From positions 1 through 64,000 of the forward strand of contig NZ_JAUG01000002.1 in assembly GCF_000708285.2 (NCBI RefSeq): DNA of 64,000 nt, given 5' to 3'. Shown here one piece after another: positions 1 to 64,000 of this stretch. The translations under genes were made by a program, and so were the position numbers. Positions within the stretch are counted from its first letter, which is position 1; the number at the start of each line of letters is the position of its first letter. This DNA is from Pedobacter borealis DSM 19626. GTDB lineage: Bacteria; Bacteroidota; Bacteroidia; Sphingobacteriales; Sphingobacteriaceae. The notes below the pieces were generated by a model that searched no databases, was not told the DNA's origin, and saw only the letters and a list, made by a program, of their open reading frames with translations.

Positions 1-71
1 AAAAATACACTTAACGAATCAGATCAAAATCAAACCATCGTATTTTCGACACCTATAAAACACTATCCCAT

Positions 72-866
72 TTAATAAAAAGTGGTATAAAATGTTGTTG
101 AAAAAGGATAGGTAGCATTACCTATTATCCCCCTTACGTATACTGTATACGCCCTACCTTTTGTTAAGGCGAAAGTTGATCCTGACGTTTGTAAAGGGTT
201 CGTTGTCCCGGTTGGGTTAACAAAAACTTTTATTGATGGAGATATTCCCGGTCCTAAATTAGGTATTTCAGTCCAGGTAGTAGCTGTTCCATAAGCTACG
301 TTTGAAATGATTTTAGTTCCCGTCGCTACATCTTTAACCAGATCCAAATTAGGGCTACCAGCTGCTAAATTAACCATGCGGACAAAGATTTTTGTTGTAT
401 CTAATAAAGGCCTGCTATCCTCTACCATTAAAGAAGAAGGGATTTTTTTAGTTGTAGTGTTATATTGCCCTGTGGTATAAACCGTATAATACTTACCTGC
501 CTCTGGGGCAATTGTTGTATTAAAAACCTCCAGATTAGCATCGGCAGTAGCGGTGGCAAGAATTTTACCCGTTAAATTGCGTGAGCCTGGGGTAGTAACT
601 GCATATCCCAAATCTGGAAATAACCCGTTATATGCATAACCTGCATTCTCCGTTCCTGCAGTAGAAAGTGCTGATGAAAATTTAGCGCCATCCATATAAA
701 ATGTTAAGGCCGGGCTTGCCGGGCTTAAATTCAGAATTTTAAGATATGAATATTTAGGATCTCCTGGACTTATCTTTTCATAAGCCGTATTTTCAACAAG
801 CTCACCTTTTTTACAAGCGGAAAGTAATCCTATACTAACCGCAATAAAATATAATATTTTTTTCAT
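72..866 (-). CDS. DUF4397-domain lipoprotein
   Basis: Predicted 264-residue outer-membrane or periplasmic lipoprotein. The N-terminus is a short signal peptide ending in a lipobox (LLSAC, Cys18) followed by KKG. The rest is beta-rich, with the repeated pattern of DUF4397 proteins (phrases such as FVRMVNLAAGSPNLDLV and YTVYVRG). An upstream in-frame start would add 14 residues before the signal peptide, so I chose the ATG at 864-866. It lies 23 bases downstream of the SusD-like gene on the same strand and is probably the last gene of that operon. DUF4397 proteins are common third partners of SusC/SusD pairs, perhaps as surface glycan-binding lipoproteins. That role is inferred from context, not shown by a catalytic motif. 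Confidence 0.82.
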   Translation of the reverse strand: MKKILYFIAVSIGLLSACKKGELVENTAYEKISPGDPKYSYLKILNLSPASPALTFYMDGAKFSSALSTAGTENAGYAYNGLFPDLGYAVTTPGSRNLTGKILATATADANLEVFNTTIAPEAGKYYTVYTTGQYNTTTKKIPSSLMVEDSRPLLDTTKIFVRMVNLAAGSPNLDLVKDVATGTKIISNVAYGTATTWTEIPNLGPGISPSIKVFVNPTGTTNPLQTSGSTFALTKGRAYTVYVRGIIGNATYPFSTTFYTTFY

Positions 867-889
867 TTTCCTTTTGATAAATAGTGAAT

Positions 890-2446
890 TTACGGTTGAG
901 AAAACCACATTTTATAAGTGTGATAATCATTTTTGTCAGCTCCGATTTTTTTCAATGCCTCAACATTCCATAAGTACTCGGAGTTGTAACGAGGGCGATA
1001 GCGTTGCGCTGGTTTTCCACCATTATCTACATAAAAACTTGATGGAAATTTATAAACATTGAGATAAGGATTATTCCCCGCAGCATCTCCAACATTATAA
1101 TTAAACTTCCTTAAATCGCACCAGGTTTCTACAAAGCCATAACCATAAAGCGCCAGGTATTTTTGCAACATAATATCTCTTAACGTTAATGTTGCCGAAC
1201 TTTGCTGGACTGAGGTACTCGCTAAATACGCCGCCTTTTCAGCAGGTGTGATTGCAGTTCCTAAAGCGCTTACAAAATCAATACTTGATGTAATTCCGTT
1301 AATGTATGCGGTATATGCCAAGGCAAAATCTTTTTTTCTGAAGGCTGCCTCTGCTTTAATAAACTGCATTTCAGTATAGGTCATAATCGGGAAACCGGCA
1401 TTGTCTTTAAACAGGTATTTACCCTGGTTGGGGCCAGGATTAGCAGAGCCCAATGATCCCCATTGATTAGGAATCTGATTTTTATTGGCCACTGTACCCG
1501 CATCACTGGTGTATGGTGCAGTACCTCGAAACACTCCGTCAGGAGATACCGTTATCATGTTATTACGACGAGGATCGATAACCAAAGGGGTATTGGCAAC
1601 TGCAAAAGAAGTACCATCAAGCAAGGCAACAATTATCGCTGTTTGGCGGTATGCACCTAAATTTGCTCTTAACGGCCCAAAAAAGTTACCATTAATGGCA
1701 GTTGTTCCGGTGTTTGGTACAATAAAGTTATCAGCATTGCTGGCTAAGGATTTATCAACATATTCAATCACTTTAGCTGGATCGTAAGTGGCTTTATTGA
1801 CCAGGTTATTTGCATTTCGGGCCAGAATACCATAGTTAAATTTTATCCATTTAGCATTATCGCCCGCATAGATCAAATCGGCAGGACCAAATTTCACTAC
1901 TGTGCCCGCACCGTCGGTTCTGGTAAAATTAGATATAGATTGATTGACTAGCTTTACTACCTCGGCATAAACCTCTGGTTGTGTATCGTAATCGTAAACA
2001 TAACGGTTAACATCGAAAGCTTGCTTTAAAATAATCTCTCCATGATAATCGGTTGTAGTTTGCCAGCTCCAGGCTTTTAAGGCTTGTGCCATGCCTACAT
2101 AATTCCATTCTTGTTTGGCCTCAGAGTCTTCAATAATTAAGTTTAGGTTAGCGCCTAAACCAAAATAATTGGTTCTCCATATTTCGCCCATGGCATCACT
2201 ACCAGCAATCCAGCCATGCTGCTCACCAACATTAACTGCTCCGCCAAAATATTGAATAAGCCCACCTAAATACCTGGAATCGAACTGGATTCCGCGCTCC
2301 ATTTGAGCAAACAAAGGAGGCGTTAATGTTTTGCTCGAAACTTCTTGCGGGGTTGCTGGATCGGTATTCACATCCAGATATTTTTTACACCCTGACGCAA
2401 TTATTAGTACAGCAAAAACTGATAATAATAAATATATCTTTTTCAT
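890..2446 (-). CDS. SusD/RagB-like outer-membrane nutrient-binding lipoprotein
   Basis: A 518-residue SusD-family protein of the SusD_2 type. A signal peptide ends in the lipobox IASGC (Cys20), followed by KKYLDVNTDP, the usual mature start of this family. SusD proteins sit on the cell surface as a lid over a SusC channel and bind the oligosaccharide or peptide to be imported. The C-terminal motifs EMQFIKAEAAFRKKDFALAY and LALYGYGFVETWCDLRK are typical of the TPR-like SusD fold. The start is 11 bases after the stop of the SusC gene, so the two are surely co-transcribed. The substrate cannot be read from the sequence. SusD_2 members are often found away from classic polysaccharide utilisation loci. 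Confidence 0.93.
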   Translation of the reverse strand: MKKIYLLLSVFAVLIIASGCKKYLDVNTDPATPQEVSSKTLTPPLFAQMERGIQFDSRYLGGLIQYFGGAVNVGEQHGWIAGSDAMGEIWRTNYFGLGANLNLIIEDSEAKQEWNYVGMAQALKAWSWQTTTDYHGEIILKQAFDVNRYVYDYDTQPEVYAEVVKLVNQSISNFTRTDGAGTVVKFGPADLIYAGDNAKWIKFNYGILARNANNLVNKATYDPAKVIEYVDKSLASNADNFIVPNTGTTAINGNFFGPLRANLGAYRQTAIIVALLDGTSFAVANTPLVIDPRRNNMITVSPDGVFRGTAPYTSDAGTVANKNQIPNQWGSLGSANPGPNQGKYLFKDNAGFPIMTYTEMQFIKAEAAFRKKDFALAYTAYINGITSSIDFVSALGTAITPAEKAAYLASTSVQQSSATLTLRDIMLQKYLALYGYGFVETWCDLRKFNYNVGDAAGNNPYLNVYKFPSSFYVDNGGKPAQRYRPRYNSEYLWNVEALKKIGADKNDYHTYKMWFSQP

Positions 2447-2457
2447 CTCTTTAATCT

Positions 2458-5400
2458 TTAAAAACCAATTTTCACACCTAAATTATAACCTCTTGGTAAG
2501 CCTACAGAACCGAAATCGATTCCTGTTCCGCCTAAACCACCAGATGCAGCACTTAATCCGTTAACTGATGGATCTACGCCCTTGTAGTTTGTAATCAATA
2601 ACAAGTCGGTTCCGGTTACGAAAACACTAGCATTTTTAATAACCCTACTTTTTTCAAAAATGGCTTTTGGCAGGTTATAACTTAAAGTAATATCTTTCAA
2701 CCTGATCCAATTGATATCTTTTTCTAAGAAATCGGCGGTATTGTAGAAAGTTGAATAGTAAGAAGTGGTGATGTAAGGAATAACCACTACATTATTTTTG
2801 GTCGGGTTAGCAGAATTTTCTAATCCGTCGCGCATTACGCCTGCTATAATACGGGGCTCTTCACGATCGGCACTTAACTTTGACAAACCTCTTGCATATA
2901 AGTATAACTCTGTCGCGTTGTAAATATCGCCTCCTTTGCGCATATCGAGCAAGAACGAAAGGTTAAAGTTTTTATAGGTAAAACTATTGGTTAAACCCAC
3001 CATAATATCAGGAGCCCGATCTCCCATTTGAGTAAAATTAACATCCTTAATCGGCATTCCATTTGCAGGATTGATTAAGAGCTGCCCGTCTTTATTCCTT
3101 AAATAATCTATACCGGCAAAAGCTGAAATTGAGGTGCCAACAGCATATTGCGCCCTAACGTTATCAAACAGCCAGCTATCAGATACATAAAATACATCCT
3201 GATTTGCAGGTAATGATAAAATTTTACCTCTAGATCTTGATGCATTTGCGGAGATATCCCAACTAAAATTCGGCGTTTTAACCGGCGTACCTTTTACCAA
3301 TAACTCAAAACCATGAACGCGGATTTTTCCACTGTTAATGTATTGTAGCACTGCACCTGAAGCATAACTTAAGCGAGGTGCAGTTATTTGCTTATCGGAA
3401 AGGTTATGGTAATAAGAGAAGTCGAATGATAAACGGTTATTAAAGAAACCCAACTCCATACCAATTTCTTTGGCTGTGGTAAATTCGGCTTCCAGATTTG
3501 GATTGCCCATATTCACATCCAGTGCATAACCACCACCTGTTGTTTGTTGAGCAATGAGTTTGTTGTCTGTAATGTAGGCTACTCTGGCATCCTTACCAGA
3601 TTGACCCCATGAACCTCTTAATTTACCGTATGACAACCATCCTAAATCTTTTACTGCCTGCAAATTAGAAAACACAAAACTTAATGATGTTGCAGGATAA
3701 AAGAAGGTGTTATTTTTTTGCGGCAAGGTTGAAGACAAATCCTGTCGACCAGATACAGTTAAGTACAAGAAATTATCATAACCTAACTCGGCATTGGCGA
3801 AGAAACCAACTTTCCGTTTCAGCTCGTTAGTGTATGCAACTCTTTGCGTGGTTGGATCGATATTGTTCATGCTGAAAAAATTCGGCTGATAAAAACGTGT
3901 ACCAAACTGAGCATTTACCTGATATGAATCGTCTTTTATCTCCGTACCCACACGGATTACAGGCTTAAACTTTCCAAAATCTTTTTTAGCGGTTGCTACA
4001 AAGTTGGCCGTTACCAAACGTTCGTTTGCATTATATGTATTTAAACCGCCGCCAGAATTTGTTGTTCCTGACTTGTTTGCTTCATAAGATTGAATATCAT
4101 AAGCAGAAAGGCCTGTTTGTGAAAAGATATCGGCTCCCGCAGTTCCTTGCATGCTTAACCAGTTTGTTGGTGCATAAGTGAATCCGATGTTTCCAAGTAC
4201 ACGGTTCATTTTATCATAATTGGGATTTCGCTCTACGCCCCAATAAGGATTATCCAGTTCGCCGCTCAAGCTTCCGGTAATGGTTCTTCTTTCTCCAAGA
4301 GGTGTTAAATAATTCCTCATATCGTCTGTTAGCGGCCAGGATAATGCACTTAACATTGGGCTACTTACTCCTTTATAGGTTTTATCGGTTCTTGATGAAA
4401 TCAGGTTTAGCGATGCATTCATGCTTATCTTATCGCTGATTTTAGAGGTCGCATTTATTTTACCATTGATTGTATTGTAAGCGGTACCAGGGATTATACC
4501 TTTCTGATCGGTATAACTTACCGTAGTGCGGACAGATAGTTTCTCACTTCCGCCTTCAATGGTTGCATTATGTTTTTGTGTAAATCCGGTTTTATAAAAA
4601 TTGCCGATGTTATCGTACATCGCTTTATTGGCCGGATATTTTGAACCAAAGAAAGTACGGGTTCTTTGTTCTTCGTCGAAAATACCTCCTGTACCGCCAC
4701 CATAAGTGGTTTGCACTTCAGGATAGCGATAAGTATTTTCTATTCTGAAAGAGTTGCTATATGATACACGCGCAGTACCTGCTTTTGCTCTTTTTGTCGT
4801 AATTACTACCGCACCAGATGCACCGTCTGTTCCATATAGCGCAGAAGCTTCAGGCCCTTTAAGAATGGTAAGTGATTCGATCTCTTCGGGATTAATATCC
4901 ATCGCCCTGTTTCCATAATCGTTCTGGCGGTTAAAAGTTCCCTGGCCTACTAAATTATACTCACTAAAAGTACGGTTAGAAATAGGCAAACCATCTACAA
5001 TAAATAGTGGTTGATTATCTCCGTCTAAAGAAATCCCTCCGCGGATAATCATTGTTGCAGATGCACCAGGCGTACCCATTGTTGGTGTAATTGTAGCTCC
5101 AGCCACACGTCCTTGCAGGGCATTCAAAAAATTATCGCGCTGTGTATCCGCAATATCTGCCCCTTTTAAAGTTTGTGCTGAATAGCCTAATGCATCTTTC
5201 GATCTTTTAATACCGAACGCGGTAACAACAACTTCATTTAGGTTACCAGCATCGGTAGCCATTGAAACATTAATAATTCTGTTGGCGCCAACAGGCCTAT
5301 CAACAGTTGCATAGCCAACAAAACTAAAGGTTAGTACATCAGTTTTGAGGGCTTTAATAGCATAATTTCCATCCGCATTGGTTTGCGAAACGACTGTGCT

Positions 5401-5538
5401 TCCTTTCACTCTGATAGAAACACCTGGTATTGGCCCATCCTCAGATGTCACCTTACCCGTAATGATAGTTTGTTGTGCAATGGCATGAGCCAGGAACAAA
5501 AACGTACCAAGAAAAATTAATAGTAGTTTTTTTTTCAT
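2458..5538 (-). CDS. SusC/RagA-family TonB-linked outer-membrane transporter
   Basis: A 1026-residue SusC-type TonB-dependent channel. In order: signal peptide (about 1-21), a carboxypeptidase-regulatory-like beta-sandwich domain (about 25-95, ITGKVTSEDGPIPGVSIRVKG), a TonB-box-like stretch NEVVVTAFG near 101-109, a plug domain with the family signature FIVDGLPI, then a 22-strand barrel ending in YNLGVKIGF with terminal Phe. It is the first gene of a SusC-SusD-DUF4397 operon and imports whatever the SusD lid captures, powered by TonB-ExbBD. The 245-base upstream gap is shared with a divergent DeoR-family regulator and carries phased repeats that look like operators, so control by that regulator is likely. 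The substrate is unknown; DeoR regulators usually sense phosphorylated sugars. Confidence 0.94.
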   Translation of the reverse strand: MKKKLLLIFLGTFLFLAHAIAQQTIITGKVTSEDGPIPGVSIRVKGSTVVSQTNADGNYAIKALKTDVLTFSFVGYATVDRPVGANRIINVSMATDAGNLNEVVVTAFGIKRSKDALGYSAQTLKGADIADTQRDNFLNALQGRVAGATITPTMGTPGASATMIIRGGISLDGDNQPLFIVDGLPISNRTFSEYNLVGQGTFNRQNDYGNRAMDINPEEIESLTILKGPEASALYGTDGASGAVVITTKRAKAGTARVSYSNSFRIENTYRYPEVQTTYGGGTGGIFDEEQRTRTFFGSKYPANKAMYDNIGNFYKTGFTQKHNATIEGGSEKLSVRTTVSYTDQKGIIPGTAYNTINGKINATSKISDKISMNASLNLISSRTDKTYKGVSSPMLSALSWPLTDDMRNYLTPLGERRTITGSLSGELDNPYWGVERNPNYDKMNRVLGNIGFTYAPTNWLSMQGTAGADIFSQTGLSAYDIQSYEANKSGTTNSGGGLNTYNANERLVTANFVATAKKDFGKFKPVIRVGTEIKDDSYQVNAQFGTRFYQPNFFSMNNIDPTTQRVAYTNELKRKVGFFANAELGYDNFLYLTVSGRQDLSSTLPQKNNTFFYPATSLSFVFSNLQAVKDLGWLSYGKLRGSWGQSGKDARVAYITDNKLIAQQTTGGGYALDVNMGNPNLEAEFTTAKEIGMELGFFNNRLSFDFSYYHNLSDKQITAPRLSYASGAVLQYINSGKIRVHGFELLVKGTPVKTPNFSWDISANASRSRGKILSLPANQDVFYVSDSWLFDNVRAQYAVGTSISAFAGIDYLRNKDGQLLINPANGMPIKDVNFTQMGDRAPDIMVGLTNSFTYKNFNLSFLLDMRKGGDIYNATELYLYARGLSKLSADREEPRIIAGVMRDGLENSANPTKNNVVVIPYITTSYYSTFYNTADFLEKDINWIRLKDITLSYNLPKAIFEKSRVIKNASVFVTGTDLLLITNYKGVDPSVNGLSAASGGLGGTGIDFGSVGLPRGYNLGVKIGF

Positions 5539-5592
5539 AAACTGCCTGTTTAGGAATGGAATGATTTGTTAGTTGTTAGTTAATTTGTTGTT

Positions 5593-5616
5593 TGCCAAAA
5601 CACGCACAAAAACGCA
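5593..5616. promoter_or_regulatory. Phased CGCA repeats, candidate DeoR operator 1
   Basis: CGCA occurs at 5603-5606 and 5613-5616, with a near match (GCCA) at 5594-5597, giving three units at 10-base spacing. On the minus strand this reads as TGCGT-type units one helical turn apart. It lies about 55 bases upstream of the SusC start. Tandem direct repeats with helical spacing are typical of DeoR-family operators, and a DeoR gene starts 170 bases away. The assignment is inferred. Confidence 0.45.
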
Positions 5617-5706
5617 TTTTAATTTATTATTTAGCTAATATCATAAATGTTTTTCAATAAAAAAACAATTTAACAAAGTATATGCGCCTAACAAACAAAA
5701 TTTTAT

Positions 5707-5730
5707 CGCACAAACACGCATAAAAACGCA
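5707..5730. promoter_or_regulatory. Phased CGCA repeats, candidate DeoR operator 2
   Basis: Three exact CGCA units at 5707, 5717 and 5727, each 10 bases apart. Positions 5715-5730 repeat the 16-base sequence at 5601-5616 with one change. The site is about 55 bases upstream of the DeoR-family start, so it could mediate autoregulation while site 1 controls the SusC operon. Inferred from spacing and position only. Confidence 0.45.
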
Positions 5731-5783
5731 AATAATATTAATTTTAAAATCTTTTTATACATTCGTAGAAAATCAAATGATTT

Positions 5784-6530
5784 ATGCTGAAAAAAGAACG
5801 TCACGACTTCATCATGCGCCAGATTAACCTGCATAACCGAGTTTTAACATCCGACTTAGTGCAGTTACTTAATGTTTCAGAAGATACAATCAGACGAGAT
5901 TTACAAGAGCTTGTTGATGAAAACTTACTTTATAAGGTTCATGGAGGCGCTTTATCGAAATCTTATCACAGTTCTTTTGACGATAGTACGGTTTATGCCA
6001 GAGATAGTAAGATTGCGATTGGCAAAAAAGCCGTTCAGTTGATAAAAGATGGCATGGTCGTTTTAACCGGAGGAGGAACAACGATTTTAGAATTTGTGAA
6101 ACGACTTCCACAGGGCCTATCTGCTACATTTTTTACCATTAGTCCGTTGGTGGCAGTAGAATTGGCCAAATACAACAATATCGAAGTGATTTTGATCGGA
6201 GGCTTGTTTTCTAAAAATTCGCAAGTTACCTACGGCGGACAAGTAATTACACAGTTATCGGAAATTAAGGCCGATTTATGCCTGATGGGAACCAGCGCCA
6301 TCCACCCAGACGAAGGCCTGACGGATACTTATTGGGAAATTAACCAACTTAAAAAAGCCATGCTGGCCTGTGCAAAAAAAACCGCTGTACTTTGTATTTC
6401 CGAAAAGCTGGATATTGCTTTAAGATTAAGGGTTTGCCCGATAGAAAGCATTAGTTATTTGATAACGGAGTTAGATTTAGATCATGAATCGCTTTCGCGT
6501 TACCGCGCTAAAGAGCTAAATATTTTATAA
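5784..6530 (+). CDS. DeoR/GlpR-family transcriptional regulator
   Basis: A 248-residue repressor-type regulator. The N-terminal winged helix-turn-helix (about residues 5-57) contains LTSDLVQLLNVSEDTIRRDL followed by KVHGGA, the standard DeoR signature. The C-terminal DeoRC effector domain includes TGGGTTILEFVKRLP (about 95-109), which in this family binds a phosphorylated sugar. It is transcribed away from the SusC/SusD/DUF4397 operon, and the shared gap holds two sets of 10-base-phased repeats. This suggests it represses the transporter operon and itself until a sugar phosphate accumulates. The specific effector is unknown. Length and motifs are normal for the family. Confidence 0.93.
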   Translation: MLKKERHDFIMRQINLHNRVLTSDLVQLLNVSEDTIRRDLQELVDENLLYKVHGGALSKSYHSSFDDSTVYARDSKIAIGKKAVQLIKDGMVVLTGGGTTILEFVKRLPQGLSATFFTISPLVAVELAKYNNIEVILIGGLFSKNSQVTYGGQVITQLSEIKADLCLMGTSAIHPDEGLTDTYWEINQLKKAMLACAKKTAVLCISEKLDIALRLRVCPIESISYLITELDLDHESLSRYRAKELNIL

Positions 6531-6682
6531 AAAGAGGTTGTATCACACAGATTTGTCACCCTGTCCAAAGGACTCCTGTGGAGAGCCTGTCGAAGGGCCT
6601 ATTTAAATACTGTTTAAGGTGTTTCGACAGGCTCAACATAACAGCATCTGAGCTGAAATTGTGTTTATGATACAACCTCTTT
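6531..6682. terminator. Bidirectional hairpin with inner REP-like repeat
   Basis: Between two convergent genes. The outer 15-base arms (6531-6545 and 6668-6682) are perfectly complementary, and their ends carry A- and T-rich flanks. Inside, 6583-6594 and 6623-6634 form a second perfect 12-base inverted repeat (GAGCCTGTCGAA). The position suits a shared terminator for the DeoR gene and the second SusD gene. The inner part resembles the dispersed GTCA-CTG repeats seen elsewhere in the window. Confidence 0.6.
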
Positions 6683-6689
6683 CATTTTG

Positions 6690-7997
6690 CTAGAAAGTAG
6701 GATCTGCAGGGGTATTGGTATTATTATCCCTTTCTGCGAAAGGATAAGGGAAGAAATTCCGTTTACGATCAGCTAAAGGCTGATTAAATCTTCTCATATC
6801 CTCAAGTTTTAGCCCAGACATGAAGAGCTCAATGCAACGGTGTTTGTAAATCAGATCTAAAAGCTGTTGTTGTGTATAAGGACCAGTTAGTGCCGGCAGT
6901 GCTGCGCCCATTCCATAATTAGCATCAAGCACATTTCCTGTTGCAGGGCGTGTTACTACCTTATTTAGCTCAGTTAATGATGAGGCCAGGTCAGGAGTAG
7001 CCTGGCGGGCATACGCCTCTGCCTTAATTAATGTCATTTCACCAGGCAGATAAACTGGAATTGGCGTTAAGCTAGCCGCACCAAAACCATTAATGCGCAC
7101 TGTCGTGCTAATTGCTGTATAAAATGGAATCCTCGCATCACCTGCATCCGGGATATTAGCACCAGTTTGCCCTAAATTTATATTTTTTGGCTGAATTACA
7201 TTATTCGTAGAGGTAGCAATCTCAAAAATGGGATTAAGATTTTGCGCGTCATAAGTTAGCGCAGACCTTTTAGTTAAATCAACAGCATTGGCACTGCTTA
7301 AGGCAAGGGGATAATTGCCAACAAACAACGCATAACGAGCCTTTAAAGCATTGAGCGTATTCGGGATATCCACTCCCGTAGGAATATTGCTTAAAAACGA
7401 GGTGCTGATTGGGTTTGCTGCAATTAAGGCCAAAGCGTTATCAATAGTTGCAATAGCTTTGTTAAAACCATCTGTCCTTGTAATAAAAGTTACGTTCTGT
7501 CCAGTTCCGTTTGGAACTTTTTCCCAAAATTCCGACAAATTACCCAATGCCAAGGCTTTAAAAATACTAGCATGTGCAATTAAGCCAGAAGCCAAACCTT
7601 TATCGGCAAGATTAGCTGCATTACTGATCACATTATCTGCATCAAAAATGATTTTATTTGAACTGGTCCAAACATTTAGTAACACCGAATTTGTACCATC
7701 TACCTGCACTCCTCCCGTCATCAGCCGGTCTTCGTTGGTATTTCCTGTATTAACAGAAATTAACTCATTAGTAGTAATGCCATTAACAGTAATTGCTGCA
7801 TACATGAGCCCTGCTCTTGTTGTGGAGAAATTTTTCTGAAGACCAACCGTAATCCCGGTCAAACCTCTTGCAGAAAGGAGCACATCATCAGCTACAGCAC
7901 CGTTAGGATTCAAATATTCCTTTTTACAAGCAGCCAGTGAAAGGGCCATTGCAAAGAAAAATGTGTAGCGAATATATTTTGATCTTGAATTTTTCAT
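6690..7997 (-). CDS. RagB/SusD-family outer-membrane lipoprotein
   Basis: A 435-residue SusD-like lipoprotein counted from the ATG at 7995-7997. That start directly precedes a signal peptide with lipobox LSLAAC (Cys24) and then KKEYLNPNG. A longer in-frame start would add 28 residues overlapping the SusC gene and is unlikely. Family features are the C-terminal LIKAEAYAR helix and the IYKHRCIELFMSGLKLEDMRRF motif. It is shorter than the roughly 500-600 residues usual for RagB/SusD proteins. It follows its SusC partner by 28 bases. Its likely role is surface capture of a ligand, which the neighbouring amino-sugar genes hint may be an N-acetylated glycan; that link is inference. Confidence 0.92.
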   Translation of the reverse strand: MKNSRSKYIRYTFFFAMALSLAACKKEYLNPNGAVADDVLLSARGLTGITVGLQKNFSTTRAGLMYAAITVNGITTNELISVNTGNTNEDRLMTGGVQVDGTNSVLLNVWTSSNKIIFDADNVISNAANLADKGLASGLIAHASIFKALALGNLSEFWEKVPNGTGQNVTFITRTDGFNKAIATIDNALALIAANPISTSFLSNIPTGVDIPNTLNALKARYALFVGNYPLALSSANAVDLTKRSALTYDAQNLNPIFEIATSTNNVIQPKNINLGQTGANIPDAGDARIPFYTAISTTVRINGFGAASLTPIPVYLPGEMTLIKAEAYARQATPDLASSLTELNKVVTRPATGNVLDANYGMGAALPALTGPYTQQQLLDLIYKHRCIELFMSGLKLEDMRRFNQPLADRKRNFFPYPFAERDNNTNTPADPTF

Positions 7998-8025
7998 CTT
8001 AATATGATTTATTTTTTCCAATAAA

Positions 8026-11000
8026 TTAAAACTTAGCTTGTAAACCGAAAGAAAAAGTACGTGGAATAGGTACAGAGCCAAAATCGATATTTCTCAAAAT
8101 TGTGGATTGACCACCAGCGTTCAGCTCAGGATCGTAGCCTTTGTAATTATCCCACGAAATCAGATTCCTTCCACTAAGATTAACAGTTAAATTTTTAATA
8201 AATTTAACCTGACCAATATTATAACTTAAAGAAATCTCTCTCAATTTCACAAAAGATCCATCATCAATACGCCATTCTTCTACATTGTACGCACCAGCCA
8301 CATAGCCTCTAGGCAATTGGCCCATCTGCTCTGCTTCAGCTACCTTGCCATTGCCTACGCCTTGACGGGTTCTCCAATCGGCGTTCCAAACATCTCCTCC
8401 TTGTACCGCATCGAGCTGAATGTGCAGACTTAACTTTTTATAGGTAAAATCGTTTACAAAAGACCCTGTATAATCTGGGTTCGGATCGCCGATTACTTTA
8501 CGCAAAACATTACCTGCGGCTTGACCTGCAGTTAAAGGAATACCAGCAGGGTTTGTCGCAATATCTCCATTTGATGTCCGCTCAAAATATGTTCCATAAA
8601 AAACACCTACTGGATAACCGTCAGTGATAGAAACAGGTGCGCCAGCATTGGTTGAAATTAATCTCTGTGCACCTGAACCTACAATTTTATTTCTATTTCT
8701 GTTGTAGATTAGTGTTGATGTCCAGGTAAAATCTTGGGTTTTTAATGGTACTCCTGTAAGCATGAGCTCTATCCCTTTGTTTTTAAGCGATCCACCAATA
8801 TTATCCAAAAGGCTGGAATACCCTGTAGTTGGAGCAATTACCACTCCCAATAATAAGTCTTTAACACTTTTATTGTACCAGCTAAATGTTAGGCCCAAAC
8901 GGTTATTAAAAAACGACATATCCGTACCTAATTCCAATTCTTTTTGACGCTCTGGTTTAACATCAGTATTAGCAAGCGTGCTGCTGGATGCCAATGATGT
9001 TTTGCTGTTTAAGGCGCTAGGTAGATACACATTAAAACGATCGTAAGCACCAATACCAGTTAAATTACCCGATTCGCCATACGCTGCCCGAAGTTTAAAT
9101 GCATTCCACCAAGATGAAACACCAAGATCCTTCCAATAATTAGCAGATGACAACACATAACTTACATTTGCTTTTGGATAAAATTGTGTTCCGTTGCCTT
9201 CACCAAAAACAGTTGATTGATCGACCCTGATTGCTCCGGTAACAAAAAGATGGTCTTTATATTTAAAATTCTGTTGTAAATAGGCCCCGCTTATTGAGAA
9301 TTCTGAACGGTTATCATTATTGGGAAGTATCGTACTCGCGCCATTAACCGTCTGAATAAGTGGTGCCAGCCCCCTGCCATTTAACAAACTAAACAAATCT
9401 TTCTGATACTGATAAGATCCACCTAATTGCGTTGTCGAACTTAATAAGTCAGATATTTTTGCATCATAGGTGAAATTTAATTCATTATTAAACAGTGTAG
9501 TTGTTGCATTTGCCGCACTGGCATAACCATTTAATGATGGGTCTAAACTAGCACCACCACCATAAAAACCTGTACTCACATTATAAGTAAAGGGCGGAAT
9601 AAATGTTGTTCCATTTTGAATGGAATTATCAACCCCCATGGTATAATCGATAGTCAGGTTTTTTACGGGATTGAGCTTTAAACCTAGATTGGCAATAATG
9701 CGATTGGTAAACTGGCGCTGCTTGATATCTTCAATAACAGAAACTGGATTAACACGACCGCGTTCTCCAACAGCTTTTAAATTGCCCAATATATCTCTTG
9801 CAAAAATATCGTGAAAGTTACCAATAATGGTTACAGAGTTCATTGGTGAAAAGAATGAATTACCATCTGGTTTTTCATTGGCATCGCTATGCACATAGTT
9901 AAAACCAGCTGTCATCTTTGCCCAGTTATTAATTTTTTGATCAAGATTTGCCCTGAAGTTCATTCTTTTAAAATCCGTGTTTTTTATGATTCCCTGATTT
10001 GAGAAATAACCAGCCGAGGTATAGAATTTAGTGTTGTCATTACCTCCAGAAACTGAAACTGAATTATCTGTACCAATACCTGTCCTGAAAATATAATCCT
10101 GGTAATTATACCTGGTTACCGGAGTTTTTGCGGTCTGTAAAACAGGAGTGGCACCAGGAGTGGGTGGAACTGTTTGAATGACATCTTGCGTTACAGAGTT
10201 CGCATTATCCCCAAACCTAAAAGGCGCCTGGTTTACTTCAATTTGCTTACGTAGCTCGCTTATGGTTAGACTTGTACTAAAGCTCACTTGAGGCTCGCCG
10301 GTTTTACCCCTCTTGGTAAAAATCTGGATTACCCCCGCATTTGCCCTCGAACCATAAATTGCTGCAGCTGCCGCACCATTTAAAACCTCAATATGATCAA
10401 TATCTGCCGGACTAATATCCACCATCCGGTTTTGCCCAATACTTCCGACAAAGTTTCCGCCATCATAATTGGCTGATGTATTGGTTACTCTGGTTGTAGA
10501 GTTGTTTACAATTACCCCATCGATAATGTAAAGTGGCTCTGATGATGAGTTAACCGAGCTTACTCCTCTTAATCGAACAGAAATTCCACCAGCCGGATCT
10601 CCAGAATTTTGGCTGATTTGTGCGCCGGGTGTTTTACCTTGTAATGAAGCCAGTGCATTTCCACTAGGCGCCTTGTTTAAATCATCACCTTTTACTGTAC
10701 TCACATAACTACCGAGCTGTTTACGGGTAGTTCCTTGAGAGGTACCCGTAACAATTACCTCATCGAGCCCCACTGCATCGCCACTTAAAGCACTATTTGC
10801 CTGAACTGTGGTATTATCGCCAAGTGTTACCGTTTCGATATTCGATTTAAAGCCGATAAAAGAAATCTGGATCTGGTATTTACCAGGTGCTAAATCAACC
10901 GAAAAGTTATACGTTCCACTCGAACTTGTGCTTGTTACAAGATTTGTATTGATAATTTTCACAACAGCACCGGGAACAGGGCTGTTATTTGCGGCATCGG

Positions 11001-11127
11001 TAACCTTACCGCTTATGGTATACCGTTTGTTTTGTGCCTGCGCCATTTCTGTAAATAAGAGCAGTAGAAATGGGATCAACAAAATTGCGAAGAATCCTGG
11101 TGGCCATTTTAGGTAACTTTTTTCCAT
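8026..11127 (-). CDS. SusC/RagA-family TonB-linked outer-membrane transporter
   Basis: A 1033-residue SusC-type channel. The signal peptide occupies about residues 1-32 (hydrophobic core followed by AQAQNKR). A carboxypeptidase-regulatory-like domain follows (about 36-110, ISGKVTDAANNSPVPGAVV), then a TonB-box-like LDEVIVTGT, a plug with SSEPLYIIDGVIVNN, and a barrel ending in FSFGLQAKF. It forms an operon with the downstream SusD-like lipoprotein. The next gene upstream on the same strand is anhydro-MurNAc kinase, 105 bases away, so amino-sugar or peptidoglycan fragments are plausible cargo. It is a distinct paralogue of the SusC gene at 2458-5538: the plug sequences differ widely and the TonB box differs. 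Confidence 0.94.
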   Translation of the reverse strand: MEKSYLKWPPGFFAILLIPFLLLLFTEMAQAQNKRYTISGKVTDAANNSPVPGAVVKIINTNLVTSTSSSGTYNFSVDLAPGKYQIQISFIGFKSNIETVTLGDNTTVQANSALSGDAVGLDEVIVTGTSQGTTRKQLGSYVSTVKGDDLNKAPSGNALASLQGKTPGAQISQNSGDPAGGISVRLRGVSSVNSSSEPLYIIDGVIVNNSTTRVTNTSANYDGGNFVGSIGQNRMVDISPADIDHIEVLNGAAAAAIYGSRANAGVIQIFTKRGKTGEPQVSFSTSLTISELRKQIEVNQAPFRFGDNANSVTQDVIQTVPPTPGATPVLQTAKTPVTRYNYQDYIFRTGIGTDNSVSVSGGNDNTKFYTSAGYFSNQGIIKNTDFKRMNFRANLDQKINNWAKMTAGFNYVHSDANEKPDGNSFFSPMNSVTIIGNFHDIFARDILGNLKAVGERGRVNPVSVIEDIKQRQFTNRIIANLGLKLNPVKNLTIDYTMGVDNSIQNGTTFIPPFTYNVSTGFYGGGASLDPSLNGYASAANATTTLFNNELNFTYDAKISDLLSSTTQLGGSYQYQKDLFSLLNGRGLAPLIQTVNGASTILPNNDNRSEFSISGAYLQQNFKYKDHLFVTGAIRVDQSTVFGEGNGTQFYPKANVSYVLSSANYWKDLGVSSWWNAFKLRAAYGESGNLTGIGAYDRFNVYLPSALNSKTSLASSSTLANTDVKPERQKELELGTDMSFFNNRLGLTFSWYNKSVKDLLLGVVIAPTTGYSSLLDNIGGSLKNKGIELMLTGVPLKTQDFTWTSTLIYNRNRNKIVGSGAQRLISTNAGAPVSITDGYPVGVFYGTYFERTSNGDIATNPAGIPLTAGQAAGNVLRKVIGDPNPDYTGSFVNDFTYKKLSLHIQLDAVQGGDVWNADWRTRQGVGNGKVAEAEQMGQLPRGYVAGAYNVEEWRIDDGSFVKLREISLSYNIGQVKFIKNLTVNLSGRNLISWDNYKGYDPELNAGGQSTILRNIDFGSVPIPRTFSFGLQAKF

Positions 11128-11232
11128 AAAATTTGGTTTTGTTAGAAGATTAGTGTTAAAACAAATTTAACAAAATACCGCGCAAACCAAATTTTTTAAC
11201 CTGTACAAACTGATTTACAAAATTGTGCTTAC

Positions 11233-12429
11233 CTAAGCTGGTAAACTGATTTTACCCATGCAAACCGAAGGTACGCCTTGCCTATCGCCAAAGTCTATCG
11301 GTTTGCCACAGAGTGTTTCATTGGCCAAAACAGCAAACAAAACAGCTTCTTTTGCATCGGGATTAATATTTAAGTCTTCAGTGGTTAGGAATTTGCAAAA
11401 AGGTAACTTGCTTTTAAGAAGCTGTACAAGCAAGGGATTATGCATTCCGCCGCCACTCATAAAAACCTGTGCATTAGCATCTTCGCCAAAACAACGCTTA
11501 ATCGCATTCGCAATGGTTTCTGCAGAAAAATGACATAAGGTAGCCATTATATCGGCTGCACTTAGACCAGTTGTTGAAGACTGTTCTTGTGCGCTGATTA
11601 AATACTCCAGATTAAACAATTCTGGTCCTGTGGTTTTAGGAAAATCCAGATCAAAAAAGCTGCAATTTAATAACGCAGACAATAGACTGGGATTAGATTC
11701 GCCTGCCAATGCAACAGCTGCATTTTTATCATAAAATTGATTAAAATGTTTTTGCATATATTGGTCCATCAAAGTATTTCCTGGGCCAACATCCGTCGAA
11801 AAAATTTCACTGGCATCGGTACTCCCTGGCAAATAGGTGAAATTTGCTATGCCGCCTATATTTAACATTACCCGATCTTCGCCAGCTTTCGAAAATATTA
11901 AATAATCACCATAAACTGCTAAGGGTGCACCTTCACCCCCCGCTGCCAAATGTTTTTGCCTAAAGTCAGAAAGTGTGATAATCCCAGTCTTTAGCGCAAT
12001 ATGGTCTCCATCACCAATTTGTAATGTACCATTAGGATAATCGGCCAATTGATGCAGAGATTTAGGCGCATGAAATATGGTTTGTCCGTGGCTGGCTATA
12101 AAATCTATATCCTCATTTTTATAGCCCCATTCTTCCAGGGCTTCATTTATTAGTTGGGCATGGGTATTTGCAATATGCTCATTCATTAAGCAAACCAATT
12201 GTAGATCGACTTCTTTTTTAGAAAAGATGGCCTTTATTTTTGTTCTAAAATCAGCTGTATAATCTGCGGTTTTAAATTTTAAAATCCGAATATCCGTCTC
12301 AGCACCGCTTCCCTTTACCAAACAAAGCGCAATATCCAGTCCATCCATTGATGTACCACTCATCAATCCTATAATTAAGCGTTCCAATTTCCCTGCTTTC
12401 GAATACAACTTTTCAATCTGTGTGTTCAT
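11233..12429 (-). CDS. anmK: Anhydro-N-acetylmuramic acid kinase
   Basis: A 398-residue kinase that cleaves the 1,6-anhydro ring and phosphorylates anhydro-MurNAc to MurNAc-6-phosphate in peptidoglycan recycling. Family hallmarks are the phosphate-binding GLMSGTSMDGLDIAL (residues 21-35), the middle motifs LQIGDGDHIA and DVGPGNTLMDQY, and the C-terminal MSGGGMHNPLL. Length is slightly above the usual 370 residues because of about 15 extra N-terminal residues. It is divergent from the NagB fusion gene and upstream of the second SusC/SusD pair on the same strand. The context supports a recycling route AnmK, then (via an etherase elsewhere) GlcNAc-6-P, then NagB. The shared gap with nagB contains a CAAACGTTTG palindrome that may bind the nearby LacI regulator. 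Confidence 0.95.
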   Translation of the reverse strand: MNTQIEKLYSKAGKLERLIIGLMSGTSMDGLDIALCLVKGSGAETDIRILKFKTADYTADFRTKIKAIFSKKEVDLQLVCLMNEHIANTHAQLINEALEEWGYKNEDIDFIASHGQTIFHAPKSLHQLADYPNGTLQIGDGDHIALKTGIITLSDFRQKHLAAGGEGAPLAVYGDYLIFSKAGEDRVMLNIGGIANFTYLPGSTDASEIFSTDVGPGNTLMDQYMQKHFNQFYDKNAAVALAGESNPSLLSALLNCSFFDLDFPKTTGPELFNLEYLISAQEQSSTTGLSAADIMATLCHFSAETIANAIKRCFGEDANAQVFMSGGGMHNPLLVQLLKSKLPFCKFLTTEDLNINPDAKEAVLFAVLANETLCGKPIDFGDRQGVPSVCMGKISLPA

Positions 12430-12453
12430 ATTGGCTTTTTATCTTAAAAAGAT

Positions 12454-12463
12454 CAAACGTTTG
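12454..12463. promoter_or_regulatory. CAAACGTTTG palindrome, candidate LacI operator
   Basis: A perfect 10-base palindrome centred on CG in the divergent gap between anmK and the NagB fusion. LacI-family operators are typically even palindromes centred on CG with A/T-rich flanks of this kind. A LacI gene lies 3.5 kb away in the same amino-sugar block. It is a single occurrence and such a short palindrome can arise by chance. Confidence 0.35.
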
Positions 12464-12582
12464 TCTGCCCCTTTAATCGAATTTTATATAAATACTTGCA
12501 ATAAAAGTAAATATCCTTTGTTACAAATTGGGCATAACTCTCTATATTTACTGCTCCGTACATTAAAATCCATATAAAAAAA

Positions 12583-14508
12583 ATGGCTAGATTAAATCTA
12601 CTGGAGGAGACACGTTTCGAGAAATTACCGGTAAGCGTGTTCGAAAATCCAAAAATTGCTTCAATTAATGTTGCACACCGCATTGCCGAGCTCATTAAAT
12701 CTAAACAAGCAAGCAACACACCTGCAGTACTGGGCTTAGCAACAGGTGTTACCCCAATTGCAGTTTATGCCGAACTGGTTAGACTGCACAAAGAAGAGGG
12801 CTTGAGTTTTAAAAACGTAATTACTTTCAACCTGGATGAATATTATCCAATGGCGCCAACTGCGGCACAAAGTTATGTTACGTTTATGAACGAAAACCTT
12901 TTCAATCATATCGATATTGATAAGAAGAATGTTCACATCCCTGATGGCACGCTTGCACTGGAAGACATTCCTGCATTCTGCTTAGAATATGAAAAGAAAA
13001 TAGGTGATCTTGGTGGTCTTGATATCCAGATTTTAGGTATCGGCCGTACAGGTCACATCGGATTTAACGAACCGGGATCTGCACCAAATTCTGGTACCCG
13101 TTTAGTTACTTTAGACGACCTTACCCGCCGCGATGCCGCACGCGATTTCGGTGGAAAAACCTTTGTACCAACTAAGGCCATTACCATGGGTATCGGTACA
13201 ATTTTCAAAGCAAGGGAAATTATATTGATGGCCTGGAGCCGTAAAAAAGCTTCGATTATTAAAAAAGCTGTTGAAGGCGAAATTTCGGGCGATGTTCCGG
13301 CAACGTACCTGCAGCTTTCTGACCATGTGGAGTTTATCCTTGATGCTCCTGCTGCTTCAGAACTGACCCGTTTTGACACACCATGGTTGGTTAAAGACTG
13401 TGTTTGGACAGATGCTCTGATCCGTAAAGCGGTGATCTGGTTGGCCAATACCTTGAAAAAACCGATCTTAAAGTTAACCGAAGACGATTACAACAATAAT
13501 GGTATGGCACAACTGGCTACTGAAAAAGGACCAGTATACAATATCAACATCCATATCTTTAATAAATTACAGCACACCATTACAGGTTGGCCAGGAGGTA
13601 AACCGAATGCTGATGATTCGCAGCGCCCGGAAAGAGCTGAACCTGCTAAAAAGAGAATAATTATTTTCTCACCACACCCTGATGATGATGTGATCTCGAT
13701 GGGCGGTACTTTTCTCCGCCTGGTTGACCAAGGGCATGATGTACACGTAGCTTACCAAACCTCAGGTAATACCGCGGTTTGGGATGATGATGCGCTTCGT
13801 TTTGTTGAGTTCAATGTAGATTTTACAGAGAAAATGGGTATGGACAATACACATTTGAAGGATCTTTACAACAAAATGAGAACCTTTATTGAGCAGAAAC
13901 AACCAAACCAGATAGATACGCCAGAGATCCAAACGGTTAAAGGATTAATCAGAAAAGGCGAGGCAATTGCCGGCGCAAGATATTGCGGTCTTGAAGATGA
14001 CCATATCCACTTTCAGGCGCTTCCTTTCTACGAAAGCGGTAAGGTTCAGAAAAACCCGGTAACGGATGCTGATATCGAGCTTACAATAGCACTATTGCAA
14101 AAAGTTAAGCCTCAACAGGTGTACGCGGCAGGCGATTTTGAAGATCCGCACGGAACGCATATTGTTTGTTTTAATATTATTTTAGAAGCATTAAAACGTT
14201 TACGCAAAACCGAAGCCTGGGCGCAAGATTGCTGGCTGTGGATGTACCGCGGTGCATGGCACGAATTTGAAACGCATGAAATCGAAATGGCTGTTCCAAT
14301 TTCTCCACAGGAGCTTGAGCGTAAAAAATATGCGATTTTCAAACACCAGAGCCAAAAAGACAGAGCAGTTTTCCCTGGTGATGATGCTAGAGAGTTCTGG
14401 CAGCGTGCCGAAGACCGTAACCGTGATACGGCGAAAGCTTACGACGAACTTGGACTTGCAGAATATGAAGCAATGGAAGCATTTGTACGCTGGAAATTTG
14501 AAGATTAA
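12583..14508 (+). CDS. nagB: Glucosamine-6-phosphate deaminase fused to PIG-L/LmbE deacetylase domain
   Basis: A 641-residue two-domain protein. Residues about 20-300 are NagB-like and would convert glucosamine-6-P to fructose-6-P and ammonia: they contain GLATGVTP, the catalytic-loop NLDEYYPM (Asp84-Glu85) and GRTGHIGFNEPGS (His158). Residues about 350-640 are a PIG-L/LmbE-type Zn-dependent de-N-acetylase domain with HPDDD at 365-369 and DFEDPHGTH near 525. Single-domain NagB is about 240-270 residues, so this is a true fusion, known from other Bacteroidota. The second domain could supply deacetylation of GlcNAc-6-P or a related compound upstream of the deaminase step, but that is inference. 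The gene is followed by a strong terminator. Confidence 0.93.
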   Translation: MARLNLLEETRFEKLPVSVFENPKIASINVAHRIAELIKSKQASNTPAVLGLATGVTPIAVYAELVRLHKEEGLSFKNVITFNLDEYYPMAPTAAQSYVTFMNENLFNHIDIDKKNVHIPDGTLALEDIPAFCLEYEKKIGDLGGLDIQILGIGRTGHIGFNEPGSAPNSGTRLVTLDDLTRRDAARDFGGKTFVPTKAITMGIGTIFKAREIILMAWSRKKASIIKKAVEGEISGDVPATYLQLSDHVEFILDAPAASELTRFDTPWLVKDCVWTDALIRKAVIWLANTLKKPILKLTEDDYNNNGMAQLATEKGPVYNINIHIFNKLQHTITGWPGGKPNADDSQRPERAEPAKKRIIIFSPHPDDDVISMGGTFLRLVDQGHDVHVAYQTSGNTAVWDDDALRFVEFNVDFTEKMGMDNTHLKDLYNKMRTFIEQKQPNQIDTPEIQTVKGLIRKGEAIAGARYCGLEDDHIHFQALPFYESGKVQKNPVTDADIELTIALLQKVKPQQVYAAGDFEDPHGTHIVCFNIILEALKRLRKTEAWAQDCWLWMYRGAWHEFETHEIEMAVPISPQELERKKYAIFKHQSQKDRAVFPGDDAREFWQRAEDRNRDTAKAYDELGLAEYEAMEAFVRWKFED

Positions 14509-14529
14509 TTAAAAAGAAACATAAATAGT

Positions 14530-14565
14530 AATCCTGCTTTGTTAACTCAAGGCAGGATTTTTTTT
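14530..14565 (+). terminator. Rho-independent terminator after nagB fusion
   Basis: Arms AATCCTGC (14530-14537) and GCAGGATT (14552-14559) pair exactly, with an extra TTG/CAA pairing in the loop, and are followed by a run of eight T. The hairpin starts 21 bases after the stop codon. Confidence 0.88.
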
Positions 14566-14595
14566 GCCCAACCTACGAAGTTTAGCCTCCACCAA

Positions 14596-14707
14596 TTGTC
14601 ATGCTGAGCTTAGCGAAGCATCTGTTAACCACAAATCCTAATAAGGCATAAACCATAATAGCAATACAATGCCTAGAAAAGATCCTTCACGTTGTTCAGG
14701 ATGACAA
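14596..14707. repeat. REP-like inverted repeat, GTCATnCTGA family
   Basis: The left arm from 14596 begins TTGTCATGCTGAGC, and the right arm ending at 14707 reads TTGTTCAGGATGACAA. The outer ends pair and the inner parts are diverged. The same core frames gaps near 27.3, 35.8 and 58.1 kb. No coding content in between. Confidence 0.6.
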
Positions 14708-14791
14708 ATCATTTCCCCCAAACTTCATAAGTAATTTCTCATTCTAAAAACAATACTCTAAATTAGTTTGCTGAACCCAAACAAGCTAATC

Positions 14792-15952
14792 ATGACCGAA
14801 CCTAAACCACGATTGTTATCTCTTGATTTTTTCAGGGGATTAACCGTAGCCGCAATGATCTTAGTGAACAATCCGGGCAGCTGGGGACATATTTACGCAC
14901 CTTTAGAGCATGCGGAATGGAATGGATGTACCCCTACCGATTTAATTTTCCCATTCTTCTTATGGATTGTTGGTGTATCCATTGCATTTGCCATGAGCAG
15001 CAGCAAAACAGATCCGCCTTCACATCAAAAAACAATCATAAAAGCCATTAAACGTGGTATTATACTTTATTTACTCGGTTTCTTTTTGGCCATTTTCGGA
15101 AAAATTATCAGTGCCATAATAGATGACAGATCGATTTGGGAGGCTTTTCAAACGGTTCGTCTTTTAGGCGTTTTACAAAGAATAGGCATTGTTTTTATCA
15201 TTAGCAGTATCATTTTCATCAAAGTATCGAACAAAACCATATTCAAAATCTTAATCGTAATCCTTGCCCTTTACTGGGCCTTAATGACATTTATTCCTGT
15301 ACCGGGAGTAGGCTATCCCAACCTGGAAAAAGAAACGAATTTAGCTGCTTGGATCGACCGCGGGATTTTAACCGAAGCACATACCTGGGCCTCATCTAAA
15401 ACCTGGGATCCGGAAGGGGTTTTGAGCACATTACCGGCAGTAGGAACGTGCTTATTTGGTATTCTGGTTGGCGTTTGGATGCGCAGAAAAGATGTAGACA
15501 ATGCAACTAAGGTGGCCTGGTTATTTACTACAGGTATAACCGCTCTTATTTTAGGTTTACTTTGGGATTTACAGTTCCCGATCAACAAAGCCCTTTGGAC
15601 AAGTTCTTACGTACTCTATGCAGGTGGATTGGCGTCAATAGGACTGGCACTTTGTTACTGGATCATCGATGTTCAGGGTTACAAAAAATTTACCACTCCT
15701 TTTGTTGTTTATGGTGTAAATGCCATAACAGTCTTTTTCTTAGCAGGCTTAATGCCGCGGGTATTAAACCTAATCCAGATTACCAAACCTGATGGTACAA
15801 AAACAGGATTATTGGTGCGCTTTTATGAAACTTGTTACACTCCGTTTTTTAGCCCCATAAATGCTTCCTTAGTTTGGGCCATAACCTATGTGCTCGGCTT
15901 TTATGTGTTATTATATTTTATGTATAAAAAGAACATTATTATTAAGGTTTAG
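14792..15952 (+). CDS. NagX-like DUF5009 / heparan-glucosaminide acetyltransferase-family membrane protein
   Basis: A 386-residue inner-membrane protein with about ten hydrophobic segments. It opens with RLLSLDFFRGLTVAAMILVNNPGSWGHIYAPLEHAEWNGCTP-type sequence, the signature of COG4299 proteins, including a conserved His in the first periplasmic loop that is the active His in human HGSNAT. In Gram-negative nag regulons this family is called NagX and is thought to handle N-acetylglucosamine at the inner membrane. A TTG at 14768 would add eight residues; the ATG at 14792 gives the normal start. The gene sits between the NagB fusion and a LacI regulator, supporting an amino-sugar role. Whether it transports or transacetylates is unresolved. 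Confidence 0.88.
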   Translation: MTEPKPRLLSLDFFRGLTVAAMILVNNPGSWGHIYAPLEHAEWNGCTPTDLIFPFFLWIVGVSIAFAMSSSKTDPPSHQKTIIKAIKRGIILYLLGFFLAIFGKIISAIIDDRSIWEAFQTVRLLGVLQRIGIVFIISSIIFIKVSNKTIFKILIVILALYWALMTFIPVPGVGYPNLEKETNLAAWIDRGILTEAHTWASSKTWDPEGVLSTLPAVGTCLFGILVGVWMRRKDVDNATKVAWLFTTGITALILGLLWDLQFPINKALWTSSYVLYAGGLASIGLALCYWIIDVQGYKKFTTPFVVYGVNAITVFFLAGLMPRVLNLIQITKPDGTKTGLLVRFYETCYTPFFSPINASLVWAITYVLGFYVLLYFMYKKNIIIKV

Positions 15953-15990
15953 TAAATTTACGCTATAATTGATTGTCCCCACTTCTGCAA

Positions 15991-17013
15991 TTGAAAAAGA
16001 AAACCACCATATACGATATAGCAAAGGAGCTTGATATCACCGTATCAACAGTTTCAAGGGCGCTTAGTGGCTTTCCGGCAATAAGTGACGCCACCAGAAA
16101 GGCAGTTGTTGAAATGGCTAAAAAATTAAACTATAGCCCAAATAAACTCGCCTCTGCATTAAAATCTGGCAAAACCCATATTATTGGTGTAATTGTACCA
16201 AGTGTACAGGCACATTTCTTCGCATCCATTATCCATTGCATAGAAGACGGGCTGAAAGACAGCGGTTACCGTGTTATTATCTACCAATCCAACGAATCTG
16301 TAGAGAACGAAATAAACGGCGTAAGAACCTTACTAGAGGCGCAGGTAGACGGCATTATGGCCTCCATGTCTTTAGAAACAAAAGATGTTTCGCACTTTGC
16401 CGAAATTATTAAGCAAAATAAACCACTTATCTTATTCGACCGGGTAGATCTGGAGCTAAAAGTCCCTACCATTACACTTGATGATTTCAAGGCAGGTTAT
16501 ATAGCCACGAAACATTTAATCGATCAGGGTTATAAAAAAATTGCATTTGTAACCACCGTTCATCAGATTAAAATATTTAACGATCGCTTAGAAGGATACA
16601 AAGCAGCCTTAGCAGACCATAACCTTCCGCTAATGGAAGAACATATTATTTTTGGCGGTTTATCCATTAAAGATGGGCGGTTTGGTGCTGGCAGGTTAAT
16701 GCGCAGCAGAAACAAACCTGATGCAATTATTGCTGGTGACGATTTTACCGCCTTAGGTGTAATTAAAAAGCTTAAAGAGATTGATGAAACACCCCCTGAA
16801 GTTGGTGTAATTGGTTTCGCCAATGAAGCATTTTCCGCTTACATTACACCTAACCTATCAACAATTGATCAGCATGCGTCACAAATGGGCAAAGAATGTG
16901 CTAAAATGTTTCTGAAAATGATTAATCAGGAGAGCCCATACGCCAACATGGAGCATATCGTGCTCGATCCAGCTGTTGTAGAAAGAGAATCAACCAATAA
17001 GAAAGATAAATAG
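15991..17013 (+). CDS. LacI-family transcriptional regulator
   Basis: A 340-residue LacI/GalR repressor. The helix-turn-helix and hinge occupy about residues 1-55 (TIYDIAKELDITVSTVSRALSGF, then NYSPNKLASAL). The periplasmic-binding-protein-like effector domain includes IIGVIVPSVQAHFFASII and the C-terminal VIGFANEAFSAYITPNLSTIDQ. No ATG is available: I chose the TTG at 15991, which gives the usual MKKKTTIYDIA start; the TTG at 15973 would add six residues. It lies 38 bases after the NagX-like gene on the same strand and is probably co-transcribed. It is the likely local regulator of the amino-sugar genes. Its effector is unknown. Confidence 0.92.
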   Translation: MKKKTTIYDIAKELDITVSTVSRALSGFPAISDATRKAVVEMAKKLNYSPNKLASALKSGKTHIIGVIVPSVQAHFFASIIHCIEDGLKDSGYRVIIYQSNESVENEINGVRTLLEAQVDGIMASMSLETKDVSHFAEIIKQNKPLILFDRVDLELKVPTITLDDFKAGYIATKHLIDQGYKKIAFVTTVHQIKIFNDRLEGYKAALADHNLPLMEEHIIFGGLSIKDGRFGAGRLMRSRNKPDAIIAGDDFTALGVIKKLKEIDETPPEVGVIGFANEAFSAYITPNLSTIDQHASQMGKECAKMFLKMINQESPYANMEHIVLDPAVVERESTNKKDK

Positions 17014-17019
17014 CGCTTA

Positions 17020-18564
17020 TTATTCTTTCGCTAAAGGAACTTCGATACCAACAGGCCCACTGGGTTCACTTTCATTTTTTAGTCGATCAAGTGCAGTTAC
17101 AAGGTAGCTATACCGCTTTCCACTTTCTACACTGGTATCAATATAGGAAAGATAATCTTCAAAGCTAATTTTAACAATGTACTTAGGATCGAGTACGGAA
17201 ATTTTTTCTCCTTCATTAAAGCGGTAAATTACAAATCCTGAGGCCGTTTCTCCATCTTTTGCCTTTAACGGAAGTTGCCATTTTAAATGCACACCATCTT
17301 TTAGTGCATCAGCCGTTAATGCCTGGGGCTCGTTTGGTGGCACTTCATCCAGCCATGGCATTTGCGGAGGCAAAGCAGGGTATTTATAAAAATCATTCTT
17401 TAAGGAGTCGCCTACAGCTTTAGCAACTGTACTTAATGATTTAGAGCTAAAAAACACGCTCCCCTGAATCCGGTTGTTATTTCTTATGTATCTAATCTGA
17501 CTGGGTATTTCACTTAAGTTTTTCCATGCTGCTTCTGCCCTCGAATTTACAAGATAAGCACCCTGTCCGATATAAACATGCCTACCAAAAGTATTATTGC
17601 TCCACCAGTCGACCAAAATACCATAGGGAGCTACTCTTCTGGTAAACGTAAAATAAATTTGAGGGTTGATGTAATCTACCCAGCCTTCTCTAACCCATTT
17701 ACGGCTATCGGCAAAAAGTTCTGCATAATTGGATAGGCCACTGGTAGCAGAACCTTCGGGATCTTCATTTTTATTTTTCCAGATCCCAAAAGGACTAATG
17801 CCAAACTTTACCCATTTTTTATAGTGGTGGATGCTATCGTCCAGCTGCTTGATGAGCAGATCAACATTGTTGCGCCTCCAGTCTTTTATATCTGAAAAAT
17901 TATTGGGGTATTTGTAAAAAGTATTGCCATCGTTAATTGTTTGCCCTTCTACTTTATAAGGATAAAAATAATCGTCGAAGTGAATTCCATCAATATCGTA
18001 TCCTTTTACTACATCTAAAATTACCTGAACAATATATTCTCTCACATCTGGAATACCCGGATCAAACTGCTTTTTGCCACCATAGGTAAAAAACCAATCA
18101 GGGTGTTTACGATAAGCATGGTTTTCACTTAAAACAGCTGTGCTGCTCATGCTGGCTCTATAAGGATTAAACCAGGCATGAAGTTCCATTCCCCTGAAAT
18201 GGGCTTCTTTAATGGCAAAGGCCAAAGGGTCGTAACCAGGTGCAGGTGCCAAACCTTGTTTACCCATTAACCATTGGCTCCAGGGCTCTCTGGATTTTGC
18301 GTAAAACGCATCGGCTGCTGGTCTAACCTGCAAAATAATTGCATTCATCCCTTGACTTTTATGTCTTTCTAAAATACCGATCAGCTCCTGCTTTTGTTGA
18401 TCAATGCTTAAACCTGGCTTCGATGGCCAGTCTATATTGGTAACAGTAGCCACCCAAACACCCCTAAACTCCCTTTTTGGTGCAATTTTTGATAAAGGTT
18501 GTGCATTTAATATATAAGGTACTACAGTTAAAGATAAAAGTGCGTATAGGAAGTTTTTAAGCAT
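17020..18564 (-). CDS. GHL10/DUF187-family glycoside hydrolase, exported
   Basis: A 514-residue exported protein with an N-terminal signal peptide (about 1-21, ending NAQ). The catalytic-type TIM barrel of the DUF187/GHL10 family follows from residue about 31 (REFRGVWVATVTNIDWPSKPG). Further family motifs are LQVRPAADAFY, MELHAWFNPYRAS, DGIHFDDYFYPY and VDYINPQIYF. Residues about 415-510 look like a fibronectin type III domain (PNEPQALTADALKDGVHLKWQ). E. coli YngK/DigH of this family hydrolyses denuded peptidoglycan glycan strands. A periplasmic peptidoglycan glycosidase role would fit with the AnmK and NagB genes nearby, but is inferred. It converges on the LacI gene with a six-base gap. Confidence 0.9.
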   Translation of the reverse strand: MLKNFLYALLSLTVVPYILNAQPLSKIAPKREFRGVWVATVTNIDWPSKPGLSIDQQKQELIGILERHKSQGMNAIILQVRPAADAFYAKSREPWSQWLMGKQGLAPAPGYDPLAFAIKEAHFRGMELHAWFNPYRASMSSTAVLSENHAYRKHPDWFFTYGGKKQFDPGIPDVREYIVQVILDVVKGYDIDGIHFDDYFYPYKVEGQTINDGNTFYKYPNNFSDIKDWRRNNVDLLIKQLDDSIHHYKKWVKFGISPFGIWKNKNEDPEGSATSGLSNYAELFADSRKWVREGWVDYINPQIYFTFTRRVAPYGILVDWWSNNTFGRHVYIGQGAYLVNSRAEAAWKNLSEIPSQIRYIRNNNRIQGSVFFSSKSLSTVAKAVGDSLKNDFYKYPALPPQMPWLDEVPPNEPQALTADALKDGVHLKWQLPLKAKDGETASGFVIYRFNEGEKISVLDPKYIVKISFEDYLSYIDTSVESGKRYSYLVTALDRLKNESEPSGPVGIEVPLAKE

Positions 18565-18770
18565 TATTTCTGTCTTATTTTTTTATTCAGGTTGCGTGTT
18601 TGTGTTGATTTGAATACAAATGAACATTAGCAAGTAAACGATTTTTTTTAAAAACTCTTATAAGTTTTTAAAAAATTTAATTTGCGCCCTGCTAAAATTA
18701 ATTGTGTATACCCATTTACCTATGGAGAACAAAAGTATATTAATTTACAGAAGATACAGCGTTATTAAAA

Positions 18771-19673
18771 ATGGAACCACAAAAGATTAATAAGGGTGAT
18801 AGAAACAAAATTTACTTCCTGGTCATCGTTATTGCAGCTTTAATTGGCACAAATGCTTACTTGTTTTTTAAAGATCGACCGCAAAGTGAAAGATTTGTTA
18901 CAGTTAGTACAGAGAAGGATAAACTGCGGCTCGAGGTAGAAAAGATTGAGGTAGAGCTGGATAAGGTTAATGCATTAAACCTGGATTTAAACGAGAAACT
19001 TGTTGAAGAGCAGAAACTTGCCCGGGTAAAAATCGAAGAACTTAAAGCAGCTTTAGAAAAAAACCAGATTACCCAGGGCGAACTCGACAAAGCCAATGTA
19101 CAGATAAACGAGCTGAAGACATTTGTTAAGAACTACAATGATCAGATTATTCAGCTGCAGAAAGACAATATCTTTCTAAAAAACAGTCGTGATAGTTTAC
19201 AGAATACACTAAGAAACATCAGCAGTAAGGCATCGAACTTAGAGAGCGAAAACGCTAATCTAAATGCGAAAGTTAAAACTGCCGCGGTATTAAAGCTTCA
19301 ATCTGCCGAAATTATTGCTTTCAGAACGAAATCAAGTGGTAAAAAAGTTGAAGTAACCAAATCATCTACTGCCGAGAAGTTAAGCGTGCGCTTTAATGTT
19401 GTGCCTAACCAATTGGCAGAAAAAGGACATCATAACATTTATCTCCGGGTATTCGATCCGGCTGGCAATCTGCTTGCAGACGAGGAAAACCATTTTGAGG
19501 CTGATGGGCAGGATATGCAGTTCAGCCATTCTATTTTTATTAACTACAATAACGATGACAGTACCTATGTTATCGACTGGGCAAATCCTAAACCATTTAT
19601 AAAGGGCATATATACCGTAATTTTATATGCTGATGGTAATACCATGGGCAAGGCTCAAGTGGAGCTGAGATAA
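18771..19673 (+). CDS. Coiled-coil single-pass membrane protein, unknown function
   Basis: A 300-residue protein I do not recognise by name. Residues about 12-33 form one transmembrane helix. Residues about 40-170 are a long coiled coil rich in Glu, Lys and Leu heptads. The remaining 120 residues look beta-rich (LRVFDPAGNLLADEENHF; GIYTVILYADG) and resemble a small Ig-like domain. The topology suggests an inner-membrane anchor with a periplasmic stalk and head. It stands alone, with a divergent glycosidase upstream and a convergent histidine kinase downstream. Similar proteins occur in other Bacteroidota as hypothetical proteins. Confidence 0.8.
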   Translation: MEPQKINKGDRNKIYFLVIVIAALIGTNAYLFFKDRPQSERFVTVSTEKDKLRLEVEKIEVELDKVNALNLDLNEKLVEEQKLARVKIEELKAALEKNQITQGELDKANVQINELKTFVKNYNDQIIQLQKDNIFLKNSRDSLQNTLRNISSKASNLESENANLNAKVKTAAVLKLQSAEIIAFRTKSSGKKVEVTKSSTAEKLSVRFNVVPNQLAEKGHHNIYLRVFDPAGNLLADEENHFEADGQDMQFSHSIFINYNNDDSTYVIDWANPKPFIKGIYTVILYADGNTMGKAQVELR

Positions 19674-19712
19674 ATCCCACCTTCTGATTAACCAACCTCT
19701 ACCTGTTTTAAT

Positions 19713-22700
19713 TTAAGTTAAAGGAAAGTTCAGATAGAACGTTGTTCCTAAACCGCTTATTGAGGTAAACTTAATTGAACCTCCCGCATTTTCTACAGCC
19801 TGCTTAACAAAAGCTAAACCTAAACCTGTACCTGATGTTTTTGTAGTGAAGTTCGGTACAAATATTTTATCGTGCAGGGCTGGTGGGATGCCTTTTCCAT
19901 TATCTTTTATTTCGATATATGCATTTTTTGCATCTACATATATAATGATGGTGATGCAGCATAAAGTTTCCTCATCAATAGCTTCTATTGCGTTTTTAAG
20001 CAAGTTGTTAAACGTTCTCAAAAGCTGATCGTGATCGGCCATGATTTCGATGTCCTTCTCACTTTTATTAAGCACATCAATGGTTACATTTTCCGTGCTT
20101 TTAAATACTTCTCTCGCCTGTTCAATAATCGGAAGTAGAGAAAGGCGCTCCAGATTGGTATCGGGCATTTTGGCAAAATTAGAAAACTCAGAAGCAATTT
20201 TCGAAAGGCTATCAATCTGTTCTATAAACGATTTGCTAAATTTATTAAACTTCAGTTCGAAGTTTGGATCTTTTTCTTTCCACGATTTTTCTAACAGCTG
20301 AACACCTAATTTTAAAGGCGTTAACGGATTCTTGATTTCGTGGGCAACCTGTTTCGCCATTTCCCGCCAGGCGCTTTCCCGTTCCGATCTGGCGAGCTTA
20401 ATCGCACTATCTTCCAAGGCCGCAATCATGTGGTTATACTCCTTAATTAAAGAACCGATCTCATCATGCCTACGCCATACGATGGGCTCGTTCTTTTGCC
20501 CGATTTTCGTTTTACTAATACTTTCCTGAATAAAAGTTAAGGGACTGGTAATCTGATTGGCCAAAAATACAGCCAATACTCCAATAGCCACAAATACCAG
20601 GGCGTAAAGATTAATCAGGTTACTTACAAAAAGTGCCAGTTTATCTGTATATTCTTCTTCGGTAGAGTAGTTTGGCAGGCCGATATAGGCAATTGTTTTA
20701 TTTTGTGCATTCCTGATGGGGGCATATGCTGCAGCGTAGGTTAAGTTGCCTATCTTTTCTTCAGCATTAATAAATTCTGATCGATGTAAGCCCCCTAAAG
20801 AAGCAAAGGCTGATGGCCCCATCTTTTTACCGATAATTTTATAGTTATAGAGTTTTGGATAAGTGGTCATGATCAGGTTACCACTTAGATCGTATAGGTT
20901 CAGATCCGCATTATTGATATCTGCAAAATTGTTAAAATCTGCTGCTGCATTCTCGTCGTTTGCAATAATACCATTACTAAAAATCTGCTTTTCAAAATTC
21001 TGTTGAACCTTCCTAATCTTATCTTTTAATATAGTATCCTGCTGCCCACGGTACTCATTGTTCATGTAATAGTAAGTTCCCCAACCTACAATAACCAACG
21101 TTGCCACAACTGCCAACACTATAGATACCTGGATTCTGGTTTTGTACAAAATTTTATTGGCATTGATCATTAAAGATCTATTGATACTAAACCAGCCTAC
21201 CTTATCATCATCGAGATTTTTGATTAGCCATATTAAACCATAAAGCAACAAAGAGAAGATGATAAATATCAGGAAGAAAAACGATAGCGCAGCTAAACGT
21301 TCTACATAATCTACCTTCTCTTTACTGATTACAACCATTTTGCTATCAGTAGGCTTATAAATTAAATGGCTGTAACGAAGTTTATCATCATTACTGGTTA
21401 TAAAATCATCCTTTTTACCTTTAAATATGCTTCCATCTAAAGGATAGGTATAATTTCCAGATTGATTAAGCAATTTATTATTGTTATACAAGGCAATGGA
21501 ATAACCTTTAAAATCTTCGTCTTTGATCAATTTTTGATCCCCTAAAAGATCGGGTAGCCGATTATTATAATTATACGGCTTCGAGCGGAGTTCGATAACG
21601 AGTGTACCTAATAAACTGCCCTTATCTACAACGGAGATGATACCAAAGTAATCCTGATAACCAAATGTATTGTTAACCTGATAAAAAAAGTTAGACCCAT
21701 CAATTTTAACAGAGCCAGCCTCAACCAGGTTTTTATATTTATCAATCGGTGGTGTATCAGAATTTTCTATCGCAGCACCCAATCTATTATATGGATAGAT
21801 CTGATAATCGTAGCGGTTTAAATAGCCATCTAAATAATCTTTGATATGATTTTTGAGCACCGAGTAACTGCCTTTTCGGTTTTGAGTAAAATAGCTTGTC
21901 AGAAAATTATCTTTAACAATTTCATTGCCCAAAGTACCTAAAGCAATAATGGCATTCGGATCTTCTGACGATTGCACTTTTCTGGCCAGAGGCTCGCGCA
22001 AACTTCTTTCCTTAATATCTTTATACTTGGTGTATTTAATGGAAGTATTAAAGGCCAGGCAGAAAAATACGATGGCAAACATGCCGATTGAGAAGTTTTT
22101 TTCTTTTAAATAAACAGCCCGTGCCACGATAAATAATACAACGGAAAAAACAATAAAAAATGCATTAAAATCTACCACTAGCTTGTAGATAAAAACACCT
22201 GCAAAGCCAATTAAGAAAATAATGACCCGCTCTTTATTGGCAACATTTAATTGACTGCTTACCGTTGCTGAAACAGCCGTTATCAGGTAAATCTGAAACC
22301 AGGCCAGACATAAAATCACAATACCTACCCAACTGGTACCGCTAAGCTTAAGGATATTAACGATATCGAAATTAATTTTTGAGTTAAAAATCAACCCGAA
22401 GAAAATATCATCGGTATCCCAAACTATCCGCCCTATCAACACCATCAAGCCAGCCTGAATAACAACTCCAATTATCTTGCTCCGCTTAATCCATCCCGGA
22501 AACTTATATTGTTCCTTATGGTTGTACATAAACAAGAGCAACCAGGTGAGTGCAATTACATTTAACAGAAAATCGCCTAACGATGGCATCAGAAAATTAT
22601 CGGCATATATCCTCGGATCAAATAGATCTAAAGTAAACCTGTGGTTAAACCAACCATAATATAAATCTGTTAACCGAAATGCCAGGAAGAAAAACAATAA

Positions 22701-23444
22701 TAAAAAGGTACCCCAGGCAATATGTCCGCGCCGGGCAATAAACGAACTTAAAGAGTTAAAAAACATGCAGATGCACAACATACCAGCAACAAACAACCAT
22801 AATTGCGTACCCGAATAATGAGTTTCTGCATACCCTGGCTTAACCTTAAGTCCGAATAAAAACTTATTATCCAGGCTTTTTATTACATATACATCCTTAT
22901 CGGTAAAAGATGCAAATGTTAATATTTTGGTATTTGATAAAATTGGATCAATATCATTTTTAAAATACTTTGTTTCTTTAAAAGGATATTGAGATTGAAT
23001 GGTGATCAAGAAAATAAGGCTAAAATCGCCCTGGGTACTTTTAATCACCTCATACCAGCCGTTATAAAAAAACAATACCGAACTACCTTCTTTTATTGTT
23101 GTTGGATCTATTTCTGATATTTTGTAGGTACTCCAGAATTTAAGCTGATTGTTTTGGTAGGTTAATAAATTTATACCACTCTTTTTACGATAGTTATCGA
23201 TAAAATCTATTGCATTATTAGGATCGAGATGAAATTGTTTGGCTTTGGCAACCTGTTTTTTATCAGCCAGAAAACTTTGAACAGATCTTTCTTTAATTAA
23301 AAGGTTGTGCTGAATTTCTTGCGCATCGTGCTCGAGGAGCTCATTTTTGGTTGTAAACCTGCTTAACGAAATAGAAGTTGCAATGAGGCAACAGCCCAAA
23401 ACAAGCAATAGAAATCTTATTTTTACACCAAAGCTCATTTTCAT
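19713..23444 (-). CDS. Very large membrane sensor histidine kinase (HAMP, HisKA, HATPase)
   Basis: A 1243-residue histidine kinase. It begins with one transmembrane helix and an extracytoplasmic region, then a block of about eight transmembrane helices (about 200-480), a second large sensor region, and a further transmembrane pair flanking another sensor segment. A HAMP-like region follows (ANQITSPLTFIQESI), then the H-box AHEIKNPLTPL with phospho-acceptor His1035, and the ATP-binding domain (DNGKGIPP; GTGLGLAFVKQA). The layout resembles NtrY-type kinases but is far longer because of the multi-helix insert. No response regulator gene is adjacent. The stimulus is unknown. Confidence 0.92.
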   Translation of the reverse strand: MKMSFGVKIRFLLLVLGCCLIATSISLSRFTTKNELLEHDAQEIQHNLLIKERSVQSFLADKKQVAKAKQFHLDPNNAIDFIDNYRKKSGINLLTYQNNQLKFWSTYKISEIDPTTIKEGSSVLFFYNGWYEVIKSTQGDFSLIFLITIQSQYPFKETKYFKNDIDPILSNTKILTFASFTDKDVYVIKSLDNKFLFGLKVKPGYAETHYSGTQLWLFVAGMLCICMFFNSLSSFIARRGHIAWGTFLLLFFFLAFRLTDLYYGWFNHRFTLDLFDPRIYADNFLMPSLGDFLLNVIALTWLLLFMYNHKEQYKFPGWIKRSKIIGVVIQAGLMVLIGRIVWDTDDIFFGLIFNSKINFDIVNILKLSGTSWVGIVILCLAWFQIYLITAVSATVSSQLNVANKERVIIFLIGFAGVFIYKLVVDFNAFFIVFSVVLFIVARAVYLKEKNFSIGMFAIVFFCLAFNTSIKYTKYKDIKERSLREPLARKVQSSEDPNAIIALGTLGNEIVKDNFLTSYFTQNRKGSYSVLKNHIKDYLDGYLNRYDYQIYPYNRLGAAIENSDTPPIDKYKNLVEAGSVKIDGSNFFYQVNNTFGYQDYFGIISVVDKGSLLGTLVIELRSKPYNYNNRLPDLLGDQKLIKDEDFKGYSIALYNNNKLLNQSGNYTYPLDGSIFKGKKDDFITSNDDKLRYSHLIYKPTDSKMVVISKEKVDYVERLAALSFFFLIFIIFSLLLYGLIWLIKNLDDDKVGWFSINRSLMINANKILYKTRIQVSIVLAVVATLVIVGWGTYYYMNNEYRGQQDTILKDKIRKVQQNFEKQIFSNGIIANDENAAADFNNFADINNADLNLYDLSGNLIMTTYPKLYNYKIIGKKMGPSAFASLGGLHRSEFINAEEKIGNLTYAAAYAPIRNAQNKTIAYIGLPNYSTEEEYTDKLALFVSNLINLYALVFVAIGVLAVFLANQITSPLTFIQESISKTKIGQKNEPIVWRRHDEIGSLIKEYNHMIAALEDSAIKLARSERESAWREMAKQVAHEIKNPLTPLKLGVQLLEKSWKEKDPNFELKFNKFSKSFIEQIDSLSKIASEFSNFAKMPDTNLERLSLLPIIEQAREVFKSTENVTIDVLNKSEKDIEIMADHDQLLRTFNNLLKNAIEAIDEETLCCITIIIYVDAKNAYIEIKDNGKGIPPALHDKIFVPNFTTKTSGTGLGLAFVKQAVENAGGSIKFTSISGLGTTFYLNFPLT

Positions 23445-23471
23445 CTACGGATAAAGATATTAAATATTGAT

Positions 23472-23508
23472 AAAAAACAACGCCATAAACAGCTGAGTTT
23501 ATGGCGTT
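23472..23508 (-). terminator. Rho-independent terminator after fabD
   Basis: Perfect 12-base arms (23479-23490 and 23497-23508) around a six-base loop. On the minus strand the hairpin runs into a T-rich tract. It lies just past the fabD stop. Confidence 0.85.
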
Positions 23509-23533
23509 GGCAAAATATTCTATTTTGAATAAA

Positions 23534-24415
23534 TTAAGCTATGGAAGCACTACTTGTTTGTACTTCGCGGCTTACCTTTTTAACCAATCCCTGTAACACA
23601 TTACCTGGGCCAACTTCTACAAATTCAGTTGCACCATCAGCTAACATGTTCTCTACTGTTTGTGTCCAACGTACAGCACCTGTTAATTGTTTAATTAAAT
23701 TGCCTTTAATTTCAGTTGGATCTGTATATGGCTTTGCATCAACATTTTGGTAAACCGGACAAATTGGCGCAGAAATATGAGTGGCCTCAATAGCTGCCTG
23801 TAATTCAATTTTTGCAGGTTCCATTAAAGGAGAATGGAATGCCCCGCCAACATTTAGTTTTAAAGCTCTTTTTGCACCTGCTTCTGTTAGTTTAGCACAA
23901 GCCAGATCAATCCCTTCTATACTGCCCGAAATTACCAATTGCCCAGGGCAGTTGTAATTTGCAGGAACTACCACAGCATCAATTTCTGCGCAGATTTTTT
24001 CAACTACATCATCAGCTAAACCTAAAATAGCGGCCATGGTTGATGGTTGTGCTTCACAAGCTTTTTGCATCGCATTTGCACGGGCAATAACCAGTTTTAA
24101 CCCATCTTCAAAGCTTAGTGCATTTGCGGCCACTAATGCCGAAAATTCGCCTAATGAGTGACCTGCAACCATATCTGGCTTAAAATCATCGCCCAACACT
24201 TTAGCTAAAATAACCGAATGCAAAAAGATTGCCGGTTGGGTTACATTGGTTTGTTTAAGCTCTTCATCTGTTCCGCTAAACATAATATCGCTAATGCGGA
24301 AACCGATAATTTCATTAGCTTGTTCAAATAATGCTGCAGCTTTTGGGTGCTCATAAAGATCTTTACCCATACCTACAAACTGTGCTCCCTGTCCGGGAAA
24401 AATATATGCTTTCAT
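23534..24415 (-). CDS. fabD: Malonyl-CoA:ACP transacylase
   Basis: A 293-residue enzyme that loads malonyl groups from CoA onto acyl carrier protein for fatty-acid synthesis in the cytoplasm. Motifs: the N-terminal FPGQGAQFVGMG, the nucleophile elbow GHSLGEFSALVAA with Ser87, the Gln in TQPAIF, and the catalytic-His region NVGGAFHSPLM, then VEVGPGNVLQGLVKK. Length is normal for FabD. It is followed by its own terminator and separated from folE by a 82-base gap filled with G/C palindromes, so it is probably transcribed independently. Confidence 0.97.
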   Translation of the reverse strand: MKAYIFPGQGAQFVGMGKDLYEHPKAAALFEQANEIIGFRISDIMFSGTDEELKQTNVTQPAIFLHSVILAKVLGDDFKPDMVAGHSLGEFSALVAANALSFEDGLKLVIARANAMQKACEAQPSTMAAILGLADDVVEKICAEIDAVVVPANYNCPGQLVISGSIEGIDLACAKLTEAGAKRALKLNVGGAFHSPLMEPAKIELQAAIEATHISAPICPVYQNVDAKPYTDPTEIKGNLIKQLTGAVRWTQTVENMLADGATEFVEVGPGNVLQGLVKKVSREVQTSSASIA

Positions 24416-24497
24416 ACCCTTTAATCCCCTAAAGGGGAAATTAAATATTTAGTTAAATTATTATTGTTAATCCATACCCCCTCTAAGGGGATGGGGG
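24416..24497. repeat. C/G-tract palindromes between fabD and folE
   Basis: Two short self-complementary blocks, CCCCTAAAGGGG near 24427 and CCCCCTCTAAGGGGATGGGG near 24477, separated by an A/T-rich stretch. They may form hairpins and mark a small repeat element. No gene. Confidence 0.55.
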
Positions 24498-25133
24498 TTA
24501 ATCTAAACTTGCGGTAATTAACCTTAAAAATTCGGCTCTTGTTTTATCGTTACTTAAAAAAGTTCCGGTAAAGGCTGATGTTGTGGTTACCGAATTCTGC
24601 TTTTGCACACCACGCATAGACATGCATAAGTGCCTGCATTCCATCACCACAGCAACGCCCATTGGGTTAAGGGTATTTTGAATACAATCTCTGATTTCGT
24701 TCGTTAAACGTTCCTGTACCTGTAAACGACGGGCAAAAGCATCAACTACGCGTGGGATTTTACTTAAACCAACAATATGTCCGTTAGGAATATAAGCAAT
24801 ATGTGCTTTACCGAAGAATGGCAGCATATGGTGTTCGCACATCGAATACACTTCAATATCCTTAACCACAACCATTTGGCTATAATCTTCTTCAAACATT
24901 GCGCCCTTCAGAATCTCATCAGGTTTTAAATCGTAACCATGTGTTAAATATTGCAGCGCCTTAGCCACGCGCTCCGGTGTTTTTAGTAAACCTTCGCGTT
25001 CTGGATTTTCGCCCAACTGGCCAAGAATATCTTTATAATGTGTAGCTACAGCTTCAATTTTATCTTCGTTGTAACGGTCTATTTTTACATAGCCGTCTCT
25101 CGATTCGCCTTTCAATACGTCTTTATCGCTCAT
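24498..25133 (-). CDS. folE: GTP cyclohydrolase I
   Basis: A 211-residue type IA enzyme converting GTP to 7,8-dihydroneopterin triphosphate, the first step to folate and to queuosine-type pterins. Motifs: [18 protein letters not shown], the Zn-binding and catalytic segment [40 protein letters not shown], and the second Zn cysteine in [15 protein letters not shown]. It begins 12 bases downstream of the PTPS/QueD-like gene, with which it forms an operon in which the product of FolE is the substrate of the partner. Confidence 0.97.
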
Positions 25134-25145
25134 TAATTAGGGTTT

Positions 25146-25556
25146 TTAACCAAAGTATTCAACAAAATTATTTTCGGTCTCGTATATTTTTACGCAATGT
25201 AAAACTGCACCGCTCTCTGCAATCGGCGCCCATAATTGTTTCCAGATTTCTATGGCCAGATTTTCTGTTGAAGCCAACTTGCCTTTCATAAAATCTACAT
25301 CAAGATTCAAATTTTTATGATCAACCTTGTCTACCACATAGTCATTCATTACGTCTTTCAGCCATTTTAAATCAACAAGAAAACCGGTTTCTGGATTAAC
25401 TTCGCCTTTAACTGTAACATATAACCAATAGTTATGGCCATGCCAATTGGGGTTGGCACATTTACCATAAACTTCATTGTTTTTATCATCATCCCAATCG
25501 GTACGGGCCAATTTGTGCGCCGCATTGAAGGATGCTTTTCTCGTTATGTAAATCAT
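25146..25556 (-). CDS. queD: 6-pyruvoyl-tetrahydropterin synthase / 6-carboxy-tetrahydropterin synthase
   Basis: A 136-residue PTPS-family enzyme. Zn ligands are visible as His14 (FNAAHKL) and His39/His41 (NWHGHNY), with the catalytic Cys33 in KCANPNWHGH. Further motifs are GFLVDLKWLK, DHKNLN and the late Glu/His region near the C-terminus. In bacteria next to folE this is usually QueD, making 6-carboxy-tetrahydropterin for queuosine (preQ0) synthesis. A true PTPS activity cannot be excluded by sequence. The gene is the promoter-proximal member of the pair with folE. Confidence 0.9.
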   Translation of the reverse strand: MIYITRKASFNAAHKLARTDWDDDKNNEVYGKCANPNWHGHNYWLYVTVKGEVNPETGFLVDLKWLKDVMNDYVVDKVDHKNLNLDVDFMKGKLASTENLAIEIWKQLWAPIAESGAVLHCVKIYETENNFVEYFG

Positions 25557-25661
25557 TACTATAAAATAAAATGCAAATATACGGATAAAGGTTTAAGCTT
25601 AAAGACTAAAGACCAAAGCTTACATAAAACTTAAATGAAAACAATCCGCTAACTTTACGTT

Positions 25662-26285
25662 ATGAAAACTTTAGTTGTTGCTGCTACAAAAGCCGAACTC
25701 ACCTTCTTTTATCAACATTTTAATTTGCCGGATGGAGATTTTGTAGAAAGTAAAAATTTCGACTTGCTGATCACTGGCGTTGGAATGGTAGCAACAGCCT
25801 TTGCCCTGGGCAAACATCTTTCATCTAAATATAGTCTTGTGGTAAATTTCGGCATTGCCGGAAGCTTCGATCGGAATATAGCTTTAGGCACCGTATTAAA
25901 TATTACCGAAGATACTTTTGCCGAACTGGGCGCCGAAAATGGAGACGAATTTTTAACCATAAGCGATTTGGGTTTTGGGGAGAACCATTACACCTCGAAA
26001 ACAAACAAAAGCGTTAACCTACCTATAGCAAAAGGCATAACCGTGAACTGTGTAACTGGAAGCGAAAAAAGCATTAAAAATCTAATCAAGAGGTTAAACC
26101 CAACGATCGAAAGTATGGAAGGTGCCGCTGTTTTTTATGCCAGCAAACAATTAAATATAGATTGTTTACAGATTAGAAGTATATCTAATTATGTAGAACC
26201 CAGAAATAAAAACAATTGGAAAATTGGCTTGGCCATTAAAAATTTAAACGATTGGGCCATTGCATTTGTTGGAGAAATGAACTGA
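25662..26285 (+). CDS. mqnB: Futalosine hydrolase
   Basis: A 207-residue nucleosidase of the PNP/UDP phosphorylase superfamily. It removes the base from futalosine in the alternative (futalosine) menaquinone pathway. Features: ITGVGMVATAFALG and NFGIAGSFD near the N-terminus, and the superfamily signature IESMEGAAVFYASKQLNIDCLQIRSISNYVEPRNKN-type segment near the C-terminus, in which the PRN motif is typical of MqnB. It lies 118 bases upstream of mqnD on the same strand, making a menaquinone block. An upstream TAACTTTA sequence ending about ten bases before the start could be a -7 element. Confidence 0.93.
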   Translation: MKTLVVAATKAELTFFYQHFNLPDGDFVESKNFDLLITGVGMVATAFALGKHLSSKYSLVVNFGIAGSFDRNIALGTVLNITEDTFAELGAENGDEFLTISDLGFGENHYTSKTNKSVNLPIAKGITVNCVTGSEKSIKNLIKRLNPTIESMEGAAVFYASKQLNIDCLQIRSISNYVEPRNKNNWKIGLAIKNLNDWAIAFVGEMN

Positions 26286-26403
26286 TTATGACTGATTAGT
26301 TTACCACAGTACTTAATTTTGATTTATGAACCCGACACAATTAAAATAATTATTTTAATTGTCAAAGGCTCCATCTAACAACTGAAAACAAAAAAATAAA
26401 TAG

Positions 26404-27252
26404 ATGAAACTTACACTTGGATTTTCTCCCTGCCCTAACGATACATTTATTTTCGATGCACTAATTCACCATAAAATTGACACAGAAGGGTTAGAATTTG
26501 AGGTTTCTTATGACGATGTAGAAACGTTAAACCAAAAGGCGCTTAGGGGCGAATTAGATATTACCAAGTTAAGTTTCCATGCTTTTGCCTATGTTGCCAA
26601 CCAGTATGCTTTACTCGACGCTGGGAGTGCCCTAGGTTTTGGTGTTGGGCCGTTATTAATCAGTAAGAATCATTTCGATGGAGAAAATAAGGATGAACTG
26701 CAAACGCCAGACTCCAAACTAAGGGTTGGAATACCAGGAAAATACACCACTGCTAATTTTTTGCTGGGAATTGCGTATCCTCATTTACAAAACAAACAGG
26801 AGCTTATTTTTTCGGAAATTGAATCGGCTTTACTTAGCGAACAGATTGATTTAGGATTGATTATTCACGAAAACAGGTTTACCTATCAAGACAAAGGTTT
26901 AACCAAAATTGTTGATTTAGGCGATTATTGGGAAAAACTAACTGGCTGTGCCATTCCATTGGGCGGCATCGTAATCAACCGTAATTTAGATCGCGAGGTA
27001 CAGTTAAAAGTGAACCGTTTAGTCCGCCAATCGGTAGAGTTTGCCTTTGCACATCCAAAATCAGGGATCGATTTTATCCGCCAGCATGCCCAAGCCATGG
27101 AAGAAAGCGTGATGTACAAACACATCGAATTATATGTGAATAAATACAGCATAAACCTTGGTGAAGAAGGCCGAAAAGCAGTTGATACTTTATTTAAACT
27201 TGCTCAGGAGCGGAATATAATCCCCGCTATTCAGGAGAATTTATATATTTAA
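26404..27252 (+). CDS. mqnD: 1,4-dihydroxy-6-naphthoate synthase
   Basis: A 282-residue enzyme of the periplasmic-binding-protein fold that converts cyclic dehypoxanthine futalosine to 1,4-dihydroxy-6-naphthoate, late in the futalosine menaquinone pathway. The opening LGFSPCPNDTFIFDALIHHKI and the later ALGFGVGPLLISK, IPGKYTTANFLL and LGLIIHENRFTYQDKGL are characteristic of MqnD. Length is normal. It follows mqnB and a TAATTTTG element (26314-26321) matches the Bacteroidota -7 consensus TAnnTTTG, so it may also have its own promoter. Confidence 0.95.
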   Translation: MKLTLGFSPCPNDTFIFDALIHHKIDTEGLEFEVSYDDVETLNQKALRGELDITKLSFHAFAYVANQYALLDAGSALGFGVGPLLISKNHFDGENKDELQTPDSKLRVGIPGKYTTANFLLGIAYPHLQNKQELIFSEIESALLSEQIDLGLIIHENRFTYQDKGLTKIVDLGDYWEKLTGCAIPLGGIVINRNLDREVQLKVNRLVRQSVEFAFAHPKSGIDFIRQHAQAMEESVMYKHIELYVNKYSINLGEEGRKAVDTLFKLAQERNIIPAIQENLYI

Positions 27253-27272
27253 CCACATTTTTTACTACCATA

Positions 27273-27393
27273 CGTCATGCTGAACTTGTTTTACAAGTAG
27301 AAATAGTATTTTCAATTGCCTTGTAGCTACTACGTGGTCAGCATCTTTCTTATAATTCGTTGAATTAGATCCCGAAACAAGTTCAGGATGACG
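27273..27393. repeat. REP-like inverted repeat, GTCATnCTGA family
   Basis: Two 19-base arms (27273-27291 and 27375-27393) are complementary with one mismatch; each has the core CGTCATnCTGAACTTGTTT. The element fills the gap between convergent mqnD and the response regulator gene, where it might also end transcription. There is no coding content inside. Confidence 0.8.
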
Positions 27394-27403
27394 AATCGAT
27401 CTA

Positions 27404-28099
27404 TTAACTCACCAGCAGCTTATAGCCTTTTCCGTGCACGTTAATAATTTCTACTGTCGGATCTGCCCTGAGATACTTACGTAACTTACTCAAAAACACA
27501 TCCATACTCCTGCCGTTAAAGTAATTATCATCATGCCAGATACTTAACAATGCCTCTTCGCGGGTTAAAACGGTATTCTTTTTCAAACACAATAAACGCA
27601 ACAGCTCGGCTTCTTTGGTAGAAAGTTTTTGCTGGTGATCGTTATCGGTAATAATCTGGGTTGTATAATCGAAATGATATTGACCGATAGAAAACTGTGT
27701 TTCGGCAGCCTCATCGTTGTTATCTGTTTTATTAGCCACGCGCTTAAACATTGCATTAATCCGGAGTAAAAGCTCTTCTATACGGAAAGGTTTGGTAATA
27801 TAATCATCACCACCTAAATCATAAGCAGCAGATTTATCTTCCAGCATGGTTTTAGCCGTTGCAAAAATAATGGGTACCTGTGTGTTTACCTTCCTAATGT
27901 CTTTACCCAAAGTAAAACCATCTTTTTTAGGCATCATCACATCCAGAATACATAAATCGAAGTTCTGCTTATTAAACGTTCTCAATCCATCCTCACCATC
28001 GGTGCATAATACTACATCAAACTTGCCTTTAAGCTGCAAATAGTCTTGTAACAATAAACCTAAATTTGGGTCGTCTTCTACCAGAAGTATTTTTTTCAT
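27404..28099 (-). CDS. OmpR-family response regulator
   Basis: A 231-residue two-domain regulator counted from the ATG at 28097-28099 (MKKILLVEDDPN). An upstream in-frame ATG would add 21 residues unlike the family and is rejected. The receiver domain (1-120) has the acidic pair ED at 8-9, phospho-acceptor Asp53 in LCILDVMMPKKDG, and the KPF motif. The C-terminal winged helix (about 135-231) includes LSTKEAELLRLLCLKKNTVLTREEAL and SMDVFLSKLRKYL. It lies downstream of a histidine kinase on the same strand with a 176-base gap, so they form a two-component system, possibly with separate transcripts. Confidence 0.95.
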   Translation of the reverse strand: MKKILLVEDDPNLGLLLQDYLQLKGKFDVVLCTDGEDGLRTFNKQNFDLCILDVMMPKKDGFTLGKDIRKVNTQVPIIFATAKTMLEDKSAAYDLGGDDYITKPFRIEELLLRINAMFKRVANKTDNNDEAAETQFSIGQYHFDYTTQIITDNDHQQKLSTKEAELLRLLCLKKNTVLTREEALLSIWHDDNYFNGRSMDVFLSKLRKYLRADPTVEIINVHGKGYKLLVS

Positions 28100-28275
28100 T
28101 TTCTTGTTTTTATTCACATATGTAGCACTAGCCACACTGAAAGTTTGATTCTGAATATGCATAACGGTTTAATTTATGTTGTAGATTAAATTAATACTCC
28201 ACTATATTAGCTAAATTAAACCTGTTCTATTTTAATGTATCGATAAAGCAAGCTTTTGTACCGATGTTTAACTGT

Positions 28276-30096
28276 TTATAAAGGTAAAGATATTTCGAAC
28301 GTGGTTCCTCTATCTTTTTCGCTACTTACCTTAACGGTTCCTTTCAATTTTTTAATTATATCCTGAACATAATTTAAACCTAAGCCAAAGCCTTTAACAT
28401 CGTGTAAATTACCTGTTGGCACCCTATAAAACTGGTCGAAAATCCGTTTAGACTGCTCCTTGGTCATTCCAATGCCTTTATCAGCTATTTCGATAATTAA
28501 ACTTTTACCTATATTGCGGGTAGTAATGGTTATCTCTGGCGTATCGCTACTGTATTTATTTGCATTATCAATAAGGTTATAAACTACATTCGACAGATGC
28601 AGCTCATCGCCATATATAATGGCATGCTCCGCATCGGTATGAACATTGATAATGGCATTCCTTTTCTGTAATTGCAATTCCATGCTATCCAGCACAATCA
28701 CGATTAAATCGTTCACATCTACTTCGGTGTTCTCCATTTTAAGCTCACCTTTTTCTAAGCGGGCAATACTTAAAACACGTTCGATATGATTACCTAAACG
28801 AACATTTTCATCATAGATAATCCCTGCCAGGCGTTTTAACCGGGCTTTATCTGCTGTCACCTCCGGATCTTTCAAAGCTTCACTCGCAATCATAATGGTA
28901 GCCACAGGGGTTTTAAACTCATGCGTCATGTTATTGATGAAATCTGTTTTCATCTCCGACAGTTTTTTCTGCTTTAAAATAGCATAAAGGGTATATGAGA
29001 AAATAAAAACAAGTACCAGTAACAGGCCGATGGATGAGGCGAGGGTTGCACTTAGGTTAGAAATAATTGCCGAATTTTTATTCGGAAAACTGACGAACAG
29101 CATCCCTGGATCGCGAAAGATATCGTTCCCAAACAAAGGTGTTTTATAAGTGTTTTCGGGTAAAAATTCTCCTTTAACGTTAGAAGCCGTCATAAAAATG
29201 GTCGAATCTTTTCTCGCTAACGAGATCCGGTAAGAAGGTTCTATCGTAATATTATTGGCAAGGAGTTCTTGTTTTAATAAAACGCCTAACGAATTAAAAT
29301 TAATGCGTTTATAGATTGGCACATTGGTTTCCTGAAGTTCTTTAGATACATCCTCAACTACACTCGATCGGGTATATGAAAAAGTGTCTTTGCCCAATGC
29401 TGCAATTTTAAGTTCTAATTTTTTCCGCTCAATCTCATCCTCACGCTGAAATTTTTTCTGTAGATCGTTAGGGATCTTTGGAACATTTGCAAAACCTGGA
29501 GTACCATCTCTGGGATCAAAAACCAAGTATCTTAATGTATCAGGTAAACTCTGCAGGCTTTTAAATTCGAATGCTTTTGGTGGCGCTGTAAAAGGTTTTG
29601 TGCGCATACTATAACCTTTTAAAATAAGGCTTTTAATATCAATAATCGCATCCATCTGCAAATCCAGCTTGTCGCCGTTTTTCGAACTCAACGAAGTATA
29701 TTCCCTTTCAGAAATTACATTGGGCGCCCGATAGGATACGCGGATAATACTATCTTGTTGGTTCAGGTAACTTTCGATCTGATTTTCCCTTTCGGCTTGC
29801 CGCAGCTCTGCCTCTTGTACATATTGTTGCCGTAAATCCTTAATATCTAATGCCCGTTGCCTGGAGTCTTGTAGTTGTTTCAGTTTATTTTCAGCATCTT
29901 TCCTGTTTAAGTGATCGGCAACATTTCTGCGCTGTAGTTTATTTACTACCGATGTTAGCGTTTGGTTTACCTGCTCATCAAAAAGCTGAGATTTTAGTTT
30001 ATACGATTCCCTGATGTAATACAGCTGCATTACAAAAACACCAAGCAAAGCCACCGTCATTAAAACGGTAATTAACCAAAAACTCTTTTTCTTCAT
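28276..30096 (-). CDS. Sensor histidine kinase, partner of the OmpR-type regulator
   Basis: A 606-residue membrane kinase. Transmembrane helix 1 spans about 6-27, a roughly 320-residue extracytoplasmic sensor region follows with a coiled-coil-like start (about 35-115), and a second helix (about 347-372) leads into the kinase core. The H-box MTHEFKTPVATIMIASEAL places the phospho-acceptor at His392. ATP-binding motifs are NLIDNANKYS, DKGIGM and GFGLGLNYVQDI. No HAMP domain is obvious. It is upstream of the response regulator. The signal is unknown. Confidence 0.93.
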   Translation of the reverse strand: MKKKSFWLITVLMTVALLGVFVMQLYYIRESYKLKSQLFDEQVNQTLTSVVNKLQRRNVADHLNRKDAENKLKQLQDSRQRALDIKDLRQQYVQEAELRQAERENQIESYLNQQDSIIRVSYRAPNVISEREYTSLSSKNGDKLDLQMDAIIDIKSLILKGYSMRTKPFTAPPKAFEFKSLQSLPDTLRYLVFDPRDGTPGFANVPKIPNDLQKKFQREDEIERKKLELKIAALGKDTFSYTRSSVVEDVSKELQETNVPIYKRINFNSLGVLLKQELLANNITIEPSYRISLARKDSTIFMTASNVKGEFLPENTYKTPLFGNDIFRDPGMLFVSFPNKNSAIISNLSATLASSIGLLLVLVFIFSYTLYAILKQKKLSEMKTDFINNMTHEFKTPVATIMIASEALKDPEVTADKARLKRLAGIIYDENVRLGNHIERVLSIARLEKGELKMENTEVDVNDLIVIVLDSMELQLQKRNAIINVHTDAEHAIIYGDELHLSNVVYNLIDNANKYSSDTPEITITTRNIGKSLIIEIADKGIGMTKEQSKRIFDQFYRVPTGNLHDVKGFGLGLNYVQDIIKKLKGTVKVSSEKDRGTTFEISLPL

Positions 30097-30220
30097 GAAC
30101 TAGATTGGTTTTAAAGCTAAAAAAATCGGAGCATAATCTTCTTAAATTTAAACAGATATCAAAAATACTGATTAGCTAATTGAAGTATTTGTTTTTAACA
30201 TATTTTAACAGCGCTGAGAA

Positions 30221-30266
30221 GACTTCCGAAGTTTCCTGCGCCCAGGCTGGGTAAACTTCGGAAGTC
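30221..30266. repeat. Perfect 14-base inverted repeat with nested hairpin
   Basis: Arms GACTTCCGAAGTTT (30221-30234) and its exact complement (30253-30266). The 18-base loop itself contains CCCAG/CTGGG complementary blocks. It lies in the gap behind the DUF3127 gene, beyond that gene's terminator, so it is not needed as the terminator. It looks like a mobile or REP-type palindrome. Confidence 0.75.
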
Positions 30267-30278
30267 TGGCGGCGCACC

Positions 30279-30311
30279 AAAAAAAAAATGCCGAGGCTTT
30301 AGCCTCGGCAT
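30279..30311 (-). terminator. Rho-independent terminator after DUF3127 gene
   Basis: Ten-base perfect stem ATGCCGAGGC / GCCTCGGCAT (30288-30297 and 30302-30311) with a four-base loop. On the minus strand it is followed by a run of ten T. It starts 35 bases past the stop codon. Confidence 0.93.
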
Positions 30312-30346
30312 GGTTCAAAATTGTTTGCTTAAAAAAGATTTTTTAT

Positions 30347-30712
30347 TTAGAAAGGCAAATCATCATCTTCACCTGGTGCATTGCTTACATCAACCGGAGC
30401 TGCATAAGCTGGTGTAGCTGCTGGAGCACCTGCTGCAACAGCGTTTATACGCCAAATAACCAAACTGTTAAAATATGATGTTTTACCTGCTTTATCTGTC
30501 CAAGGGCGACCACGTAAATTAAAGAAAACCTCAACCTCATCGCCTGCTTTAAATGTATCTAACAATGCAGTTTTATCTTGTAAAGCCTCAAAACGGATAT
30601 ATTCTGGGTATGTTGGATTTTCTGCGTATTCTATTATTAAATCACGCTTTTTAAACGTTTCACTTACTTGTTGTGTGGCACCTACTTCGTGTACTTTTCC
30701 TTTAATTTCCAT
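30347..30712 (-). CDS. DUF3127 protein
   Basis: A 121-residue protein of the DUF3127 family, widespread in Bacteroidota. The N-terminal 95 residues look like an OB-fold beta barrel (MEIKGKVHEVGATQQVSETFKKRDLIIE; DEVEVFFNLRGRPW). The C-terminus is a low-complexity Ala/Pro tail ending in GEDDDLPF. That acidic-hydrophobic tip closely resembles the C-terminal tail of single-stranded DNA-binding protein (DDDIPF), which recruits partner proteins. A single-stranded nucleic-acid binding role is therefore plausible but inferred. It is a single-gene unit with a strong terminator, divergent from the THUMP methyltransferase. Confidence 0.87.
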   Translation of the reverse strand: MEIKGKVHEVGATQQVSETFKKRDLIIEYAENPTYPEYIRFEALQDKTALLDTFKAGDEVEVFFNLRGRPWTDKAGKTSYFNSLVIWRINAVAAGAPAATPAYAAPVDVSNAPGEDDDLPF

Positions 30713-30780
30713 ATCTAATACTACTTAATGTACTATAAACACCAAATCTCTATAATTTTATTGATAACTTCGCATATATT

Positions 30781-31962
30781 ATGATGCAAGTTTTCCACAA
30801 TAAAAGCAAGGTAATTATTACCTGCAACAAGCGCCTTTCGCCTTATTTACAAGAAGAAGTTACGGCTTTAGGTTATACCATCGAGCGGTCTTTTGCTACA
30901 GGTGTTGAGCTCAATATTACCCTTACAGAGTGTATAAAGCTAAATTTGAACTTGCGCTGTGCCAGTCAGATCCTCTACGCCATTAAAAGTTTCAAGGCCA
31001 TTACACCCGATGATTTATACAATGAAATTGCAGCCATTGAATGGGAAGAACTGATCGATTTTTCGGGTTATTTCTCGGTAACCTCAAATGTTGATAACCC
31101 AAATATTACCACGCCACTTTTCGCAAACTTAAAGGTAAAGGATGCAATAGTAGACCGCATGAAAGAGAAAAAAGGCATCCGCCCTAACTCTGGATCTGAT
31201 GCAAATAAAACAGTAGTGCATCTATACTGGAAAGATGCAGACGCCGATGTTTTTATGGATACTTCAGGCGAAACCCTTGCCAAACACGGTTACCGTAAAA
31301 TACCTGGCAAGGCGCCTATGTTAGAAGCTTTGGCCGCGGGGGTTATTTTAGCAAGCAACTGGGATAAGAAATCGCCATTTATTAACCCAATGTGCGGTTC
31401 AGGAACCCTAGCTATCGAAGCAGCGCTGATTGCAACCAACCGTGCCCCTGGATTATACCGCATGAATTATGGTTTTATGCACATCTTAGGTTATAATGAA
31501 GAAGATTTTTTCGCTGAGCGTAGACTTTTAAAAGATCAGGTAATTAAAAATGTTGACCTTAAAATCGTAGCTTCCGATCTTTCGGAAGATGCGGTTGAGG
31601 TAACCCGTAGAAATGCTAAAACTGCAGGTGTTGATACTTTAATCGAATTCGAAGTTTGCGATTTTGAGTTAACACCAGTTCCTGAAGATGGCAAAGGTGT
31701 TGTTGTTTTTAACCCTGAGTATGGTGAGCGTTTAGGGGTGCATAGCAAGTTAGAATTGACTTATAAACGCATGGGCGATTTTATGAAAACGAAATGCAAG
31801 GGCTATTCTGGATATATTTTCACTGGAAATCCTGATCTTGCAAAGAAAATTGGATTAAAAGCTACTAGAAAAGTTGAATTTTATAATGGTAAATTAGACT
31901 GTCGTTTACTAGAGTATGAATTATATGACGGCTCTCGCAGAGCACCGTTAATTGAGGCCTAG
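30781..31962 (+). CDS. THUMP-domain class I RNA methyltransferase (RlmL-N like)
   Basis: A 393-residue SAM-dependent methyltransferase. A ferredoxin-like/THUMP RNA-binding region occupies about 1-165. The Rossmann methyltransferase domain includes motif I NPMCGSGTLAIEAALIA (from about residue 202), ASDLSEDAVEVTRRNAK, and a motif IV region NPEYGERLG at about 311-319. It corresponds to the N-terminal half of E. coli RlmL, which makes m2G in 23S rRNA. The usual motif IV is NPPY; Glu replaces the second Pro here, which I believe also occurs in other Bacteroidota copies but cannot verify. ATG codons 1 and 2 are both usable starts. Confidence 0.92.
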   Translation: MMQVFHNKSKVIITCNKRLSPYLQEEVTALGYTIERSFATGVELNITLTECIKLNLNLRCASQILYAIKSFKAITPDDLYNEIAAIEWEELIDFSGYFSVTSNVDNPNITTPLFANLKVKDAIVDRMKEKKGIRPNSGSDANKTVVHLYWKDADADVFMDTSGETLAKHGYRKIPGKAPMLEALAAGVILASNWDKKSPFINPMCGSGTLAIEAALIATNRAPGLYRMNYGFMHILGYNEEDFFAERRLLKDQVIKNVDLKIVASDLSEDAVEVTRRNAKTAGVDTLIEFEVCDFELTPVPEDGKGVVVFNPEYGERLGVHSKLELTYKRMGDFMKTKCKGYSGYIFTGNPDLAKKIGLKATRKVEFYNGKLDCRLLEYELYDGSRRAPLIEA

Positions 31963-32029
31963 TCTTTTTCATTGAAAATTAATATATTACGCTCTCTTAC
32001 GTACCATAACGTAAAAAATTTTGAAGAAT

Positions 32030-32524
32030 ATGAAATTTGATGACATGGACCATATGCCCGAATGGGAGCATTTTAGCCGATTTGGCCGAGATGATGAGGA
32101 TGAAGAAAATCTATCAAGTGTTGATGCAGAAAAGGTCAGACTAAAGGTCACCAGGGCTAAAAGCCTTTACAACCAGGCAAGAGCCGTATATAAATATGCA
32201 GCCCTGTTCTGCGAAACACTGGAAGGAGAGATGGCCGAAATGACCGCTAACTTAATTATGCAGAATGCCCTCATGTTATGCCCTAAAATTGTTGGGGCAG
32301 AAGGTGCAGATATGTATATTTTAAGAATGGAAAATGCCTCTATTATCCGAACCAATTGCCGTGAATTAGAAACCCAGGTGAGAGCAGCAGATATGTTCGA
32401 AATCTGCACTCCAGAATATAAAGACATTGTTTTAGACGAAATTGAAAAATTTCGTCTACTCTTTATCGAATGGGTTAAATATTTCGAAAAAGACGAATTT
32501 GAAGATGACTGGGGACTATATTAA
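32030..32524 (+). CDS. Conserved acidic protein, unknown function
   Basis: A 164-residue protein counted from the ATG at 32030; a TTG three codons earlier is the only longer start. The first 35 residues are very acidic (MKFDDMDHMPEWEHF, then GRDDEDEENLSS). The rest is predicted mostly helical, with no signal peptide or transmembrane segment. I do not recognise a family. It follows the THUMP methyltransferase by 67 bases on the same strand and precedes a 310-base gap. The C-terminal WVKYFEKDEFEDDWGLY is also acidic. Confidence 0.75.
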   Translation: MKFDDMDHMPEWEHFSRFGRDDEDEENLSSVDAEKVRLKVTRAKSLYNQARAVYKYAALFCETLEGEMAEMTANLIMQNALMLCPKIVGAEGADMYILRMENASIIRTNCRELETQVRAADMFEICTPEYKDIVLDEIEKFRLLFIEWVKYFEKDEFEDDWGLY

Positions 32525-32834
32525 CCCTTAATAGTTAATTTTTCTGCGTTTTCTTACCTCCCACCTTTTCTCTCGTTGATTTGAGCTTCATACGCAATAA
32601 TGTTCTAAATATATGATATCGCTCCTTCTATCTAAAGCACAATCAATACAAAAACCTGATTATCAACCAAAAACAAAACACATAAACATTTAGGTTATTT
32701 TTTTGTTGTAACAATTAGTTCATTAATCCGTTTCGCGTAATTCCCAATAGTGCTAAAATTTATAATTTAAAAACTGTTGCGGTTAAAGTTTCGTACATAA
32801 TGAAATAAACATTAAAAAAATTTATCCCCTTTTT
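32525..32834. other. Gene-free gap before XRE regulator
   Basis: About 310 A/T-rich bases. I see no open frame, strong hairpin or repeat copy here. The last 100 bases presumably hold the promoter of the XRE-type gene, but no clear TTTG/TAnnTTTG pair stands out. Confidence 0.5.
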
Positions 32835-33116
32835 ATGGAAGATGTATTGGCTTTAAAGACAAAGAATGTTGCCGGCAATATTAGAAAAATTAGAGAATAC
32901 AGAGACTATACTCAGGATTATCTGGCGGCGAAATTGAAAATATCTCAAAATGCTTATAGCAAAATTGAGCTCGGTTATAGTAAATTAACGATCGATCGTT
33001 TGTTTCAAATTGCAGCAATTTTGGAGGTTGAAGTATCTCATTTATTAACCCTTAACCACAATGATTTAATTAAAATTATTGCTGATGATGAGAACCGGAC
33101 AGCAGCCGCGAGTTAA
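32835..33116 (+). CDS. XRE-family helix-turn-helix regulator
   Basis: A 93-residue DNA-binding protein. Residues about 13-70 form a Cro/CI-type helix-turn-helix: NVAGNIRKIREYRDYTQDYLAAKLKISQNAYSKIELG, then KLTIDRLFQIAAILEV. The remaining 20 residues are a short tail. There is no separate sensing domain, so it may dimerise as a simple repressor. It is a single gene with no antitoxin-like partner, being followed 73 bases later by the HD hydrolase gene, which has its own promoter. Its targets are unknown. Confidence 0.9.
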   Translation: MEDVLALKTKNVAGNIRKIREYRDYTQDYLAAKLKISQNAYSKIELGYSKLTIDRLFQIAAILEVEVSHLLTLNHNDLIKIIADDENRTAAAS

Positions 33117-33142
33117 TTCCCAGGCGCTGTTGATATCATTTC

Positions 33143-33173
33143 TTTTACCCTGCAAATAATTCCAATACCTTTG
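33143..33173 (+). promoter_or_regulatory. Bacteroidota-type promoter of the HD-hydrolase gene
   Basis: A perfect -7 element TACCTTTG (33166-33173) is preceded at exactly 19 bases by TTTT (33143-33146), close to the -33 TTTG. It lies 17 bases upstream of the start codon. Matches the TTTG-N19-TAnnTTTG consensus of Bacteroidota. Confidence 0.6.
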
Positions 33174-33189
33174 GAACAAATTTAGAACG

Positions 33190-33834
33190 ATGCGGGCTAC
33201 CATTCAAAAAACTATCGATTTTGTTCAGAAAACACTAGCCAATGCCGAGGCAGGGCACGATTGGTTCCATATTGAGCGTGTTTTTAAAACCGCTCAAACC
33301 ATTAATCAACAAGAAAATGGCGATGAACTTGTAGTCGCCTTTGCCGCATTGTTGCATGATATTGCTGATCCTAAATTTAATAATGGTAATGAAGAACTGG
33401 GACCGAACATGGCTGCCTCATTTTTAGCATCGATAGCTGTTGATGCTGAGGTTATTGCCCATGTTAAACTGATTATCCAGAACATGTCGTTCAAAAATAG
33501 TTTTGATGGCACAGGTTTCACCTCAAAAGAAATGCAAATTGTACAGGATGCAGATCGTTTAGACGCCATCGGGGCCATTGGTATAGCAAGAGCATTTACT
33601 TATGGCGGATTCAAAAACAGGGTACTTTACGATCCGGCTATTTTACCCGAAGAACACCTCACTAAAGAAAGTTATAAAAATACCACCGCGCCTACCATTA
33701 ACCATTTTTACGAAAAACTGCTGTTGTTGAAAGACATGATGAATACGGAAGCAGGCAAAACAATAGCAACAGAAAGACACAACTTTATGCTGTTATACCT
33801 GGATCATTTTTATAAAGAATGGGAAGGCAAATAA
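33190..33834 (+). CDS. HD-domain phosphohydrolase
   Basis: A 214-residue metal-dependent hydrolase of the HD superfamily. The first metal His is in AGHDWFHIERV (His23), and the HD pair is His56-Asp57 in ALLHDIADPKF. Further family sequences are IVQDADRLDAIGAIGIARAFTYGG. The family includes E. coli YedJ and Bacillus YpgQ-type nucleotide phosphohydrolases, so a cytoplasmic nucleotidase or pyrophosphohydrolase role is likely. The exact substrate cannot be read. Length is normal for the family. It has its own promoter. Confidence 0.92.
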   Translation: MRATIQKTIDFVQKTLANAEAGHDWFHIERVFKTAQTINQQENGDELVVAFAALLHDIADPKFNNGNEELGPNMAASFLASIAVDAEVIAHVKLIIQNMSFKNSFDGTGFTSKEMQIVQDADRLDAIGAIGIARAFTYGGFKNRVLYDPAILPEEHLTKESYKNTTAPTINHFYEKLLLLKDMMNTEAGKTIATERHNFMLLYLDHFYKEWEGK

Positions 33835-33918
33835 CCCACAAAAAGACTATTAAAAATACCTAATAGTAAGTATTCCGAAAGCATGCATTAGGGCTTAACT
33901 TTACAAAAATTAATCCTC

Positions 33919-34449
33919 ATGCATCCCTATAAACTAAAATACCATAAAAACAGTGTTTTGTTAATCGCGATGGTTGGCATTCCCGTGTTCTTCATTTCCT
34001 TAATGTTGTATTGTCTTTTTAGTTTACCTTCATCGCTTTCCGAAACGTCCACTTTGATATTTGTTTCGCTATCAATTATTTTAATGGCACTTCTTTTATT
34101 ATGGATTACCAAAACGCAGATTTTTGTACATAGTAAAATTTTAATCAGTGAAAAAGGTATAAGCTTTAAATTAAAAAGCACTTCTTTTTTATACCGGAGA
34201 ACCGAGTTTTTTTCTGGATGGGAAAACGTAACCAGTGTAACCGAAATGTTCGATAACCACAATGGAGGTTACTTTTATCAAATTGCATTTAAAAACCCGG
34301 ATTTCGTCGCCAACTTTAGTCCGCTTAAAAACCACGAAATAGAGGCCGACCGCTTCTTTTCTGAACTGCAGTACTATCAGGAAAGTTATAATATTGCGCA
34401 TCAACTGCCTATAAGCAGAAAGCTTAACCCTTCGAACAGTTTTAGTTAA
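33919..34449 (+). CDS. Small membrane protein, unknown function
   Basis: A 176-residue protein with two closely spaced transmembrane helices near the N-terminus (about 13-36 and 45-65). The roughly 100-residue cytoplasmic C-terminal part (from KILISEKGISFKLKS) resembles a bacterial PH-like domain by pattern only. It stands between the HD hydrolase and the broken radical-SAM gene, and is on the same strand as both. I do not recognise a family, and no functional residue is visible. Confidence 0.7.
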   Translation: MHPYKLKYHKNSVLLIAMVGIPVFFISLMLYCLFSLPSSLSETSTLIFVSLSIILMALLLLWITKTQIFVHSKILISEKGISFKLKSTSFLYRRTEFFSGWENVTSVTEMFDNHNGGYFYQIAFKNPDFVANFSPLKNHEIEADRFFSELQYYQESYNIAHQLPISRKLNPSNSFS

Positions 34450-34512
34450 ATTATTATTCCAAAATAGAATAGGTTAGATAAATCTATTTACTAATATTTT
34501 TAGCTGTTAAGC

Positions 34513-34520
34513 TATCTTTG
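34513..34520 (+). promoter_or_regulatory. -7 element TATCTTTG upstream of radical-SAM gene
   Basis: Perfect match to TAnnTTTG, 17 bases before the start codon at 34538. No clear TTTG is visible about 19 bases upstream, so only the -7 half is supported. Confidence 0.45.
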
Positions 34521-34537
34521 TTAGCAAATACATCCCT

Positions 34538-35793
34538 ATGCTCGACCGAATCCGTGAAAAATTAAATATTCTTGCTGACGCCGCTAAATATGATGTTTCT
34601 TGTTCATCAAGCGGCGGCACGAGAAAAAACACCAATAAAGGCCTTGGCGATAGCCATACATCCGGCATTTGCCATACTTATACTGAAGATGGCCGGTGTG
34701 TTTCGCTTTTAAAAATCCTCCTGACTAACCATTGCATCTACGATTGTTTGTTCTGCGTTTCGCGTAAAAGCAACGATGTAAAACGCGCAGCCTTTACCGT
34801 AGATGAAGTGGTAGAACTGACCATGAATTTTTATCGCCGTAATTATATTGAAGGCTTGTTTTTAAGCTCAGGGATTTTCAAAAATGCCGATTTTACCATG
34901 GAACGGCTGTTGCTAGTGGTTAAAAAACTCCGTTTGGAACAGAATTACAACGGCTATATCCATTTAAAAACCATTCCAGGGCCAGCGATGAACTGATTAA
35001 GGAAGCTGGCTTATATGCCGATCGGATGAGTATTAATTTAGAAATGCCAACTGAAGCCGGCTTGAAGCTTTTGGCTCCTGAGAAAAACCACGAGGAAGTA
35101 ATTAAACCTTTAGCTTTTGTGCAAGAGCAGATTAGCCAGTTTACTGCAGATAAAAAACTGATCAAACATGTACCAACATTTGTACCTGCAGGACAAAGCA
35201 CACAGATGGTTATTGGCGCCACACCCGAGAGCGACAAAGATATTATGTACACCGCGAATACCTTTTACAAAAATTTTTCGCTGAAAAGAGTTTATTATTC
35301 GGGTTATGTACCCATTAGCAACGACACCAGGATGCCTGTACTTGGTACACAGCCACCATTGCTAAGAGAAAACAGACTGTACCAAACCGATTGGCTGATG
35401 CGGTTTTACGGCTTTAAAGTGCAGGAAATTTTAAACGATGCCAACCCGAACCTTGATATTGATATCGATCCAAAATTAAGCTGGGCGATTAGAAATATGC
35501 AACATTTCCCTGTGGATATTAATACGGCCGATTATAAAATGATTCTCCGGATACCGGGAATCGGTGTAATGTCGGCCCAAAAAATTGTGCAGACCAGAAA
35601 GTTCGGAAAACTCAGGATTGACCAGTTAAAAAAAATCGGCGTGGCTTATAACCGGGCCAAACACTTTATGGTTTGCCTGGATAGCCCCTATCAGCTGAAA
35701 GATTATCAGGGCACACAGATTAAGGCTTTTATTTTGGCCGAAAGCCAGAGCAAATATTTAAAAACAGATAGTAACCAGATGATTTTGTTTTAA
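34538..35793 (+). pseudogene. Radical-SAM DNA modification/repair protein (TIGR03916-like), frameshifted
   Basis: Two adjacent frames together encode one roughly 418-residue protein. The first frame (34538-34996) carries the radical-SAM cluster CIYDCLFC and the opening MLDRIREKLNILADAAKYD. It continues to IHLKTIPG and then stops after three unrelated residues. The other frame picks up without a gap as ASDELIKEAGLYADRMSINLEMPT (first residues in the frame near 34981) and runs to 35793. It ends with a helix-hairpin-helix motif (INTADYKMILRIPGIGVMSA). One base is missing in the GGG run near 34979-34981. The family couples with the TIGR03915-type protein, whose gene follows. This is either a real pseudogene or a consensus error. 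Confidence 0.85.
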
Positions 35794-35798
35794 ACGCG

Positions 35799-35938
35799 TT
35801 GTCATTCTGAACGCAGTGAAGAATCTGTAGTGTTTGGGCTGTTTCCATTGTTCAGATGTTCAGAACGCCGTCTTTGATCTTACAGATTCTCGGCTCAGTT
35901 TTTCATAGGAAGATTCTTCACTGCGTTCAGAATGACAA
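35799..35938. repeat. Perfect 28-base inverted repeat, GTCATnCTGA family
   Basis: Arms at 35799-35826 and 35911-35938 are exact complements over 28 bases and carry the TTGTCATTCTGA core. The element lies between the two linked repair genes. Its right arm supplies an in-frame ATG (35932) that is not the natural start of the next gene. Confidence 0.9.
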
Positions 35939-35955
35939 TTAAACTAACCAACCCC

Positions 35956-36719
35956 ATGACCTACATTTTCGATGGCACTTTTCAAGGTTTATTAACCGCT
36001 GTTTTCGAATGGTTTGAACGTAAGCCAGGAAAAGTTGTGCTAAAATCTACTTCAATTTTTCAACCTAAAGCTTTTGCAGAAAGTTTTACTGTTAGCACCA
36101 GCGCAGAAAAAGCAGATCGGGTTTGGGCAGGGCTGCAAAAGAAACTCAAAAAGGATTGGCAACGCAAATACTATTGCACTTATTTATCAGAAACACCCGA
36201 GGCTTACAATCACCTCTTTCAGTTTACCGTATACATTTTTCAAAATCAATTGGGTGCAGAAAGTAATTATGGCAATCCGCATGTAATTGCACTGGCTAAA
36301 TATACCAAAAGCGTAGAAAGGGAAAAACACAGTATGGAAGCATTTATTCGTTTTCAAAAAACTGGTGATGGGATATTTTATGCCAATATAGATCCTGATT
36401 TTAATGTACTTCCGTTAATATCCAATCATTTTAAAAACCGTTATGCTGATCAGCCTTGGGTAATTTACGATTTAAAGCGCAAATATGGCTTACATTATAA
36501 TTTAACAAGCGTTGAAGAAATTACGATCAGCTTTAGCAACGGTGCAGATAAGCAAAATCTTGCGCCAGCTTAATGGACGAAAGTGAGGCATTGTACGCTA
36601 CCCTTTGGAAAGATTATTTTAAAAGTGCCAACATTGTAGCGCGGAAAAACACCAAACTGCATCTGCAGCATGTGCCTAAAAGGTATTGGAAATATTTAAC
36701 GGAGAAAGTTCCAGTTTAG
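35956..36719 (+). pseudogene. TIGR03915-family putative DNA-repair protein (DUF4130), frameshifted near its C-terminus
   Basis: The ATG at 35956 (MTYIFDGTFQGLL) is the natural start; the upstream ATG at 35932 lies inside a repeat arm. The frame runs to 36573, ending in an out-of-place GADKQNLAPA. In the -1 frame, from about 36571 to the TAG at 36717-36719, the sequence continues as LYATLWKDYFKSANI, then KNTKLHLQHVPKRYWKYL. That is the normal C-terminus of this family. A single missing base near 36571 explains the break. The protein partners the radical-SAM gene upstream; in many bacteria the two are inseparable and thought to act in DNA repair. Loss of the C-terminal 45 residues probably inactivates it if real. 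Confidence 0.82.
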
Positions 36720-36727
36720 CGAACAAG

Positions 36728-36770
36728 AGTTGACAATTCTAATAACATACAGGTTAGTAAGTTGTCAACT
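36728..36770. repeat. Nine-base inverted repeat upstream of groES
   Basis: AGTTGACAA (36728-36736) and TTGTCAACT (36762-36770) are exact complements with a 25-base spacer. It starts nine bases after the preceding frame's stop. It may be a weak terminator for the broken repair gene or an operator of groES. It is not CIRCE, whose sequence is different. Confidence 0.5.
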
Positions 36771-36891
36771 TTGAATATACCTGCAATAAATCTGGCTAAA
36801 AAAATTAAAACTTACTGCCATGCTGACACCCACATTCTCAATTAGCGTGAAAAGTTTGACAGTTTGGTGAAAATTTGTCCCGCTAAACCTC

Positions 36892-36910
36892 TTGGCATAA
36901 AAAGTGTTAA
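36892..36910 (+). promoter_or_regulatory. Possible RpoN-like -24/-12 site upstream of groES
   Basis: TTGGCAT followed by a five-base spacer and GTGTT. The -24 half matches the sigma-54 consensus TTGGCAC well, but the -12 half is poor (TTGCA expected). It ends 50 bases upstream of the groES ATG. Low confidence. Confidence 0.25.
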
Positions 36911-36960
36911 TTGTAAGCTTAGTTAAAAACTCAAATCAAAATAAAAAAATAATAAAAGTT

Positions 36961-37251
36961 ATGGCGTTAAACCTTAAACCAATTGCTGGCAGTTCGAACA
37001 GAGTAATAGTTGAACCGGCTGCGGCAGAAGAGAAAACTGCATCAGGTTTGTATATTCCTGATACTGCAAAAGAAAAACCATCTAAAGGAACTGTAGTTTC
37101 GGTTTCTGAAGAAGATGCTGAAGGTAAAAAAGCGAGTGTAAAAGTTGGCGATGTTGTAATTTATGGTAAATACGGTGGTACCGAATTCCCTTACGAAGGT
37201 AAAGATTACTTAATTATGCGCGAAACTGATATTTACGCTGTTGTTGGGTAA
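36961..37251 (+). CDS. groES: Co-chaperonin GroES
   Basis: A 96-residue co-chaperonin that caps the GroEL folding chamber. The start is the ATG at 36961 (MALNLKPIAGSSNRVIVEP); a longer frame from 36904 adds 19 unrelated residues and is rejected. Features are the mobile loop EEKTASGLYIPDTAKEKPSKGTV and the conserved GDVVIYGKYGGTEF. The gene is followed after 101 bases by groEL on the same strand, a standard heat-shock operon. Confidence 0.97.
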   Translation: MALNLKPIAGSSNRVIVEPAAAEEKTASGLYIPDTAKEKPSKGTVVSVSEEDAEGKKASVKVGDVVIYGKYGGTEFPYEGKDYLIMRETDIYAVVG

Positions 37252-37352
37252 AAATTAAAATGTTACAACGTTACAATGTTGTAATGTTATATAAATCGGA
37301 GGAGTGAAATGTTTCAACCTTCCAACATTAAAACTTTAAAATATTCTTAAAA

Positions 37353-38987
37353 ATGTCAAAACAAGTAAAATATAACGTAGAAGCTCGTGATGCCCTGAAA
37401 AGAGGTGTTGATATTCTTGCAAATGCAGTAAAAGTAACATTAGGTCCAAAAGGCCGTAACGTAATTATCGATAAGAAATTCGGTTCACCAGCGATCACTA
37501 AAGATGGTGTTACAGTTGCAAAAGAAATCGAATTGAAAGATGCCGTTGAGAACATGGGTGCTCAAATGGTTAAAGAAGTAGCTTCAAAAACAGCTGATAT
37601 TGCTGGTGATGGTACTACTACTGCAACTGTATTGGCTCAGGCAATTATTACTACAGGTATTAAAAACGTTGCTGCTGGTGCAAACCCAATGGATTTAAAA
37701 CGTGGTATTGACAAAGCGGTTGCTGCTGTTGTAGAAAACTTAAAATCTCAATCACAAGCGGTTGGTGATGATAACAATAAAATTAAACAAGTTGCCTCTA
37801 TCTCGGCTAACAACGACGAAGTTATCGGTTCGTTAATTGCTGAGGCAATGAGCAAAGTTGGTAAAGATGGCGTAATTACTGTTGAGGAAGCAAAAGGTAC
37901 TGAAACTGAAGTTAAAACAGTTGAAGGTATGCAATTTGACAGAGGTTATTTATCTCCATACTTTGTTACCAATGCAGATAAAATGGAAGCTGAATTAGAA
38001 AATCCTTACATTTTAATCTACGACAAAAAAATCAGTAACATGAAAGAATTGTTACCGGTTTTAGAAAAAACTGTTCAAACTGGCAAACCATTGGTTATCA
38101 TTTCTGAAGATTTAGATGGCGAAGCTTTAGCAACATTGGTCGTTAACAAAATCCGCGGTTCGTTAAAAGTTGTTGCTGTTAAAGCCCCAGGGTTCGGTGA
38201 TAGAAGAAAAGCAATGTTAGAAGACATCGCGATCTTAACAGGTGGTATTGTGGTATCAGAAGAAAGAGGTTACAAATTAGAAAATGCCGATTTAACTTAT
38301 TTAGGTTCTGCTGAAAAAGTTGTTGTTGATAAAGACAATACAACTGTAATTAACGGTGCTGGTAACTCAGATGATATTAAATCGCGTGTTAGCCAAATTA
38401 AATCTCAGATCGAAACGACTACATCTGATTACGATAAAGAAAAATTACAAGAGCGTTTGGCTAAATTAGCTGGCGGTGTTGCCGTTCTTTACGTAGGTGC
38501 AGCTAGTGAGGTTGAAATGAAAGAGAAAAAAGACCGTGTTGATGATGCTTTACATGCAACCCGTGCGGCTGTAGAAGAAGGTATTGTTGCTGGTGGTGGT
38601 GTTGCTTTTATCCGTGCAGTTGAAGCTTTAGCGGATTTAAAAGGTGCTAATGAAGATGAAAATACTGGTATCCAGATCATCCGTCGTGCTATCGAAGAGC
38701 CATTACGTCAGATTTGCGAAAATGCAGGTATTGAAGGTTCTATCGTAGTTCAAAAAGTTAAAGAAGGTAAAGCTGATTTCGGGTACAATGCACGTACTGA
38801 TGTTTACGAAAACTTAATTAGTGCTGGTGTTATCGATCCAACTAAAGTAAGCCGTGTAGCGTTAGAAAATGCAGCGTCTATTGCAGCAATGTTATTAACT
38901 ACTGAAGTTGTTTTAGCAGATGAACCTGAAGAAGGTGGTGCTCCAATGCCTCCAATGGGAGGCGGTGGCATGGGTGGTATGATGTAA
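37353..38987 (+). CDS. groEL: Chaperonin GroEL
   Basis: A 544-residue 60-kDa chaperonin, full length, forming the double-ring ATP-driven folding machine. Diagnostic sequences are [31 protein letters not shown], the apical-domain [17 protein letters not shown], and the C-terminal Gly/Met tail [14 protein letters not shown]. It is co-transcribed with groES and followed by a strong terminator. Codon choice is more uniform than in neighbouring genes, as expected for a highly expressed protein. Confidence 0.99.
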
Positions 38988-39025
38988 TACCATTCCATAG
39001 CGAAACTATTTCGTGTAAAAATATT

Positions 39026-39057
39026 CCCTCAAGGTATAATGCCTTGAGGGTTTTTTT
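39026..39057 (+). terminator. Rho-independent terminator after groEL
   Basis: Perfect nine-base stem CCCTCAAGG / CCTTGAGGG (39026-39034, 39042-39050) with a seven-base loop, followed by seven T. It ends the groES-groEL transcript. Confidence 0.94.
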
Positions 39058-39283
39058 ATGCCTTTTTACAGCAAAAAAGAGGCTTTATCGATTCTATAAC
39101 CCATTCATTTAGTTGATGTTGGTGTAAAATTTTGTAAGTACAGCACTAAAATCACGTTCTTTGCAAGCGAATATTTATTGACGCGTCTTAGGTCTAATAC
39201 TCATTTCTGAGATTGGATTAAAGCAAGGTTCACTAACAAAGCTTCCAGAACGCAATAAAATCATTCCCTAGTGTTAGAGATTT

Positions 39284-42200
39284 ATGAAGATTCGTTGTAA
39301 AAGGAAATGGCTTTCTTTTGTCCTGTTTTTTGGGGCATTTTTGTTCACGTCAAATGTTTTCGCCCAAATTACCATAGGCTCAGTCGATGCAGGCCCCTTT
39401 ACCCCAGGCAGTACCATTGCAATTCCATTTAAAGTACCAACAAGCTGCATATCGCAGGGAAATCAATTTCAACTGTACTTATCAGATCAAAATGGAAATT
39501 TTGGTGCCGAAACACTTATTGGCACATACGTGGGTTTTTACAGCACTTATGTAAATGGTATACTTCCTGTTGGTCTTACTCCAGGCAGAGGCTATAGGGT
39601 GAGGGTAAAATCAACCGATCCGGCATCCGTGAGCGCGGCCTCGTCGGCATTTGAAGTAAGGGCAGGAACAGCAGTTGAGGCGAAGTTAACTTCAACATTG
39701 TTAAATGCGGCAAACAGCGGAACCTTTGGTACCTGTATCAGTAGAGCCAATAATTCTTTCTCCCTCACAAACGAATCTACAGCAAATAGTACCGTTACCG
39801 CAATCATTACCGATGAAGTAAACGGCGGAACCTTGCCGCCAATCCCTTTTCCTACAGCAATACAGACGTTTACTGCCCAACAAGCACATTACACTATTTA
39901 CACAAAAGCAGTAATGCCAAATGGTGCTATGGCTACAAAAGCCTATCTGCTGATCAACAACAAAGTGATAACAGCCTTTGCCAATACCGGAAATACGGTA
40001 CTATGCTTACCATCTTCCGATTTTACCTTTAATGTCGATGTTACTTCAACATCAGGTATTCAAAACAATTTCCCTGGAGATATTTATACCATCACATGGG
40101 GTGATCAAGCTACAACTACCCACACACTTTGTGAAATTATTGCCAACGGTGGCAAGGTAACACATTCTTATACCAAATCATCTTCTGGAAGTGTTTCCAC
40201 GTCAAGTGCCGGCACAATTTACAATGCCTTTGATGTATCCATCCGCGTATCTAATGCTTTCTGTTCTACCATGGGCACACCCGTTTCTTCTTCTGCTAAA
40301 GTAGTGGTAAAACCAATAAACTCATTTACATTTAATACACCAGGCTGTACAAATGCCAATATTACATTTGTTAACACCTCCCTTTTGGGCGAAAACCCAA
40401 ACACCAATACAGCAGCCTATACCCCAAATAATGTAACTTATAACTGGTATGTTGATGGCGTGATTAAAGCCGCTGACAAACCCAAATCATACAATTTTGT
40501 ATACAAGTTTCCAACTCATAGAGAGTATACTGTTCGGTTGAAATCTAAAAATATTACAGGCGAGTGCGATGCCGATCCGGTAGAAATGAAAATCTGTATC
40601 CAAGATCCGCCGAAGCCAGCATTTAGTTTACCATCAAATCCAATCTGTGCGGGAACAACATTAAAAGCTTCTGATCTTTCGGTTTTAGATAATATCTGTG
40701 ATGCAGCCAACAGTTACTTTTGGTCAGTTTCTCCTGCGGTTGGTTTTACAGGGAGCACAAGTGCAAGAAGTAAAGAACCTGAATTCAATTTCACCAATCC
40801 AGGTACTTACACCATCACCTTAAATATTACTACGCCGTCTTGCGGTGTAGTAACAAGTCAGCCACAAACTGTTGTGGTAAATGAAAGCCCGGTAGCTACA
40901 CTATCACCTGATATCACGCTGTGTAATCTCGCTACTTACGATTTTAAAAATACCACAACAGGGCCAACCCAAACATTAATTACAGGTACCACAAAAGATT
41001 TACCCGATAGTTATACCTGGACAGTTTCACCATCAGGATCGGGCACCTATAACTTTACTGGTGGCACAACCGCCAATTCTAAATATCCATCGATAAAATT
41101 CAATAGCTACGACACTTATACGATAAAGGTTGTCCATAAAAATAATTGCGGCACGGCCGAAGATACCCAAATCCTAACCTTCAGTACGGCACCAGTGATT
41201 AGCGCTGGGCCAGATCAAAGCATCTGTTTTAACGAACCCAGTTTTACACTTAGCGGAACCATAACCGGAGCCACTACGACACAAACCTGGATTGGCGGAT
41301 TAGGAAGATTTACACCTAGCAGAAATGATTTAACCGTAACCTACACACCAACCGCAGCCGAAAAAACAGCGGGCACTGTTACTTTACGGTTAAGGGTTAC
41401 TACCGCACTCGCCGCCCCTTGTAACCAGATTGATGATGATATCATTCTTAAAATAAAACCCAATATCAGTTTAACGAGTGCAGCGGCTAAAACCATCTGT
41501 ACAGGCAATAGCGTTGCATACAGTCCAACTTCAGCAGTAGCAGGTGTAACCTATACCTGGACAGCGACTGGAACTGCAACTGGCTATACCGCTAATGGAA
41601 GCGGCCCCATTAACGATATCCTCACCAATACCGATCTTAATGCCGATGCAAGCGTAACTTATATCATCACTCCCCATTTTGATGGCTGCGATGGAACGCC
41701 ATTTAATTTAGTGGTTACCATTAAACCCAACCCTATTGTAACACCGACTGCAGCTAATGCGAGCATCTGTAACGCCACTTCATCGGCCATAACCTTAACA
41801 ACAAACCTAACAGGGGTAAACTATACCTACACTAGCGTGATAACCAGAGCAATAACCGGAAATAGCAATAGAGCGGTAGCATCGGCAGGAACACAGATCA
41901 ACGATATTTTAACAAATTCTGGTACCACCGCAGGTACAGTAACCTACACCATTACACCTGTATCTACAAATGGTTGCCCAGGTACACCAGCCAGCATTAC
42001 CATTACGGTTTTGCCAAGCGCAACACTGCCAAATGCCGGCCCGGATGAAGCGATCTGCAACGCCAGTACTTATACCCTAAAAGGAAATACACCAATAGTT
42101 GGTACAGGCAAATGGACAATCGTTACTGCGCCAACAGCTGTAACTTTTGCAGATGACACAAAGGGCAATACAACAATCAGCGGGTTACAGCCTGGAAATA

Positions 42201-45200
42201 CTTACACCTTTAAATGGACAATAAGCGACACCAACTGTTCCACATCCAGCGATGATGTTCAGGTCACCGTTAACCCGCTCAGTGTTGGCGGCACAACCAC
42301 TGGCGACGTAAATGTATGTGCGGGTGCAAATAGCGGAAACATCAGTTTAACAGGCCAAGTTGGAAACATTATCCGCTGGGAAAGATCTATCGATAACGGG
42401 GTAAATTGGTCTACAATTACCTCAACAACAAATCCTTATGTATATTCGAACCTCAGCATTACCACACAATACCGTGCAGTAGTACAAAGTGGCAGTTGTG
42501 CAGAAGCCATATCAACCCTAACCAAAATCACTGTAAATCCGGGCACCGTTGCGGCAAATGCAGGTGCAGATCAAAACTTATGCAGTGGAAATGGCATTAC
42601 CTTAAATGGCAACAATCCTTCACCTAACAGCGGTACATGGACTTTAACATCAGCACAAACTGGCATTACCATAACCGATCCTACACTTTACAACACCGCG
42701 GTTACCGGTTTGGTGCCAGGTCAAACTTATACCTTCCGGTGGACTATTTCTGGTTTCAATGGCTGCCCTCCATCTGTAGATGACGTAACGGTTACGTATT
42801 ACTCACCTGTTACCAATAATATTAGTGCATCATCAGCGCCAGTTTGTGCAGGGCAAAACATCACCATTACAGGTGATATGCCTACTGGCGGAACGGGAAC
42901 ATTTGCCTACCAATGGCAGAGCAGTGCCGACGGAAATACCTGGAGCAATATTCCTTCGGCCATCAATAAAGACATAAGCCTAATTGTAAGCACCTCAACC
43001 TATTTCAGAAGATTGGTGAACAGCACCATCTGTACATCAACTAGTAATTCGCTACAGATTACTGTTTTGCCCGGCCTAACCAACAATACCATTTCTGCAG
43101 ATCAAAACATCTGCGTCGGCACAGTTGCTGCAACTTTAACAGGTACTATGCCGAGTGGTGGTAGCGGAACTTACGTGTACCAATGGCAATCGAGCTTAAA
43201 TGGAACAGCCTGGAGCGATGTATTGGGCGCCAACAGCATAAGCTTTACGCCGCCAACACCAACGGTAACTATTTACTACCGTCGATCGGTAGCCAGCGGC
43301 CCTTGCAGTAACAATTTAAGCAACCAGATTAAGATAACGGTTAATCCACATGCTAAGGCAGAATTAGTTTTTAATACAGATAAAGGTTGTTCACCCTTTG
43401 TTTTAACGCCAACCAATATATCGGCTACGCCTTATATAGACCGCAACAATACTTACACCTGGTTTGCCAATGGCGTACAGATTGGTACAGGAATTACCTT
43501 TCCTGGCTATACCATTGCAACAGACAACGAAAGCGTTATTATCAAATTGGCCGTAACAAGCAGCCTCGGCTGTAATAGTGATGAAACCAGTCATACTTTT
43601 AGCACAATACAAAATGTAACCGCCGCCTATACACAAAATGCAACATCTGGCTGCGGGCCATTAAGTGTTGTTTTTACCAATACTTCCAATTCGCTAACAG
43701 CAGCTACCTTTAACTGGGATTTTGGAAATGGTACCACTTCAAATTTAGCTCAGCCAGCAGCTGTTACCTATCAGCCAGCCCCAACAGGAAAAGATCTTAC
43801 TTACACTGTTACTTTAAAGGCCACCACCGCTTGTGGCACCACCACACAAACTTCAACCGTTTTAATAAAAGCAAAACCAGTTTCCGTTTTTTCTCCTGAT
43901 AAAACAACGGGCTGCTCTCCTCTCCCTGTTACCTTTAGCAATACTTCACCTGGAAATTATACCAACTATACCTACGATTTTGGAGATGGCTCGGCACCTT
44001 TAACTGTTACAGATAAGAATAGTATAGGCCATACCTATACCACTTTAACTGTTAAAGACTATGTTGTAAAAATGACTGCAACTAATGAATGTGGAAGCAA
44101 TGAGTCACAATATTCTATCCGCGTTTCGCCTAATGACATTACGCCAGAATTGGTAGTAAACAGCAACCAACTTAAAGGTTGTGCACCTTTAAAAGTCGAT
44201 TTCTTTAACAATACCAAAGGTGCCTGCACTTTTGTTTATGATTTTGGCGATGGAAGCACTACAGTAACCCATACTGCACCCGAAACCATATCACATACAT
44301 TTACCCAACCTGAAAAATATACCATTACCTTATACGCATCAAACAACTGTTCTAATGCTTCAACAATCGAAACTGTTGAAGTTTTGCCCCAACCCAGCAT
44401 AAGTTTTGCAGCAGATAAAACAAGTGGTTGTGATGGGGTTACCGTAAAGTTTAAAAATGCCAGTACTGGTGCAATAGGTTATGCTTGGGATTTTGGAGAT
44501 GGCTCGCTCACATCCAACGCTATAGAGCCTATACATACTTTTAATGGTTCGGGGAAAAATTATACAGTTACCTTAACAGCAACCAATGCACTTGACTGTA
44601 CAAACAGCACTACCATAGCCAATTTAATCCATGTTGTGCCACCACCTGTAGCAACTTTTACCGTTACTCCAGGCAATGAAGTATCTATTCCCAATTATTC
44701 ATTTGCCTTTAAGGATATCAGTACCGATGCCGTAAGCTGGGAATGGACTTTTGGTGATGGATCGGGATCAACCCTGCAAAACCCAAACCATACCTATGCC
44801 AATGAAGGCACTTATAATGTAACCCTAAAAGTGCTGAACAAAGAAGGTTGTTCTTCAAGCACCTTCCAATCGGTGCGGATTATTGGTGTACCGGGTTATT
44901 TAAATATCCCGAATTCATTTATGCCCGCAAGTGCGAAAAACGAGATTAAAATCTTCAAAGCAAAAGGTCGCGGCATAAAAGAGTGGCAAATGTCTGTTTT
45001 TAACAAATGGGGACAGTTACTTTGGGAAACGACTAAATTAGATGATAACGCACCGCTGGAGGGCTGGGACGGCACTTATAAAGGACAAGAACAACCGCAA
45101 GGTGTTTATTACTGGAAAGTAGATATAAAATTTATCAATGGCAGCGATTGGAAAGGGATGACTTACGATTCATCTCCTCCAAAGAAAACGGGTGTAATAT

Positions 45201-45214
45201 ATTTAATAAGATGA
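39284..45214 (+). CDS. Giant PKD-domain cell-surface protein with type B T9SS sorting domain
   Basis: A 1976-residue exported protein. A signal peptide covers about 1-28 (ending VFAQ). The body is Thr/Ser/Asn-rich with many Ig-like and PKD-like beta domains. Late copies with the FGDG/FGNG core are FNWDFGNG, YTYDFGDG, FVYDFGDG, YAWDFGDG and WEWTFGDG. The C-terminus (about 1870-1976, IPNSFMPASAKNEIKIF to VIYLIR) is the gliding-motility-associated type B domain that targets proteins to the type IX secretion system. The likely role is a surface adhesin or SprB-like filament. The stop overlaps the start of a PorP/SprF gene (ATGA), which fits coupled production of substrate and partner. Confidence 0.93.
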   Translation: MKIRCKRKWLSFVLFFGAFLFTSNVFAQITIGSVDAGPFTPGSTIAIPFKVPTSCISQGNQFQLYLSDQNGNFGAETLIGTYVGFYSTYVNGILPVGLTPGRGYRVRVKSTDPASVSAASSAFEVRAGTAVEAKLTSTLLNAANSGTFGTCISRANNSFSLTNESTANSTVTAIITDEVNGGTLPPIPFPTAIQTFTAQQAHYTIYTKAVMPNGAMATKAYLLINNKVITAFANTGNTVLCLPSSDFTFNVDVTSTSGIQNNFPGDIYTITWGDQATTTHTLCEIIANGGKVTHSYTKSSSGSVSTSSAGTIYNAFDVSIRVSNAFCSTMGTPVSSSAKVVVKPINSFTFNTPGCTNANITFVNTSLLGENPNTNTAAYTPNNVTYNWYVDGVIKAADKPKSYNFVYKFPTHREYTVRLKSKNITGECDADPVEMKICIQDPPKPAFSLPSNPICAGTTLKASDLSVLDNICDAANSYFWSVSPAVGFTGSTSARSKEPEFNFTNPGTYTITLNITTPSCGVVTSQPQTVVVNESPVATLSPDITLCNLATYDFKNTTTGPTQTLITGTTKDLPDSYTWTVSPSGSGTYNFTGGTTANSKYPSIKFNSYDTYTIKVVHKNNCGTAEDTQILTFSTAPVISAGPDQSICFNEPSFTLSGTITGATTTQTWIGGLGRFTPSRNDLTVTYTPTAAEKTAGTVTLRLRVTTALAAPCNQIDDDIILKIKPNISLTSAAAKTICTGNSVAYSPTSAVAGVTYTWTATGTATGYTANGSGPINDILTNTDLNADASVTYIITPHFDGCDGTPFNLVVTIKPNPIVTPTAANASICNATSSAITLTTNLTGVNYTYTSVITRAITGNSNRAVASAGTQINDILTNSGTTAGTVTYTITPVSTNGCPGTPASITITVLPSATLPNAGPDEAICNASTYTLKGNTPIVGTGKWTIVTAPTAVTFADDTKGNTTISGLQPGNTYTFKWTISDTNCSTSSDDVQVTVNPLSVGGTTTGDVNVCAGANSGNISLTGQVGNIIRWERSIDNGVNWSTITSTTNPYVYSNLSITTQYRAVVQSGSCAEAISTLTKITVNPGTVAANAGADQNLCSGNGITLNGNNPSPNSGTWTLTSAQTGITITDPTLYNTAVTGLVPGQTYTFRWTISGFNGCPPSVDDVTVTYYSPVTNNISASSAPVCAGQNITITGDMPTGGTGTFAYQWQSSADGNTWSNIPSAINKDISLIVSTSTYFRRLVNSTICTSTSNSLQITVLPGLTNNTISADQNICVGTVAATLTGTMPSGGSGTYVYQWQSSLNGTAWSDVLGANSISFTPPTPTVTIYYRRSVASGPCSNNLSNQIKITVNPHAKAELVFNTDKGCSPFVLTPTNISATPYIDRNNTYTWFANGVQIGTGITFPGYTIATDNESVIIKLAVTSSLGCNSDETSHTFSTIQNVTAAYTQNATSGCGPLSVVFTNTSNSLTAATFNWDFGNGTTSNLAQPAAVTYQPAPTGKDLTYTVTLKATTACGTTTQTSTVLIKAKPVSVFSPDKTTGCSPLPVTFSNTSPGNYTNYTYDFGDGSAPLTVTDKNSIGHTYTTLTVKDYVVKMTATNECGSNESQYSIRVSPNDITPELVVNSNQLKGCAPLKVDFFNNTKGACTFVYDFGDGSTTVTHTAPETISHTFTQPEKYTITLYASNNCSNASTIETVEVLPQPSISFAADKTSGCDGVTVKFKNASTGAIGYAWDFGDGSLTSNAIEPIHTFNGSGKNYTVTLTATNALDCTNSTTIANLIHVVPPPVATFTVTPGNEVSIPNYSFAFKDISTDAVSWEWTFGDGSGSTLQNPNHTYANEGTYNVTLKVLNKEGCSSSTFQSVRIIGVPGYLNIPNSFMPASAKNEIKIFKAKGRGIKEWQMSVFNKWGQLLWETTKLDDNAPLEGWDGTYKGQEQPQGVYYWKVDIKFINGSDWKGMTYDSSPPKKTGVIYLIR

Positions 45215-46233
45215 TGAGGAGAGGGATAATATTATTTTGGCTTGCTTTAGTGTTGCCGTTAATGATTTCGGCGCAAGACCACATTTATTCGCAGTTTTAC
45301 AATGCGCCGATTTACTTAAATCCCGCTTTAACAGGTCAGTTTGAGGGCGACATTAGGTTTAATGCCTTATACCGCAACCAATGGACGGGTTTAGCCAGTA
45401 ACTTTTCGTACCTGAGTGCTTCTGGCGATCTCAATCTACGGAGATTAAACAGCGGCATTGGTCTAATTTTTAACCGCAGCAGCGAGGGTACTGCTTACCT
45501 GGTAAAGAACAATATTGCCCTAAGCTATTCCTATATTATCGGTGGAGACGATTTTGCCTTATCATTTGGCTTGCAGGGAGGCATTACCAACCAAAAGCTA
45601 AACTGGGATAAACTTGTTTTTGGTGATCAGATCGATATCAACACGGGTTACATTCCTGGTAGTATTTCTGGCGCCGAAAGACCAAGTGTAGATAGTCGGT
45701 ATTATTTCGATTCCAATGCAGGTGCCAACCTGGTGGTGGGAAAATTCATGATGGGATTAGCAGTACATCATCTTAACCGTCCGGATGAATCCTTATCAGG
45801 TTTTCAGGCCAAATTGCCGATGCGTATCTCAGGCAATTTAAGTTACAAGTTAACTTTGGTGCCAGATGAGTACGATCGCGATGGGAATTACCTCATCCCA
45901 TCCATTGTTGCCTACAAACAGGGCAACGTAAAATCGTTCAGTGCGGGCATGCAATATAAATATGCGGGCATAAATGCAGGCATATGGTACCTTAACGATG
46001 GAAATTCGAATGGAAATGATGCGATTGTTTTTTCTGTAATCTTCGATATTTTTAACCGCAGAACAAACGGCGAAAAATTCAGGTTAGGCATCAGTCATGA
46101 TGCTACAACCTCTAAAATCAACTACACCAATACCAGCGGAACATCTGAAATTGGTGTGGGTTATGAAAAATATTTTCCAAATAGTTCAAATGGTGGCCGG
46201 GCAAATGGCCTAAGATGTTACGATTTTTATTAA
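45211..46233 (+). CDS. PorP/SprF-family type IX secretion membrane protein
   Basis: A 340-residue outer-membrane beta-barrel protein. The start is the ATG at 45211, overlapping the adhesin's stop codon by four bases; the longer frame from a TTG at 45148 is rejected. The signal peptide ends ISAQ and is followed by the family opening DHIYSQFYNAPIYLNPALTGQFEGDIRFNALYRNQW-type sequence. Further motifs include GIGLIFNRSSEGTAYL and KFMMGLAVHHLNRPDES. SprF acts with SprB in Flavobacterium gliding, so this protein probably helps display the adjacent giant type B protein. Confidence 0.94.
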   Translation: MMRRGIILFWLALVLPLMISAQDHIYSQFYNAPIYLNPALTGQFEGDIRFNALYRNQWTGLASNFSYLSASGDLNLRRLNSGIGLIFNRSSEGTAYLVKNNIALSYSYIIGGDDFALSFGLQGGITNQKLNWDKLVFGDQIDINTGYIPGSISGAERPSVDSRYYFDSNAGANLVVGKFMMGLAVHHLNRPDESLSGFQAKLPMRISGNLSYKLTLVPDEYDRDGNYLIPSIVAYKQGNVKSFSAGMQYKYAGINAGIWYLNDGNSNGNDAIVFSVIFDIFNRRTNGEKFRLGISHDATTSKINYTNTSGTSEIGVGYEKYFPNSSNGGRANGLRCYDFY

Positions 46234-46256
46234 TTTGCCTTTGATAATTCAAGGCG

Positions 46257-46916
46257 ATGAACGAGATCATAGACCAAAACCATTTTATTACACAAAGTGA
46301 AATCAATAAATTTCTATTGGCAACCCTGCTTTGTGGCATAATCGGAGCAGAACGCGAATACAGAAGTAAATCTGCCGGACTCAAAACCATGATGATGATT
46401 GGTTTGGGTGCCACCCTATTTACCATTCTGTCCATCAAAATCGGACCAACCAGTCAAGACCGCATTGCCTCTAACATTGTTACTGGAATCGGTTTTTTAG
46501 GCGCTGGGGTAATTTTCAAGGAAGAAAACCGCGTTAAAGGGCTCACTACTGCCTGTATTATCTGGATTGTTGCTGCAATTGGAATGGCCGTAGGCTCTGG
46601 TTACTACGAACAGGCTATAGGGGTAACCATTGTGGTTTTGTTGGCACTGATTATTTTTCCCTTTTTAGAAGAAATTGGCGATCGTCGTTTTACCAAAAGG
46701 CTTTACCGCATTGTTAAAAAACAGCATACCCATGGCAATTTAGAAAGTTATGAAGAAGTTTTCCGTGAAAGTAAACTCAAACCACAACGAGGGAAACACC
46801 AATTGGTAGATAATATTATCACAGGAAACTGGATTGCTACAGGCACGCCTAAAAATCATCAGAAATTTGTAGAGCGCATGCTTAAGGATGATGAGATTAT
46901 TGAGTTTGATTTTTAA
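46257..46916 (+). CDS. MgtC/SapB-family membrane protein
   Basis: A 219-residue inner-membrane protein with four or five transmembrane segments in the first 145 residues. Conserved MgtC sequences are LCGIIGAEREYRSKSAGLKTMMMIGLGATLF, NIVTGIGFLGAGVIFKE and RVKGLTTACIIWIVAAIGMAVGSGYY. The cytoplasmic C-terminal 70 residues are less conserved. In pathogens MgtC limits ATP synthase and supports Mg-limited growth; in environmental bacteria the role is less clear. It ends four bases before the stop of the AT-rich island on the opposite strand, so it marks one boundary of that island. Confidence 0.94.
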   Translation: MNEIIDQNHFITQSEINKFLLATLLCGIIGAEREYRSKSAGLKTMMMIGLGATLFTILSIKIGPTSQDRIASNIVTGIGFLGAGVIFKEENRVKGLTTACIIWIVAAIGMAVGSGYYEQAIGVTIVVLLALIIFPFLEEIGDRRFTKRLYRIVKKQHTHGNLESYEEVFRESKLKPQRGKHQLVDNIITGNWIATGTPKNHQKFVERMLKDDEIIEFDF

Positions 46917-46920
46917 GGTT

Positions 46921-47118
46921 TTACACCTTCAAGGATAATAAATGATTACCACTTTTCTCACTATAAATCTCTCTTAAATAGCCATCTCGAAAATTTCTAC
47001 TCCAAACTAATTCAGTAACTCTAATAAAATAATTGTACCATTTTCTTTCTCCTAAAATTTCAGGATTAAGTTTTTTCGTGTTTATCGCTTTTAGAACTTT
47101 AGCTTCTAACTTATTCAT
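46921..47118 (-). CDS. Small orphan protein of the restriction-modification-like island
   Basis: A 65-residue basic protein (MNKLEAKVLKAINTKKL, then ERKWYNYFIRVTELVWSRN). It has no signal peptide or transmembrane segment and I do not recognise a family. It begins four bases after the stop of the putative nuclease gene on the same strand, so it is co-transcribed. Its AT content matches the two upstream island genes. It could be a controller or an inhibitor, or a fragment, but nothing in the sequence settles this. Confidence 0.65.
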   Translation of the reverse strand: MNKLEAKVLKAINTKKLNPEILGERKWYNYFIRVTELVWSRNFRDGYLREIYSEKSGNHLLSLKV

Positions 47119-47122
47119 TTCT

Positions 47123-47764
47123 TTAGTTTAAATAATCAAAAAATAAATGCTTTATATTCCTTTGTGAATGACAAGATTCATAAATTCTATGGTTATTAAT
47201 TAACTGTTCTTTAAAACTAATAATTTCAAGATTACTCTTTTGTAATTCAATTTTATTATTGATTTTCAACAATAAATCGTCTAATTTACCATTAACTATG
47301 TAAGCCAACATGCAGCCATTTTTATCTTTAAAATGCCCAGTTAAAAACCTTTCTATTCCTTTTGTTATGTATTCGGTTTGTTGTTGAGATGCGTTAACTT
47401 TTGCTCCCGTTGATTTTCTCCATTCAACTGAAGAAATGTTTTTAGCTTCAACATGATATTCTAAATATTCTAACTGTCCCCATTGATTTTTTTGAAAGAA
47501 AATATCAATCCTGTTTGAGTTCTTCACCTTTTTTATCGCACTGTAAATATCTTTTTCAACCAATGGCACTTCATAGTTAATAATAAAATCACTTTTAAGA
47601 TTCCGAAGATGCTGTACAATGTGAGCAGAAATTGATTCTTCTTCCCATTCTGTCGTAAGTAAGTTTTCTTTAATTACTGAACTAAATGATTGAATCAAAA
47701 GGCCTAAGCATTTTAATTCAAAACTCAGATTCACTTTATTAATTAAATTGATGTTTTTAGCCAT
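47123..47764 (-). CDS. Putative PD-(D/E)xK nuclease partner of the Eco57I-like methylase
   Basis: A 213-residue cytoplasmic protein of unrecognised family. The arrangement of a PD-(D/E)xK nuclease is visible: an acidic helix with Glu41-43 (TTEWEEESISAHIVQHLR), Asp87 in RIDIFF, and 19 residues later the Glu106-Ala-Lys108 triad part in YHVEAKN. Spacing and hydrophobic context fit the restriction-endonuclease-like core, but the assignment rests on these residues only. Its start overlaps the methylase stop by eight bases, so translation is coupled. The pairing suggests the restriction half of a type II-like system. Confidence 0.72.
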   Translation of the reverse strand: MAKNINLINKVNLSFELKCLGLLIQSFSSVIKENLLTTEWEEESISAHIVQHLRNLKSDFIINYEVPLVEKDIYSAIKKVKNSNRIDIFFQKNQWGQLEYLEYHVEAKNISSVEWRKSTGAKVNASQQQTEYITKGIERFLTGHFKDKNGCMLAYIVNGKLDDLLLKINNKIELQKSNLEIISFKEQLINNHRIYESCHSQRNIKHLFFDYLN

Positions 47765-50700
47765 TTCCTTTTGCTATTTCTACTAACAAAGATTTACTAT
47801 CTTCCATAGCAGCAGTTTGACTCCAAAACCTTCTTTGATTTGGCTTTATGATATACACATCGTCTCCATCAAAATAATTTAATTTTTTCTTGAAATAAAG
47901 ATTTTTTCTTTCTTCATTCCAAAGTTTTTTATCTAAAATTTTAAGTTCTTGTCTTATATTTTCTTTTGAGATTACTGTTTCTTTTTGTTCACTACCAAAA
48001 GATAACTTTACCATATATAAAGGGCACTTATTATCTATTAAATAATGCGTTACTGAAACTTTTAAATCTACATCGTCCAACCAATCGTTGAGCTCTTTGG
48101 CTATTCTGTTAATGTAATGATCAATTTTAAAAACTGGTTTTACAGCATCTGAATTTGCTTGTCGTTCAAATAATTCTAAACTGAAATCTAAAGTATCTTG
48201 AATAATAATTTGCTCATCTTCTGAGAGTTTTAAAATATCATTATAAATGATTTGGTCAATTTCTTTCTCTAAGTGTGAAATATCTTGAAATAATTTGTTT
48301 GATTTCTTGATTGAGATTATTTCAGTTAAAATGTCCGAAATTTTTCCATCTTCTTCTTTAAATATAAATGGCAATTCATCAAATTCATCCGAATTAACTT
48401 GATCTCGTTCTATTCCCCAAGACGAAGTAATCATAAATAAGTAATATCTCGAAAATTCAGAATTAATTAAACCAACTATATTTTTCTTGTCCGAAATTTT
48501 TAAATTCTCATTGATAATCATACCTGTAGTGGTACAATATGCATCGTAATCAATATAAGAAGCAACAAGTTCTTTATCTTTTTGAAATCTTTTTAAAATA
48601 ATATATGGCGATTTAAAAAGATTGGCATTAATTTTTCTGTAATATTTGGAATCATTTTTAACAATATTATCTGCATTATTTAAAGTATAGTATCTGCTAA
48701 TTTTTTTTGCATTAATTATTTTTTCTGGCAGAAAATCTGGATGTTCAGAATCGGAATTTAATCCTGTTCTAAACAAAATTTCATTTTTGCTAAAATATTC
48801 TTTTAGACTTATGTACTTTTTATTAATACTTTCAATTAGCTCAAAATCGAAATAACTTCCCCACATTGCGATTTTCCAGATCTTAGATTCTTTCTTCTCA
48901 CACTCAGCTCTAGGCAAATGCTTTTCATCAGAAGGATCAATAACAATTCCTTCTAAAATATCATTTTTAAGGTAAGTCTTAGGAGCATAGTAACTTATAG
49001 TGTCCAGTAAAGTTTTAGGTTTTTCTTTTTGGTAAAAAAGAATGCTTATAGGAACAATTGTTGAGCTAAAAAGTTCTCCCCCAGAGAATTTAGGAGGATT
49101 CCTTAAAATCGAAAAATTATATATTTTTTCTACATAGTTTTCATTGAATAACCAATGTCTAAAATTTTGATAGGTCCCTTCATTATTTGTAAGAATTTTG
49201 GTATTAAAAATTAAAGCAACTTGGCCATTAGGGGCAAACGATATGGCTTTATGTAAGAACGGCAAAACCATGTCTTTAGCAAATTTTTCTTTACTGCAAT
49301 AAGCCCTAATATTTTTCTGAATATTTTCAACATCTTTCTTTTCAGAAAGAAGTTCTCCGAATGGAGGATTTCCGACAATTAAATCAAAATTTCGTAATTC
49401 CTTGATTTCAGACAAATCAGAAATCGTATCTCTTTTAAAAAGATTATTCCCTTGTTCTTTTAAACCTGTGTCTTCGGGGTCATTAACTAAATAAGGGAAT
49501 TGAATAGTTTTGTTCCACCAACCAGTCTTCGGATCAAGATTGTCTAATAAAGCCAAATACAAACTAAAAGCCGCAACCTTTATTGATTTTGAATCAAGTT
49601 CGATCCCAAAAATATTAGCTTTTAAAATATCAACTAAAACATTAAAATTATTTAGTTTTTTATTCTGCTTATTTTCATAGCGCTTGACTAATCTTTTAAA
49701 ACTTTGAACCAAGAAAATTCCCGAGCCACAACTTGGGTCTAAAGTTTTTATATTGTATTCTGACTCCCTATTTTTAACAGGTAGCTTTTCGTTTAAAATT
49801 AGTTCAACCAATGATGGCGGAGTGTAGAAAGTTCCTGTATCTTTTTTCTCTTTCTTGTCTAGTTCTGATAAGAAATTTTCATAGATTTCACTTAATAACT
49901 CGATTCTAATAATACTAAAATCAAATAATTTATCTCTAAATAAAACTGGATTTATCTCATCTATATAACCATCATAAAAGCAGTTCTTAATCAATTCTAA
50001 ATGCTCTAATGTAATATACTCTTTTTCTTTATCTTCAAAGTTGAAAAGACTTCCGTTAAAATCATCTGCTAATTTTTCAAACAAATTATAGGTTGCTTCA
50101 ACGTTGTCTAAAATATCAAAAAAGGAATTTGCATTTGGTAAAAAAGACTGATACAATTCTTGAGAAGTTGCTTTTCTGTCCTCCAAATAAAACAAAAACA
50201 GAGAACGCATAATCAATTTGTGGATGATGAATTTATTTTTTAGTCCTCTCTTATCTAATGCATTTGCAGTTTTAATAAGGCTTTGGATCAGATATTTATC
50301 AACCCTATTTTGAAGTTTAATATTCTTTCTGATTTCGACTGCTTCATTTGAAGACCAGACAAACCCAGTATCGATAGCAATTCTTGAAAATATTATATTT
50401 AATAATTGAAGTTTTTCTTTGTCAGTCTGTTTGCAAGAATAAAGTTCTATATTTTCTAAATTATTTACGATTTCATTTTCTCTAGTTTCTTCATTAAAGC
50501 CAAATGGCTTTTCAGAGCAATTATAAATTCTGATTTCCGTTTTTGTATAAACGTATAAAAAAAGAACTTTTTGAAAATTCCAACAAATTTTATGGATTTC
50601 AGCAATTAATTTTAATATTATAAAATCGAATGAATCAACTTCTTTTAAAAAGATTACTGGTTGATTTTCATTTTCATAAACTTGGACAATACCATATTTT

Positions 50701-50786
50701 TTTTTTTGAAACAAATTGATATCAAACGATTTGCAGTCTTCCGCAAAATCAATAATATCTAAATCGTTTATTACAGAGTGGTCCAT
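47757..50786 (-). CDS. Eco57I-like N6-adenine DNA methylase
   Basis: A 1009-residue DNA methyltransferase. Residues about 1-300 are a divergent helical region including IIHKLIMRSLFLFYLEDR (about 187-204), often found before such methylase domains. Motif X-like TGTFYTPPSLVELIL begins at about 317, motif I is DPSCGSGIFLVQSF (350-363), and the catalytic motif IV is NPPF (473-476), typical of N6-adenine enzymes. The long C-terminal part (600-1009) likely recognises the target sequence, ending with coiled-coil-like helices. Size and layout resemble type IIG enzymes, but no nuclease motif is obvious inside, and a separate PD-(D/E)xK-like gene follows with overlap. It is strongly AT-rich compared with its neighbours, pointing to horizontal acquisition. 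Confidence 0.9.
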   Translation of the reverse strand: MDHSVINDLDIIDFAEDCKSFDINLFQKKKYGIVQVYENENQPVIFLKEVDSFDFIILKLIAEIHKICWNFQKVLFLYVYTKTEIRIYNCSEKPFGFNEETRENEIVNNLENIELYSCKQTDKEKLQLLNIIFSRIAIDTGFVWSSNEAVEIRKNIKLQNRVDKYLIQSLIKTANALDKRGLKNKFIIHKLIMRSLFLFYLEDRKATSQELYQSFLPNANSFFDILDNVEATYNLFEKLADDFNGSLFNFEDKEKEYITLEHLELIKNCFYDGYIDEINPVLFRDKLFDFSIIRIELLSEIYENFLSELDKKEKKDTGTFYTPPSLVELILNEKLPVKNRESEYNIKTLDPSCGSGIFLVQSFKRLVKRYENKQNKKLNNFNVLVDILKANIFGIELDSKSIKVAAFSLYLALLDNLDPKTGWWNKTIQFPYLVNDPEDTGLKEQGNNLFKRDTISDLSEIKELRNFDLIVGNPPFGELLSEKKDVENIQKNIRAYCSKEKFAKDMVLPFLHKAISFAPNGQVALIFNTKILTNNEGTYQNFRHWLFNENYVEKIYNFSILRNPPKFSGGELFSSTIVPISILFYQKEKPKTLLDTISYYAPKTYLKNDILEGIVIDPSDEKHLPRAECEKKESKIWKIAMWGSYFDFELIESINKKYISLKEYFSKNEILFRTGLNSDSEHPDFLPEKIINAKKISRYYTLNNADNIVKNDSKYYRKINANLFKSPYIILKRFQKDKELVASYIDYDAYCTTTGMIINENLKISDKKNIVGLINSEFSRYYLFMITSSWGIERDQVNSDEFDELPFIFKEEDGKISDILTEIISIKKSNKLFQDISHLEKEIDQIIYNDILKLSEDEQIIIQDTLDFSLELFERQANSDAVKPVFKIDHYINRIAKELNDWLDDVDLKVSVTHYLIDNKCPLYMVKLSFGSEQKETVISKENIRQELKILDKKLWNEERKNLYFKKKLNYFDGDDVYIIKPNQRRFWSQTAAMEDSKSLLVEIAKGNG

Positions 50787-50998
50787 TTTTATTTTATAAC
50801 TATATTCAGCTGTTTGATATTTACAGAAACCTTTAGCTTCTAAACACGATAGTAAATTAAACTAATAAATTTATCTTAATAATTGTTACTTAAGTTTCTA
50901 ACAACTAACAAAGATAGCTAAATTACTAACTTTTTTAGCTAAAATTGGCTTTAAAATTTCAGTTTACAAACCTAAGCAAATTCCTCAAAAACTTATCT

Positions 50999-51006
50999 TA
51001 GCTTTG
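50999..51006 (+). promoter_or_regulatory. -7 element TAGCTTTG upstream of sdaA
   Basis: Exact match to TAnnTTTG, ending 16 bases upstream of the ATG. No strong TTTG is visible at the expected -33 distance. The gap 50787-50998 is otherwise empty. Confidence 0.5.
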
Positions 51007-51022
51007 TGTAACTATATTCATA

Positions 51023-52450
51023 ATGATCAAGGAACAGATTTCAGTTTTCGATATTTTTAAAATAGGCATCGGCCCATCCAGTTCACATACCTTAGGCCCA
51101 TGGCGGGCCGCACAACAGTTTACAGCTTCGCTTGCCCAAAACAGTTTGATTGATGAAATTGAGGGCATAAAAATATTGCTTTATGGTTCGCTTGCCAAAA
51201 CAGGTAAAGGCCATGGAACTGATGTAGCTATTCTACTCGGTTTAACAGGAGCTGATCCGGTAACTTTTGATGTAGATGCCGTTACACCAACCTTCGAGCG
51301 CATCCAAAGAGATAAGAAATTAAATCTTGCTGATCATTTAATTCTTGATTTTGATTACGATAACGACCTGCTTTTTCTTTTTGCCGAAAGTTTGCCCTTT
51401 CACCCAAATGCGGTTACTTTTCAGGCATTTTTAAAAGGTGGAAAAGCATTTTCAGAAACCTATTACTCTATTGGTGGCGGTTTTGTGGTAAAAGAAGGCG
51501 AAGACAATAGTAAGAAACCACAGGTTGACCTTCCCTTTCCTGTAGAAAAAGCAAAAGACCTTTTACACTGGTGTTTATCTACGGGTTTAAAGGTGAGCGA
51601 AATCGTAATGGAGAACGAACTGGCCTGGCGCACTGAAGCAGAGACAAAAAAAGGCATCCTGCAGCATTTTGCGGTTATGCGCGATTGTATTTATCGTGGA
51701 TGCCATACCACAGGTTTTTTACCAGGCGGTTTAAATGTGGCGCGAAGGGCATTTCCGCTAAATAAACGATTAATTGATAAAAGTGAGTATTCAGATTATA
51801 ATAGCTGGGTAGAAGCCATTAGAAAAGGCGGAAACGGCTTTAATTATACTTTAGATTGGGTAAGCTGCTTCGCGCTGGCCGTTAATGAAGAAAATGCATC
51901 TTTTGGTCGTGTGGTAACTGCCCCTACCAATGGTGCTGCAGGCGTAATTCCAGCCGTATTACAATATTTTATTACCTTTTGCGATGGTTACAGCGAAGAA
52001 AAAATCATCCAGTTTATTGCCTGTGCTTCAGAAGTAGGCAGTATTTTCAAAAAAGGAGCAACCATATCAGCTGCTATGGGCGGGTGTCAGGCCGAAATTG
52101 GCGTTTCCTCAGCCATGGCTGCAGCAGCACTAACGGAGTGTTTAGGTGGCTCGCAAAGACAGGTTTTAATGGCAGCAGAAATTGCCATGGAACATCACTT
52201 GGGTTTAACCTGCGATCCGATTGGCGGTTTAGTACAGATCCCTTGTATCGAAAGAAACACCATGGGCGCCATTAAAGCCATCACAGCCAGCCAGTTAGCC
52301 TTACAAAGCAATCCTGATAAGGCAAAAGTAAGTTTGGATGCAGTGGTAAATACTATGTGGGAAACCGCCCTCGATATGAATGCCAAATACAAAGAAACAT
52401 CTGACGGAGGGTTGGCAACCAATATTCCAATCAGTTTGCCAGAATGTTAA
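51023..52450 (+). CDS. sdaA: L-serine ammonia-lyase, single-chain iron-sulfur type
   Basis: A 475-residue serine dehydratase that converts L-serine to pyruvate and ammonia. The beta-domain N-terminus has [21 protein letters not shown]. The catalytic alpha domain (about 190-475) carries the cysteines of the oxygen-sensitive 4Fe-4S cluster: [30 protein letters not shown] and [18 protein letters not shown]. Alpha and beta domains are fused in one chain, as in E. coli SdaA. It is the first gene beyond the AT-rich island and shows normal base composition. Confidence 0.96.
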
Positions 52451-52553
52451 TTCAATATTGTTGCATTAAAATGATCGGTTTATTACAAATTTTCTGGCGC
52501 CAAATCAACAAGTATTTTTACATTCGCTGACTTTATTAATTATTCATAAAAAA

Positions 52554-53746
52554 ATGATCAACTACACAAAAATCAGTGTGATTGGTTTGGCTTTGTCGTT
52601 ATCTATATCGGCGACTTATGCGCAAGACAATCTCGTTATTCTTTAAAAAACAACCAAAGCGAAAACAGTGCTTCTTCTTTTAAATTCACTGAAGTGATTA
52701 ACCTGGCCAATACACCAGTTCAGAATCAAGGATCATCAGGAACTTGCTGGAGCTACTCTACCAACTCATTTTTAGAATCAGAAATGATTAAAGCGGGTAA
52801 ACAGCCCATAACGTTATCTCAGCTTTTTTCGGCCCGTAACGCTTATGTAGAAAAAGGCAAAAATTACGTGCGTATGCATGGTGCGGTATCATTAGGCGAT
52901 GGTGGTGCTTTGCACGATGTAATCAATATGTACAGAAAATACGGTGCAGTTCCGCAAGAGGTATATACCGGATTAAATTATGGCACTAAAATTAATAAAA
53001 CTGCAGAGCTTGGCGATATCGAAAAAGGTGTTTTAGAAGCTGTTGTAAAGAATGCAAATGGCGAGTTAACCCTAAACTGGTTAAAAGCTTATACTGGTGT
53101 AATTGATGCTTATTTAGGTACAGTACCAGAGAACTTTACGTACAATGGTAAAAAATACACACCAAAAACTTTCGCTCAGGAAGTGGTAGGTTTAAATGCC
53201 GACAACTATGTAGAACTTTCATCGTTCAACGATCATCCTTTCTATAGCAAATTTACCTTATTAGTGCCTGATAACTGGTCTTTCGATCAGGTTTATAACG
53301 TTAAAGTAAACGAGTTAACAGACATCATCGATAACGCTTTAAAAGGTGGTTATACTGTTGCATGGGCTACAGATGTAAGCGAAAAAAACTTCAGCTGGAA
53401 AAACGGTGTTGCTTTTGTTCCACAAACACCTTTCGCTGATATGACCGTGAAACAAAAAGCAGATATGTTTAACGGTCCGCAGCCAGAGATGGAAATTACG
53501 CAGGAGAATCGCCAGCTTGCTTTCGACAACTACCAAACTACTGATGATCATGGTATGCACATTGTTGGTTTAGCCAAAGATCAAACAGGTAAAGAATATT
53601 ATATCGTTAAAAACTCTTGGGGAGCAAGTAACGATTATAAAGGATATTTATACGTAACCAAAAACTACGTAAAATATAAAACAACAGCAATTTTATTGAA
53701 CAAAGCAGGTATTCCATCTGCAATTTCTAAAAAATTAGCTTTGTAA
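52554..53746 (+). pseudogene. Exported C1-family (PepC/bleomycin-hydrolase-like) peptidase, frameshifted after the signal peptide
   Basis: The ATG at 52554 opens a good signal peptide (ISVIGLALSLSISATYAQDN), but this frame stops at 52644-52646 after 30 residues. The mature protein continues in the other frame as RYSLKNNQSENSASSFKFTE from about 52634 and runs to 53746. One base is missing near 52629-52631. The mature part is intact: catalytic Cys in NQGSSGTCWSYSTNSFLESE, His in DDHGMHIVGL, Asn in KNSWG. A downstream GTG (52694) would make a protein without the signal peptide. The papain-like aminopeptidase C family is expected to cleave peptides in the periplasm here. Either a very recent mutation or a consensus error. 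Confidence 0.85.
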
Positions 53747-53767
53747 CTAAACCTAAATCATTAAAGG

Positions 53768-53796
53768 AGCCGCAGAAGAAATTTTGTGGCTTTTTT
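53768..53796 (+). terminator. Rho-independent terminator after the C1 peptidase
   Basis: Stem AGCCGCA / TGTGGCT (53768-53774 and 53785-53791, one G-T pair), followed by six T. It starts 21 bases past the stop. Confidence 0.8.
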
Positions 53797-53916
53797 GTTG
53801 TTAACCACAGAGGAAACCGAGACTTTCACTGAGGGCACTGAGAAACGAGGCGTGTTTCAAGGCTAGAGCTTGGTCTTGACATCTGATCCATCAAATTTCT
53901 TAATTTAGTTCACACC

Positions 53917-54154
53917 TCTAAATAACCTGCTCTGTGTTCTCTGTGCCACCTCTTCGCGCACTCTGTGGCAAAACAAAGGGGACAAATTAAACCAGTCCAG
54001 AATAAGTCAGCACCAACCACCATAAACCTGTGGTTCTAAATAACCTACTCTGTGCTCTCTGTGTGCCACCTCTTCGCGCACTCTGTGGTAAAACAAAGAG
54101 GCCAAATTAAACCAGGCCTGAATAAGTTAACACCAACCACCATAAAGCCGTGGT
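53917..54154. repeat. Imperfect tandem duplication of about 118 bases reaching into the AEC gene
   Basis: Copy 1 spans about 53917-54034 and copy 2 about 54035-54154, differing at roughly one base in ten with a two-base insertion. Copy 2 contains the last 15 codons of the AEC transporter. Copy 1 contains the same peptide end on the minus strand (TTGLWWLVLTYSGLV then stop at 53988-53990), and nearly all its differences are synonymous. It therefore looks like the remnant of a diverged second AEC gene rather than a fresh slip. The rest of the 360-base gap holds only the peptidase terminator and no gene. Confidence 0.8.
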
Positions 54155-55018
54155 GATAAAACACAATAAAATTCCGATTCCAACCACCAGATTGGAAAGC
54201 TTCGGATTAAGGTTATACTGATCGGCTACCACACCAGCGGTTACGAGTGTTGGCATAGCCATTTCGAAAATCGTTATTTTGGTAATCATTCCATTCATAC
54301 CTAAAACAAGTGCCATAACTAAAACTACCAATGGCGCTAAAATCAGTTTATATAATAAAGCAAAGCTGATGTGTTTCAATTCGCTAAACCAACCGCCAAA
54401 TTTTAATTGTAAACCTATTGAAAACAATGCCAATGGACCAACTGTACCAGATAGTTTCTCAAACAATGGATCAAGTGAAGAACGGTCAATAAAACGCGGG
54501 AGGGTCAGCGCTAAAACGCAACCAATAAGCGGCGGAAACGTCAATACTTTTTTCAGCACCAATTTTGGGCTTAACTTTTGATTCTGCGAGGAGCGGATGG
54601 CCACAATAACACCAATGGTAGCTAAAAGCATAAAGGTAACCTGATCGCAGATAATGGCGACAGCCAGTTCCTTTTCGCTAAAATAAGCCACAATTAAAGG
54701 AAACCCTACAAATGACGTATTACTTAAAGAACTGGTTAGTTTTAACCCGCCGGCAGTGGATTTATTAATATTCCGGATGCGACTATACAGGGTAATAAAT
54801 AACCAACCAAATAGCCAGACACAAATTGGTGCCAGTACAGGAAAGAATAGATCCTTAGTCCAGGTTATGTGTGGCAGATATTTAAAAGAAACTGCGGGTA
54901 GTGCGATATAGATAATCCAGGCATTAATGCCTTTGTGCGCATCTTTGGGGAGCGATTTACTTTTTCTGAAAAGAATCCCGGCTAAAATGCATAAACCTAT
55001 AATAATGAAGTTTGCCAT
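54107..55018 (-). CDS. AEC (auxin efflux carrier)-family transporter
   Basis: A 303-residue inner-membrane carrier with about ten transmembrane helices and no soluble domain. Family features are ILAGILFRKSKSLPKDAHKGINAWIIYIALPAVSF at the start, SLSNTSFVGFPLI in the middle, and the second-half repeat KITIFEMAMPTLVTAGVVADQYNLN. Bacterial AEC proteins move organic acids or small anions such as malate or malonate; substrate is not predictable. The gene end is duplicated just downstream (53917-54034). A terminator for the upstream helicase lies between the two genes. Confidence 0.93.
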   Translation of the reverse strand: MANFIIIGLCILAGILFRKSKSLPKDAHKGINAWIIYIALPAVSFKYLPHITWTKDLFFPVLAPICVWLFGWLFITLYSRIRNINKSTAGGLKLTSSLSNTSFVGFPLIVAYFSEKELAVAIICDQVTFMLLATIGVIVAIRSSQNQKLSPKLVLKKVLTFPPLIGCVLALTLPRFIDRSSLDPLFEKLSGTVGPLALFSIGLQLKFGGWFSELKHISFALLYKLILAPLVVLVMALVLGMNGMITKITIFEMAMPTLVTAGVVADQYNLNPKLSNLVVGIGILLCFITTALWWLVLTYSGLV

Positions 55019-55045
55019 TGTTAGCGCAAAGATAATTTATAAAAG

Positions 55046-55081
55046 AAAAACGCCAATAAGAAATGTACTTATGGCGTTTTT
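55046..55081 (-). terminator. Terminator of the DEAD-box helicase gene
   Basis: Arms around AACGCCA and TGGCGTT (55046-55060 and 55068-55081) pair with one bulged base, with A- and T-runs at both ends. Located between the AEC start and the helicase stop. Confidence 0.8.
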
Positions 55082-55088
55082 AAATAAT

Positions 55089-56309
55089 TTATACAGAAGG
55101 TTTTGGTTTTTTCTTTTTGTTCCAAACCTTTTTCTTACCATTATGTTGGGGCCGTTTTTCCTCCACATGCGTAATTTCTATTGCAGCTATGCTTTCTGGC
55201 AGTGGCATGCGGGGAACTTCCTTTTCGATTAATTTTTCGATGTTATCGAACTTGCGTTTATCTCTACCGTTAACCAATGTAATGGCCGTTCCTTTGGTTG
55301 CAGCTCTTGCCGTACGGCCAATACGGTGTACATAATCAGCCGGATCGCCAGGAACATCATAATTGATCACTAGGTCGATTCCCTCTACATCAATTCCGCG
55401 GGATAATACATCCGTTCCGATTAAAATTGGCAATCTCCTGTTTTTGAAAGCCAGTAAAATATCTTCGCGTTCTTTCTGCCCTAAGTCGGAGTGAAAAGCT
55501 TCTGCTTTAATACCCAATCCTTTAAAGGTTTTATACAACGCTTTTACTTTTTCTTTGGTCGAAACGAAAATGATACTGCTTTTGTATTGCCCGCTTTTAA
55601 AAATATCGGTTAATAAGGCCTGTTTCTGTTGGTCGTGAATGTTATAGGCTTGTTGATCGATCCCCTCAGCAGGTTTAGCTATTGAAATGGTAATCTGCTT
55701 CGGTTCGTGCAAAATCTTACCTGCCATGGTTCTTATTTTCGGGGCCATAGTAGCCGAGAATAAAAGTGTTTGCCTTTTCTTTGGCAGGTAGCTAATAATG
55801 CGGATAATGTCGTCGTAAAAGCCCATATCCAACATTCTATCTGCTTCATCTAAAATTAAATGCTGCAAATGTTCCAGTTTTAACACACCTGAAGATAAAT
55901 GTGCCATTAGTCTGCCCGGAGTGGCAATAATAATATCTACACCATTGCGCATAGAACGTTTTTGCTGTTCGTAAGCGATACCATCTCCCCCACCGTAAAC
56001 AGCTAAAGAACTGATATTGGTAAAATAAGCTAGCGCTTCAACCTGTAAATCGATCTGTTGCGCAAGCTCGCGTGTTGGAGCCAGTATCAAGGTATTGTTG
56101 TGCCTATCGGCAGCTTTGCTAATTTTATCCATTACGGGTAAAAGGTAGCTGGCCGTTTTTCCTGTCCCGGTTTGAGCGCAGGCAATCAGATCATGATTAT
56201 CTAAAATTACCGGGATGGCTTGTTCTTGTATTGGAGTAGCGCTTTTATACCCCATGGCCATTAAGCCCTCGTATAAATCGGGGTTAAAATTAAAATCGTT
56301 AAAATTCAA
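55089..56309 (-). CDS. DEAD-box RNA helicase (RhlE-like)
   Basis: A 406-residue ATP-dependent RNA helicase. Motifs in order: F-x-x-Q region GYKSATPIQEQAIPVIL, Walker A AQTGTGKT, PTRELAQQ, TPGRL, DEAD in LILDEADRMLDMGF, SAT in LLFSATM, then the second domain with IIFVSTK, TDVLSRGIDVEG and HRIGRTAR. The C-terminal tail (about 380-406) is strongly basic (NGKKKVWNKKKKPKPSV) and probably binds RNA. It has its own terminator. The likely role is ribosome assembly or RNA turnover, particularly at low temperature. Confidence 0.96.
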   Translation of the reverse strand: MNFNDFNFNPDLYEGLMAMGYKSATPIQEQAIPVILDNHDLIACAQTGTGKTASYLLPVMDKISKAADRHNNTLILAPTRELAQQIDLQVEALAYFTNISSLAVYGGGDGIAYEQQKRSMRNGVDIIIATPGRLMAHLSSGVLKLEHLQHLILDEADRMLDMGFYDDIIRIISYLPKKRQTLLFSATMAPKIRTMAGKILHEPKQITISIAKPAEGIDQQAYNIHDQQKQALLTDIFKSGQYKSSIIFVSTKEKVKALYKTFKGLGIKAEAFHSDLGQKEREDILLAFKNRRLPILIGTDVLSRGIDVEGIDLVINYDVPGDPADYVHRIGRTARAATKGTAITLVNGRDKRKFDNIEKLIEKEVPRMPLPESIAAIEITHVEEKRPQHNGKKKVWNKKKKPKPSV

Positions 56310-56439
56310 TCTATTGTGTTTATGTCTTTTAGCAAAAGTACCTTAAAATACCGCTAATAACAAACGGCATTTTAATATCGATGTGTTAAATGATTTTGAA
56401 GGCCATATGTGCAACGCTTTAGATGGCATAAAAACAAAA

Positions 56440-56480
56440 AAGCCCCGATTGCTATAAACAACCGAGGGCCTGGAAATTAT
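56440..56480 (-). terminator. Probable terminator after the small heat-shock gene
   Basis: GCCC and GGGC blocks with an inner TTG/CAA pairing (about 56442-56451 and 56459-56469), preceded by an A-run that reads as a T-tract on the minus strand. The stem is imperfect. Confidence 0.55.
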
Positions 56481-56492
56481 AATAGACGAAAC

Positions 56493-56945
56493 TTAGTCTA
56501 CCAGAATATCTTTTTCTGGTGTATTCGTTTCAGGGTTTTTAGGTAGGGTAACCTTCAAAATTCCATCAGCGTAACTGGCTGAAATATTTTCTACTAAAAC
56601 TTTTCCGTTTAGGCCAAAAGCTCTTTCGAAAGTGCCGTTGCTATATTCTCTGCGGCTATACTTTTTAGCCGAATCGGTTTCTTCTTTAGCTTGGTAAGAA
56701 ATGGTTAATACATCATCTTTGGTAACCACCTTTAAATTCTCTTTAACCAAAGCTGGTGCAAAAAGCTCAATAATAAAGCTGGTTTCTGTTTCTTCAATAT
56801 TAGCAGGTACTTTTCTAAAGCCCTGGTTAAACATGGCATGTTTGTGGTGACCGAAAGGACCACCAAAGTGCTTTCCAAATCTTCCTTCTCCTGCGCCGAA
56901 GCGACTATGCATCTTGCCCGAATGGCATCTATGTTCGTTGTACAT
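56493..56945 (-). CDS. Hsp20/alpha-crystallin small heat-shock protein with His-rich N-terminus
   Basis: A 150-residue chaperone. Residues about 45-150 are an alpha-crystallin domain (VPANIEETETSFIIELFAPALVKENLKVV; GTFERAFGLNGKVLVENISASYADGILKVTLPK). The first 38 residues contain seven His plus a Cys (HRCHSGKMHSRF, then KHFGGPFGHHKHAMF), which is unusual and could bind metal. It stands downstream of several small His-rich membrane proteins on the same strand and may share their transcript. Its likely role is holding unfolded proteins during heat or metal stress. Confidence 0.93.
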   Translation of the reverse strand: MYNEHRCHSGKMHSRFGAGEGRFGKHFGGPFGHHKHAMFNQGFRKVPANIEETETSFIIELFAPALVKENLKVVTKDDVLTISYQAKEETDSAKKYSRREYSNGTFERAFGLNGKVLVENISASYADGILKVTLPKNPETNTPEKDILVD

Positions 56946-56999
56946 TTTGTTTAATTTTAATTGTTATTTATGCTGTTAATTTATCGGCTTAAGCCAATA

Positions 57000-57392
57000 T
57001 TAGCTGTAAGCCGCCTGCTCCGTTTTAGGGATGCCCAATAGCTGTGTAATGATATTTGCATAGGGGTATGATGGCGAGAAAACGGCGTAATCAAATTTCA
57101 AACCCCTTATCTGAACCAAAATATCATCGATAAATTTCATTGGCTCAAGCAGTGCGCTGATTAATCCCGATTTAGGTTTCTCTTCTTCATCAACCGCCTT
57201 TTTCCCTTGAAAAATATTCAATTCCTGATTGTAGGCTTTAAAGTCAGCGCCGATTTGTTCTATAGGGACCTTAAATTCGTCCGAGCTAAAGAAAGTTACC
57301 TTCTCCCCTCGGGTAATCAGCTCGTTTGCCATACCCAAAATCGGATTAACATCGGCCTGAGATGGATCGCTTAAAAAAAGTACCTGTGACAT
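57000..57392 (-). pseudogene. N-terminal remnant of an MGT-family glycosyltransferase
   Basis: A 130-residue frame matching only the N-terminal acceptor-binding half of GT1/MGT-type glycosyltransferases: FLSDPSQADVNPILGMANELITRGEKVTFFSSDEF, then IEQIGADFKAYNQEL and FDYAVFSPSYPYANIITQLLGIP. Full-length members are about 400 residues and carry the UDP-sugar site in the missing half. No continuation exists in any frame downstream; only 54 bases separate it from the sHsp gene. It begins four bases after the 77-residue gene. It is either a deletion remnant or a shortened domain with a new use. Confidence 0.7.
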
Positions 57393-57396
57393 AACG

Positions 57397-57630
57397 TTAT
57401 CTATTTACTTTGTTTATACTGTCAATAGGCGTAATCATGGTATCGTCCATTTTTCTGCTATGGTGACTGTAACTATGGTTTCTATGATGCTCTTGCTGGC
57501 AATCATTATGATAATGCCTGTTTTTAAAATCTAACCGATCGCGGTATCCATTCTGAACGGCCAGTACATTTAAGCTGTAAAAAGTTCCTGCGGCAACAGC
57601 CAACGCCAATAATATTCTAAATGCTCTCAT
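57397..57630 (-). CDS. Small His-rich exported or membrane-anchored protein
   Basis: A 77-residue protein of unknown family. Residues 1-25 form a signal peptide or membrane anchor (FRILLALAVAAGTFYSLNVLAV). The mature part has seven His and one Cys within about 20 residues (HYHNDCQQEHHRNHSYSHH), suggestive of metal binding. It begins five bases after the stop of the 88-residue gene and four bases before the glycosyltransferase remnant, so they form one operon. Confidence 0.72.
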   Translation of the reverse strand: MRAFRILLALAVAAGTFYSLNVLAVQNGYRDRLDFKNRHYHNDCQQEHHRNHSYSHHSRKMDDTMITPIDSINKVNR

Positions 57631-57635
57631 GGCGG

Positions 57636-57902
57636 TTAATAATTTACGTTAATGTTGTTAACTGTTCCATTGCCTTGTACTGTTGGTCTGTACCATTGGT
57701 TATCGATCGGTACAATTGGATTGTAATGATTCTCGAAACCGTTAAAGCGGTTCTGGAAATAGTGGCGCCGTCTACCAATAAAAATCCTGAATATTAAACC
57801 AATCAGCATGATGGCCAATATAAATTTGAACACGAACGGTATGAAGAAAGCGACTGCACCAAGTACAATCCCGAATCCTATGGTTTTTAATATTTTTTTC
57901 AT
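57636..57902 (-). CDS. Small two-helix membrane protein, unknown function
   Basis: An 88-residue protein with two adjacent transmembrane helices in the first 42 residues (TIGFGIVLGAVAFFIPFVFKFI, then LAIMLIGLIFRIFI). A positively charged RRRHYF stretch and an Asn-rich tail ending NNINVNY follow. I do not recognise a family. It is the first gene of the small-protein operon that ends with the sHsp gene. Confidence 0.7.
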   Translation of the reverse strand: MKKILKTIGFGIVLGAVAFFIPFVFKFILAIMLIGLIFRIFIGRRRHYFQNRFNGFENHYNPIVPIDNQWYRPTVQGNGTVNNINVNY

Positions 57903-58349
57903 CTTCTATATTTTTTTCGGTAACCAATTCATCCTAAACAAATTGACTAACACATCTTTGTTTTTGTTATTTATATAGGAAGACGAAACAACTTTATTTT
58001 TACTTTAAATTATTTTGATTTTTTTATTCGTTAAGGAATTTTGTCATCCTGAATGCAATGAAGGATCTTTTTAAGTGATTAATCATCCTTTCTTTATGTC
58101 ATCCTGATACGATAGCTATCGGATAGATTCGAAGGATTAATAATGAGTTTGTTAACATCAACCGAATGGAAATCAGTAGAAAGGTCGTCATTTCGACTGA
58201 AGTGCAACGGAATGGAGAAATCTTTTAATACAGTTTGAAGATCTCTCCTCCAAAGGAGTTCCTTTGGAACACTACGGTCGAGATGACGATACCTCTCAGA
58301 ATGATGGCATAGTAAACAAAAAGCCCCGAATTTAATCGAGGCTTCTAAA
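57903..58349. repeat. Cluster of REP-like repeats and terminator in a 447-base gap
   Basis: No gene. At least three units of the GTCAT core occur: TTGTCATCCTGAATGCAATG at 58041, TGTCATCCTGATACGATAGC near 58097, and CGTCATTTCGACTGAAGTG near 58186. The last pairs with an inverted unit ending near 58288. A hairpin near 58319-58346 (GCCCCGA / TCGAGGC) lies next to the stop of the 117-residue gene and probably terminates it. The 57903-58020 part is an A/T-rich promoter region for the small-protein operon. Confidence 0.75.
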
Positions 58350-58703
58350 TTATTCCTTATTGCGATGGTGGCCCCATCCGCCACATCTCCGTTTGTATTC
58401 TTCTTTGAATTTTGCTCTTTCCTCATCGTTCATCGTCTCCCATTTGGCACGCATGCTCCTTGCCCGCTCGCGGAAGCCATTATGTCCTCCATGGCCACCT
58501 TTATTAAAGTTCCCAAAAAGCAACCTGCACAGCACAAGTAAACCGAGGGCTTGCCAATAATTAAGTTTGCCTGCATGTGCCACCTCAGGTAAAATCCAAT
58601 TCCATAAAAACATAACCACATAACCCAATACCGCTGCAATAAGCACCGCTACGGGTAAAAAGAAAATAAATTTCTTGCGCCGATTAAAATTTCTATTCAT
58701 CAT
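58350..58703 (-). CDS. Small membrane protein coupled to ECF sigma factor
   Basis: A 117-residue protein of unknown family. Residues about 11-35 are a transmembrane helix (FIFFLPVAVLIAAVLGYVVMFLW), and a second weak hydrophobic stretch lies at about 48-63. The C-terminal half is highly charged (ERARSMRAKWETMNDEERAKFKEEYKRR) with Gly/His-rich ends (GGHGGHNG and GGWGHHRNKE). It starts 12 bases after the ECF sigma stop, an arrangement typical of a sigma factor with a membrane regulator. An anti-sigma role is possible but no zinc-binding anti-sigma motif is present. Confidence 0.75.
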   Translation of the reverse strand: MMNRNFNRRKKFIFFLPVAVLIAAVLGYVVMFLWNWILPEVAHAGKLNYWQALGLLVLCRLLFGNFNKGGHGGHNGFRERARSMRAKWETMNDEERAKFKEEYKRRCGGWGHHRNKE

Positions 58704-58715
58704 GTCTCTGCAAAT

Positions 58716-59267
58716 TTAATAGTTAATAAATTCCTGATATAAATTTTGTAAACGGTTACGCAGGTGTTTTACAGCATAACCCTTTCTTGATATTAATGTT
58801 TTGATATTCTCTCCGCTTTCATCCGCCAGTTCCTGAAAAGTACGTTCTTCCAATTCGTTCTGAACAAACACGTAACGCTGATTCTCCGGCAGTTCTTCCA
58901 GTGCCAAAAACAATTGATCCCAGAATAGTTTTTTTAAACTTTCTTCTTCTGGAGAGTAAGCTTCGGCAAGTAAAATTTCTTTAAAATTGATTTCGCCATC
59001 TTCACCTTCGAAAGCGAAATCTTCTAACGATTCTTCTTTTTGTTTACGGTATTTATCGGTGATCTTATTTCTTGCCACCCGATATAGCCATCCACTAATC
59101 TGCTCGATGGCGCCAGCCTCGGGTTGATTGCTGAGCTGAAACCAAACATCCTGTAAAATATCTTCCGCATCCTCATCCGTATTCACCCTTCCACGGATGA
59201 AACTGAATAAGCGCTTACCATAATTGGCAACCGTTGAAATGATATTTTGAGGTTCGTTTGTTGGCAC
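58716..59267 (-). CDS. ECF-family RNA polymerase sigma factor
   Basis: A 183-residue group 4 sigma factor. Region 2 (about 14-75) includes DEDAEDILQDVWFQLSNQ and WLYRVARNKITDKYRKQ; region 4 (about 125-175) includes LEELPENQRYVFVQNELEERTFQELADESGENIKTLISRKGYAVKHLR. It leads the two-gene unit with the 117-residue membrane protein. It may direct the His-rich/sHsp genes 0.8 kb downstream, but no shared promoter motif was established. The linker between regions 2 and 4 is long and acidic. Confidence 0.93.
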   Translation of the reverse strand: MPTNEPQNIISTVANYGKRLFSFIRGRVNTDEDAEDILQDVWFQLSNQPEAGAIEQISGWLYRVARNKITDKYRKQKEESLEDFAFEGEDGEINFKEILLAEAYSPEEESLKKLFWDQLFLALEELPENQRYVFVQNELEERTFQELADESGENIKTLISRKGYAVKHLRNRLQNLYQEFINY

Positions 59268-59384
59268 TAAATTTTGCTTAATAACCCAGTAAACGGATGA
59301 AACTCAATATTACTTTAAATTTTCTTTATTTTTTTTTAGGAAATTGGCATTCTCGACCAAAAACAACTGATTTTTAGCGATTTA

Positions 59385-60317
59385 CTACATTCTTCTTTTG
59401 AGCAGCCCTTCGTACAGCTTATGATAAGTTGGTGTTGGAATGCCAAGTTTTTCGGCTTCCCGTACAATGTAGCCTGTTAACGACTCAACTTCTGTTTGTG
59501 GTTTTTGATTGAGATAATCGCGGTGCATGGACGAGGTAACCTCGTAGGGCATCGATTTCATCGTATTTAATGTTTTGCCCGAAATGTCATCACTAATGGT
59601 TACGCCTTTAGTCAGGGCAAGGTTTTTCACTTCTTCAATTAACTTCAGAACAGTTTCAAGATTTTCTTCCAATACCTTTCCAATAGAGCTATCGAAATAA
59701 GATGTAGCGGTAGCCGTAGGAGAAATAAATATAAATTTTTCCCAGATGGCGGTAGAGATTTTATCAGAAACCATTACATCGATTCCCGCATCAAGCATTA
59801 AATCTTTCAGACGTAAAACCGCTTCGCCTATTAGTCCATCCATACCAAAAGATAGCTTTTGAATATTACCGGAATTTTCGATTATACCCGGCGATTTAAT
59901 TTTGGAAACGATAAATGCACAGCCTTTTAAAACATTTGCATGAGGTAGGATTTCTAAAATTTCATCACTTGCGCTAACGCCATTTAAAAGTGGCAACAAT
60001 ATCGTACTATGGCTGATTAAGGGTTTTAACTTTTTGATGGTTTGTTTTAAATCGTAGCTTTTCGTGCAGATTATAATAAAATCGGCCACGCCAACTTTAC
60101 TATAATCATCGGTAGCCAGATATGGCTTAGTTACAAAATTTTCGTTCCCTTTTATTACAGTTAAACCCTTATTTTGGATCTCATTTAAATGTTCGCCACG
60201 GGCAACAAAAATAACTTCTACATCATTTCCGTTGCTATATTTCTTAGACAGTAAGCCTCCGAAATATCCACCCACCCCACCAATTCCTACAATAACGATT
60301 CTTGTTTTATTTGGCAT
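59385..60317 (-). CDS. panE: 2-dehydropantoate 2-reductase family protein
   Basis: A 310-residue NADPH-dependent reductase of the ketopantoate-reductase family. Features: N-terminal dinucleotide site IVGIGGVGGYFGGLLSKKY, IICTKSYDLKQTIKKLKPL (central Lys-bearing motif), LLNGVSASDEI, and the C-terminal helical domain with WEKFIFISPTATATS and a Y-TSSMHRDYL-type Ser/Asp pair. The expected product is pantoate for vitamin B5/CoA synthesis. Some family members act on other 2-keto acids, so the specific name is likely but not certain. It starts ten bases after the PD40 lipoprotein gene. Confidence 0.88.
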   Translation of the reverse strand: MPNKTRIVIVGIGGVGGYFGGLLSKKYSNGNDVEVIFVARGEHLNEIQNKGLTVIKGNENFVTKPYLATDDYSKVGVADFIIICTKSYDLKQTIKKLKPLISHSTILLPLLNGVSASDEILEILPHANVLKGCAFIVSKIKSPGIIENSGNIQKLSFGMDGLIGEAVLRLKDLMLDAGIDVMVSDKISTAIWEKFIFISPTATATSYFDSSIGKVLEENLETVLKLIEEVKNLALTKGVTISDDISGKTLNTMKSMPYEVTSSMHRDYLNQKPQTEVESLTGYIVREAEKLGIPTPTYHKLYEGLLKRRM

Positions 60318-60327
60318 AATAAACAGA

Positions 60328-61263
60328 TTATTTCAATGCACCCGTTGGGTTATTTCCTTTATCCACTACCGTTTTAATATTCCCCTCTAAATCAGAAACA
60401 TATATTTTGCTTTGTGTAAAGGGTTTTTCAGCTCCGCTATAAAAAATCCGATCATCGGCCGTAAGAAAAACATAAGGAATGTTTATACCTTTTGGCGAAA
60501 TCCGTTGTACTTTTTTACTGGCCAGATCTAAAACATAAACTGCTTCACTCGGCCCCGTTAATCCGTCTAAACTATCGGCATTTCCTGCATTAAAAATCAG
60601 TTTTTTCCCGTCTTTTGCATAAAAGAAACGGTTGCTACTCGCAATGGAAAATTCTTTCCCAATCAAATCGGCTATCAATTTAGTATCGATTAACTTTCCG
60701 GTAATATCAAAGGTGTAAAGCTTGGTAAGATCCTGTCCGATGATTTCCTTTTCATTTTTCCAGGTTGGCGCATAAACATTTATTTTAGATGCACTATCAA
60801 GCATCACATATCCAGAGTTATCGGTTTTAATTACACCTATCTTCCATAAGTTTTTGCTCTTAAAAATATTGAAAGCGATCGCAGTTCCATCAGGCGACCA
60901 CATGGCCTGATAATAATTATTGCTATTTACCTGCAATTTCCCCTGGCTTTTGTTTTCCATGTCGGCAACCCAAATGGATCTGTTCCCGACCGAATCGCTC
61001 AGGGTGTAGGCCAGTTTATTTCCATCAGGAGAAATAGCCGGATCGGTAGCACCACCAAACGAAATCTGTTTCATGGTATCGATACTCGTGGCTACAATTT
61101 TATCTCCGTCCTGATAGGCTAACGCGAAATTTTTACTACTTAAAGAAACAGTATCTAAAACGGCTTTCGCATTTTCTGCCTCGGATTTATTGCTTTTGCA
61201 GGAAGTAATTAATGCAACGCAGGGAATTAAAATAGAAACTAATGTGGTGCTGATTTTCGTCAT
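60328..61263 (-). CDS. PD40 beta-propeller lipoprotein (TolB-like)
   Basis: A 311-residue lipoprotein, start at the ATG 61261-61263; a TTG two codons upstream is the only alternative. The signal peptide ends in a lipobox-type VALITSC (Cys22), then KSNKS. Repeated WD40-like PD40 units follow: ATDPAISPDGNKLAYTL, YQAMWSPDGTAIAFN, RFFYAKDGKKLIFN. These make a TolB-type propeller on the periplasmic or outer-membrane side. No enzyme motif is visible. Its position before panE is probably incidental. Confidence 0.88.
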   Translation of the reverse strand: MTKISTTLVSILIPCVALITSCKSNKSEAENAKAVLDTVSLSSKNFALAYQDGDKIVATSIDTMKQISFGGATDPAISPDGNKLAYTLSDSVGNRSIWVADMENKSQGKLQVNSNNYYQAMWSPDGTAIAFNIFKSKNLWKIGVIKTDNSGYVMLDSASKINVYAPTWKNEKEIIGQDLTKLYTFDITGKLIDTKLIADLIGKEFSIASSNRFFYAKDGKKLIFNAGNADSLDGLTGPSEAVYVLDLASKKVQRISPKGINIPYVFLTADDRIFYSGAEKPFTQSKIYVSDLEGNIKTVVDKGNNPTGALK

Positions 61264-61364
61264 GTACAATTTTACAAATAGTTTTTGTGTCTGCGGTTTT
61301 TGAAGGGAAGCAGAAGCTATATTTTACTTAATACAAACTTTGTGTTGATCGATTTTATCCTTCG

Positions 61365-61494
61365 CTCTGGTTCGCTTCCTCACAAACCCATAAATCAATG
61401 CCCTGTACTTAAATCTAATTTCGGTCTGTGAGGACACAGACCGAGGAAACTCGTATGCTATATTTTACTGCCGCAGTCCGTGTCCTCACGAACC
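61365..61494. repeat. Cluster of TCCTCAC(A/G)AACC repeats with a palindrome
   Basis: The palindrome at 61421-61444 has perfect 10-base arms (TCGGTCTGTG / CACAGACCGA) around AGGA. Related copies with TTCCTCACAAACC (about 61375-61388) and TGTCCTCACGAACC (about 61481-61494) flank it. They lie in the 238-base gap between the PD40 and DUF4197 genes. No gene. Confidence 0.65.
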
Positions 61495-61507
61495 ACAATT
61501 AAACAGA

Positions 61508-62269
61508 TTAAATCTTTTTCTTGTCAGCGTAACCAAATACTTTTTGCAACAAGGTTGTGCTGCGTGAGCTTAAGTTGCCCCTGATTTTGAGTTCTTCCTT
61601 CGCAACTTCAACAAATAAACCATCTATCGCTTTTTGTGTAACGTATTCGGTTAAATTCGTATTTACAGGCTTAACCAAAGGCAGGCGATTGTATTGTGTA
61701 GTTAAGTCGCTATAATATTTGGTGGCATTTACCTTATTTAAACTTGTAGTTACAATTGGACTAAATTTTTGCATCAGCTGGGAAGTAGTTACCCTTTTAA
61801 AGTATTCGGTAGCTGCGTCTTTGTTACCCAACAGGATATTAGTCGCATCGGTTAATGTCATCTGTTTAATGGCTGAGATAAAAATAGGCTTTGCTTCGGT
61901 AGCCGCATCTTCTGCGGCACGGTTTAGGCTTACAATCACATTATCGCAAAGTTTGTTCAAGCCTATGCCGCGTAATGTTCTTTCAACTTTTTGTGCTTCA
62001 GGAGGCATCAAAATTTTAACAGCCAGATTGCCTAAAAAACCATCTTTAAGCGAAAGCCTCTCGGCACCTGCAGAAACACCAATTTGTAGCGCTTCCTTAA
62101 TCCCCTGTCCTATTTCAAAAGTAGACGGCGTTCCGGTAGCAGCTGTGGTAGTGCCCTGTTTTTCGGTTACTTTTTTAAATATATCGCTCAGTTTAATCTG
62201 TGCGCTAACATTTAGGCTTGCAAATACCAGCATGGCCAGTGATGCCGATAAAATATTGATCTTTTTCAT
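61508..62269 (-). CDS. DUF4197 protein, exported
   Basis: A 253-residue exported helical protein with a signal peptide (about 1-23, ending VSAQ). Its DUF4197 core starts near residue 52 (GQGIKEALQIGVSAGAERLSLKDGFLGN) and includes LPPEAQKVERTLRGIG-type sequence, AAEDAATEAKPIFISAIKQMTLTDA and NKVNATKYYSDL. The family is a conserved periplasmic protein of unknown function. It is a single gene here, divergent from the ECF sigma factor by 216 bases. No active site is evident. Confidence 0.92.
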   Translation of the reverse strand: MKKINILSASLAMLVFASLNVSAQIKLSDIFKKVTEKQGTTTAATGTPSTFEIGQGIKEALQIGVSAGAERLSLKDGFLGNLAVKILMPPEAQKVERTLRGIGLNKLCDNVIVSLNRAAEDAATEAKPIFISAIKQMTLTDATNILLGNKDAATEYFKRVTTSQLMQKFSPIVTTSLNKVNATKYYSDLTTQYNRLPLVKPVNTNLTEYVTQKAIDGLFVEVAKEELKIRGNLSSRSTTLLQKVFGYADKKKI

Positions 62270-62485
62270 TTTGTGTGTTTAATCATGTTTAGCAAAACAA
62301 CTGCCATAATTCTTATTTACCCTCAAAGATAAACCTTTGCACATGGCAACAATGTTAAACCGCTTAAAAAGATAAGGAACAACGTAAATATTTAGGCCCT
62401 TCTCTTCCTAAAAAATTAGTTTATGTACCATCACTCAGAAATATTTTTTATACTTGAAAGATAATTCGAAATAGCTACCATTTTT

Positions 62486-63064
62486 TTGAGGTTTATAAAA
62501 AACACAGCTGGGAACGCCCAGCAAGACGACGCTAAACTGATTGCCCAGTATAAAAATACAGGCGATTTAGACGCGTTGGGCACGCTTTACAATAAATACA
62601 TGCATTTGGTGTTCGGGGTTTGCTTAAACTACTTCAAAGATGAAGAGCAAAGTAAGGATGCGGTAATGCAAATTTTTGAAGAACTGGTAACGAAGCTGAA
62701 AATACATGAGGTACAGAACTTTAAAAGCTGGCTTCATGTTTTAACGCGGAACCATTGTCTAATGGCACTACGTAAATCGGCGAAGCAAAATAATGTCTCA
62801 TTAGACGATACTTTTGTGGAAAATAGCGAGTTTGTGCATCTGGATATAGACAACACAAAAGAAACGCAGCTTACCATTATGGAAAAGTGTATGGAAACTT
62901 TGCCCGAAGAACAGCGAAAAAGCGTAGATTTATTTTATTTACAAGAAAAATGCTATAAAGAAGTAGCCAATATTACGGGCTACGACATGCTTAAAGTTAA
63001 GAGTTACATCCAAAATGGTAAGCGGAATTTGAAGATTTGTATAGAGAAAAACAGTAGTGAATAA
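62486..63064 (+). CDS. ECF-family sigma factor
   Basis: A 192-residue group 4 sigma factor starting with TTG (MRFIKNTAGNAQQDD); no ATG is available. Region 2 includes LGTLYNKYMHLVFGVCLNYFKDEEQSKDAVMQIFEELV and SWLHVLTRNHCLMALRK. Region 4 includes METLPEEQRKSVDLFYLQEKCYKEVANITGYDMLKVKSYIQNGKRNLK. The stop overlaps the GTG start of the next gene by eight bases, as expected for a sigma/anti-sigma pair in Bacteroidota. Confidence 0.93.
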   Translation: MRFIKNTAGNAQQDDAKLIAQYKNTGDLDALGTLYNKYMHLVFGVCLNYFKDEEQSKDAVMQIFEELVTKLKIHEVQNFKSWLHVLTRNHCLMALRKSAKQNNVSLDDTFVENSEFVHLDIDNTKETQLTIMEKCMETLPEEQRKSVDLFYLQEKCYKEVANITGYDMLKVKSYIQNGKRNLKICIEKNSSE

Positions 63065-64000
63065 CGATTGGTTAGATATTGATGTTCTGGAAGATTACCT
63101 GGATGGTAAGCTTGATGCTAAGGCTATGCACTTTGTAGAAAGACAGGCTTTGGAAGACCCTTTTGTTGCCGAAGCATTAGAGGGGCTGAAACAATCGCCC
63201 AAACGCAAGCAAACACTTTCTATTTTACAAAAACAACTGTACGACCGTGTTTCTGAAAAACCTATAAAACGCAAGCTTTGGGGCATTACTACCCAAAGGT
63301 TAAGTATTGCAGCAACCGCAACAGTAGCTTTTATTGCAGTAAGCATTTTATTCTTTATGCGCGAAACCAACCGCAGGAATGCAGAACTTGCTGCACATAA
63401 ACAGGGCGGTGTGATGGTTCAGTTAGATAGTACAACGAATATTGCTTCAGTTCAACCCAAACCTAAAGAAGATACGGTTACGCAAAACTCTACAAAGGCA
63501 GCTTTGATAGATAAAGCAATTACAGCCGCAAAAACAGGGGATTTAGCGAAAAACACTAAAGCAAAACGGGCATTAGAACGGGCAGAGCAACAAATGGCCG
63601 AGGTAAAAGCGGCGAAAATTGCAACCGAGAGCAATCGCGCTAAAGCGAAGAGCGCGGTAGGCTTTGGCAATTACAGACCAAGCCCAGTTACGATAAGTGA
63701 GACTGTAGTGGCAGCAGCGCCAGCATTTGGCTCAAGTAAAATTGCGTTTAGCGGCAACGTTGTAGACCAAAGCAATGGCCAACCTGTTCCAGGTGCTGTG
63801 GTAAAGTTAGCGGGTTCTAAAAATGTAACCGCAACAGATGCTAAAGGTTATTTCTATTTACCTGCCGATAGCAATGCAAAAGATAAGGACTTATTGATTA
63901 ATGCTATTGGTTTTAAAGAATTGCCTGTAGCTGGCCTGCAAGATCCTAATGCAATTAAAAGTGCTTTAAGTGGGAATAAATCGCTAAACGAAGTTGCATT
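63057..64000 (+). CDS. Anti-sigma-like protein with carboxypeptidase-regulatory-like domain, partial
   Basis: An open frame from GTG 63057 to the window edge (314 codons, continuing). The N-terminal cytoplasmic part (about 1-80) opens with NDWLDIDVLEDYLDGKLDA and FVERQALEDPFVAEALEGL, the usual cytoplasmic start of Bacteroidota anti-sigma proteins. A transmembrane helix lies at about 85-105 (SIAATATVAFIAVSILFF). An Ala/Lys-rich linker with coiled-coil character follows. From about residue 235 there is a CarboxypepD_reg-like domain (FSGNVVDQSNGQPVPGAVVKL). It overlaps its sigma factor gene. The C-terminus is outside the window. Confidence 0.85.
   Translation, partial: MNNDWLDIDVLEDYLDGKLDAKAMHFVERQALEDPFVAEALEGLKQSPKRKQTLSILQKQLYDRVSEKPIKRKLWGITTQRLSIAATATVAFIAVSILFFMRETNRRNAELAAHKQGGVMVQLDSTTNIASVQPKPKEDTVTQNSTKAALIDKAITAAKTGDLAKNTKAKRALERAEQQMAEVKAAKIATESNRAKAKSAVGFGNYRPSPVTISETVVAAAPAFGSSKIAFSGNVVDQSNGQPVPGAVVKLAGSKNVTATDAKGYFYLPADSNAKDKDLLINAIGFKELPVAGLQDPNAIKSALSGNKSLNEVA

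What the first reader, a model, noticed from the sequence alone, without database searches (positions are those of the whole stretch)
46921..50786. AT-rich three-gene restriction-modification-like island
Three minus-strand genes overlap or lie within four bases of each other: a 1009-residue Eco57I-like N6-adenine methylase, a 213-residue protein with PD-(D/E)xK-like residues, and a 65-residue orphan. They sit between ordinary chromosomal genes (mgtC and sdaA). Sampled lines show 16 of 60 G/C at 48001-48060 against 31 of 60 at 51901-51960. Known type IIG enzymes carry their nuclease in the same chain; here it seems to be a separate coupled gene with an extra small partner, so this may be an undescribed defence operon.
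Basis: partly seen in the sequence, partly recalled or inferred. Interest (0 to 1): 0.72.

Follow-up and report, generated by a model that had tools for sequence, protein, structure and literature searches.

The report
Restriction enzyme split into two genes
A bacterial DNA-defence enzyme that is usually one long protein appears here as two: a DNA-marking protein and a small separate DNA cutter made by the next gene; the pair recurs in many bacteria, and the family libraries searched describe only the larger half.

Summary
The three minus-strand ORFs are real, in an island of 27.7% G+C against 39.0% for the rest of the window. The core is a two-gene unit. M (1009 aa) is a gamma-class N6-adenine methylase with its own target-recognition domain. 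N (213 aa) is a PD-(D/E)XK nuclease-fold protein. Of 80 loci found by M's C-terminus, 79 carry N, or its start, directly after M. Where type IIG enzymes carry their nuclease motif, M has none: 0 of 70 M proteins that hold the region, against 14 of 14 fused type IIG controls. M's recognition domain is swapped while N stays the same (97% against 21% identity between window and sister), so N most likely takes its target from M. Best reading: a translocase-free, split type IIG-like restriction-modification system with a plug-in nuclease. The 65-aa gene is a real but dispensable accessory (9 of 80 loci, broken in 2). Type IIG-like systems with a separate endonuclease are known as a kind (Blow 2016), but the examples drawn there use PLD, GIY-YIG or HNH nucleases or are BREX-like. 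Verdict: new variant of a known kind. PADLOC's type IIG profile scores M; no PADLOC model matches N.

The parts
47757..50786 (-). M: 1009-aa gamma-class N6-adenine methyltransferase carrying its own target-recognition domain (modification and specificity subunit)
   Evidence: AlphaFold model pLDDT 82.7; fold matches CamA Z 27.2, MmeI 24.5, DrdV 22.9, BrxX 21.8
50337..50786 (-). M residues 1-150: domain at the position of the type IIG nuclease; K48 kept, but the residue two before it is Phe/Leu, so no (D/E)xK
   Evidence: column counts; motif absent in all 70 M that hold the region, present in 14 of 14 fused controls; residues 1-50 are a low-confidence part of the model
48837..49916 (-). M residues 291-650: methyltransferase core with LDPSCGSG (349-356) and NPPF (473-476)
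   Evidence: sequence; Pfam; invariant columns; fold
48267..48836 (-). M residues 651-840: target-recognition region, replaced between close relatives
   Evidence: against the sister 12-42% identity in 40-residue blocks of 641-840, 50-90% in 481-640, 80-100% in 1-480 and 841-1000
47760..48146 (-). M residues 881-1009: conserved C-terminal domain with (I/V)(K/R)PNQRRFW; possible docking site for N (inferred)
   Evidence: beyond the span of nearly all fold matches
47123..47764 (-). N: 213-aa PD-(D/E)XK-fold putative nuclease subunit
   Evidence: AlphaFold pLDDT 88.4; VIA best BamHI Z 7.5, OkrAI 6.5; next to M in 79 of 80 loci, broken in 2 of these
47441..47506 (-). N catalytic motif D87 ... E106-A107-K108 (E42 and E65 also invariant)
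   Evidence: 76-row counts: E42 76, E65 76, D87 74, E106 76, K108 74
46921..47118 (-). S: 65-aa accessory gene found only in a subclade
   Evidence: tblastn 54-95% identity in 9 of 80 loci; interrupted in 2 of these; dN/dS about 0.2-0.35 in four pairs

Best explanation
A split, translocase-free type IIG-like restriction-modification system. M recognises one DNA sequence through its own target-recognition domain and methylates an adenine in it, marking self. N is a PD-(D/E)XK nuclease with no sequence specificity of its own; it docks on a conserved part of M and cuts DNA at or near unmethylated sites that M has bound. The nuclease motif inside M is gone and N supplies the activity in trans. Because specificity sits only in M, the recognition domain can be swapped without touching N, and N can be swapped for a diverged N on the same methylase chassis. 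Shown by sequence: gene coupling, absence of the motif in M, conserved motif in N, recognition-domain swaps. Inferred: exchange (rather than very fast change) of N, catalysis, physical M-N contact, defence.
For: 1) Coupling: of 80 loci found by M's C-terminus, 77 have an N ORF at -67 to +4 nt from M (broken into two ORFs in L080 and L082), 2 have N running off the contig, 1 (L098) lacks it. 2) Complementarity: motif PD[FYL]...[EQD]xK in M's first 170 aa: 0 of 72 core M (2 of which lack the region) and 0 of 13 diverged M proteins with N, but 14 of 14 fused PDLC03631-type enzymes; the 10 of these 14 with 876 nt or more downstream have no N there. 3) N fold: BamHI and OkrAI lead the VIA list; E42, E65, D87, E106, K108 conserved in 74-76 of 76. 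4) Swaps: over 2415 pairs of 70 loci N identity follows M's MTase domain (Spearman 0.76), not the recognition domain (0.14; partial 0.05); 53 of 85 pairs with N at 80% or more have recognition domains under 50%. 5) N types: inside one M clade of 12, N identity is 0.60 (31 pairs, same type) against 0.27 (35 pairs, different type) at chassis identity 0.72 and 0.71; 1131 other pairs at chassis 0.60-0.75 have a median of 0.48 (range 0.23-0.77). 6) Neighbour families reach at most 13 of 80 loci; those tested and named by Pfam are conjugation, integrase and RadC genes. 7) All 10 PDLC03603 places listed for 198 Bacteroidota genomes have N next to M; leave-one-out E for 17 N is 2e-22 to 3e-65, best background 0.0035.
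Against: No activity, methylation or complex data. The N fold matches are modest: Foldseek best E 0.0099, none below 0.001; VIA Z 7.5, in the range the tool calls common, with unrelated human Rep15 at 5.9 in the same list. M's N-terminus is poorly predicted (block pLDDT 56-69 for residues 1-50), and profile comparison with fused nuclease domains gave no usable match, so 'decayed nuclease domain' is argued by position and motif loss. The motif pattern was written after seeing the fused group. L098 has M without N; L080 and L082 have broken N; L100 and L101 have N with changed D and K columns. Locus pairs in the correlations are not independent. A motor encoded far from the pair, or by unrelated genes in each locus, would escape the neighbour clustering.
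Confidence: 0.8

Rival explanations
1. An ordinary type II pair: N is an independent sequence-specific endonuclease that reads the same site as M.
For: Separate M and R genes are the usual type II layout; the N model resembles BamHI, MunI and SwaI.
Against: N stays 80-97% identical while M's recognition domain is replaced (53 of 85 pairs), which would leave N's own sites unprotected. The nuclease motif is missing from M in the loci where N is present and present in M where N is absent.
Confidence: 0.08
2. M is an orphan-like epigenetic or BREX-like (PglX) methylase, and N is an M-associated factor that blocks phage without cutting, or has another role.
For: M's best fold matches include CamA and BrxX; its PADLOC hits include PglX models; restriction was not shown.
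Against: No shared partner beyond M and N among neighbours except mobile-element genes and, in 7-9 loci, S; the only PglZ match in this genome is a response-regulator fusion about 61 kb away. N keeps a complete PD-(D/E)XK signature in 74-76 of 76.
Confidence: 0.08
3. A three-gene system in which the 65-aa protein is an essential partner (controller, inhibitor or second subunit).
For: Conserved position right after N, purifying selection (dN/dS about 0.2-0.35), found with both N types.
Against: Present in 9 of 80 loci only, broken in 2 of those.
Confidence: 0.05
4. N is a toxin-like or modification-dependent nuclease that merely travels with M.
For: Weak Ntox47 profile hit for N (E 0.11, below cut-off); weak structural match to Wolbachia CidB (Z 6.4).
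Against: Adjacent in 79 of 80 loci and on a Methylobacterium plasmid; a nuclease acting on M's own mark would attack the host.
Confidence: 0.03

Closest known systems
Type IIG / IIL single-chain enzymes (Eco57I, MmeI, DrdV, BpuSI)
   Same: Gamma-class m6A methylase with one target-recognition domain; fold match to MmeI Z 24.5 and DrdV 22.9; PADLOC type IIG profiles
   Different: No catalytic nuclease motif at the N-terminus; the nuclease is a separate small protein
Type IIG-like systems with a separate endonuclease: AchA6III, OspHL35III, MexAMORF1192P (Blow 2016, PMC4752239; section 10 read whole, S4 legend read as a passage cut before its end)
   Same: Methylase/TRD protein with the endonuclease on another protein, single DNA-recognition module
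   Different: Those use a PLD endonuclease/translocase fusion, GIY-YIG plus translocase, or HNH plus two translocases; here a small PD-(D/E)XK protein and no translocase shared among loci
PADLOC REase_MTase_IIG PDLC03603
   Same: Scores M over residues 86-996; its strongest hits found here are M proteins with N next to them
   Different: The label says restriction enzyme-methyltransferase in one; no PADLOC model matched N at E 1
Type I restriction-modification
   Same: One specificity component directs both methylation and a separate nuclease subunit (recalled, and PMC3874165 passages)
   Different: No motor subunit or HsdS-type gene family shared among neighbours; M carries its own recognition domain
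BREX PglX (BrxX) and CamA methylases
   Same: Related methylase fold (Z 21.8 and 27.2)
   Different: CamA is an orphan and BREX has several other partners (both recalled); here only the M-N pair is widely shared

Membership tests
Type IIG restriction-modification (canonical, single chain) | Gamma-class N6-adenine methylase motifs | tested here: met
   Pfam, LDPSCGSG and NPPF in sequence, fold
Type IIG restriction-modification (canonical, single chain) | Endonuclease domain with catalytic (D/E)xK in the same chain, N-terminal (definition read as passages in PMC3874165) | tested here: not met
   0 of 72 M proteins (2 lack the region) against 14 of 14 fused controls; the motif column is F or L in all 70 rows with a letter
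Type IIG restriction-modification (canonical, single chain) | Cuts at a fixed distance from the recognition site | not testable with these tools
   needs enzyme assay
[quoted passage not shown]
   the nuclease activity of N itself is inferred
Type IIG-like systems with separate endonuclease (Blow 2016) | Single target-recognition domain for the whole system | tested here: met
   N is indifferent to replacement of M's recognition domain; by sequence only
Type IIG-like systems with separate endonuclease (Blow 2016) | Identity with one of the drawn examples (PLD, GIY-YIG or HNH nuclease with translocase) | tested here: not met
   N is PD-(D/E)XK; no shared translocase among neighbours; their S3 table of 76 systems could not be read
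PD-(D/E)XK nuclease superfamily (N) | Acidic ... D ... (D/E)xK motif on the core beta sheet | tested here: met
   E42, D87, E106, K108 conserved; D87 and E106-K108 fall in predicted strands 85-93 and 100-111; VIA BamHI Z 7.5, so fold support is moderate
BREX | PglX with PglZ and other Brx proteins | tested here: not met
   Neighbours shared among the 80 loci are not Brx proteins by eye and Pfam; the one PglZ match in this genome is a 517-aa response-regulator fusion at C2:111696-112280; NCBIfam BREX models score far below cut-off, best 63 bits against 500

The most novel reading that the evidence does not exclude
A widespread, unnamed class of restriction-modification systems: a fixed methylase chassis carrying an exchangeable recognition domain, plus an exchangeable PD-(D/E)XK nuclease subunit that reads its target entirely from the methylase, without a motor protein. 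What the PADLOC 'type IIG' profile PDLC03603 finds in Bacteroidota is one half of this two-protein machine, which conjugative elements carry in some flavobacteria.
Probability: 0.6. Interest if true: 0.62.

Novelty: new variant of a known kind. Interest (0 to 1): 0.55.

Why it matters
In the Bacteroidota genomes searched, a family scored as one-chain type IIG enzymes proves to be a two-protein unit whose nuclease is overlooked (no convincing Pfam match in 74 members; 'hypothetical protein' beside M on a Methylobacterium plasmid). It offers a natural experiment in which target recognition and, it seems, the nuclease are each swapped on one chassis. That makes the question of how a nuclease without specificity is triggered by an unmethylated site directly testable, and it gives a candidate modular restriction enzyme. 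A homolog lies in Flavobacterium psychrophilum DSM 3660 (L032), a species whose restriction systems hinder genetic tools (PMC11837570, abstract, passages).

Tried and rejected
Viral contigs searched with the N alignment gave no relative. N gave no match in plasmids or phages at E 0.01; M gave one plasmid match at E 1e-40 and none in phages at 1e-30. PDB sequence search with the N profile gave two weak hits that I take for chance. Profile-profile comparison was not informative: M's N-terminus against fused nuclease domains scored 0.1% for the core set and 99% over 12 columns for the broad set; N against M's N-terminus scored 0.1% and 99% over 9 columns; the two 99% results are artefacts. N against the fused domain gave E 0.004 with the E, D and ExK columns in register but only 8% probability, and 0.0094 with 4% for the broader N set. 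The broad N profile also touched fused enzymes at E 3e-4 to 0.01, partly outside the nuclease domain. I therefore do not claim that N is a detached type IIG nuclease domain.

I considered an integron-type recombination site for the hairpin found after N in several loci and saw no integron boxes by eye. I rejected an essential role for the 65-aa gene because it is patchy and twice broken. Ten literature searches listed no paper that I recognised as describing this M-N pair; most hits were seen as listings only, the library lacks most subscription papers, and REBASE was not searchable.

Dropped rows and limits: the scan found 138 relatives and kept the best 80. Statistics use the 72 M ORFs of at least 950 aa (window included) and 76 N of at least 190 aa, 70 loci with both; loci with truncated or broken M or N were left out. 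Of the 72 M, L037 and L079 lack the N-terminal region. In the control group, of the 30 loci L151-L180 11 (L152, L163, L169, L172-L177, L179, L180) gave no ORF of 500 aa and L164, L165, L170, L171 and L178 were left out of the 14 by eye as truncated or of another layout; L170's N-terminus ends in YWEAK, outside the strict pattern. After fetching more DNA, 10 of the 14 controls hold 876-3516 nt downstream and no N; L155, L158, L166 and L168 hold 213-464 nt, too little to tell. Three of the ten PDLC03603-linked N proteins (L134, L140, L145) were first recognised by position and motif, then confirmed by leave-one-out. An earlier count said the small gene is in 10 of 80 loci; the count is 9. L009 and L095 are the same organism and count twice among the 17 N proteins. 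Empty sites: 30 of the 58 matching genomes had their stretch fetched.
Full report
What is there. The island has 27.7% G+C against 39.0% for the rest of the window, below all 525 same-length windows outside it (lowest 35.7%). The flanks are an MgtC-family gene and a serine dehydratase gene. Of 60 genomes of the genus searched with the dehydratase, 58 matched and 30 stretches were fetched; two are this genome and its island-bearing sister. Of the other 28, 22 keep the MgtC gene 19-1122 nt before the dehydratase gene, without the island, and 6 do not show it in the stretch held. The island is therefore probably an acquired insertion at a variable spot (inference).

What M is. Pfam gives N6_Mtase and Eco57I; PADLOC gives 'REase_MTase_IIG' PDLC03603 over residues 86-996. 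The AlphaFold model (pLDDT 82.7) matches CamA (Z 27.2), MmeI (24.5), DrdV (22.9) and BrxX (21.8), mostly over residues 160-860. M is thus a gamma-class adenine methylase with a recognition domain, plus about 150 N-terminal and 130 C-terminal residues of its own.

What N is. No Pfam model is convincing for any of 74 family members (best E 0.0057 in one member; PDDEXK_9 at 0.044 in two). The AlphaFold model is good (pLDDT 88.4). VIA-align lists BamHI (Z 7.5), OkrAI (6.5), Wolbachia CidB (6.4) and SwaI (6.0) near the top, MunI at 5.5 and an unrelated human protein at 5.9; Foldseek's best is MunI (E 0.0099). These are modest scores, but E42, E65, D87, E106 and K108 are kept in 76, 76, 74, 76 and 74 of 76 homologs, D87 and E106-K108 on predicted strands, which is the PD-(D/E)XK signature.

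The pair is the unit. Using only M's C-terminal domain as bait, 80 loci were kept of 138 relatives found. An N ORF follows M in 77 (in two of them, L080 and L082, N is broken into two ORFs), N runs off the contig in 2 and is missing in 1 (L098). The gap is -67 to +4 nt in all 77. The organisms are mostly Bacteroidota, with four Psychrobacter, a Treponema, an Ignavibacteriales and a Kapaibacterium record; a diverged pair is on a Methylobacterium plasmid, its N annotated 'hypothetical protein'. It is sparse: N was found in 5 of 395 genomes of the class and 7 of 395 of the phylum, own genome included. Diverged N proteins belong to one family: leave-one-out profiles find each of 17 at E 2e-22 to 3e-65, with the best of 254 background ORFs at 0.0035.

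The nuclease has moved. In fused type IIG enzymes of the same phylum (PDLC03631 group) 14 of 14 M proteins used carry PD(F/Y/L)...(E)xK in the first 170 residues; the 10 of them with 876 nt or more downstream have no N there. In the M-N family 0 of 72 core M (two of them cut before the region) and 0 of 13 diverged M proteins have the motif. In the aligned core, the residue two before conserved Lys48 is Phe (66) or Leu (4) in the 70 rows with a letter. The strict pattern was written after looking at the fused group. All 10 places that PDLC03603 lists in 198 Bacteroidota genomes, including a second copy in this genome (contig C142), have an N next to M; for three of these (L134, L140, L145) the first profiles missed N, and it was recognised by position and motif and then confirmed by leave-one-out. 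So this 'type IIG' profile, in these genomes, picks out one half of a two-gene system.

N does not choose the site. Between this island and its sister, N is 97% identical and M is 80-100% identical through residues 1-480 and 841-1000 (50-90% in 481-640), but the recognition domain (651-800) is 21% identical. Over 70 loci (2415 pairs, not independent) N identity follows the MTase domain (Spearman 0.76) and not the recognition domain (0.14; partial 0.05); 53 of 85 pairs with N at 80% or more have recognition domains under 50%. An independent sequence-specific endonuclease should not survive such swaps, because its sites would lose protection. N too seems to be exchanged: within one M clade of 12 loci two N types, about 27% identical, sit on chassis that are as close as those sharing a type (0.71 against 0.72); 1131 other pairs at chassis 0.60-0.75 have a median N identity of 0.48. 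Very fast change of N is not excluded.

No motor and no essential third gene found. Clustering 732 neighbour ORFs within 5-6 kb gave families shared by at most 13 of 80 loci; the conjugation genes (11-13 loci; TraG and TraM by Pfam), a RadC gene (9) and a phage-integrase family gene (8) lead, not helicases. S occurs in 9 of 80 loci, right after N, under purifying selection, but carries an in-frame stop in one and a frameshift in another.

Mechanism. M binds and methylates its motif; N, docked on M, cuts when M meets an unmethylated site. Catalysis, docking and phage defence are inferred. Against this: no biochemical data, modest fold scores for N, a poorly predicted N-terminus of M, failed profile comparison of that domain, one locus without N, two with broken N and two with altered N motif columns.

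Compared with what is known. Loenen 2013 (PMC3874165, passages) describes type IIG enzymes as gamma-methylases with an N-terminal cleavage domain; that feature was tested and is not met. Blow 2016 (PMC4752239; section 10 read whole, S4 legend as a passage) reports type IIG-like systems with separate endonucleases: PLD fused to a translocase, GIY-YIG plus translocase, HNH plus two translocases. This pair shares their logic but uses a small PD-(D/E)XK protein without a motor gene beside it. Their table of 76 systems and REBASE could not be checked, so it may be listed there. A Flavobacterium psychrophilum study (PMC11837570; passages and section 5) lists several 'IIG' enzymes of unknown specificity by the single-polypeptide definition; whether any is this M was not tested. 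Verdict: new variant of a known kind.

Noticed in passing
L044:7205-7325, L046:8974-9094, L063:7289-7409, L073:8978-9108, L080:8978-9108, L086:3496-3606, L088:8946-9066: A conserved hairpin element starts right after N's stop codon in several loci (7 aligned); 6 of 18 predicted pairs show two-sided compensatory changes. L073 has a second copy near 4740, upstream of M, and L035 a further copy near 10740: possibly a cassette recombination site or a regulatory RNA.
   Followed up: partly
L051, L060, L067, L081, L087, L089, L092, L093, L095, L096, L097 and others: In 11-13 of 80 loci the pair sits among conjugation genes (TraG- and TraM-type by Pfam) of what looks like one flavobacterial conjugative element.
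   Followed up: partly
L035, L040, L043, L066, L070, L075, L085, L099: A phage-integrase (tyrosine recombinase) family gene lies near the pair in 8 loci, directly upstream of M in L070 and L075.
   Followed up: partly
G000:C142 (L143:3731-6858): The window's own genome holds a second, diverged M-N pair at a contig end.
   Followed up: partly
46917-51022: The interval before the serine dehydratase gene is variable in the genus: nearly empty, a 163-165-aa minus-strand ORF in 8 of 28 genomes, or other content.
   Followed up: partly
L064, L065, L077, L082: The four Psychrobacter copies have a 78-aa helix-turn-helix gene nearby (HTH_3 in the one tested), possibly a controller gene.
   Followed up: partly
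L100:6157-6855, L101:8378-9076: N homologs of two Prevotellaceae bins lack the catalytic Asp and Lys at the aligned columns; possibly inactive or misaligned.
   Followed up: no
L026, L062, L082 (M); L080, L082 (N): M or N is split into two ORFs in these loci: decayed genes or assembly errors.
   Followed up: no
G000:C2:111696-112280 (L189:1219-2772): A 517-aa response regulator with a PglZ domain lies on the same contig about 61 kb beyond M; it recalls PorX of Bacteroidota (recalled) rather than BREX.
   Followed up: partly
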